Virus record (IMG/VR): IMGVR_UViG_3300028809_000056
Span: 1-28,841 of that record
Origin: a virus
DNA length: 28,841 bases
Direction: 5' to 3' (one strand)
Each line of letters begins with the position of its first letter. Positions within the stretch are counted from its first letter, which is position 1. The notes beneath the pieces were generated by a model that was not told the origin of the DNA, did no database searches, and saw only the letters and a program-made list of their open reading frames with translations. The position numbers and the translations under genes are program-made. Positions 1 through 28,841 of the stretch are shown one piece after another.

Positions 1-229
1 CCGATACCGTGCCGCTAGGAGTGACTGCTACGGACGAGTAGACGATGACGCCGCCTGCACCCCCTCCGCCGCCCTGACGAGAGCCGCCGCCTCCGCCGCC
101 AGCAACCACGAGCACGTCAACCGATGAAACGGAGGCTGGGACATTGAATGTCCCTGAGGCCGTGAAAACCTGATAGGTCTGCCCACCAGCACCAAGGAGC
201 AATCCAGCATGGGCAAGAAGCCCGCTCAT
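1..229 (-). CDS. Glycine-rich phage tail/fibre protein, C-terminus cut by window edge
   Basis: Only the first 76 residues are inside the window; the frame stays open to base 1. The ATG at 229-227 overlaps the TGA of the preceding gene (ATGA). The protein begins with a short hydrophobic stretch, then TYQVFTASGTFNVP and a VDVLVVAGGGGGGSRQGGGG run. This is the pattern of the glycine-rich domain found in many phage tail fibres and tail-tip proteins, where a small beta-sandwich is followed by poly-Gly loops. Its place at the end of the virion operon fits a receptor-binding or fibre-tip component. The family call is from motif recall; the C-terminal domain that would define function is not visible. 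Confidence 0.7.
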   Translation of the reverse strand, partial: MSGLLAHAGLLLGAGGQTYQVFTASGTFNVPASVSSVDVLVVAGGGGGGSRQGGGGGAGGVIVYSSVAVTPSGTVS

Positions 230-753
230 GCAAAGGCCTTAGCGAGCGTGGCGTTCCAGTTGGTGCCGTTGTTCAAGGTGGTGATGGATAGGAGGTCAAC
301 TGCGCCAGAGCCGGTAGAAACAGCCCCGGCAACGCCGCCAGCCCATCGGAACGAGGCGGGCCAAGCCACCGTTCGGGGCGTCGTGTCTTGGGTGAAGCGA
401 ATCATCTTGCTCGCACCCTTTCCAGCGCCAGGAAGGTTCGTAAACAGGATGCTGGTGATGTTCGCTGTCAGGGCAATCGTAAAGTAGTCGCCTAGTGACA
501 GGTCTATTGTCGCGACGCCAGCGGCCGGGGTGACGACGTTCACGGCATCTTTGACGGAGACGGTAGGCGCTCCAGCTGTGCCGCCAACAACAATTCCCGT
601 TCCTGCGGTCACGGATGCAACGCCGCCTGCCGCGCCGACCTCAGCAACCGTTGTATCCATCGTCACGCCGCCCACGACAACGGAGAGGGTTGCGGTTCCG
701 GGAAGTGGCGGAGTTACGTCATCGTATCCAACGCCAAACTGCTTGGTAGGCAT
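226..753 (-). CDS. Putative tail-associated structural protein (175 aa)
   Basis: A 175-residue protein rich in Val, Thr, Ala and Gly with an alternating beta-type pattern (TATLSVVVGGVTMDTTVAEVG near residues 20-40, then a TAGTGIVVGGTAGAPTVSV segment). Such sequences are typical of beta-structured fibre or baseplate-like modules. It starts at 753, sharing one base with the upstream stop (TAATG), and its own stop overlaps the start of the glycine-rich tail gene. It is therefore translationally coupled inside the tail-fibre cluster. No enzymatic motif is visible. A structural role is inferred from composition and position only. Confidence 0.55.
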   Translation of the reverse strand: MPTKQFGVGYDDVTPPLPGTATLSVVVGGVTMDTTVAEVGAAGGVASVTAGTGIVVGGTAGAPTVSVKDAVNVVTPAAGVATIDLSLGDYFTIALTANITSILFTNLPGAGKGASKMIRFTQDTTPRTVAWPASFRWAGGVAGAVSTGSGAVDLLSITTLNNGTNWNATLAKAFA

Positions 754-1037
754 TACGGCGTCTCCGTAAATTCAGCTTCGACAGCGGAGGAAGCGGTAGA
801 TAGCGCAGTTGTCACGGCAATCTGCCCGTCCGTGGATTTGACCACATTCAGCAAGTATGCCCTGACCTTGGCCACTAGCATTTGTGCTTTGACAGTGCCG
901 GATGCCGCATTGTACGCGACATAATCACCGTCCTGGCGAGACAGGGCCGCTCCTAATCGGTTGATTTGAGAGGCAGTGGCCGCCTTATTCAGAAGGGCGT
1001 CGGCGATGGCTTGCGCGCGTTGTTCTGGAGTTGCCAT
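753..1037 (-). CDS. Small hypothetical protein in tail-fibre cluster (94 aa)
   Basis: A 94-residue, largely helical, Ala-rich protein (MATPEQRAQAIADALLNKAA at the N-terminus) with an acidic C-terminus (EAEFTETP). The start at 1037 lies one base beyond the stop of the large fibre gene, and the stop shares a base with the next start (TAATG). No known family was recognised. Small helical proteins directly after a fibre gene are sometimes fibre chaperones or fibre-assembly proteins, but nothing in the sequence proves this. Confidence 0.6.
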   Translation of the reverse strand: MATPEQRAQAIADALLNKAATASQINRLGAALSRQDGDYVAYNAASGTVKAQMLVAKVRAYLLNVVKSTDGQIAVTTALSTASSAVEAEFTETP

Positions 1038-1038
1038 A

Positions 1039-2856
1039 TCAAATCACCATATAGGTATAGGTATACAGGCACGCAATACTGGTCGTGCCGTTTGAGTAGA
1101 ACTGGAATATAGCCCTGTCGTTGGTGAAGTCAGCGGACAGTAGTGCGGTGGTAATAGGGACTTGGAGCGTGCCGCCGGCCCCGCCTAGATTGGTGGCTGC
1201 CGTGAAATTGGATGCGACAGGCAGGCTCAGGTCTACGCGCGTTAACGTGCTTGCGCCGACGGTCGGGTCAATGTCCACGCGACCGCTCACGGTGACTGTA
1301 TTTCCAACGCGCATCCATTGCGCCGGTGATGCAATTGAGCTGTCTACGTTCGTAACGTTGGTCAGTGTCGGGGTATAGGTGCCGCTAGCGAGCGTCCCGA
1401 CGCCAGTCAGATTGGTGTGCTGCGCGGCCGTCAGGTGGTAGAACTCATTCGACGTTCCGCCCTGTAGGCCGGACAACTGGTTATGGTTATTGATGGACGT
1501 TGTGCCGAGCACGTCTGTAAATGCGGACTGGATAGAGACCGGAGTGTCTACCCCCTTCTCGAAGATGTATCGCCCAATGAGCAGCGCTTGGTTGTAGAAA
1601 TTCTGAGTTAGATAGGGAGGCGGACCTTCGTTAGCCGCTGCGCCAACGGTGTTGTGCTCGGCGATGCCATAGGCAAACCCGTACTTCGTCCCATCGAAGG
1701 ACATAAAGAACCAGAGGTTCGCGAATTTGTTATTGCTCATGGCGACGAGCGAACCCGTTCCCATGTTGTTAAAATTGAGATTATCCCACTGCGAAACGCC
1801 ACCCGAGATGGTGAGGTTGACGCCGTTGTAATACGCCGAGAACATCGAATCAGTCGTCGAGTTCTTGGCGGCCACGTTAAAATCAGAGACGCGCGACCAC
1901 AAGCGTCCCGCCGTCACCGTTGTGCGGCGAGTTGCTGAGTTGCCCAGGATGAGACCACCGACACTAGCATCTCGAAGCACCGGCCCAAGCGCGTCCGCTC
2001 GCTGAATCAGATTTGTGATGACGTCGCCTACCCGATAGGGGTTGGCCGTTGTGTTAAGCGCCCCATCCAATCGGAACGCCGAGCCAATGGGAATTTGAGT
2101 GTCACGGTCCCAGGTATCAGTTAGGGACTGAACGACAATCGGGTTCCCGCTGTTGTAATCGAGCGCGTAGAAGTGGGTGGTTTGAACGTCAGGGACGTTA
2201 AAGTCAGCCTGCGAGAAATTGCAGAACCGAAGCTCGCTCACGTTATCGTCTAATACTCGAAGAATTGCAGTACCGGCACTGACCCGAGCGGTCACCCCGT
2301 CCACAGCAGACACTACGCCGCCCGTGATGATTCCGGGAGAAAGCATTACGTTGAACGCTTCTTGCAGCGTGGAATACGTGGAATAAGGAAGCCGCGCCAT
2401 CCGAACTTCGGACGAAGCAACTAGCGGGTCGGAGACAAGGAGATTCCCGTTCTCGTCACTGAGATAGTTTCCGTTCTCATCGACCAAATAAGTCGCGTGC
2501 GGGCTGGGGATTTTGTTCGGGGTCAGCAGTTGCCAGCCCTTTATCCCGTCCTCATCCGTGGAGTAGAACGAAACCGGGAGCGGAAGCGCCTCGTCTCCAT
2601 CCAGGTTAAACGTGAGCGCATGCCCGGCAAAGGTGCCGGAAATTTTGACCGACTCAGCGCCGATGAAGAGAGTTCCGAGGATGGCTTCAATCTGCGCCTT
2701 TAGTTCAGCGATTTCACTGGCCGAACCGCCATTTGCCTCTATGTCAGCAAGCCTCTTTAGCAGGCTGCGGAAGAATTTAAAGAACTCAGTAGGCAGCGCG
2801 CGGCGCTCAGCATCCACCCAGCGCTCTACGCCTGGCAGGATGGGTGAATCAGCCAT
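1039..2856 (-). CDS. Tail fibre protein (605 aa)
   Basis: Large fibre-like protein. The N-terminal ~60 residues are helical and charged (ERWVDAERRALPTEFFKFFR, then a leucine-rich coiled coil), which would fit attachment or trimerisation. A Gly/Asn-rich stretch near residues 120-145 repeats the unit DENGN-L-SD twice. The centre and C-terminus are beta-rich. Near residue 460 the motif NNHNQLSGLQGG...EFYHLTAAQH occurs, a module recurrent in phage tail fibres. Two starts are possible, TTG 2859 and ATG 2856; the ATG was preferred, with AGGG about nine bases upstream. It overlaps the preceding gene by eight bases. Host-range determinant by inference. Confidence 0.8.
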   Translation of the reverse strand: MADSPILPGVERWVDAERRALPTEFFKFFRSLLKRLADIEANGGSASEIAELKAQIEAILGTLFIGAESVKISGTFAGHALTFNLDGDEALPLPVSFYSTDEDGIKGWQLLTPNKIPSPHATYLVDENGNYLSDENGNLLVSDPLVASSEVRMARLPYSTYSTLQEAFNVMLSPGIITGGVVSAVDGVTARVSAGTAILRVLDDNVSELRFCNFSQADFNVPDVQTTHFYALDYNSGNPIVVQSLTDTWDRDTQIPIGSAFRLDGALNTTANPYRVGDVITNLIQRADALGPVLRDASVGGLILGNSATRRTTVTAGRLWSRVSDFNVAAKNSTTDSMFSAYYNGVNLTISGGVSQWDNLNFNNMGTGSLVAMSNNKFANLWFFMSFDGTKYGFAYGIAEHNTVGAAANEGPPPYLTQNFYNQALLIGRYIFEKGVDTPVSIQSAFTDVLGTTSINNHNQLSGLQGGTSNEFYHLTAAQHTNLTGVGTLASGTYTPTLTNVTNVDSSIASPAQWMRVGNTVTVSGRVDIDPTVGASTLTRVDLSLPVASNFTAATNLGGAGGTLQVPITTALLSADFTNDRAIFQFYSNGTTSIACLYTYTYMVI

Positions 2857-3661
2857 CAATCACACCCTTTGCGCCAAACTGGAAGCCCTGGGGAGCAGAG
2901 AAGTTTGGCGAGCCTGTGTTGCCTTCGGTCACGTCGAAGGTCACCGTAAAGCCGGTGGAGGTTGCTCCGCCTTCAATCTTCCACGTCACAAATCCACCCG
3001 CCTGGGAGTTTGTTGGCGTGATTGAAACCATCGGAACCGTGCCGCTCTTGAACGGGGTCGTGAATGTCACCGCCAAGCTAGTCTGTTGGCCGCCCGATGC
3101 AGGCGCAGAGCCGGTACCCCAAAGCTCCTGAAACTTCAGAGCATCGCCACCTCCGGCGACAAACGAAGTCGTGGCTACCGTAATATCCGGCTCGGGAATC
3201 TCTGGCTGCGCTTGCAGGATATAGCCGTCCCCATCGGAGTTGACGACTACCATATCGCCCGGCGAGCCCGTGGGGTCAGGAAGATTGAAGATGGGGCCAG
3301 ACCACAGGATATTCGTTCCATCCGTGGTGATGTACTCGCCGGAGTGGCCAGTCGGGCTCGGGATAGCCAGTCCTGGCGCAATCTCCGGCCGGATGTCGGT
3401 CGGGTTGACGATGGAACTGTCATCAGCCGCATCCAGCTTGTAGGTGTAGTCGCCATCGAGCCATACCGGGTCCGGGAAACGACCGTTCGAGTCCAGAATG
3501 ACCGGATTAGGATTTGGCGTCGTGAGGGCGTAATCCTGATACGTGTTCTTCGGGGTTGTCGTATTCAGGATGTAGAAGTAGGCCTTGCCGCCCGGAGCTG
3601 GGGTCAGGCCGAGCAGCGTATCGAGGACGGGCGCTGGGTCGCGGAAACGGTAGGCAGCCAT
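2849..3661 (-). CDS. Tail spike/fibre N-terminal-type virion protein (270 aa)
   Basis: A 270-residue protein whose first ~110 residues resemble the head- or tail-binding module of podovirus spikes. It has a KAYFYILNTTTPKNTYQD segment, then NPNPVILDSNGRFP and a DGDYTYKL segment at residues ~25-80. That pattern of end-product, default value, then 'NPVVLDSNGR' is common in particle-binding domains. The rest is Gly/Thr-rich beta sequence. It follows the ejection-protein gene with no gap and precedes the tail fibre gene. I infer an adaptor or short fibre linking the fibre to the tail hub. It could also be a baseplate-like cap protein. Confidence 0.65.
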   Translation of the reverse strand: MAAYRFRDPAPVLDTLLGLTPAPGGKAYFYILNTTTPKNTYQDYALTTPNPNPVILDSNGRFPDPVWLDGDYTYKLDAADDSSIVNPTDIRPEIAPGLAIPSPTGHSGEYITTDGTNILWSGPIFNLPDPTGSPGDMVVVNSDGDGYILQAQPEIPEPDITVATTSFVAGGGDALKFQELWGTGSAPASGGQQTSLAVTFTTPFKSGTVPMVSITPTNSQAGGFVTWKIEGGATSTGFTVTFDVTEGNTGSPNFSAPQGFQFGAKGVIDG

Positions 3662-5539
3662 TTATTCTTCACTCCGTGGGCGAGATGCTGACATTTGAAT
3701 CATGGCCTTGGTAAGAACTTGCCTATCCCTTGGAGCCATTGAAGAAAGAACGCGACGAGCCTCAGCGGGGTCGGCGATGAGGCGTGCAATCGCGGCATCA
3801 ATGCGGGGTTGGTTGAGTTCGCGCAAGCGCTCAACGAAGCGGCCAACGACCGGGATGGCCTCAATGGACGACCGGCCAAGCCGTTGAGCTAGTGCTTGTC
3901 GCTCTGCGGTCATGGAATTACCACCGCTGCCTGCGGTTGCGCGGAAGTTCTGGCGCTCCAAATCATCCTGAATGGCTCGGATAGCATTGATGTCGTCAGG
4001 CGTAAGAATGTCGGCCGCCACGGCATTATCGAATCCGGTAGCGCGCTGAGCTAGTTCGTCAAGATTGAGTGACTGGCGAGAGAAGCTGGCCGGCAACAAA
4101 GGACGAACACCCGTTGTCGGGTCAGGCACCGCCGCTGCCCCTCGCTGCATCAGCTCACGCCCGACCTCCATTCGATTAATAGGCCGGCTCATGTTCTGGA
4201 ACGTGGCTCGGTAATTCTCGAATGAAGGCGCGAGATTTGCGAGTTCTGCGTCCACCATGTTGCGCATCTGCATTAGTTCGGCACTGGCTGCGCGTGCAAA
4301 ATCCCGCTCAGAGCCGGCCGTTCCTTCCAGCATGTCATTGATGGACTTGCGCACCTGATACAAGCCCTGCGCGCTCGGCTCTGCTCGGTCGAGGTCGTTG
4401 ATAACGGCGTTCACAGTTCGCTCAACAGCGCCGCGTCCGCCTTGTGCTTGGCTAAGATTGGCGAATTGCTGACGCAATCCGGCGACATTCCCGGCGGGTG
4501 CAGCTCCGTACTGCATCGCCTGTGCCGCAATCTGGTCAGCTTCATTGAACGCCGCATCTCGCATACCGCCGGTTGCATCACCGCGCGCACGAATCGCTGC
4601 TGTCATATCAGCATCCGTACCCGCAATCCCTTCAAGGAGACGAGAGCGTGCAGCGGCATTGGCGGAATCCAATGGCGTGAACTCGCTGGTACGCCCCCGC
4701 ACTTGGCGTTCAAGTCGGGCAATGCCAGGGTCTAGCGTCTGTTCGGCAAGTGAGCGTTGGACACCGGGAACCTGCGAGGGGGCGGCATTCGTCAGAGCAG
4801 CGGGATTGGCTGCTTCACTGCGAATTTGATTTGCAGCCAGTCGCTCAGTCATGGTCGAGTTGGCGCGCGTGAATGCCCCTGGCGCAAACGGCGCAAGCGC
4901 CCCAAGGAGTCCAGCACCAAGCTGCGCCATCGGGCCGCCCCCGGCCTCACGGGTCGAGGACGACGCAACCGCTCCAGTGCCGCCGCCAATAATCTGCGCT
5001 AGCGGGTTAGATGCCAGTGTGCGGCCCACGCCGCTAACCACGGGGCGAGCAGACCGCGCCAAGGTGTTCCCGATACCCACCGGCACAATGGCGGATGTAA
5101 CGCCGCTGGTGGTGTCCTGATAGATGCGCTCGCCAGGTGTTTCAGCGCGGGCTGTTCCCAGCGCATCCAGCAGGGCATTCACGCTGCCGCCAATATCCCG
5201 CTGCTGCATGTTCTCAGGCAGCGCGCGATTGACTAGGTTGGTGATGGGCGAAACCGCCAAGTCGGGGATGGCGGCTAAGCCGGTCAGGATTCCTCGGCCA
5301 CCAATACCAGAGAGTCGGCCCGCCTGTTCCTGTTGGTTGAGGCTGTTGAGGCGGTTTTCGTAGTTAAGCGCTGCATCGGCTTGGGCAATCTGCGCCTGCC
5401 GCTGCTCACGGGTAACGCGAGGAACAACCTTATAGCTCGAATCAACGTTGGTTGAGACGCCGGAGAAATTGACCACAGGCGAGCCGCTGAACCGTGGCTT
5501 CTTGGTTTGCTCAACAGGAGTTCCGGCGAATCGCGGCAT
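3662..5539 (-). CDS. Internal virion/ejection protein, large (625 aa)
   Basis: A 625-residue protein with an Arg/Gln-rich helical N-terminus and an Ala/Gly-rich central hydrophobic block (residues ~170-225: several GxxxG/AxxxA-type stretches such as GAGLLGALAPFAPGAF). The C-terminal half is long and helical with many Arg, Gln and Ala residues. Low-complexity, helix-rich proteins with a membrane-active middle, placed after the gp10-like gene and before the fibre, match the P22 ejection proteins (gp7, gp16, gp20) in position and character. Those proteins are packaged and injected to form a conduit through the envelope. Function is inferred from context; sequence similarity to a specific P22 protein was not established. 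Confidence 0.6.
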   Translation of the reverse strand: MPRFAGTPVEQTKKPRFSGSPVVNFSGVSTNVDSSYKVVPRVTREQRQAQIAQADAALNYENRLNSLNQQEQAGRLSGIGGRGILTGLAAIPDLAVSPITNLVNRALPENMQQRDIGGSVNALLDALGTARAETPGERIYQDTTSGVTSAIVPVGIGNTLARSARPVVSGVGRTLASNPLAQIIGGGTGAVASSSTREAGGGPMAQLGAGLLGALAPFAPGAFTRANSTMTERLAANQIRSEAANPAALTNAAPSQVPGVQRSLAEQTLDPGIARLERQVRGRTSEFTPLDSANAAARSRLLEGIAGTDADMTAAIRARGDATGGMRDAAFNEADQIAAQAMQYGAAPAGNVAGLRQQFANLSQAQGGRGAVERTVNAVINDLDRAEPSAQGLYQVRKSINDMLEGTAGSERDFARAASAELMQMRNMVDAELANLAPSFENYRATFQNMSRPINRMEVGRELMQRGAAAVPDPTTGVRPLLPASFSRQSLNLDELAQRATGFDNAVAADILTPDDINAIRAIQDDLERQNFRATAGSGGNSMTAERQALAQRLGRSSIEAIPVVGRFVERLRELNQPRIDAAIARLIADPAEARRVLSSMAPRDRQVLTKAMIQMSASRPRSEE

Positions 5540-5541
5540 GG

Positions 5542-6912
5542 TCAGGGCTTCCGGTAGGTCTGGCCGTCGTCAGGATCAATGAACTCAGCGCCCGAGGGTA
5601 GCGCGTTGTATTCGGCGTCCGTAGTCGGGCGGGCGGGGCCGGCTTGCGACGGAGATTGGTTCACGCCACGGAAGTCGGCCATGCCGGTTGCCCGAGTCGG
5701 GTCGTAGCCGTACTCCTGGGCGATGTTCTGCTGCTCTCGCGTCACCGCCGTGATGCGATCCTGTGCTGCGCCGGCAAGCTGGCGCGCCTCATTCATGAAT
5801 TGCTCGCGCTGACTGGGATTCAGGCGTTCGCCTCGCAGAATCTGATTGCGATAGTTGAGGATTCGGTCAGGGATGCCGGCTGCATTTTGCGCGTTGGCAA
5901 ACTCCTGTTCACGGACCACGGAGCCGGGGTCCAGCATCTTCATAAATGCAAAGATGAGAGACAGGTCGCCGGCCGCGCTTCCGCTACGCGCTGCGTTTTG
6001 CACGTTGGTGAACATATTGAGGACGCTGCGGTCCTGCTTGATGCGGTCCTGCGTTTCTCGGCGCAAATCGCGCTCTCCCTTAGCCAGGTCAGCGGCCACC
6101 GGGTTGTTCTGCTTGTCGGCCGGACCGCCGGGGATGGGCTCCAGGGTTCCGTTAGCGCCGTAGCGGTAGCCGGATGGGGCATTTTCTGGCTTGGGGGGCG
6201 TATAGCCAAGAGCTCCGCCTTGGCGGTCAGGCAGTTGGGTGGACGAGCCGCTAGGCGCAGTAGCCCATGCATTCGGGTCGGCCATGATGGCTTGCTGTAC
6301 TTCCGCAGGCAGATTCGGGTCGATGCGCGTCGGCATACCGTCCGGGCCAGTGAACATTCCGCCTGCCGGAATCTGAGGCGCGCTCGGCTGCCCGTAATTG
6401 GGCTGCGTGAACCGCTGGGTTCGCGGGTCGAGCAGCATCTGCACCGTGCCGCCACGACCATCCGGAACGTTGACCAGTTGGGCATTGGCTGGCGAGAACG
6501 GCACTTCCGCGACCAATTGGTTGTTGGCATCAAACCGCTTTGAACCAGGAGCCAGCGTGTAGCTCTCGCCAGTTGCGCCTCCGCCATACGCAGAGAGCAC
6601 CTGGTCAGCCAAGGCAACCGCCTCCGGCTCGTTGTACGGCCCCGCGTCGCCCAGCCCCAGGCCCGCCAGAGATGGTTTCAGGAAGCGCTCGTAATACATC
6701 GCACCGCCCTGCGGGTTCTGCGCCAGATAGTCCTTGTAGCCTTTCGCAAGGCCGTACAGCGCCTGTTGTTGGCTCACTTGGCGCTGCTGCTGGGCGTCCT
6801 CGATTCGCATGGTGTTCATCAGGCGGGACTGGCCGGCCTGTTCTTGTTGTGCGCGCGACTGGCGAGCATCGTTGATGCCGCCGAAAAAGGCTTCTGCGAA
6901 GTTGTTAGCCAT
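5542..6912 (-). CDS. Ejection/internal virion protein (456 aa)
   Basis: The open frame extends up to 7065, but the ATG at 6912 (MANNFAEAFFGGINDARQSR) is chosen because it overlaps the stop of the upstream gene by one base (TAATG). The N-terminal ~70 residues are a Gln/Arg-rich helix typical of particle-packaged ejection proteins. The middle is Pro/Gly-rich with several FDPxxQ-like turns. Residues ~290-430 are again helical (RDLRRETQDRIKQDRS and similar). The C-terminus contains ALPSGAEFIDPDDGQTYRKP, a short ending motif seen in several phage internal proteins. With its two neighbours it makes an ejection-protein trio analogous to the P22 set. Confidence 0.6.
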   Translation of the reverse strand: MANNFAEAFFGGINDARQSRAQQEQAGQSRLMNTMRIEDAQQQRQVSQQQALYGLAKGYKDYLAQNPQGGAMYYERFLKPSLAGLGLGDAGPYNEPEAVALADQVLSAYGGGATGESYTLAPGSKRFDANNQLVAEVPFSPANAQLVNVPDGRGGTVQMLLDPRTQRFTQPNYGQPSAPQIPAGGMFTGPDGMPTRIDPNLPAEVQQAIMADPNAWATAPSGSSTQLPDRQGGALGYTPPKPENAPSGYRYGANGTLEPIPGGPADKQNNPVAADLAKGERDLRRETQDRIKQDRSVLNMFTNVQNAARSGSAAGDLSLIFAFMKMLDPGSVVREQEFANAQNAAGIPDRILNYRNQILRGERLNPSQREQFMNEARQLAGAAQDRITAVTREQQNIAQEYGYDPTRATGMADFRGVNQSPSQAGPARPTTDAEYNALPSGAEFIDPDDGQTYRKP

Positions 6913-7898
6913 TAGCTGCCCCAAAGAGAGCCGACGTTGTTGCCGAAGTTGTAGATAGAGCCCTGTCCGCTTCCCGCCTGCAAGCCGAGCAAGCTTGGCT
7001 GCTGAGCGAAACCGCCTGACGGCAACGCTCCTGCCGATGATGCTCCGCCCCCGCCAGAACCCCACGCATTTCCTAGGGAAGTGCCGATTCCGTTCAGCGC
7101 GCCGCTCCAGGCATTCCCCTGGTTGATGTAGCCGGACGAGCGCGCGTTACCAATTCCTTGGAGCGCAGCACCGGCTTGATTTCCGAAGTTCTGCCCGAGG
7201 CTGTTCAGTTGGCTATTGGCCTGTCCGCCGATACCCGCCAGCCGAAACAGGTTGTTCTGGAAGTTGCCGAAAGCATTGGAGCCGATGTTGGACGCCAATC
7301 GCATCCGGTCAGCATCCGCTCCACCGGAGTACAGGCGACCACGAGCTGCCGCGCCACGGTCCAGGCCCTGGATTCCTTCTTGCATCGCCACGAGGTAATC
7401 AGGGGTTTGATAGAAGGCGCTGAAATCCGGGGTTCCGGAACCTTGCATCACCTGTCCGGAACCTCCAGCTGCAGCGCCAGTTGCGCCGCCGCCAAAAACC
7501 AACGGGGTCGAGCCTTGCATCGGCTTGCCAAAGAAGCCCATTGGGTCATAGCTAGTGCCGCCACCTTGTGCTGCGAGATTGGCCGGGTCGGTCAGCTTGT
7601 CGAACAGGGAGCGACTTTTCTTGACCGGCTCGCCACCGGACACGGTAATCGGGCCGCCCGGATTGAAGGCCATCGTCGGCAGGCCGTACATTTGCGCGAG
7701 TAGATTCAGTGCCCCGACGCCGGTTGCCTGATAGGGCAGCGTATCGTTCCGGCTTTGATTGAACATCGCCAGATTGGCATTGATGGAGTCTCGCCCGCCT
7801 TGTGCTGCTGCGCCTGCGGCTGAGCCGGCAGCATTGGCCTGCATGCCCCCTTGTACGGCAGAGCCTGCGGCTCCGATGAGTGCGCCTGCAACTGGCAT
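6912..7898 (-). CDS. DNA-transfer/ejection protein (328 aa)
   Basis: The start at 7898 (MPVAGALIGAAGSAVQGG) is preferred over the longer frame because GGAG lies eight bases upstream and it sits three bases after the preceding stop. The N-terminus is Ala/Gly-rich and moderately hydrophobic, followed by SINANLAMFNQSRNDTLPYQ and LNLLAQMYGLP. The C-terminal half holds TPDYLVAMQEGIQGLDRGAA and GGADADRMRLASNIGSNAFG, then Gly/Asn-rich repeats. I recall this arrangement from phage proteins annotated as 'DNA transfer protein', small packaged proteins ejected with the genome. Position after the tail-hub genes supports this. Confidence 0.65.
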   Translation of the reverse strand: MPVAGALIGAAGSAVQGGMQANAAGSAAGAAAQGGRDSINANLAMFNQSRNDTLPYQATGVGALNLLAQMYGLPTMAFNPGGPITVSGGEPVKKSRSLFDKLTDPANLAAQGGGTSYDPMGFFGKPMQGSTPLVFGGGATGAAAGGSGQVMQGSGTPDFSAFYQTPDYLVAMQEGIQGLDRGAAARGRLYSGGADADRMRLASNIGSNAFGNFQNNLFRLAGIGGQANSQLNSLGQNFGNQAGAALQGIGNARSSGYINQGNAWSGALNGIGTSLGNAWGSGGGGASSAGALPSGGFAQQPSLLGLQAGSGQGSIYNFGNNVGSLWGS

Positions 7899-7900
7899 GG

Positions 7901-8458
7901 TCAGGTCTCCAACACAGAATAATCGTCGTTCATAACCGCCCACCTACGAAGGAAGCGGTCTCCCTTGGCTTGCTGGCCCAATGCCTCACATTGAGCTGTC
8001 ACCCAAGCCGGCGACTGGCGGCGTGCCCATACGTCCATCGGCAGGGCGTAGTGGTGCACGTCATGTTGAATCCCGTCGCGAGTATACGCCTTGTCTCGGG
8101 TGTATTCAGGCAGGAAGCCCATCTTCTCGGTGAGCTTTCGAGCAGGAATGTTGTCGGCCGGAACCTTGGTCACGATGCGCGTGCAGTCGGTCCCACAGAA
8201 CAGGAAATGGGCAGCGGCTTGACAGCAATCAAAAGCGTTTTTCGTCCTTGGTAGAAAGAGGGTGTGGACTTCGTACACCCCATCCCCGAGGCCGTGGAAG
8301 AAAAAGCCTCCTGTCTCAAACTCGATGCCGATGCCTTGGTCGAATACCTGACTCAGCGGGAGTGGCAAATCCCGCTCGCTGTCTTTCGTTACCCAGCGAC
8401 GCACGTCAGGGTGGTCAATGACCGATTGCAGGAAGTCGGGGGACTGAGCAATCCTCAC
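7901..8458 (-). CDS. GNAT-family acetyltransferase-like protein (185 aa)
   Basis: A GTG start at 8458 overlaps the stop of the small gp10-tail gene (GTGA), with AGGG seven bases upstream. The N-terminus (FLQSVIDHPDVRRWV) resembles the RimJ/phage GNAT opening. A central beta region follows (GIGIEFETGGFFFHGLGDGV, YEVHTLFLP). The VPADNIPARKLTEKMGF segment near residues 98-114 is the acetyl-CoA-dependent 'N-x-x-A-x-K-x-x-E-K-x-G-F' motif B. Family members transfer an acetyl group from acetyl-CoA to amines. Such genes recur between stabilisation and ejection genes in related podoviruses, but the substrate is unknown. Virion-protein or host-protein modification are both possible. Confidence 0.75.
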   Translation of the reverse strand: MRIAQSPDFLQSVIDHPDVRRWVTKDSERDLPLPLSQVFDQGIGIEFETGGFFFHGLGDGVYEVHTLFLPRTKNAFDCCQAAAHFLFCGTDCTRIVTKVPADNIPARKLTEKMGFLPEYTRDKAYTRDGIQHDVHHYALPMDVWARRQSPAWVTAQCEALGQQAKGDRFLRRWAVMNDDYSVLET

Positions 8459-8670
8459 GATTCGCCCTCAATCTCAGCCACCGCACCCATTAGGTCGGAA
8501 GGGATTGGCGAGGTAACGGTAATCGTGGCGTCAATCACGCGCGCCTCACCGAAGCGGTTGAATCGAATGCGCTTGGCGTAGTCGCCAACCTCCCCAAGAG
8601 ACGCGGACTTACTGACAATTCGATGCCGATTGCCGTTCTTCTGGACGTCGATGCGGACTTCGCGAGGCAT
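8455..8670 (-). CDS. Detached C-terminal segment of gp10-like stabilisation protein (71 aa)
   Basis: The ATG at 8670 shares a base with the stop of the large upstream gene (TAATG). The 71 residues (MPREVRIDVQKNG, then SASLGEVGDYAKRIRFNRFG and ARVIDATITVTSPIPSDLMGA) match the pattern I recall at the C-terminus of P22 gp10-type packaged-DNA stabilisation proteins. In those, a DDGGRTWS-like strand is followed by S-x-G-x-x-G-E-Y-x-x-R-[VI]-x-W-x-R-[LF]-G and R-V-F-x-V-x-x-S-D-P. Here that segment stands alone, coupled to the gene for the rest of the protein. It probably assembles beside the larger product. The assignment is by motif memory, without an alignment. Confidence 0.65.
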   Translation of the reverse strand: MPREVRIDVQKNGNRHRIVSKSASLGEVGDYAKRIRFNRFGEARVIDATITVTSPIPSDLMGAVAEIEGES

Positions 8671-11081
8671 TAGCTGTACTCCTGGGCGACCCAAAACAGT
8701 TCGTAAGCTCCTGCTAGAGTGGATTGCGTCCAACTTCCGTTGGAGCCGTCCGGGCTAGTCCACATTTGCCCTGGGCCACCGCCATTGGGTGAGGTGACCG
8801 CCAAGAAGTTAGCCCCGCTCCAAAATAGCTGCCGAATGGGGTGCGTGAACGTCTGAGAAGTCAGCACCCAAGCGCCACCGCTAACGCGCCTCAAAATCTG
8901 GTTGGTTCCTGAGCCAGCAAGTTCGATGGATGTCCGGTCATAGGCGTGCGCTCTCACGGGCCCTGCGCCAATTCCTACGGGCATAGCGGGAGAGGTGAGG
9001 CCGGTCGAAACGTTCCAGTCCTTAATGACGCCAATTCCAGCCACCTGTCCGCAGAGGACGTAATGTGTGGCGTTGACGCCCAGCCTGCCGCCCGCCGCCA
9101 GCGATAGGCCGTGCGCCACTTGGTCGGTGAAGGTGAGTCCAGCGTCGCTGGTAATAGAGAATTGCGTGTCGCCCATGCCGCCTGCATTCATGCCGCCAGG
9201 GGTTCCGGTCGCCAGATACTTGATAGGGGTTCCGGCGATGATGGTGTAGGTCACCGCGCTATCGGTACTGCGCTTGACGCGGTTTACCCCAGCCTCTCCG
9301 GGAATGACGAGCGCGCCAGTGAGGTAAATCGAGTCTTCGCTGCCCGAGTTGACGTTAGCCGCCGTGGCCGTCCATGCACCCGCGCCTGCGGTGTCATTGT
9401 AGGCGGCCGAGATTGCCCCGCCCAGGTTGTGAGTCGCATACCTTCCGGCCGGGATTCCCATGCCATACCGACGGATGTTGCCTCCGGAAGATACCGGCGC
9501 GGAACTCCAATTTGTGTCGCCGACTCCCTGAATCACGATGTCATTGACGCCGAGGCGCGCCATCATAATCATCGGCATCGCTACCGAGATTCCATCCGAC
9601 AGGTCCATAAACAGGCCTTCCGCATCGGTCACGCGCACAACGAACGGGTACATGCCGATAGTGGTCGGCGTGCCGGAGATGGTGCCTGTAGGCGACAGCG
9701 ACAACCCCGGAGGCAGGATGCCGGAGCGCAACGTCACCGCAAGCGGAGCCGTGCCGCCGCCAATGGTGTAGGAGAAGGTGTAGGGCGTATTGCGGAAGGT
9801 GCTCGGCGCATCGCCGGAGATGGTCGGTCCGGTCGGCTGGTCGGGAAAGAGAACACACACCGACTCTTCGCCGCCGGTCTGAAATTTCAGCTCGACGTTG
9901 TTGAGCGTCATTTCATTTTCGGCATCCCATAGCTTTCCCGTAACCCGCTTACGTACCAGTGGGTCGCAGGCGTCGAGCTTGTAGAGCCAGTCCAGTTCAT
10001 AGAGTCGGCCGTTGATGGAGCTGCCGACAATCCAGCGGCCATTCCAGAACACCGCATCTGTGACCGCCCAATGCGGCATGTTCCATGTGGAACGGCGATG
10101 CCACTGACCGGTGAGCACGTCATAGCCGAAGGTGAAACGACCCGGAACGGTAATGTAGTAAATCTTGTGGCCGCGCGCCTCGAAGGTGAAGGCGTAGGCC
10201 TGATTAACTTCGGCCTCGGTGCACTCGGTAAAGGCGGCGTCGATAGCGTCCGTTGAAATGCGAACAGGCGTGTAGCCCTCCATCCGTCGCACAAGGCGCT
10301 TGTCATCCAGCCAGAAGACCGAGTTATCCAGATTCCGAGGCGTGAACTTAGCCGCGCAGCCAACCTCAATCACGGTGTTACTGGCGCGCTCGAACGTACC
10401 CTCGGAGGCTCCAGTATTTACAAACGGCTCAATGGTGTCCTTGCCGAAGATGAGGACTTCGCGGTGAGACACCAGCAACGAGACCATGCGGTCAGGGTCA
10501 GCCTCGGCCTCGTAGCGGTCCAGCGTGTTATAGGCGTAGGCATCCGCCAGGTCCGAGTGAAACCAAAAACGCCCCTGCGGCTCAATCTGGCACAGGTACT
10601 GGTCTACGTAATCGGCAACGAAGGCTCCTGGATAGCCTTCGTCGGTAATCTTCCCGAAGACCAACGTATTCGTATTGAACACATAGCCCGCAGACCCGTT
10701 GACGATAAGTAGCTCATTCCCAAGGCCTCGCTGGTTGTGCGCCATCGAGACACGACCGACGCCGGGAATTGTGCCGTACGCAATCGCCACGCCGTTATTG
10801 GAGATTTGGTAGAGGGTTTGCGCGGCGACAACAAACAACTTGCCTTCCACGTTGCGCATCCCACGAATCGGGCCGACGTCGATGATGGTCGGCCCCGGAG
10901 AAACGGACTTGGTGATACGCACGAACGGCTTCACCCCAGGCGCGTCACGAAGCTGCCATTGGGTCAGCGTGCCGGGAGCCTCCGCGCGTAGCGGAATCCA
11001 GTTGAGGGTGTCTTGTCGGGTCCAGTGCAGATTCGGGTCTGCGTAGAAGCCGCCGACGACTTGAATCTCACGCTTCCTCAT
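8670..11081 (-). CDS. P22 gp10-like packaged-DNA stabilisation protein with added C-terminal domains (803 aa)
   Basis: Residues ~1-400 follow the P22 gp10 (packaged-DNA stabilisation) pattern: GRVSMAHN near 109-116, a 'footprint' of beta-propeller strands, RFWFHSDLADAYAYNTLDRY near 171-190, and SHREVLIFGKDTIEPFVNTG near 205-224. In P22, gp10 sits below the portal and gp4 and plugs the filled head. At residues ~417-500 there is a putative-Ig (He_PIG-type) module (GGGTAPLAVTLRSGILPPGL, TGTISGTP, VVRVTDAEG). Residues ~503-803 form a Ser/Gly/Thr-rich repeat-like beta region resembling a propeller. P22 gp10 has 472 residues, so this is an extended, apparently chimeric version. The gp4-like gene is directly upstream (ATGA overlap). 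Confidence 0.75.
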   Translation of the reverse strand: MRKREIQVVGGFYADPNLHWTRQDTLNWIPLRAEAPGTLTQWQLRDAPGVKPFVRITKSVSPGPTIIDVGPIRGMRNVEGKLFVVAAQTLYQISNNGVAIAYGTIPGVGRVSMAHNQRGLGNELLIVNGSAGYVFNTNTLVFGKITDEGYPGAFVADYVDQYLCQIEPQGRFWFHSDLADAYAYNTLDRYEAEADPDRMVSLLVSHREVLIFGKDTIEPFVNTGASEGTFERASNTVIEVGCAAKFTPRNLDNSVFWLDDKRLVRRMEGYTPVRISTDAIDAAFTECTEAEVNQAYAFTFEARGHKIYYITVPGRFTFGYDVLTGQWHRRSTWNMPHWAVTDAVFWNGRWIVGSSINGRLYELDWLYKLDACDPLVRKRVTGKLWDAENEMTLNNVELKFQTGGEESVCVLFPDQPTGPTISGDAPSTFRNTPYTFSYTIGGGTAPLAVTLRSGILPPGLSLSPTGTISGTPTTIGMYPFVVRVTDAEGLFMDLSDGISVAMPMIMMARLGVNDIVIQGVGDTNWSSAPVSSGGNIRRYGMGIPAGRYATHNLGGAISAAYNDTAGAGAWTATAANVNSGSEDSIYLTGALVIPGEAGVNRVKRSTDSAVTYTIIAGTPIKYLATGTPGGMNAGGMGDTQFSITSDAGLTFTDQVAHGLSLAAGGRLGVNATHYVLCGQVAGIGVIKDWNVSTGLTSPAMPVGIGAGPVRAHAYDRTSIELAGSGTNQILRRVSGGAWVLTSQTFTHPIRQLFWSGANFLAVTSPNGGGPGQMWTSPDGSNGSWTQSTLAGAYELFWVAQEYS

Positions 11082-11476
11082 TCGTACTGGTCCGAACGAA
11101 TGTTGTAGTAGGCCCAGCCAAAGGGAAGAGAGTCCAGAACCAGCGGGTTCGCGGCGTAGCCGGCATTGCGCAGGTCGTTCAAGCCGGAGGTGGCAATAGC
11201 CCGGTCTTGCGGGTCCATCTGCTTACCAAAGAGCGGACACAGGCGAAGGGCTAGGTTGTAGGCAATGGCCTCTTCTGCCTCCGGAGGCGCGGGCAGCGGG
11301 TCGTTGACTTCTGCAACGGTATTCCAGCCCAGTGCGATGTTCTTGGCCTCCCAGCGGCGCATCATCGTGTTGAGCGCGTTGAGGGCGTCCTTGGCGTCGT
11401 CGTCATCCGGGGCTTCGTTGGAGCCGATGACGCGGATAATCATCAGGGCGCGACGGATAATCTCTAGCGTATTCAT
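11078..11476 (-). CDS. P22 gp4-like tail accessory factor / head-completion protein (132 aa)
   Basis: A 132-residue helical protein with the gp4-family layout: N-terminal helix (EIIRRALMIIRVIGSNEAPD), then DDAKDALNALNTMMRRWEAKNI, a PLPAPPEAEEAIAYNLALRL helix, and a C-terminal 'LNDLRNAGYA' stretch. In P22, gp4 binds under the portal as the first tail adaptor. An AGGGG ribosome site lies about six bases before the ATG at 11476. Its stop overlaps the start of the gp10-like gene (ATGA), matching the gene 4 - gene 10 order of P22. It lies between the coat and stabilisation genes, as expected. Confidence 0.75.
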   Translation of the reverse strand: MNTLEIIRRALMIIRVIGSNEAPDDDDAKDALNALNTMMRRWEAKNIALGWNTVAEVNDPLPAPPEAEEAIAYNLALRLCPLFGKQMDPQDRAIATSGLNDLRNAGYAANPLVLDSLPFGWAYYNIRSDQYE

Positions 11477-11495
11477 GCGTTGCCCCTATGGAAGT

Positions 11496-11517
11496 GGGGC
11501 GGCCCGAAGACCGCCCC
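11496..11517 (-). terminator. GC-rich hairpin with UUCG tetraloop between head and tail-adaptor genes
   Basis: On the minus-strand transcript this forms GGGGCGGUC-UUCG-GGCCGCCCC: nine paired bases (one G-U) closed by a C(UUCG)G tetraloop, very stable. It starts eight bases after the stop of the 69-aa gene and ends just before the gp4-like gene. No U-tract follows, so it is a poor intrinsic terminator. A transcript-stability or partial-readthrough element that sets head-gene versus tail-gene dosage is a reasonable reading. Confidence 0.6.
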
Positions 11518-11524
11518 GTTTACC

Positions 11525-11734
11525 TTACTTCTTGGCCTTCGCCTTAAGCTTGGCTTCAAGACGGGCTAATACCTCAGCCTGCGTCAACTCGCCTTCCTTC
11601 GGCTCGGGATTCCACGGTTCGCCGTTGGATTTGGGCATGGTCGGCTCCTCCCATCCGTCAGCCTTCGCTGCGTCTGAGTCCATCTGAAGTTCAACCTTGC
11701 CGTCTTTCTCCAACCACATCGGCTTGCTAGCCAT
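11525..11734 (-). CDS. Small hydrophilic hypothetical protein (69 aa)
   Basis: A 69-residue, charged protein with Trp residues and a Lys/Ala-rich C-terminal helix (LARLEAKLKAKAKK). GAGGTG precedes the ATG at 11734 by about seven bases. It lies between the head-fibre-like gene and the gp4-like gene and its stop is followed by a strong hairpin. The basic helix and Gln/Glu content could suggest a nucleic-acid or head-associated role, but no family was recognised. Coding status is supported by its ribosome site, tight packing and consistent strand. Confidence 0.65.
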   Translation of the reverse strand: MASKPMWLEKDGKVELQMDSDAAKADGWEEPTMPKSNGEPWNPEPKEGELTQAEVLARLEAKLKAKAKK

Positions 11735-11742
11735 TTTTCACC

Positions 11743-11949
11743 TCACGCTTGGGTGGTAATCAACCCGTAAGCCGCCAGGATGGCCGCCAACTCGGCAACC
11801 GTGCCAGTTGAGAGGTCAAACGGCGTCGCATTCTTCACGACCGGCGTTGCACCGAAGAAACCGACCTTGCTGGTGGCATTACGGCCCACCAAAGTGCCAT
11901 CCGGGGTTTCCTGTGCAGCGACGGCAATTTGGTCATTGGAAAGTGCCAT
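11743..11949 (-). CDS. Head fibre/decoration-like protein (68 aa)
   Basis: A 68-residue protein following the coat gene. It begins MALSNDQIAVAAQETPDG and carries the segment SKVGFFGATPVVKNATPF, which recalls the short 'VGFFGATPV' module of phage head-fibre or minor virion proteins. It ends with a leucine/alanine helix (VAELAAILAAYGLI). GGAG is about seven bases upstream of the ATG at 11949. Position directly after the major coat protein fits a decoration or minor capsid component. The family link is recalled, not aligned. Confidence 0.55.
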   Translation of the reverse strand: MALSNDQIAVAAQETPDGTLVGRNATSKVGFFGATPVVKNATPFDLSTGTVAELAAILAAYGLITTQA

Positions 11950-11963
11950 GTCAGTGCTCCAGA

Positions 11964-13160
11964 TTAGGTGAAGGAGGTGATGTCGTTCGGAACCACGACG
12001 CCAAACTCAGGACGCAGCACTGCCGAACCCCACAGGATGTCAACGCGGTTCAGGAACTGGTCGTTCGGGGTGTCGTAGTCACGAATCATGCGCAGCGACA
12101 GGCCATCCAGTTCGACACGGGAGGCTTCCTTGTTCTCCGGCAGCGGCAAGTCCACCGAGGCGAAGGTCAGGAAGTCGCGAGTGAAGCCCAGGTTGACGCC
12201 GGTCTGAGCCGCTGCACCCAAAATCACCACGTCTGCGCCGTCAGCCGGCAGGGCGGTAACGTTCTGCTCCGGGCCGGCCAACTGAATCGGCGGGGAGATT
12301 TGCAGGTTGCCGGTGCCGCCCGCGAAGGTCGAGGTGACCACGAAGGTGCGCAGAACGCCCGTGCTGGTCTTGGTGGCCGGGTTGACCGCAAAGACGTTGG
12401 CAAAGGTGACGTGCTGGCCTGCGGCAATGGTGCCGGTGCCGGTGTCAATCGGGATGCTGGACGAGCCATCCGTCACAACACCGTTGATGTCGTAAGCGCC
12501 CGGAATGGCCGAGGTGCCGTATGCCTGGGTCGGCATGTTGGTGGTCTCGAACCAATCAAATCCGCCCGCGCGAGCCATCAAGCCGTCTTCGTACTGCTCG
12601 GCCAGGCGGTCCTGCGAGTTGAACAGGCCCTTTAGCGAATCCACCGCCTGCACCGTGCCGCTGGTGTTGGTCGCCAGCCAGCGGCGGCCGGGGGCCAGGT
12701 TGTCGGTCAGCATCTTGTTGGCCAGCAGGGCGTCAATCAGCGACAGCTTGCCGTCAGCGTTGGCCACGAAGCCCGAAGCAAAAGGCAGCGCGCGGCTGAT
12801 GACAGTCTGTTCAATGGTCGATGCCAGGTCAGCCAGCGGCTGGTCCAGGTAGCGAGCGCGGAAGTCGTCAATATCCAGCGCCATTTCAGCGCTCGACCAT
12901 ACCAAGTCAACACCGGTCTGGTCGGTGATGGACAGCGGGACGACCTTATCCACCAGCGAGCCGGCATCCATGATGCGGCCTTGGCGAATCTTGTTGTGGG
13001 TCGGGACGCGAACCTCAATCGTGGAGCCGATTTTCGCGCCGGTAACAGCAAACCGGTCGTCGTACTCCATGTTGATTTTGCGCAGGAAGGTGAGCTTCTG
13101 GCGCAGAACCGAGAGGATTTCGCGCGTGATGAGCTCGGTTGTGAGCAGCGAATTTGCCAT
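11964..13160 (-). CDS. Major coat protein, P22 gp5-like (398 aa)
   Basis: A 398-residue capsid subunit; P22 gp5 has 430. It opens with a long N-terminal helical stretch (TTELITREILSVLRQKLTFL) and an IEVRVPTHNK strand, as in HK97-fold coat proteins of the P22 type. A central beta domain rich in Thr/Gly (GTGTIAAGQHVTFANVFAVN) matches the P22 inserted 'telokin-like' region. The C-terminus has FASVDLPLPENKEASRVELD and NDQFLNRVDILWGSAVLRPE, the ending pattern of this coat family. It sits after the scaffold gene with GGAG upstream of the ATG. It forms the icosahedral shell around the scaffold. Confidence 0.85.
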   Translation of the reverse strand: MANSLLTTELITREILSVLRQKLTFLRKINMEYDDRFAVTGAKIGSTIEVRVPTHNKIRQGRIMDAGSLVDKVVPLSITDQTGVDLVWSSAEMALDIDDFRARYLDQPLADLASTIEQTVISRALPFASGFVANADGKLSLIDALLANKMLTDNLAPGRRWLATNTSGTVQAVDSLKGLFNSQDRLAEQYEDGLMARAGGFDWFETTNMPTQAYGTSAIPGAYDINGVVTDGSSSIPIDTGTGTIAAGQHVTFANVFAVNPATKTSTGVLRTFVVTSTFAGGTGNLQISPPIQLAGPEQNVTALPADGADVVILGAAAQTGVNLGFTRDFLTFASVDLPLPENKEASRVELDGLSLRMIRDYDTPNDQFLNRVDILWGSAVLRPEFGVVVPNDITSFT

Positions 13161-13178
13161 GTTGGTCTCCGAAGGGAA

Positions 13179-14066
13179 TTAGCGGAGTCCTTTCTCCTGG
13201 CGTTCCTTCCGGCGCTGGGCGTCGTATTCCTTCATGCTCATCTGAGCATAGGATTTCTTGGCCGCAGGCGCACCGGAAAGCGTGGTGACAGGCGAAGGGA
13301 CGGGTCTCACAGGCTTGGCAGGCGGGACCGCTGCCGGGTTCGGCGCTTGTGGCTGCGTGGCCGTGAGACGCGACGCTAATGCTTCGATGGCATAGCCCCG
13401 GTATTGCTCGGGGGTGCTCAACAGTTGAATCAAGTCACCTGAGTTCTTAGCCAGGTGATACGCAAGCTCGGGGCCGCGTTCGTGGCCGATAATAGCGTGA
13501 GCCATATCGTCCGGCAATAGGTCGGCGGGGACGGAACTAATGACTTCGGCGAAGTCCGGGGTAGTTTCGGCGAACTTCTCAGCACGGGAACGGAAATTGG
13601 CCGCTGCCTGCTGCTGGGTAGTCTGCTGCTGAGTGGCGCGCTGCTGTTCTTCCCACTGCTGGCGAGCCTGCTGTACGGCGTATTCAGTGTTTCGCTGCGA
13701 CCAGCCCACCGGGTCTTGGTAGAACTCTTCCGGGGCCGGAGCCTTGGGCGGTTCGGGCTTGGGCTGGGAGGCTTCCAGACGAGCCAAACGCTCACGCATC
13801 TCCCGGTTCTCGGTCTTCAGGCGGTCGATGAACTCGCCAGTGCGGTTCGGCTTACGCGCCTCGGTCTGCTCAGGGGTCTCGGTCTTGGCCGGCTCAATCT
13901 TTTCAGCGACAGGCTGGCCGGTTTCCTTCGCCGGCTGCGTTTCACCTTCTGAAGCCACTTCCTTGGCCTTGAACTTGCCATCTTCGGCACGCTCACGGTT
14001 ATAGGTCATGGGGCTGTTGGTGACGGTCGGCTGCGGTGCGGCGGATTCGTTGGTTTCAGTGGTCAT
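13179..14066 (-). CDS. Scaffolding protein (295 aa)
   Basis: Hydrophilic, almost entirely helical or disordered protein. The N-terminus is Glu/Lys/Thr-rich. Residues ~78-100 form a coiled coil (EFIDRLKTENREMRERLARL), followed by a Gln-rich stretch (QARQQWEEQQRATQQQTTQQ). The C-terminus carries a short basic helix (KEYDAQRRKERQEKGLR), the position where P22 scaffold gp8 binds coat protein. Located between portal and coat genes as in P22. GAGG lies about six bases before the ATG at 14066. Scaffolds direct procapsid assembly and then leave the head. No protease motif is visible. Confidence 0.8.
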   Translation of the reverse strand: MTTETNESAAPQPTVTNSPMTYNRERAEDGKFKAKEVASEGETQPAKETGQPVAEKIEPAKTETPEQTEARKPNRTGEFIDRLKTENREMRERLARLEASQPKPEPPKAPAPEEFYQDPVGWSQRNTEYAVQQARQQWEEQQRATQQQTTQQQAAANFRSRAEKFAETTPDFAEVISSVPADLLPDDMAHAIIGHERGPELAYHLAKNSGDLIQLLSTPEQYRGYAIEALASRLTATQPQAPNPAAVPPAKPVRPVPSPVTTLSGAPAAKKSYAQMSMKEYDAQRRKERQEKGLR

Positions 14067-14134
14067 ACAATCCTCGTTCGGATGCCTGATGCCGTCAGGT
14101 GCGGTCCAGCGGGGCTGGTTAACAGGAGAATCAG

Positions 14135-14494
14135 ATGGAAGTTGTGTTTTCGGAAGAAGAAAAAGCTCAGGCTCAGGCGTTGCGTGAAGCGTTCAACAAA
14201 GCATTTCCGGGATGGGTGATTGAACTCTCTGTCTGCACGAATCCCGAAAGCGGCGAGGCTCGCCCAGTGAAAGTGAAAAGCGCAAAGGAACCGGACTACA
14301 ACCCATACAAAGGACTTTATGGAGCCTCCTCCAAGGATGAGGTTGAGTTCTTCATAAAAGGCTTCCTCACTGCATGGGAAATGGCGATTCGCCCTGCATC
14401 TGCGGGAACATCGACGGGTCAAGCGGCAGGGAAGTCTGTGCCGGCATGGCGGGCATTCCTTGCATCATTTGGGCAGTCATCTCCGCTTCCGTGA
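14135..14494 (+). CDS. Lone plus-strand gene between scaffold and portal (119 aa)
   Basis: The only convincing plus-strand gene of the window. AGGAG lies six bases before the ATG. Residues 1-78 occupy space not used by any other gene; the last ~41 residues run antisense through the portal 3' end. Coding quality looks good at the N-terminus: a charged helix (MEVVFSEEEKAQAQALREAF), a hydrophobic WVIELSV strand, and KDEVEFFIKGFLTAWEMAIR. Base use is visibly more AT-rich than in the neighbours. A TACAAT hexamer at 14066-14071 could serve as a -10, without a good -35. No family was recognised. Its placement and polarity suggest an acquired 'moron'-type gene. Confidence 0.65.
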   Translation: MEVVFSEEEKAQAQALREAFNKAFPGWVIELSVCTNPESGEARPVKVKSAKEPDYNPYKGLYGASSKDEVEFFIKGFLTAWEMAIRPASAGTSTGQAAGKSVPAWRAFLASFGQSSPLP

Positions 14495-16442
14495 GTTTGA
14501 TGGCGTTGTCGATACCCTTACCTTGGGCGTCGGCCTGATTCTTGGCCGCCTGAGCTTCGTAGTTCTTGGCTTGGGCGGCGTCCTTTTGAGCCTGAGCCAT
14601 CTGCGTGGGGTCGGGTTGCTGCGGCTGCGGTTGCTCGTCGCCTTCGCCCGGCTCGATGAGGCCTTGGGCAATCATCATCTTGCGGGCACCCTTCTTGATG
14701 CCGTCCAGACCGGGAGCGTCCAGTGCCTCCAAGAAGCCCAGCTTGGCCAGCATGCCTAGCGGACTCGGGTCGTTCGATAGCTGCATAAGAGCTTCGGCCG
14801 CTTCCATGCGCTGAGTGCTGTAGCTCGGCCCCACGGTCACGGTGATATCGAACCGGCCTTGGGTCATGTCGTTCAGAGTCACCCATTCGCCAGTCTGCTC
14901 GTCAAATACGGGCTTGTTGACCTCGACCACCTTCTCCGCCCCGTCCGGGCCGATGATGCGCAACTGGCGCTCGGTGGTGTAGACGTTGGAAATCAGGTCG
15001 TTCGTGATTTCGTAGTCGTACTTCTTGGCGTAGGCCAGATTGTCGATGTAGTCGAAGTTGGCCACATCCCCCTCACGCTGGCGGGCGATGATGGCCTTAC
15101 CGCTGGTCTCGTTAGAGCGAGCACCCAGAGAGGCGTCATAGATACCGGTAGCGGCTTTCAGGTCTTCCGAACTGATGGCAGCCGCTTGTGCTAGCGCAGC
15201 AGGGAAAGCCGGAGGCGCTTGGCGGGAGGGGGCGGACAGGGCGTTGCCGTTCTCATCGACCGAGTTGTAGAACAGGGCCGGAGGGCGGCGGGTGCGCATG
15301 TTCTGCCACTGGTCTTCATGGCCTGCAATCGAGGCAGAGTCCGCCATGAACGGGCTATAGGGCTGGTCAGCCAGCACCTCAATGAACGTGGAGCGCTCAT
15401 AGTTGTACATTTTCTGTGGGTCGCGCCCGAACCGGACAGCGCCAAAGAAGTGGTCGCGCATGCCTGTCTGGTTGCCGTGGCGGGCGTTGATACGGATGAT
15501 TTCACCCCACACCGGGACAAGCGGAATGAACCGGCCGGCCCACTTGGTTGGGCCTTCCAGGATTTCAGCTCCCGACACGATGCACTGATAGACACAGGTG
15601 TATTCGACCTTGCGGCGCTTCTGCTCCACGATGCCCTGCTTAGCCAGCTCATCGACCACCGATTGGAACTTCTCGTCCACGTCCAGCACGCGGCCGTCGG
15701 TCATCAGGACGATTTCGCCCTCTTCCATGACCTTGTACCAGTACTCAGAGACCACAACCTCATCGTCCTGCCACCAGTCGGCGGTCAGTTCGGTGCAGTC
15801 CTTGACCGACACTACCTTGGCATCGGGCCACTTCTCCATGAACGTGCCACGAGCATAGGCTTGGTCCACGAAGGCATAGCGCGCGTCGCGGCGGTCCTTG
15901 CGCTGTGCAGCCGGGTCAAAGACCACAGCAAAGGGATTGGGGATTTCCCGCTTACTGATAACCAGGTCAAACCCGCCGTCCTCTTCCCAGGCGTAGTCCA
16001 CGCGCCAGCAGCCAAACCCACCTCCTACGGCAAACAGGAAGGCGGTATCGGCAGCCAGTTCCGCATCTGAACCGGAGTCAATCGAGCGCATCAGCCCTTC
16101 GCGGACCTCAGCCAGCTCAACGTCGCCATTCTCCACGGCCCTAACTTTGGCCTGCGGGCGGTTCTGGCGCTGGTCGTTGGTGATTTGCTTCAATGCCTGA
16201 CGCAGCTTGTTGACCGTATACATGGGACGGCCCTGACGGGTCTGCGTCATCCATTCGTCCCATTGGCTTTCAGGCATGAACCCGAACTCCATGTCACGTT
16301 CGGCTTGTTCGTAGGGAATGCGCCAGAAATCACGGGCGTAGCGGTGCCGGTCCAGCATCTCGCTATGAAGCTCTTCCTTGCTCACGCCAGAGCGGTCAAC
16401 TGCGAAGTCCGGGTCACCGGGGTTGACTTCCTTCTTAGCCAT
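14367..16442 (-). CDS. Portal protein, P22 gp1-like (691 aa)
   Basis: The start at 16442 (MAKKEVNPGDPDFAVDRSGV) is chosen with GGAG about ten bases upstream; it overlaps the terminase stop by eight bases. At 691 residues it is close to P22 portal (725). Features of the family: an N-terminal RYARDFWRIPYEQAERDMEF segment, NKLRQALKQITNDQRQNRPQ at ~78-97, PNPFAVVFDPAAQRKDRRDA near 185, and SSEDLKAATGIYDASLGARS near 440. The last ~100 residues form a Gln/Ala-rich barrel-type helix followed by a Met/Pro-rich tail. Twelve copies form the packaging vertex. The C-terminal codons overlap the plus-strand gene. Confidence 0.85.
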   Translation of the reverse strand: MAKKEVNPGDPDFAVDRSGVSKEELHSEMLDRHRYARDFWRIPYEQAERDMEFGFMPESQWDEWMTQTRQGRPMYTVNKLRQALKQITNDQRQNRPQAKVRAVENGDVELAEVREGLMRSIDSGSDAELAADTAFLFAVGGGFGCWRVDYAWEEDGGFDLVISKREIPNPFAVVFDPAAQRKDRRDARYAFVDQAYARGTFMEKWPDAKVVSVKDCTELTADWWQDDEVVVSEYWYKVMEEGEIVLMTDGRVLDVDEKFQSVVDELAKQGIVEQKRRKVEYTCVYQCIVSGAEILEGPTKWAGRFIPLVPVWGEIIRINARHGNQTGMRDHFFGAVRFGRDPQKMYNYERSTFIEVLADQPYSPFMADSASIAGHEDQWQNMRTRRPPALFYNSVDENGNALSAPSRQAPPAFPAALAQAAAISSEDLKAATGIYDASLGARSNETSGKAIIARQREGDVANFDYIDNLAYAKKYDYEITNDLISNVYTTERQLRIIGPDGAEKVVEVNKPVFDEQTGEWVTLNDMTQGRFDITVTVGPSYSTQRMEAAEALMQLSNDPSPLGMLAKLGFLEALDAPGLDGIKKGARKMMIAQGLIEPGEGDEQPQPQQPDPTQMAQAQKDAAQAKNYEAQAAKNQADAQGKGIDNAIKLTEAEMTAQMMQGMPAMPAQTSLPLDPSMFPQMQGESPFPMQ

Positions 16443-17934
16443 AGCGGCGGAACTCCGAACTAAATGTAATGGGCTTTCTCTTGTTCTGTTGGGTAACAGG
16501 CTCGGCAAACGTCAGGGCTACCGCGTCCGCATGGTCCGGTGACTTGATGCCACGCTTCTTGGCGTCTTCCTTCGACTCAATCAGGCGCAGGCCATTTCTG
16601 AACAGGTATTTGAGCGAGCACAGTTCAGATTTGAGTGTAGGGTCGTTCGGCAGGGAAACGGGCGCATCTTGCAGCCATTGCCGCATATCGTCCCACATTT
16701 TGGCGCGAACGTTATAGTTCGTTCCGTCCTCGACCCGGTTAGCTGCATTGACCCCGACAATCTGGATGCTGGAACCCTTGGCCAGTTCGGTCAGGCGGTC
16801 ACATACCCCCGCGCCCACGCCAATCACGTCCACCGCAATCTGAGCCGGCTTCTCCTTGGTGGCCGCTACCCATACCTGATTAGCGAGCGCCATCGTGTCG
16901 ATGCCCTGCCACGACTGAATATCCAGGCCCAGCCTTCCTCGGCGCTTAAACAGAACAGACTTGTCATCGCCGAAGCGCGCCACGTCCAGGCCCCACTTCT
17001 CTGGTCCCATGCCTTCTACATCAGCAGGGCCGTTCTGCATGGCGGCATCCACAATCTGCCCGGGCACGAAGGCGTCTGTGACCGAGGCCTCATAGTTGAT
17101 GTCCACCTCTTGGGCCACAATCACCGGGTCAAGGTCGCGCAATTGCTTGTCATACCAAGCCTGCCCCTTACGCGGGTCATCCTTCCAGTGGAAGGTGAAG
17201 ACCTCGACCTTGCCGCCCTTTCGCTTGCGGTAGAACGGATTGCCTGCCCCGTTGGGCGTGCTTACATCAATCTTGCAGTTGGACGTCTGACTGAGGGCGG
17301 CGTCGATAGCCTCGGGGCGCTCATAGAACGCGCTCTCGTCCTTGAAGTAGATAGAGGTGCGGTTACCGCGACCAATGTTGTCGCCCGCCTCGCCTACGAT
17401 GGATGAGCCGTTCTCGGGGTTCTGCACGCGCATGAAAGGAGCGCAGGTCTTGGAATCCCAGCCCTTGGGACGGAACTCCCGGGGCAGCAGGTCAACGAAC
17501 TGGCGAACCTTCCAGAACAGGCTTTTGGGGTCGCCGATGCGGTCTACGTACTCTTCCTTGCGGGAGCCGAAGCCAATCACTGTTCCTGGGTGGAATAGCC
17601 ACATCCAGACACCGAAGGCCACACAGAGCCATGACACCCCCATGTCGCGCGACTTCTCGGCCAATCCATCCTCTCGGGCCTTCCACTTGCGATGAAGGTA
17701 CTCGATAAATTCACGCTGCTTGGGGAACAGGACGAAGGGGATAGTGGTGGGCAAGCCGATTTCCGCCAGACGCGGGTCAAAGGTCATGCCCCAGTCGTTG
17801 ATGAAGTCGGCCGGGTTGTCTTTGTAATGCAACTTCAGTCCAGCCAGCATCCCCGGCGTGGACCGAATCGCAGTCAGGCGCTTAGACCGCGCCACGTAAA
17901 CAGCGTCGTAGTCGGGATTAGCCCAGTCCAGCAT
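16435..17934 (-). CDS. terL: Terminase large subunit (499 aa)
   Basis: ATP-driven packaging motor and headful nuclease. Using the ATG at 17934, EKSRDMGVSW (93-102) is the Walker-A-like loop and SIYFKDES (194-201) the Walker B with its catalytic Asp-Glu. The RNase-H-type nuclease has D317 in GLDVARFGDD, D369 in IAVDVIGVG, and D467 in KSPDHADA. Another ATG at 18003 would add 23 residues; neither start has a strong ribosome site. The downstream one is preferred because the other overlaps the small terminase by 86 bases. It follows the small subunit and precedes the portal, as expected. Confidence 0.85.
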   Translation of the reverse strand: MLDWANPDYDAVYVARSKRLTAIRSTPGMLAGLKLHYKDNPADFINDWGMTFDPRLAEIGLPTTIPFVLFPKQREFIEYLHRKWKAREDGLAEKSRDMGVSWLCVAFGVWMWLFHPGTVIGFGSRKEEYVDRIGDPKSLFWKVRQFVDLLPREFRPKGWDSKTCAPFMRVQNPENGSSIVGEAGDNIGRGNRTSIYFKDESAFYERPEAIDAALSQTSNCKIDVSTPNGAGNPFYRKRKGGKVEVFTFHWKDDPRKGQAWYDKQLRDLDPVIVAQEVDINYEASVTDAFVPGQIVDAAMQNGPADVEGMGPEKWGLDVARFGDDKSVLFKRRGRLGLDIQSWQGIDTMALANQVWVAATKEKPAQIAVDVIGVGAGVCDRLTELAKGSSIQIVGVNAANRVEDGTNYNVRAKMWDDMRQWLQDAPVSLPNDPTLKSELCSLKYLFRNGLRLIESKEDAKKRGIKSPDHADAVALTFAEPVTQQNKRKPITFSSEFRRYG

Positions 17935-18325
17935 CCAGCAAACGCCGGTAGGCGTCCCCAGGTTCAAGGGTGATGTTGGCTTCGTGCTGAATTGGGCCAC
18001 CATCTACGCCGCTTAGCTCAGTGCGCTGAGTGTCGAACCAACCTTGGTTCTTCAGCCAGAAGATGGTTCCCGCCGCATTGGCCCCAGCAAGCCCTTCTTC
18101 CCACGCTGCTTCAAGCCGTGTCCTCGCCTTTTTAACGGCGTCTATAAAACCGTCCTTCTTGGCATAGTCGAATAGGCTCTGCCTGCTACTCATGCCTAAT
18201 GCCAATGTAAGACCATTTACGGTAGGGCGCTTTCCTTCGGTCTCACAGGAGGCGAAATAGGCGTCGGCCAAGGCTTCCAGTTCCTCGGCTTTCTCGAACA
18301 GTGGGGGGCGGCCTACTTCAGCCAT
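17918..18325 (-). CDS. terS: Terminase small subunit, gp3-like (135 aa)
   Basis: A 135-residue protein with the gp3-package/small terminase pattern: RPPLFEKAEELEALADAYFA (6-25), then RPTVNGLTLALGMSSRQSLF (33-52), which looks like a helix-turn-helix, and FIDAVKKARTRLEAAWEEGL followed by AAGTIFWLKNQGW (near 86-98). Small terminases recognise the packaging site and deliver DNA to the large subunit as an oligomeric ring. It lies immediately before the large subunit. The ribosome site is weak, and the ATG is six bases from the previous gene's stop, suggesting coupled translation. Confidence 0.85.
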   Translation of the reverse strand: MAEVGRPPLFEKAEELEALADAYFASCETEGKRPTVNGLTLALGMSSRQSLFDYAKKDGFIDAVKKARTRLEAAWEEGLAGANAAGTIFWLKNQGWFDTQRTELSGVDGGPIQHEANITLEPGDAYRRLLDAGLG

Positions 18326-18502
18326 TCAATGCACACTCAGGCTTTCAGGCTCGGCGACTTCAATCAGGCCGAGCGGAAGGTTCATGGCGAGGGTGGCCAT
18401 CTTCACGTCATCCCAGGTTTCGCAGATAGCGATTTGCGGGCGGTCGTGGCTGAAGACGAGCCATCCGGTGTTCTGGCTTCCGGCGATGTGTGGCTTGTTC
18501 AT
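18326..18502 (-). CDS. Small hypothetical protein upstream of terS (58 aa)
   Basis: A 58-residue frame (MNKPHIAGSQNTGWLVFSHD, then ICETWDDVKMATLAM) with AAGGGG about nine bases upstream. The ATG overlaps the previous stop (ATGA) and its TGA is immediately followed by the small terminase start. The continuous coupling and the sensible ribosome site support it as real. No family was recognised, and no membrane segment or metal site is seen. Confidence 0.65.
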   Translation of the reverse strand: MNKPHIAGSQNTGWLVFSHDRPQIAICETWDDVKMATLAMNLPLGLIEVAEPESLSVH

Positions 18503-18684
18503 GCTCGAAGCCCCTTGATGTACTTGCTTACGTAGCAGCCGATGAGGGCTTCCGGGAGGGATTGGAGGTGGTTCTTGTAGGCGAGGACGGTCTGGTACTG
18601 CACGTCAGGGCTGTGTTGGGCCAGGACGCTCGCTACGTAAGCTGCGCCCTCCCCGCTCGCAAGCCCTGCTGGCTCTAGGCTCAC
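18499..18684 (-). CDS. Small hypothetical protein (61 aa, GTG start)
   Basis: The frame is open to 18765, but the GTG at 18684 has GGAGG seven bases upstream and overlaps the previous stop (GTGA), so it is preferred. The 61-residue product is partly helical (AAYVASVLAQHSPDVQYQTV, then LPEALIGCYVSKYIKGLRA). The downstream neighbour starts inside its stop (ATGA). No family was recognised. It belongs to a run of coupled short genes leading to packaging. Confidence 0.65.
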   Translation of the reverse strand: MSLEPAGLASGEGAAYVASVLAQHSPDVQYQTVLAYKNHLQSLPEALIGCYVSKYIKGLRA

Positions 18685-19070
18685 GCAAACACCTCCAACT
18701 GGCTCGGGCCAATCACCGGGTACGGGTCGTTGTACCACGGGCCACGCAGGACGCGGAAGGCGCATAGCTGCGGGTAGACGTTGCCCGAATCGGTGGTGGC
18801 CTGAACCCGGATGCTGATGCGGCCGGCGTAGCTGGCTTGGACTAGGACGCTGACGTCTTTGCCGTCCTCGCTGATTTCGGCATCGCTCATCAGGACGGAA
18901 CTGGGCACGAACATATTGATTCGGGCCGAGACGATGACTTCCTCGGGCTGTAGTAGGCCGTTGTAGTGGACAATCAGCCGGCGCTTTTCCATGGGGTATA
19001 GGTTGGACAGGTGAACCCGGCTACGGGTGTACCCTGATGCGTATACGTCCGTGGTCTGCCCGTAGTTCAT
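18681..19070 (-). CDS. Hypothetical phage protein, beta-rich (129 aa)
   Basis: A 129-residue beta-pattern protein with alternating strands (VHLSNLYPMEKRRLIVHYNG; VIVSARINMFVPSSVLMSDA; VSVLVQASYAGRISIRVQAT) and a final CAFRVLRGPWYNDPYP. The strand pattern would suit an immunoglobulin- or jelly-roll-like fold. It has no signal peptide or catalytic motif. Position upstream of packaging and downstream of lysis genes is seen in related phages, but function is not known. The ATG at 19070 lacks a strong ribosome site. Confidence 0.65.
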   Translation of the reverse strand: MNYGQTTDVYASGYTRSRVHLSNLYPMEKRRLIVHYNGLLQPEEVIVSARINMFVPSSVLMSDAEISEDGKDVSVLVQASYAGRISIRVQATTDSGNVYPQLCAFRVLRGPWYNDPYPVIGPSQLEVFA

Positions 19071-19102
19071 GGCGGCATGTTACCTGCTGGATTGGCGAAG
19101 TT

Positions 19103-19306
19103 CTACAGGCCGAAGTCTTCCGGTCGCACTTCCTGGCCGACTTCAAAGACCTTGGTTTTGGTCCGGAACTGGCCATCCTCGACATAGGCCGGACTCGCGT
19201 CTTTCAGTCTGCGACCGCCAATGGCATCCAATAGCCACTTGGGCGGGCCCTTCTCCATCTGGAACTGAGGCCGGCCGCTCTTGATGCCTTGGTAGATGAT
19301 GGTCAT
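19103..19306 (-). CDS. Small hypothetical protein (67 aa)
   Basis: A 67-residue basic-then-acidic protein (MTIIYQGIKSGRPQFQMEKG, then WLLDAIGGRRLKD and FEVGQEVRPEDFGL). The ATG at 19306 overlaps the stop of the DUF1508-like gene (ATGA). No family was recognised. It is included because of coupling and the consistent strand. Confidence 0.6.
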   Translation of the reverse strand: MTIIYQGIKSGRPQFQMEKGPPKWLLDAIGGRRLKDASPAYVEDGQFRTKTKVFEVGQEVRPEDFGL

Positions 19307-19554
19307 GCCCTCTCCGAGACCATGGTCTTGGGGTATTGCCCGAGCAAATATTCCCCTCCAGCGACCAGCATTTCAGCGGTTAGGACGGGCTTAACCGCCT
19401 CTTTTGCCGCAGCACGTACCGCGTTCAGGGACCGAATTGCATCGCGCTCGCGGGTGTACGCTTCGCCTACAGCGACGATCCGCCCGTTAACTGCCTTTAG
19501 CCGCCAACGCCAGCCATCGCGAGCCTTATAGACCTCGAACACTGGCCGTCTCAC
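19303..19554 (-). CDS. DUF1508/YegP-like protein (83 aa)
   Basis: A GTG start at 19554 overlaps the previous stop (GTGA). The opening VFEVYKARDGWRWRLKAVNG (residues 4-23), then RIVAVGEAYTRERDAIRSLNAV, matches the DUF1508 (YegP-type) fold: a short beta hairpin 'F-x-[VI]-Y-x-x-x-D-G-x-[WY]-R-W-R-L-x-A-x-N-G' plus helix. Most family members are small dimers of unknown function. One copy of the repeat is present here, with a ~35-residue C-terminal tail. It sits in a string of small coupled genes after the lysis module. Confidence 0.75.
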   Translation of the reverse strand: MRRPVFEVYKARDGWRWRLKAVNGRIVAVGEAYTRERDAIRSLNAVRAAAKEAVKPVLTAEMLVAGGEYLLGQYPKTMVSERA

Positions 19555-19676
19555 AACAGATGCCCCAGTAGCGGGATGGCGGCAAGTACGGCGGCAGCGG
19601 CAGCCACGAGGCGGATGTTGCTCAGGACGCCACCGAAGATGGCGAGCAATAGGGCGATAAGGTAGGCGATGGTCAT
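19551..19676 (-). CDS. Mini membrane protein after spanin genes (41 aa)
   Basis: A 41-residue frame (MTIAYLIALLLAIFGGVLSN, then a stretch of seven Ala/Val residues and IPLLGHLL) that is hydrophobic end to end, with one or two transmembrane helices. Its ATG overlaps the Rz stop (ATGA) and its TGA overlaps the next GTG start, so it is coupled on both sides. A role in lysis, such as an antiholin or holin regulator, is an inference from position. Confidence 0.6.
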   Translation of the reverse strand: MTIAYLIALLLAIFGGVLSNIRLVAAAAAVLAAIPLLGHLL

Positions 19677-20188
19677 GGATTTAGCCTCTTCTGCTCAGTG
19701 ACCCATTCCTGCAATCCCCTTAGTTGCTCGGCGGTTGCGAGGCATTGGGTGTAGTTGCTGGCGACGGTGCTGGCAACGTCCTGAGGGGCAACGGCTTGGA
19801 CATCAGCAGGGATGGCGGGTCCGGGAACGGTGCCTTGGGCGGCGTGGTCATGCAACCAACGGAAGGCAGGAGGCAGCTCAGGCAAATCCCGAGAGATGTA
19901 GACCGGAACTTTCTGGACAATGGTGTCTCCCTTGACCTTGATGGTCTGTACGCGGTCCACGTACTTCGTTACGACCCGCTCGGTCACTTTACCGGATTCC
20001 AGCCTCAGGCGTGCAATCTCGGCGGCGTCCTTGGCTTTCTGGGCGTCCCACTTGCTTTGGATGTCAGCCTGCCCAGCATTGAACCGCAAGTGGCCATATA
20101 GCGCGCCAGCCAGTAAAAGACCCCCGGCAACGTAGACCCATAGGGGTACGCGCCGGAGGAATCCACCGATTGCCGCGAGGAACGTCAT
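19673..20188 (-). CDS. Rz: i-spanin, Rz-like (171 aa)
   Basis: Inner-membrane spanin. An N-terminal signal-anchor (PLWVYVAGGLLLAGALYGHL, about residues 15-34) is followed by a long helical periplasmic part (DIQSKWDAQKAKDAAEIARL and similar) of coiled-coil character. The o-spanin gene lies entirely within it in a different frame. That nested layout, plus its position at the end of the lysis genes, identifies the pair. Spanins fuse inner and outer membranes in the last step of Gram-negative lysis. Start at 20188 overlaps the previous stop (ATGA). Confidence 0.85.
   Translation of the reverse strand: MTFLAAIGGFLRRVPLWVYVAGGLLLAGALYGHLRFNAGQADIQSKWDAQKAKDAAEIARLRLESGKVTERVVTKYVDRVQTIKVKGDTIVQKVPVYISRDLPELPPAFRWLHDHAAQGTVPGPAIPADVQAVAPQDVASTVASNYTQCLATAEQLRGLQEWVTEQKRLNP
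19720..19920 (-). CDS. Rz1: o-spanin lipoprotein, Rz1-like, nested in Rz (66 aa)
   Basis: A nested frame with a TTG start and GGGAG about six bases upstream. The N-terminus is basic then hydrophobic (MSRKFRSTSLGICLSCLLPS) and reaches a lipobox-like LPSVGC with Cys23 as the presumed lipidated residue; position -3 is Ser instead of the usual Leu/Val/Ile. After the Cys comes a Pro-rich stretch (TTPPKAPFPDPP), the hallmark of Rz1 lipoproteins. It would sit on the inner face of the outer membrane and bind the Rz C-terminus. Frame choice is supported by signal, Cys and proline features together. Confidence 0.8.
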   Translation of the reverse strand: MSRKFRSTSLGICLSCLLPSVGCMTTPPKAPFPDPPSLLMSKPLPLRTLPAPSPATTPNASQPPSN

Positions 20189-20523
20189 TCTTTGCCCTCT
20201 ACCGTTACCGATTCGCCCGGGCCGACCATCGTTGCGGGCGGGCTGGGAGAGGCGGTTTGAGCGATTGCCTTGGCCGCCTCAGCCTGAGCGTGAATGGTAC
20301 TGTCCTTGGAGCGATTGCCGGCACTGTTGCCCCACAGGTATCCCACCAGAACCATGAAGATGGATTGGAGGATGGTCTGCTGCTGGTCAATCAGGCGCTG
20401 GGATACCTGCGTTATAGGCAGCAGATAAGGAGCCGCAGTCATAAAGCTCATGTTGGCCACCAAGGCAATGCCCACGATGAGGCCTAAGCGCTCAGCGAAG
20501 GCACTGCTCGGCGGCTCCGTCAC
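20185..20523 (-). CDS. Putative holin, two transmembrane segments (112 aa)
   Basis: The frame is open to 20556, but the GTG at 20523 (AAGGG three bases before it, GTGA overlap with the upstream stop) is preferred. The product has hydrophobic segments LGLIVGIALVANMSFMTAAP (about 13-32) and ILQSIFMVLVGYLWGNSAG (about 53-71), a short loop between them, and a Ser/Pro/charged C-terminal tail. Two segments, small size and location directly before the spanins suggest a holin that opens the inner membrane. Topology alone cannot separate it from an antiholin. Confidence 0.55.
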   Translation of the reverse strand: MTEPPSSAFAERLGLIVGIALVANMSFMTAAPYLLPITQVSQRLIDQQQTILQSIFMVLVGYLWGNSAGNRSKDSTIHAQAEAAKAIAQTASPSPPATMVGPGESVTVEGKE

Positions 20524-20660
20524 GGACCCTTCCGCCACTCGTTGAGCCGCTCCCACGCCTTCCTGAGCGCCCCGGCCGGAATCACTGCCAAATCAGGCCA
20601 GAACACGAACAGGCAAGCCGTGCCGAATGAACCTACTGCAATTCCGACTAGGAAGCTCAT
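20520..20660 (-). CDS. Small membrane protein (46 aa)
   Basis: A 46-residue frame with GGAG six bases before the ATG at 20660. A single hydrophobic helix (SFLVGIAVGSFGTACLFVFW, residues 2-21) is followed by an amphipathic, basic tail (ALRKAWERLNEWRKGP). Its stop is overlapped by the GTG of the putative holin. Single-helix proteins adjacent to holins can be holins or antiholins themselves; this one could partner the 112-aa protein. Confidence 0.6.
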   Translation of the reverse strand: MSFLVGIAVGSFGTACLFVFWPDLAVIPAGALRKAWERLNEWRKGP

Positions 20661-20663
20661 GGG

Positions 20664-20855
20664 TTACTCCAGTTGTTCGCCGTCAGCAGCCACCTGCGCA
20701 GCCAGGGCGGCTCGCAGAGCGCCTTGTGTGGTCATGCCGGAAGGCTTGCTGACCTTCACCTTGACCTTGCCCGAGTCTTCCTGAGCGGAGCGGCCGCCAG
20801 GACGCGGGCCACCGCCCACCACGATCACAATTTCCTCTTCCGGGTCGATTGCCAT
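20664..20855 (-). CDS. Small hypothetical protein in lysis module (63 aa)
   Basis: A 63-residue soluble protein: acidic start (MAIDPEEEIVIVVGGGPRPG), basic strand (GKVKVKVSKPSG) and an Ala-rich helix (ALRAALAAQVAADGEQLE). It starts one base after the end of the preceding gene and its stop is three bases from the next start. No signal or membrane helix is seen. No family was recognised. Confidence 0.6.
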   Translation of the reverse strand: MAIDPEEEIVIVVGGGPRPGGRSAQEDSGKVKVKVSKPSGMTTQGALRAALAAQVAADGEQLE

Positions 20856-21221
20856 TTACTTTTTCGCCTCTTCTCGTGGTTTAAGTATGCCGGTGTTGAT
20901 GTAGGCCCGAATGGCGTTGTCTGAGCCTTCCAGGCTGTCTAGCTTGCGATTGAACTCTACTCGGTCAGCGCGTGCATTGTCATTCGCTTCCCCGACCATG
21001 TATAGCGTAAAGCCAGACAACATGGTTGCTGCTGCCAGCAGTCCTACACAGACCCAAATATGCCATGACGGAGTGGGCGGTGGCGGGGTTGGCGGCGCGT
21101 TGCTGTAGTGGTGCGTTACTACCTGATGACCTTGCGTGGGCGGCGGTGGAGGAACGTTGCGCAACTCTTCTAGAACCTCGGTTACAGCCTCTTTGATGAG
21201 ACCAGCCACGTCCTTGTCCAT
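20856..21221 (-). CDS. Single-pass membrane protein with proline-rich region (121 aa)
   Basis: The frame is open to 21260, but ATG 21221 has AGGGGGAG just upstream and is chosen. Layout: helical N-terminus (DVAGLIKEAVTEVLEELRNV), a PPPPP and PPTPPPPTP proline-rich stretch at ~23-50, one transmembrane helix (WHIWVCVGLLAAATMLSGFT), then an acidic-basic helical tail. It resembles phage proteins with cytoplasmic proline linkers in the lysis region. A holin partner or envelope-linked function is inferred only from place and topology. Confidence 0.6.
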   Translation of the reverse strand: MDKDVAGLIKEAVTEVLEELRNVPPPPPTQGHQVVTHHYSNAPPTPPPPTPSWHIWVCVGLLAAATMLSGFTLYMVGEANDNARADRVEFNRKLDSLEGSDNAIRAYINTGILKPREEAKK

Positions 21222-21240
21222 CACTCCCCCTTGGTGTTGG

Positions 21241-21507
21241 TCATTTGCCTGATGCGGCAATCAGCTCGCCGAGGTGGCCGAGCTTCTCCATTATCTTATC
21301 TTTCCAGGTCTCGAATCGGGTATTGAACGCTGCCCACGTCTCCTGAGTCACGAAGCGCCCCTCTAGGGCTGCCATCTGCACGCGTAGGTCTTGAATCTCC
21401 CGCTCACGGGCTCGGTCTTGCTTGACCACGTAGATGCCGAAGCCAATGGCCCAGCCGACCAGCAGCAGGATGGCTCCGACGACGAGATTGGCGAGGAATG
21501 GGGTCAC
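21241..21507 (-). CDS. N-terminal-anchor membrane protein with coiled coil (88 aa)
   Basis: A GTG start at 21507 overlaps the endolysin stop (GTGA), with AGAGG nine bases upstream. Residues ~3-28 are a hydrophobic helix (MTPFLANLVVGAILLLVGWA); residues ~30-88 are charged and helical (REREIQDLRVQMAALEGRFV, then FNTRFETWKDKIMEKLGHLG), likely coiled coil. An anchored coiled-coil directly after the endolysin recalls small holin-associated or i-spanin-like proteins, but a true spanin pair is already present downstream. Confidence 0.6.
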   Translation of the reverse strand: MTPFLANLVVGAILLLVGWAIGFGIYVVKQDRAREREIQDLRVQMAALEGRFVTQETWAAFNTRFETWKDKIMEKLGHLGELIAASGK

Positions 21508-22073
21508 GCTGATAGCCTCTTGTAAGCCTTGGCCATCTTAGTGTCATACGCGTTTTCGGCGTATGAAGGTCCGTTGTAGCCCCTAGCCACGCCAGCCCAG
21601 TCTAGGCGCTGAAGCTCGTCGGCGAGACCAGCGGAGATGATATAGCCTACAAAATCCTTCAGGTGCTCGCCCTCGGACTTGTACTGGGCCGTGATGAATG
21701 CCTGAAGGCTTGGCCGGCCTGCCTTCTTCCAGTTCGATCCAAGCACCTGGAAGGCACCCCAACTAGCCGATTGCAGGGCGGCTTCCCGGTCTAGCTTGAC
21801 TGCTTCAGCCAGGCGCTTGTGCTGGTGCTGGCCGGCTGGGCCGTAGAGGGTGCGGTCCCATTTGGCGCTGGAGAGATTGGGGTGGGACTTGCGGAACCTG
21901 CCGTTGGTCAGTCGGTCAAAGATATGGGCCTCAAACAGCACCTTGGGCTCGCCAGAAGGCAGGAAGCCTGAACCGGTGGACTCGACCTCAGCGACTGCCT
22001 TGATGGCCGCTACCTCGCAGCCTAGAGCCTTGGCGGCGCGCTGGTAGTCCTGCTCGGTCAGTTTTTCGGGCAT
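21504..22073 (-). CDS. Endolysin, N-acetylmuramidase family (189 aa)
   Basis: The frame extends to a GTG at 22112, which would run to the edge of the tRNA-Arg gene; the ATG at 22073 (MPEKLTEQDYQRAAKALGCE) fits the domain start. The muramidase domain pattern is VAAIKAVAEVES (21-32, Glu29 likely catalytic), then GFLPSGEPKVLFEAHIFDRL, SASWGAFQVLGSNW near 102-115, and a final GVARGYNGPSY. These enzymes cut the glycan of peptidoglycan. No signal or anchor is seen, so a holin is needed for export. First gene of the lysis module, following the tRNA cluster. Confidence 0.85.
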   Translation of the reverse strand: MPEKLTEQDYQRAAKALGCEVAAIKAVAEVESTGSGFLPSGEPKVLFEAHIFDRLTNGRFRKSHPNLSSAKWDRTLYGPAGQHQHKRLAEAVKLDREAALQSASWGAFQVLGSNWKKAGRPSLQAFITAQYKSEGEHLKDFVGYIISAGLADELQRLDWAGVARGYNGPSYAENAYDTKMAKAYKRLSA

Positions 22074-22116
22074 GGGCTGGCTATCCGCCTGATGTTCGCG
22101 GAAGGGTAGCACGAAG

Positions 22117-22193
22117 TGGCCGCCCCGGAAGTATTCGAACCCTCACTGACCCAGATAGAAGCCGGATGCCCTGTCCAGTTAGGCGACGGGGCG
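22117..22193 (-). tRNA. tRNA-Arg (anticodon TCT)
   Basis: 77 bases including encoded CCA. Acceptor CGCCCCG/CGGGGCG, D-stem GCCT/GGGC, anticodon stem TCCGG/CTGGG with loop CTTCTAT, T-loop TTCGAAT, G73. Reads AGA. The T-stem closing pair would be G53-A61, a mismatch; the remaining four pairs form. Confidence 0.8.
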
Positions 22194-22196
22194 GAT

Positions 22197-22272
22197 TGGT
22201 TGGTCGGGAGAGATTCGAACTCTCAACGTCCCGGGTAAAAGCCAGGTACTCTGCCAGTTGAGTTACCGACCA
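22197..22272 (-). tRNA. tRNA-Lys (anticodon TTT)
   Basis: 76 bases with CCA. Acceptor TGGTCGG/CCGACCA, D-stem ACTC/GAGT, anticodon stem CCTGG/CCGGG with loop CTTTTAC, T-arm GAGAG-TTCGAAT-CTCTC, A73. Reads AAA. All stems pair well. Confidence 0.9.
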
Positions 22273-22276
22273 ATGT

Positions 22277-22353
22277 TGGTGGAGAAGGGTGGATTCGAAC
22301 CACCGACCTAGAGGTTATGAGCCTCCCGCGCTGCCAGACTGCGCTACCTCTCC
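22277..22353 (-). tRNA. tRNA-Met (anticodon CAT)
   Basis: 77 bases with CCA. Acceptor GGAGAGG/CTTCTCC, D-stem GCGC/GCGC, anticodon stem GGAGG/CCTCT with loop CTCATAA, T-arm GGTGG-TTCGAAT-CCACC, A73. The D-loop AGTCTGGCA and AGGTC variable loop look initiator-like, but pair 1-72 is G-C instead of a C-A mismatch, so an elongator or Ile2 role is also possible. Confidence 0.85.
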
Positions 22354-22357
22354 GATT

Positions 22358-22433
22358 TGGTGCCGCCAGCAGGACTCGAACCTGCGCCTAACCGCTTACG
22401 AGACGGTTGTTCTACCAATTGAACTACAGCGGC
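22358..22433 (-). tRNA. tRNA-Thr (anticodon CGT)
   Basis: 76 bases with CCA. Acceptor GCCGCTG/TGGCGGC with two wobble pairs, D-stem GTTC/GAAC, anticodon stem ACCGT/GCGGT with loop CTCGTAA, T-arm GCAGG-TTCGAGT-CCTGC, A73. Reads ACG. Confidence 0.9.
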
Positions 22434-22437
22434 AATG

Positions 22438-22512
22438 TGGCTGGCCCACCAGGACTCGAACCTGGAACCCGCGCCTTAACAGGGCGCTGCTCGACCATTG
22501 AGCTATGGGCCA
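22438..22512 (-). tRNA. tRNA-Asn (anticodon GTT)
   Basis: 75 bases with CCA. Acceptor TGGCCCA/TGGGCCA, D-stem GCTC/GAGC, anticodon stem GCGCC/GGCGC with loop CTGTTAA, T-arm CCAGG-TTCGAGT-CCTGG, G73. Reads AAC/AAT. All stems are perfect. Confidence 0.9.
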
Positions 22513-22516
22513 AAAT

Positions 22517-22591
22517 TGGTTGGACAATCAGGATTTGAACCTGAAACCCCCGGCTTATCGGGCCGGCGCTCTGCCGTTGAGCTATTGTCCA
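22517..22591 (-). tRNA. tRNA-Ile (anticodon GAT) with C33
   Basis: 75 bases with CCA. Acceptor TGGACAA/TTGTCCA, D-stem GCTC/GAGC, anticodon stem CCGGC/GCCGG, T-arm TCAGG-TTCAAAT-CCTGA, A73. The anticodon loop reads CCGATAA, so position 33 is C where nearly all tRNAs have U. Reads ATC/ATT if functional. Confidence 0.85.
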
Positions 22592-22593
22592 AT

Positions 22594-22668
22594 TGGCGGT
22601 CCCGCAGGGAGTCGAACCCTGTTCTCCGGACTGACAATCCGGAATCCTAGCCGATGAACGACGGGACC
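22594..22668 (-). tRNA. tRNA-Asp (anticodon GTC)
   Basis: 75 bases with CCA. Acceptor GGTCCCG/CGGGACC, anticodon stem CCGGA/TCCGG with loop TTGTCAG, T-loop TTCGACT, G73 as usual for tRNA-Asp. The D-stem (GTTC/GGAT) pairs only loosely. Only two bases separate it from tRNA-Ile. Confidence 0.85.
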
Positions 22669-22673
22669 AATTG

Positions 22674-22748
22674 TGGCAAGTCACCCAGGATTTGAACCCG
22701 GATCGCAGGGATTTGGAGTCCCGCATGTTGCCGTTACACCAGTGACTT
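22674..22748 (-). tRNA. tRNA-Trp (anticodon CCA)
   Basis: 75 bases with CCA. Acceptor AAGTCAC/GTGACTT, D-stem GTGT/ACAT, anticodon arm CGGGA-CTCCAAA-TCCCT (outermost pair mismatched), T-arm CCGGG-TTCAAAT-CCTGG, G73. Confidence 0.9.
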
Positions 22749-22752
22749 GTTG

Positions 22753-22823
22753 AGCGGGCTGCGGGACTCGAACCCGCTTAGACAGCTTGGAAGGCTGTAG
22801 CCTAACCCATCGACCAAGCCCGC
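22753..22823 (-). tRNA. tRNA-Gly (anticodon TCC)
   Basis: 71 bases; first tRNA transcribed and the only one without an encoded CCA (T73 is followed by CAA). Acceptor GCGGGCT/AGCCCGC, anticodon arm ACAGC-CTTCCAA-GCTGT, T-arm GCGGG-TTCGAGT-CCCGC. U73 is normal for tRNA-Gly. Reads GGA. Confidence 0.9.
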
Positions 22824-22830
22824 GATAGGC

Positions 22831-22875
22831 GGTCTACCGTTCCCAGTCCAACCGGATAGTTGAACTCGGTAGACC
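22831..22875 (-). other. Long bulged hairpin just upstream of the tRNA cluster
   Basis: A 9-bp perfect stem (GGTCTACCG/CGGTAGACC) continues, after a 5-nt bulge on one side, into an 8-bp inner stem (AGTTCAAC/GTTGGACT, one G-T) with a 6-nt loop. It lies eight bases before the tRNA-Gly gene on the same transcript. It may be a processing leader or stability element. It does not fold as a tRNA and has no U-tract. Confidence 0.65.
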
Positions 22876-22879
22876 ATGG

Positions 22880-22981
22880 AATCTAGCGGCTGCTGACCAA
22901 CCAACGACGAACCGTTCATAGGCCGTCACTGGCGCGTGCTTGCGACTGGAAGCACCCAGCCCAGTCAGCATGCGCTAGATT
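22880..22981. repeat. Imperfect inverted repeat, 18-base arms, enclosing a hairpin
   Basis: Arms at 22880-22897 and 22964-22981 are reverse complements with two central mismatches (16 of 18). The 66-base interior holds a 6-bp hairpin at 22936-22955 (gtgctt/aagcac). No gene is evident on either strand. It may be an RNA domain or a protein-binding site. Confidence 0.6.
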
Positions 22982-23001
22982 GCTCCGTTACCGCACGGAG
23001 C
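22982..23001. repeat. Perfect 7-bp hairpin
   Basis: gctccgt and acggagc flank a 6-base loop, directly abutting the preceding 18-base inverted-repeat arm with no spacer. Part of the gene-free block 22824-23059. Confidence 0.6.
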
Positions 23002-23004
23002 CAC

Positions 23005-23055
23005 ACGCCAGCCAGAGGGGAGTTAGGGCTGGCAGTCGGGGGAATCGACTGGCGT
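23005..23055. repeat. Nested stem with two inner hairpins
   Basis: The outer stem acgccag/ctggcgt (7 bp) encloses a ccag/ctgg stem and an agtcg/cgact stem, giving a small multibranch fold. It ends just before the stop of the 153-aa gene. The whole stretch 22824-23059 has no supportable gene; these stems are what it holds. Confidence 0.55.
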
Positions 23056-23059
23056 TCTT

Positions 23060-23521
23060 TCAACCTTCACCCATTCCGCCCTCCTCCGTCACCTTCAGCC
23101 CAGGAGTCCAGTTAGGCAGCGGCCCGTCCCACTCTATGCCGCCCTCGTGCATGTTCATTCGGGACCAGCGGTCGCGGAGTTCGTCGGGGGTCGGGTTGTC
23201 TGTTTGCGCCTCGATGAACTTCCTCTTCCTCTCCCGCTCGCGCTCTTCGTCGAACGGAATCCTCGCGTTAATTGCACGGAACGGGTCGATTACCCCTTCA
23301 AACATGAAACTATCTCGCTGATACGCATCCGGGCTTCCGCTAGGAATAAGATGGTCGAACCCGGATATAACGGACTCAGGCTCAAGTGCATCTAGAGATT
23401 TTACTTCAGCGATGCCATGAAGATTATCGTCTAGTCGGCGAATCATATCCCAGCCTCTGCGCAGTTCGTCAGTCACGGGCCATCCCTCGATGCCTCGGAA
23501 GAGCGGAATTACCTTACTCAC
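23060..23521 (-). CDS. Hypothetical protein (153 aa, GTG start)
   Basis: A GTG start at 23521 with AGAGGG about seven bases upstream, overlapping the previous stop by four bases. The protein is hydrophilic: a WDMIRRLDDNLHGIAEVKSL helix, a FDHLIPSGSPDAYQRDS loop, a strongly charged EERERERKRKFIEAQTD stretch, and a Trp/Pro/Gly-rich end (EGGIEWDGPLPNWTPG). No family or catalytic motif was recognised. It is the last protein gene before the structured block and tRNAs. Confidence 0.65.
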   Translation of the reverse strand: MSKVIPLFRGIEGWPVTDELRRGWDMIRRLDDNLHGIAEVKSLDALEPESVISGFDHLIPSGSPDAYQRDSFMFEGVIDPFRAINARIPFDEERERERKRKFIEAQTDNPTPDELRDRWSRMNMHEGGIEWDGPLPNWTPGLKVTEEGGMGEG

Positions 23522-23700
23522 AGACTAGCCCTCTTGCAGCTTCCGAACGAATCCATTGAAACCTTACTGATTAGCCGCGACTCGATTTCCAGTTGCTTGG
23601 CGTACTCGGCCTTTTGCTGCGAAGTCAGGATGGTCGGCTCGCCAAAGACCATAATTGGGCAGGCTCGCCAGAGAATGTACGGAGTCCAGTCAATCCTCAT
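23518..23700 (-). CDS. Small hypothetical protein (60 aa)
   Basis: ATG at 23700 (MRIDWTPYILWRACPIMVFG) is chosen; the longer frame to 23841 reads through the neighbouring gene. It overlaps that neighbour's stop by 11 bases. The first half is hydrophobic, the second half is a charged helix (SQQKAEYAKQLEIESRLISK). Possibly membrane-associated; no family was recognised. Confidence 0.6.
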   Translation of the reverse strand: MRIDWTPYILWRACPIMVFGEPTILTSQQKAEYAKQLEIESRLISKVSMDSFGSCKRASL

Positions 23701-23923
23701 GCCGCTGCCTCTCCGCCATGTAAGCCCGAATTGCGTTGGCGCGCTGGTCACGGGTTGCCCCCATACGGTTGCAGAGGGCGGAAATGTCTTCAATGTCGCG
23801 CTTGTGCCAGCGGCGGCAGAGGGATTGAAGCTGCTCCTCAAACGTTATTTTCGGAGTAAGAACTTCAATGATGTAGGAGATGAAGATTTTTCCATCCTCC
23901 TTGCTCACTGGCTCGTAAAGCAT
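23690..23923 (-). CDS. Hypothetical helical protein (77 aa)
   Basis: ATG 23923 (a GTG one codon upstream is the alternative) overlaps the stop of the previous gene by one base (TGATG). GGGG lies eight bases upstream. The sequence is mixed: MLYEPVSKEDGKIFISYIIE, then FEEQLQSLCRRWHKRDIEDI and ALCNRMGATRDQRANAIRAY, likely helical. It may be a small regulatory or nucleic-acid-binding protein, but no family was recognised. Confidence 0.6.
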   Translation of the reverse strand: MLYEPVSKEDGKIFISYIIEVLTPKITFEEQLQSLCRRWHKRDIEDISALCNRMGATRDQRANAIRAYMAERQRHED

Positions 23924-24087
23924 CACGCAATCCCCGCATAGTGCAGGCCGACGTACAGGATGACCAAAGCGACGATGAACCCGCAGGCAAATGAAGCACC
24001 CACGCCCATTTGCTCGCCTATGTCCTTCTGCTGATATCCGCGCTGGTGTTCGGTAGACATTCTACGTTCCTTGCCTTGGTATCGCAT
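23923..24087 (-). CDS. Small single-pass membrane protein (54 aa)
   Basis: Short frame from the ATG at 24087 (AAGGAG five bases upstream); an internal ATG at 24060 also has AAGGA. The first ~27 residues are polar and basic (MRYQGKERRMSTEHQRGYQQ), then a membrane helix (GASFACGFIVALVILYVGLH). Its stop shares a base with the next start. Two good ribosome sites make two products possible, as in dual-start holin genes, though this is far from the lysis module. Confidence 0.6.
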   Translation of the reverse strand: MRYQGKERRMSTEHQRGYQQKDIGEQMGVGASFACGFIVALVILYVGLHYAGIA

Positions 24088-24133
24088 GGCATCTCCTTGA
24101 TGGATTAGCCCCCTGTGCCGATTCTGTCGGCTC

Positions 24134-24325
24134 TTACTGCTTACTACGCAACTTGCGGGAATTTCCGGCCATCTTGATTAGCGCCTTGCTGACCGTCTCG
24201 CCAATCTTTTCACCGTTGGCGGTAAGAGTCCTGAGCGCTTCCGCAGCAGGCGGCTCCAACCAGCAAGACAACTGCTTTCCACCCCGTTCTGAAAGTCTTT
24301 GAATCGGACGTTTTCTGTAGTTCAT
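24134..24325 (-). CDS. Probable ribbon-helix-helix (Arc/MetJ-type) repressor (63 aa)
   Basis: A 63-residue basic protein: an N-terminal arm (MNYRKRPIQRLSERGG), a short strand (KQLSCWL, residues ~17-23), then two helices (PPAAEALRTLTANG and KIGETVSKALIKMA). This is the ribbon-helix-helix layout, in which paired strands read the major groove. A basic C-terminal tail follows. Right upstream lies a promoter whose -10 and spacer carry two TTCTAGAA-like boxes 11 bases apart, suited to RHH dimers and to autorepression. The ATG has no ribosome site; the mRNA may be leaderless. The family assignment is from pattern only. Confidence 0.6.
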   Translation of the reverse strand: MNYRKRPIQRLSERGGKQLSCWLEPPAAEALRTLTANGEKIGETVSKALIKMAGNSRKLRSKQ

Positions 24326-24331
24326 GTGTCC

Positions 24332-24359
24332 ATTCTAGAAAAGTTCTAGAGAATGTCAA
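24332..24359 (-). promoter_or_regulatory. Sigma70-type promoter for the RHH gene
   Basis: Reading the minus strand: TTGACA (24359-24354, consensus -35), a 16-base spacer, then TAGAAT (24337-24332, 5 of 6 of TATAAT). The expected start point, seven bases on, is the A of the ATG at 24325, so the transcript would be leaderless. Confidence 0.7.
24333..24351. promoter_or_regulatory. Tandem TTCTAGAA operator boxes
   Basis: The palindrome TTCTAGAA (24333-24340) and TTCTAGAG (24344-24351) are 11 bases apart, one helical turn, and overlap the -10 and spacer of the promoter. Binding here would block polymerase. Likely bound by the adjacent RHH protein. Confidence 0.6.
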
Positions 24360-24374
24360 TTGCCGTTCGTCAGC

Positions 24375-24575
24375 TCAACAACCATCGTCTGGCTGAATGC
24401 GCCTCGGGTACGACGTGGCCTGCTCGCAGTTTCCATCAGCGTCCAGCCAGTACATGGATTCCGGGCTGACCACCAGCAGCCGGCCGCCCTTCGTGAACAG
24501 GTCGCTCTTGGCTGGCAAAGGGTGGTTCCAGATATGTCCACTCTCTGAAATTCCTGAGATTTGCAGTAGCTTCAT
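24375..24575 (-). CDS. Small hypothetical protein (66 aa)
   Basis: ATG 24575 has AAGGA seven bases upstream and overlaps the resolvase stop (ATGA). The 66 residues (MKLLQISGISESGHIWNHPL; then GGRLLVVSPESMYWLDADGN) look like a small beta protein. The gene ends just before the repressor promoter. No family was recognised. Confidence 0.6.
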   Translation of the reverse strand: MKLLQISGISESGHIWNHPLPAKSDLFTKGGRLLVVSPESMYWLDADGNCEQATSYPRRIQPDDGC

Positions 24576-25024
24576 TTCAATCCTTCCAGTGCGGTGACGG
24601 CCACGCCAAGCGCGGCCCATGCATGGGAGCTGACCCCGTAGGTCGGCCCCGGCTCTTTCTTTGACCCTTGCGGTCCAATCAGGTCAATGAGGGCGGCTCG
24701 GATATTGGCGTCCTTGGCTCGCGGTGTGCCGCATAGGTGCATCTTCACGTCCTTGCGGTAGACCATGCGGACGGAATCCGGGGAGCGCCAGGACTGCGCC
24801 ATGCGGCCAATCCAGACGCAGGTTTCAAAGACCTCCTTGCCTACGGGCATGCCGTAGCTGGCGATCATTTCAATGGCCAAGTGGTCTGCAGCTGACTCAC
24901 GAATCATGGTCAGAACGTCGTGGTTCGGCATTACGCCTGCGCCGACTACCTTTCCATTCCAGAAGTAGACCCAGCCGGAGGACTCCGTGCCGGGGTCGAT
25001 TGCTAATATGCAGATACTAGTCAT
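24572..25024 (-). CDS. RuvC-like Holliday junction resolvase (150 aa)
   Basis: RNase H-fold nuclease. Using the ATG at 25024 (the upstream extension to 25036 is less likely), the motifs are ILAIDPGTESSGWV (6-19, Asp10), HLAIEMIASYGMPVGKEVFE (48-67, Glu52), RAKDANIRAALID (102-114) and VSSHAWAALGVAV (131-143), a typical phage variant of the last motif. It would cut branched DNA, resolving junctions before or during packaging. It lies with Ref- and NinB-like genes in one coupled set (overlap of eight bases with the gene upstream). Confidence 0.8.
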   Translation of the reverse strand: MTSICILAIDPGTESSGWVYFWNGKVVGAGVMPNHDVLTMIRESAADHLAIEMIASYGMPVGKEVFETCVWIGRMAQSWRSPDSVRMVYRKDVKMHLCGTPRAKDANIRAALIDLIGPQGSKKEPGPTYGVSSHAWAALGVAVTALEGLK

Positions 25025-25382
25025 CCGTCCACCCAATCAACTCGTCCTGCATAGCCAGAAGCTCGTCGTCGCTGCCGTAGGCCTCCCTGAAAGCCCGTGA
25101 GCCATCCATGAGGCTCGGGCCGAAGTAGCAGACCATTTCGGTAGTCCGGTAGCCTGGGAGGGGAATTTTTCGGTGGTGGTGACCGCAAAGACCGATTCCA
25201 AAACGGTGGCCGCGCCTGATGTTCCCCGACTTCATGTGATGGTAATCGCAGCCGTCACCGTCGCAGTAGTTGCCCGTCTTCTCCTGCTGGATGATGCAGG
25301 CAATGCACCTGCCCTCCTTGCACGCCACAATGCGCTCAGCCTCTCGCTGGGTTGGCTTTCCAGTACTGCGACCTCGTTTCAT
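25017..25382 (-). CDS. Ref-like HNH nuclease (RecA-dependent) (121 aa)
   Basis: Cys/His-rich endonuclease resembling phage P1 Ref and its relatives. It has C21, C26 and C29 in ACKEGRCIACI, GNYCDGDGCDYHHMKSGNIR at ~37-56, GHRFGIGLCGHHHRKIPLPG (58-77), then GSRAFREAYG (94-103). The HNH-like histidines and the structural cysteines are all present. Ref nicks DNA in RecA filaments and stimulates recombination. The stop overlaps the resolvase start and the start overlaps the NinB-like gene stop (ATGA), consistent with a recombination cassette. Confidence 0.8.
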   Translation of the reverse strand: MKRGRSTGKPTQREAERIVACKEGRCIACIIQQEKTGNYCDGDGCDYHHMKSGNIRRGHRFGIGLCGHHHRKIPLPGYRTTEMVCYFGPSLMDGSRAFREAYGSDDELLAMQDELIGWTDD

Positions 25383-25771
25383 ACCGCCCCTCTCTCAATG
25401 AACACGCCGCGCGAGGCGCACTCCGACTCGACGTAGCACAGGAACTTGTTGAAGGCGTCGCCCTTTAGCACGTCGCGCTCATTGTCCTCGTTCTTGGTGG
25501 TTGTTCGCACGGGGCGCTCGCCCTCGGTTCCGTCGATTCGGATGTACGGAACCGCGCCGAAGTACCGGCAGCAGAAGAACTCATGCCACTCCGATTCCTC
25601 ATGGCCGGCTACCTCGACCAGTGGGCGATAAACAAAAGCCCAGAGGAAGGCGTTGGATTCCAGGCGGCGAGCAGGCTTCCACGGCTTACTCGTCACCTCC
25701 AGCGGCAACGGCTGCCCCTCCAGGAACACTACCCAGCGGGCTAGGTCGGCTTTGGTCCCGATTTTTGCCAT
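25379..25771 (-). CDS. NinB-like recombination protein (130 aa)
   Basis: ATG 25771 (MAKIGTKADLARWVVFLEGQ) is chosen with GGAAG seven bases upstream; it shares a base with the previous stop. Residues ~35-65 carry RRLESNAFLWAFVYRPLVEV, echoing NinB's R-S-L-x-Q-N-x-x-L-W motif, and AGHEESEWHEFFCCRYFG follows as the W/H segment. The C-terminus holds KGDAFNKFLCYVESECASRG, like NinB's final helix. NinB (Orf) of phage lambda helps load recombinase on SSB-coated DNA. Place beside Ref and RuvC-like genes supports it. Confidence 0.65.
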   Translation of the reverse strand: MAKIGTKADLARWVVFLEGQPLPLEVTSKPWKPARRLESNAFLWAFVYRPLVEVAGHEESEWHEFFCCRYFGAVPYIRIDGTEGERPVRTTTKNEDNERDVLKGDAFNKFLCYVESECASRGVFIERGAV

Positions 25772-25956
25772 TACTTCCGCTTCCCCTTTGGTTCCTTGAT
25801 GAGTCCCCACTTCACGTAATCGCGCAGCAGGTCGGCGACGTTGGCTCCGTCTACTTGGACGGTTCGGCCACTGGCGGATACGACGGCTGGCGAGCGTTGG
25901 TAGCCTGGATGGTCTCGTGGATGCCTACCGGCCTCCTTGGCGTGTTCGGTGGTCAC
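25771..25956 (-). CDS. Small hypothetical protein (61 aa, GTG start)
   Basis: The GTG at 25956 overlaps the previous stop (GTGA) and the stop shares a base with the NinB-like start. The 61 residues are basic and polar (MTTEHAKEAGRHPRDHPGYQ; then VQVDGANVADLLRDYVKWGL and a Lys-rich end). The coupling makes it credible; no family was recognised. Confidence 0.55.
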   Translation of the reverse strand: MTTEHAKEAGRHPRDHPGYQRSPAVVSASGRTVQVDGANVADLLRDYVKWGLIKEPKGKRK

Positions 25957-26114
25957 AGCCTGAAGTCCTTGTCCATCGGCGATAGCGCCTTGTATGCCCG
26001 GATTTCGTGGTCGCTCAGCCCGGCATCGCGCATGTTGGCCTCGCGCTCTAGCGGCTTTAGGCGGCGCTCTAAGGCTTCTATGCGGGCTTCTAGATGGGTG
26101 GTGTCGTTGGTCAT
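25953..26114 (-). CDS. Small coiled-coil protein (53 aa)
   Basis: A 53-residue frame with an ATG at 26114 overlapping the previous stop (ATGA). Residues 6-25 form a charged heptad-like helix (THLEARIEALERRLKPLERE), then SDHEIRAYKALSPMDKDFRL. Probably an oligomerising accessory protein; no family was recognised. Both ends are coupled to neighbours. Confidence 0.6.
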   Translation of the reverse strand: MTNDTTHLEARIEALERRLKPLEREANMRDAGLSDHEIRAYKALSPMDKDFRL

Positions 26115-26248
26115 GGCTCGTCCTGATTAGCTTCTGGGATGGGGTCGCGCATGCACTCCGCGATGACCACCTGACCCATCATCTCCTGACAGGCTTTTAT
26201 CGCCTCGTCGATTGCCTTGATGGCATCGCCTAACGGGTCATCTGGCAT
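26111..26248 (-). CDS. Small acidic helical protein (45 aa)
   Basis: ATG 26248 (MPDDPLGDAIKAIDEAIKAC), with a GGAAACGG-type ribosome site. The 45 residues form one amphipathic helix and an acidic tail. The same frame continues upstream without a stop to 26446, so a longer 111-aa product is a formal alternative, discussed with the next gene. Confidence 0.5.
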   Translation of the reverse strand: MPDDPLGDAIKAIDEAIKACQEMMGQVVIAECMRDPIPEANQDEP

Positions 26249-26277
26249 ATCCGTTTCCCTATCTGGACTGGCGGTTG

Positions 26278-26446
26278 TTACTCTTTCGAAAACTTCCAGA
26301 CGAACAGGAAGCCCCAAGCAACTGTCGTGATTACTGCGCAGATAGCTGCGGTCGATGAGCTGGAATCCCAGTTGCTGAAAACGTGCCCATTCCACAACAA
26401 AGTTGCGACGCCGGCAATTCCATAAACCAGCATTGTTCCCTTCATA
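26278..26446 (-). pseudogene. Small membrane-protein gene, probably frameshifted
   Basis: ATG 26446 has a strong AGGAAGGG ribosome site and starts MKGTMLVYGIAGVAT, a membrane-like stretch. A run of four T (minus strand, 26402-26399) then puts it out of frame. Taking one T away joins it to WNGHVFSNWD...AAICAVITTVAWGFLFVWKF, a convincing second membrane helix ending at a TAA (26278). As written, the ATG frame instead runs on to 26111. An ATG at 26424 could start a 48-aa version in the membrane frame without any shift. Sequencing error, true mutation and +1 slippage all remain possible. Confidence 0.45.
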
Positions 26447-26475
26447 CCCTTCCTCTCTTTTCTGTCAGAACGTGG

Positions 26476-26676
26476 TTATTGGTTCGGCGCGTGTGGCGGA
26501 GACAGTAGTGGCCGCCAGTGCGACGGCTTCCGCCGCATTTGTCTCCATCCAAGCTCGTGCTGGACGATGAGTTGCCCCGTAACGTCAACAAAACCTTGAA
26601 GAATCTTGCCGTAGCAATAGAACAGCCTCGGCATATGATCCTTAGGCATCGTCTCAATCGGCTGCCACTCACTCAT
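26476..26676 (-). CDS. DUF551-like protein (66 aa), copy 1
   Basis: ATG 26676 with AGGAG about eight bases upstream; the longer frame to 26730 lacks support. The opening SEWQPIETMPKDHMPRLFYC matches the DUF551 pattern W-x-P-[IM]-x-[TES]-x-P-x-D; the end HWRPLLSPP is the degenerate form of the closing T-H-W-x-P-L-P-x-P-P. The family is common in phages, function unknown. This copy is the least conserved of three in the window. Confidence 0.7.
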   Translation of the reverse strand: MSEWQPIETMPKDHMPRLFYCYGKILQGFVDVTGQLIVQHELGWRQMRRKPSHWRPLLSPPHAPNQ

Positions 26677-26726
26677 CCCACTCTCCTCTCGTTTCCCTAA
26701 TACACGGCGGCTGCGGTTGAAAGCGG

Positions 26727-26834
26727 TCACTTCTCCGCGAAGTTCAGGCAGTCGGTCGGCACGGGGCGTTTTGCCTGCTGGGTGACCAGCAACTGGGTGC
26801 GGACGGTGCGCAGGATTTCGCGGGCCTGGGTCAT
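26727..26834 (-). CDS. Very small hypothetical protein (35 aa)
   Basis: A 35-residue frame (MTQAREILRTVRTQLLVTQQ, then AKRPVPTDCLNFAEK), a basic helix with a short tail. Its ATG overlaps the DUF1737-like stop (ATGA). It is supported only by coupling and by filling an otherwise empty interval between 26676 and 26831. Confidence 0.45.
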   Translation of the reverse strand: MTQAREILRTVRTQLLVTQQAKRPVPTDCLNFAEK

Positions 26835-27004
26835 TGCGGCCTACGAACCATGGCCTGCAGGAATCGGCTATTGCGCTCGTCGTAGCAGATACCGCCCTGA
26901 GGCTCCCAGCCTTGCGCGATGTACTGGCGCACTAGCTGAACAATGTTCTGGCCAGTCACATTCGGGTTCAGTGTGTCAGAGCATTGAAGTACGGTGTATT
27001 CCAT
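26831..27004 (-). CDS. DUF1737-like protein (57 aa)
   Basis: ATG 27004 with AGGA close upstream (spacing short). The 57 residues follow the DUF1737 pattern: EYTVLQC strand (2-8), NIVQLVRQYIAQGWEPQGGI (20-39), then a FLQAMVRRP end. The 'V-x-x-x-I-x-x-G-W-x-P-x-G-G ... Q-A-[ML]' signature is clear. Function unknown; frequent in phage accessory regions and in bacteria. Confidence 0.75.
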   Translation of the reverse strand: MEYTVLQCSDTLNPNVTGQNIVQLVRQYIAQGWEPQGGICYDERNSRFLQAMVRRPQ

Positions 27005-27031
27005 CTTCCTATCTCGTGTTGTGGTGGGTGG

Positions 27032-27262
27032 TTACAGGTCTGCGATGGCGCTCATGGTGACGAAGAATAGGAATCCGCAGTTCTTGCAGGTGTAATCGCG
27101 GACTCCGCCCAGGTGCTCAGTGACATTCGAGTCTTCCGTATCGTCGTCACAGACTTTCGTGTCGTAAACAAGTCGGGCATTGTTAGGAATGGCTGTGTAG
27201 AACAGGAAATCCTTGTCCTTGCAGCTCGGGCAAATCAATTTCTCGCTTGCGTCGTGATACAT
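27032..27262 (-). CDS. Zinc-ribbon protein (76 aa)
   Basis: A 76-residue protein with CPSC (residues 11-14) and CKNC (59-62), a classic two-knuckle zinc ribbon, joined by an acidic central loop (DTKVCDDDTEDSNV). It is preceded by an AGAGGTGAG ribosome site. Metal binding is inferred from the paired CxxC motifs. The target, nucleic acid or protein, is not known. Confidence 0.7.
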   Translation of the reverse strand: MYHDASEKLICPSCKDKDFLFYTAIPNNARLVYDTKVCDDDTEDSNVTEHLGGVRDYTCKNCGFLFFVTMSAIADL

Positions 27263-27275
27263 CTCTCACCTCTGG

Positions 27276-27500
27276 TTAGTTCTTGGTGGGGCGCGATTCC
27301 CCGCATCTTTCACACTTTTCGCCGACGATTTCGTACTTCTCAACGAAGTCAGGGCCGATAGGTAGGAATGAAATCGGACACAGGAACCCGAAACCTCCTA
27401 CAGGCAGCAGCATCGGCTTTCTGACAGGCTTGTCGTGCCACTTCTTTATCGGCTCCCAGCGGTGGAATCCGAAGACGCACTTCAGAGGCAATTCGTCCAT
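27276..27500 (-). CDS. Small Cys-containing protein (74 aa)
   Basis: A 74-residue protein with a hydrophobic middle (PMLLPVGGFGFLCPISFLPI) and a C-terminal CERCG knuckle, plus Cys at ~8 and His13 near the N-terminus. AGGAAGGGAGAG lies before the ATG at 27500. One CxxC plus a distal Cys/His pair could bind one zinc. No family was recognised. Confidence 0.6.
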   Translation of the reverse strand: MDELPLKCVFGFHRWEPIKKWHDKPVRKPMLLPVGGFGFLCPISFLPIGPDFVEKYEIVGEKCERCGESRPTKN

Positions 27501-27535
27501 CTCTCCCTTCCTAGTCTAGATGCGGATGTTGGTGG

Positions 27536-27724
27536 TCAGCTTTCTTTCTCGACGCGGAACAAGTGGAATCCTCGCTGCGCCATCCACGTGCGCCCGAGTC
27601 GGTCGGTGTAGCAATAGACCGCATTCCCATTGACCGCATCGGTAAACAGCAACTTCCCGCGAAACATTGGTCGGCCGCCAGTCAGTCGCCACAACCACTT
27701 CTGACGCATTAGCCAATCACTCAT
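27536..27724 (-). CDS. Small hypothetical protein (62 aa)
   Basis: ATG 27724 has GAGAGGGTGAT directly upstream; the frame to 27811 is longer but has no ribosome site. It is Arg- and Trp-rich at the N-terminus (MSDWLMRQKWLWRLTGGRPM), then beta-patterned (GNAVYCYTDRLGRTWMAQRG). No family was recognised. Confidence 0.6.
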   Translation of the reverse strand: MSDWLMRQKWLWRLTGGRPMFRGKLLFTDAVNGNAVYCYTDRLGRTWMAQRGFHLFRVEKES

Positions 27725-27785
27725 ATCACCCTCTCCACTGTGCTCTATGGTTGAAACGCGGAACGTGCGGAAGACCGGACACGCG

Positions 27786-28019
27786 TCATCGAACAAACAT
27801 CGGGACGGCACTCAGTAAGCGGAGTTTGGCCACTTGCTTATCCCAGTCGTTGCGGTCTCGCATGATTCGTTCGTTGCGCCTCTGCGTATCCAGGTTGCGA
27901 ATCACCTGCCGCATGAGCGTTTCGCTATCTGCGCGCCCCAGGTCGAAATGAGCGGCCAACTCGTTGGTGTTACAGCCTTCCTGCACAAGCACTACCGCAA
28001 TCATGATGTCGATGTTCAT
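27786..28019 (-). CDS. Putative helical DNA-binding accessory protein (77 aa)
   Basis: ATG 28019 overlaps the stop of a DUF551-like gene (ATGA). NTNELAAHFDLGRADSETLM (residues ~18-37) reads as a helix-turn-helix-like segment, followed by a basic helix (NLDTQRRNERIMRDRNDWDK). A winged-helix or HTH role is plausible but only inferred. Confidence 0.55.
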   Translation of the reverse strand: MNIDIMIAVVLVQEGCNTNELAAHFDLGRADSETLMRQVIRNLDTQRRNERIMRDRNDWDKQVAKLRLLSAVPMFVR

Positions 28020-28216
28020 TTAGGCGGCTCCGGTAAAGGCATCCAATGCGTTGCACTCACGTAGTCAAAATTCCCCTTTCCGCGATAGTCAGTAACAAAC
28101 GAGTTGTACTCATCGTCCCAGTATCCGACGCACTGCCCTTTCGTCCCGTATAGCAGGATGTCCGGACCGCCATATGCACCTCTGGGTGCTGTCTCAATTC
28201 CCTTCCATTCACCCAT
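28016..28216 (-). CDS. DUF551-like protein (66 aa), copy 2
   Basis: ATG 28216 (GTG 28219 is an alternative) overlaps the previous stop, with GGAG nine bases upstream. GEWKGIETAPRGAYGGPDIL opens and ATHWMPLPEPP closes, the two ends that define DUF551; between them is a YGTKGQCVGYWDDEY beta stretch. Function unknown. Confidence 0.8.
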   Translation of the reverse strand: MGEWKGIETAPRGAYGGPDILLYGTKGQCVGYWDDEYNSFVTDYRGKGNFDYVSATHWMPLPEPPK

Positions 28217-28365
28217 CACACCGTCTCCGCCAAGTCAAAATGAGTCTGGTCCCGCTGCAACACAAACAGCCAATAGCACTCCGCACAGTGGCCGCATAGG
28301 CAGTGAACGCCGGTTGCGTCTACTATCTCGGTTACGGATTCTTCTGGGCAGTGGGCGCAGGTCAT
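28216..28365 (-). CDS. Cys-rich mini-protein (49 aa)
   Basis: A 49-residue frame with CAHC at residues 3-6 and CLCGHCAEC at 22-30, six cysteines in all and two histidines, arranged as a zinc ribbon. The ATG at 28365 overlaps the previous stop (ATGA) and the TGA overlaps the next ATG. The C-terminus is helical (YWLFVLQRDQTHFDLAETV). Confidence 0.65.
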   Translation of the reverse strand: MTCAHCPEESVTEIVDATGVHCLCGHCAECYWLFVLQRDQTHFDLAETV

Positions 28366-28592
28366 TGGGGTGGCTCAGGAAGTGGGAGCCAGTGAGTAGG
28401 CTGCATGATTTCACACTGCCCATAGTTATCGCGAGGACCGAGCCACCGGCCTCTCCCAAATCTATCCCAGTGCGCAATTGCCACGTCTCCATACTCGGCA
28501 ATCAACACGTCCGTGCCATCCTTCGGAGCCGTCTCAATCGGCTGCCACTGGCTCGGCAATACAGCTTCTTGTTCATGCACTCGCTCACTCAT
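28362..28592 (-). CDS. DUF551-like protein (76 aa), copy 3
   Basis: ATG 28592 with AGGAG ten bases upstream. SQWQPIETAPKDGTDVLIAE (residues 14-33) and THWLPLPEPP at the end are textbook DUF551 ends. A 19-base stretch in the W-Q-P-I-E-T codons is identical to copy 1. It has a longer N-terminal lead (ERVHEQEAVLP) than the other copies. Confidence 0.85.
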   Translation of the reverse strand: MSERVHEQEAVLPSQWQPIETAPKDGTDVLIAEYGDVAIAHWDRFGRGRWLGPRDNYGQCEIMQPTHWLPLPEPPQ

Positions 28593-28611
28593 CCCAATCT
28601 CCTATGTGGGG

Positions 28612-28815
28612 TTAATGCCCGATATTCAGGCAGCTTGACGCGAAGTTAGCGCCAGATTTCGCCATGCAGTAGCGCGCCCCATCGCACCCGCAATCAGGGA
28701 AGCAGCAGAAGTCGAACTGATTTTCGGTGTTGCCGTATTCGTCAACCTCTAGCTTGCACTCAGGGCAGACGCCGCCCAGGTGGTCAAGATGCTCGTGCCT
28801 CGCGCAGTCGCCCAT
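28612..28815 (-). CDS. Cys-rich zinc-binding-type protein (67 aa)
   Basis: ATG 28815 with AGGAGAG upstream. Cysteines at ~4, 17, 20 (CPEC), 37-38, 42, 44, 50 and 62, with several His near the N-terminus (RHEHLDHLGG), suggest one or two zinc sites. No family was recognised. It is the first gene of the window in transcription order; bases 28816-28841 hold only its ribosome site. Confidence 0.65.
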   Translation of the reverse strand: MGDCARHEHLDHLGGVCPECKLEVDEYGNTENQFDFCCFPDCGCDGARYCMAKSGANFASSCLNIGH

Positions 28816-28841
28816 ACATCACTCTCCTGTTGTTTCTGTTG

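Follow-up and report, generated by a model that had tools for sequence, protein, structure and literature searches.

A gp10-type tail hub gene split in two, with a variable module at the break, in short-tailed phages of Xanthomonas-type bacteria

The window analysed here, by which we mean the entire stretch of DNA, is a 28,841-base IMG/VR virus contig that carries a P22-like head-tail block on its minus strand. The block comprises genes for a terminase, a portal, a scaffold, a major head protein, a gp4-like adaptor, an 803-aa hub-type protein, a 71-aa protein (hereafter the C-piece), an acetyltransferase-like protein, ejection proteins and tail fibres. The features at the hub are collected in Table 1. 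With the adaptor gene (Ad3) upstream and a DNA-ejection gene (phrog_598) downstream, the 803-aa gene occupies the position of a gp10-type hub, between the adaptor and ejection genes. The ordinary tail-fibre genes of this virus are located separately in the window, at 1039-2859(-) and 226-753(-) (phrog_5668 and phrog_9017), and the module carried by the hub protein would be an addition to them.

Table 1. Features at the hub locus, in window positions.
Feature	Position	Strand	Evidence
803-aa hub-type protein, whole ORF	8670..11081	-	ORF
gp10/Hc3 hub part, residues 1-405: N-terminal platform strands, propeller, start of C-terminal domain	9867..11081	-	phrog_578 and model fold
He_PIG Ig-like domain, residues 416-489, first part of the putatively displayed segment	9615..9836	-	PF05345 and predicted strands
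Variable C-terminal module, residues ~505-803, all-beta, degenerate Asp-box/propeller-like	8673..9569	-	Likeness to the L134 module; Asp boxes of L126
C-piece, 71 aa, separate C-terminal end of the gp10 protein	8455..8670	-	phrog_578, phrog_19101, alignment with the ends of intact relatives
TAATG stop-start overlap of the 803-aa and 71-aa genes	8668..8672	-	Sequence; compared across loci
AGGAG Shine-Dalgarno-like site, 8 nt 5' of the C-piece ATG	8679..8683	-	Sequence
gp4-like head-tail adaptor (Ad3), 132 aa, upstream partner gene	11078..11476	-	phrog_637 (3.4e-22); weak P22_Tail-4

Profile comparisons show that the 803-aa and 71-aa genes are the halves of one gp10-type protein. Residues 1-405 of the longer product match positions 1-399 of phrog_578, a head closure Hc3 profile of 486 positions (5e-101), and residues 22-69 of the C-piece match positions 423-471 of the same profile (7e-4). 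In addition, residues 1-69 of the C-piece match positions 524-592 of phrog_19101 (1e-9). In intact relatives, including the Thalassomonas phage BA3 and vibriophages, both phrog_578 stretches are present in one ORF and are separated by ~10-11 residues, and in the intact Rhodoferax phage P26218, where the match is shorter, they are some 30 residues apart in one ORF. The solved members of the group likewise have both hub parts in one polypeptide. Because these parts reside in two ORFs in the window, the locus is filed as a variant rather than as a canonical gp10-type member.

Structurally, a monomer model of the 803-aa chain alone aligns over residues 3-408 with residues 2-405 of P22 gp10 (8eap_D), with a Z score of 36.3 and an rmsd of 2.2 over 372 residues. 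The portion of gp10 that has no counterpart in this chain, P22 residues ~406-472, corresponds to the next gene. An AlphaFold2 model (pLDDT 88.6) of the protein from the intact close relative L099, which is 477 aa long and 48.6% identical, can be superimposed on P22 gp10 across residues 2-473 (Z 39.0, rmsd 2.1), and the split point maps to the loop between its strands 386-397 and 408-415. In the window protein, residues ~381-410 are modelled with a pLDDT of about 56-74, and the equivalent of the long first strand (386-397 in L099), which would be the pairing partner of the C-piece, is not formed. This is how a domain lacking its partner strands would be expected to look.

Beyond the hub part, the Ig-like domain matches He_PIG with an E-value of 2.9e-11 and 44.1 bits, compared to a curated cut-off of 24, and strands are predicted at residues 419-501 with pLDDT above 90. 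The module that follows has no Pfam match, and is 37% identical over 302 aa to the module of L134 (E 2.6e-52). Canonical Asp boxes are present in L126, a member of the same clade; Asp boxes are found in both L126 and L008, where the BNR matches are weak and below the cut-off. For the module in the window, support for the fold is moderate, with a pLDDT of 44-61 at residues 531-600. In the fold searches with the window model, hub matches filled the lists and the module range was barely covered, so that the lack of a clear module match in them carries no weight. A preliminary description of this DNA had assigned the first ~400 residues of the 803-aa product to the gp10 type, had placed an Ig module at ~417-500 followed by a further ~300-residue beta region, and had recognized the closing segment of gp10 in the next gene, coupled by TAATG. 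All of these assignments agree with the results above, including the two on which that description depended most, namely the profile match of the 71-aa protein to the gp10 C-terminus and the gp10 fold at the N-terminus of the long product.

Profile scans yielded 10, 80 and 80 viral loci, with overlap between the sets, together with 10 loci from bacterial genomes; the stand-alone C-piece alignment was by itself too variable for scanning. Single-protein scans of IMG/VR returned no locus for P0002 and one locus for P0001, and no annotated phage record was found at an identity of at least 60%. In this sample, which leans to split forms because split sequences served as the query and in which many loci are contig fragments, a clade of 63 non-redundant loci contains 46 that are split, nine that are intact and eight that are permuted. 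That 46/63 relatives share the split indicates that it is not a product of chance. The phages carrying this architecture are short-tailed phages of Xanthomonas-type bacteria, and the named hosts are Lysobacter, Pseudoxanthomonas and Stenotrophomonas-type bacteria, with the exceptions of two gammaproteobacterial MAGs and an Alcanivorax outgroup. Split prophages include L173 in Pseudoxanthomonas koreensis KCTC 12208 and L172 in P. dokdonensis DSM 21858.

Insert and split occur in company. None of the nine intact loci in the clade carries an insert, and a C-terminal tail of 90-569 aa is present in 52 of the 54 split or permuted loci. In the two exceptions, L136 and L141, both split, the hub chain ends 13-14 residues past the hub part and has no module, and the C-piece forms the end of a downstream gene of 213-217 aa. 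The comparison with these module-free intact relatives supports the earlier proposal that a module was inserted and the original end kept as a separate subunit. In a hub tree from a quick IQ-TREE search, the split or intact state changes at least seven times (at least six of them required by starred branches for the split label). The intact locus L099, for example, groups with the split loci L008 and L096 (99% support), and the intact L152 groups with the split L112 and L128 (95%). The outgroups and the earliest branch (L010/L020) are intact, which suggests that the intact state is ancestral.

We propose that the 71-aa protein completes the C-terminal beta domain of the hub without a covalent link, and that each hub subunit displays a swappable module. 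On the basis of the sequences and models, we assign this reading a probability of about 0.7. The 803-aa chain would be the gp10-type hub, and after the strand ending near residue 403 it would not return into the hub but would continue as an Ig-like spacer followed by a propeller-like module. The strands still needed for the C-terminal, platform-type beta domain would come from the 71-aa chain, which is presumably translated at near 1:1 by coupling from the stop codon of the 803-aa gene. The two chains would associate non-covalently within every subunit of the hexameric hub, which would seal the tail as usual, and up to six modules would project on the side of the adaptor and fibres. In other words, the break would create one clean, one-sided junction at which module genes could be exchanged without disturbing the hub fold. 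Because module and hub would share this single junction, with no return into the hub, replacement of the module should be easy.

Module exchange leaves sharp boundaries. Between the window and L002, hub and Ig domain are 58% identical, and the modules have no similarity. Hubs that are 82-94% identical carry unrelated modules in the pairs L113/L123 (94%), L093/L095, L007/L009, L008/L096, L161/L166 and others. The DNA identity in such pairs breaks off near the close of the hub or Ig part; in split loci it picks up again at the C-piece, and in permuted loci at the next gene. In L161/L166, it stands at 82% as far as residue 391 and returns at 81% with the C-piece. Related modules are also carried by distant hubs, as in L096/L166 (hub 45%, module 56%), and the module of the split locus L007 is 36% identical to that of the permuted locus L140. 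He_PIG is the commonest first domain, occurring in 35 of 55 tails, and other tails or later tail parts score as beta-propellers (BNR, WD40-like, sortilin-like) or as Laminin_G_3.

The main rival to host binding is a structural role for the module, in which the Ig and propeller domains form an arm that rearranges during ejection and thereby lengthens or stabilises the tail tip. There is a precedent in SU10 gp17, a homologous hub whose four inserted Ig-like nozzle domains straighten to form a 28-nm nozzle (PMC9509320). The window model matches the SU10 hub at Z 23, and the frequency of He_PIG as the first domain is in keeping with such an arm. However, the SU10 insert is located elsewhere, between propeller blades 2 and 3 (PMC9509320), and unrelated folds (propeller, Laminin_G-like, and GTA_TIM on the C-piece side) interchange between near-identical hubs, as expected of adhesins or enzymes and not of an ordered nozzle. 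We regard a nozzle-like function as unlikely.

In the two-chain assembly that we favour, the modules probably touch the host, which is made plausible by the module folds (lectin, hydrolase and propeller types), by the exchange pattern and by where the hub sits, and they might bind or process host surface polymers. The window module need not be the receptor-binding protein, because the window has separate tail-fibre genes. Hub-layer proteins of another phage have been shown to bind a host receptor, with no displayed module and no split described in the abstract (PMC7241545). We also lean, with some reserve, towards the wider view that the hub break is a dedicated platform for swapping adhesin or enzyme modules of many folds among Lysobacteraceae phages, with the C-piece later re-fused to the N-terminus or to tail genes, and that the hub acts as a six-fold host-contact device beside the fibres. 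If true, this would be a natural circular permutation caught in the act, proceeding by fission of an essential tail-plug protein and then fusion.

The C-piece has the characteristics of a working part. Its divergence tracks that of the hub across the 46 split loci (Mantel r 0.77, p 0.001), and its dN/dS is about 0.05-0.2 in most close pairs and 0.37-0.45 in two more distant or noisy pairs, values which indicate that it is under purifying selection. The 71-aa protein could conceivably lie outside the hub, as a leftover fragment or with some other job, if the hub works without its old end, and the protein alone has no Pfam or PDB sequence match. This is improbable given the selection and co-divergence, as well as the retention of the C-piece in 46 split loci and its re-fusion at the N-terminus or to neighbouring genes elsewhere. 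A joining of the two ORFs by frameshifting or stop read-through, for which one could cite that in the window the C-piece frame stays free of stop codons over the 60 nt preceding its ATG (8455..8733), was rejected because the stop-to-start distance and relative frame vary among loci (-7, -3, 0, +2, +3 and +4; all three frames), and this explanation or a sequencing error at the break is also made exceedingly improbable by the Shine-Dalgarno sequence that precedes the window C-piece, by the same break in independent isolate and metagenome contigs, and by the fact that inserted modules never lead back to the C-piece within one ORF.

Three features were unforeseen in the preliminary description: circular permutants, fusions of the C-piece to other tail genes, and the frequency of module exchange. 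Eight non-redundant loci form a clade in which the C-piece HMM has its match at the N-terminal end of the hub protein, covering residues 1-70 in most of them (i-E 6e-8 to 6e-13) and 93-161 of the stop-to-stop ORF in L135. A second copy of the C-piece was looked for in these loci and none was found. The chain order is C-piece, hub part, Ig domain and module, such that the free C-terminus is kept for the module. This clade, whose hubs carry a 72-aa extension, was at first scored as lacking a C-piece, an assignment that was rejected once the C-piece was found at the N-terminus. The permutants are nested within split lineages (nearest L116, support 93; larger clade 98), and fission before fusion would therefore be the simplest order of events. 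In T7 gp12, three strands of the platform come from the N-terminus and the others from the C-terminus, and the authors suspected circular permutation (PMC6702177). Both break points seen here are consistent with a domain assembled from the two ends of the chain.

In some loci, the C-piece is found at the end of a different neighbouring gene, whose product has 281 aa and a tail-fibre domain (phrog_4950), 595 aa and a GTA_TIM domain, or 213-217 aa. The 595-aa protein of L128 (8611-10398) carries a GTA_TIM glycoside-hydrolase-like domain (PF13547, 1e-106) fused to the C-piece. The family phrog_19101, annotated as of unknown function and previously without a link to the gp10 hub, has the C-piece as its last 70 positions. 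It probably represents the L128-type protein, with the C-piece closing a GTA_TIM domain, because the lengths are equal (595 aa) and both end in the C-piece. Two further loci, L015 (8004-11462) and L170 (6980-10401), have a small tail-fibre-like cassette between hub and C-piece, consisting of an additional gene and then a phrog_4950-type gene. The latter ends in the C-piece in L015 and, judged by similarity, is followed by a free C-piece in L170.

Compared to P22 gp10, Sf6 gp8 and the Pam1 and Pan3 hubs (Hc3, 'tubeB', phrog_578, PF11134), the window hub part is homologous by profile and fold over residues 3-408, the operon place after a gp4-like adaptor is the same, and the C-piece is homologous to the last ~67 residues. 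However, each solved member is one chain of 440-472 aa and lacks a module, whereas the chain described here is either permuted or broken at the final portion of the C-terminal domain, and bears an Ig-plus-module tail. The nozzle proteins T7 gp12 and SU10 gp17 share the propeller-plus-platform plan, and Ig-like domains are also present in SU10. Their inserts, in contrast, lie within one chain between propeller blades, and neither a split nor a permutant series in one clade is described for them. Full-text literature searches, whose coverage mostly excludes subscription journals, found no description of a split or permuted gp10-type hub.

The comparison shows that fission and permutation of an essential, highly conserved tail-plug protein are tolerated repeatedly in a single phage clade, a result relevant to the open question of how circular permutants originate. 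The findings also point to rapid, host-directed exchange of modules at the tail hub and not solely at fibres and spikes, and they explain small orphan ORFs and families such as phrog_19101 that automatic annotation leaves unconnected to the hub.

Other arrangements of hub and module were also encountered. In L147 (2156-5738), a second mode of splitting is seen, in which each of two module-bearing ORFs has its own copy of hub residues 1 to about 60, followed in one by He_PIG and an unassigned beta module and in the other by He_PIG and BNR. A third ORF holds the other 410 aa with the native end. In L084 (3674-6283) and L067 (6489-9143), intact gp10-type genes of 869 and 884 aa carry an insert of ~400 aa near hub position 98, which is a different site, within one chain.

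The gene directly after the hub or C-piece in the clade usually encodes one of four exchangeable small proteins, which are GNAT-like (phrog_651), DUF6445/2OG-Fe-oxygenase-like, Asp/Asn-hydroxylase-like, or cupin-like without a Pfam match. Examples are located at 7901-8458(-) in the window and at L009:4235-4783, L006:9146-9697, L002:6206-6646 and L119:9657-10211, among others. This gene appears to be exchanged independently of the split state of the hub, and its products are possibly enzymes modifying the tail modules.
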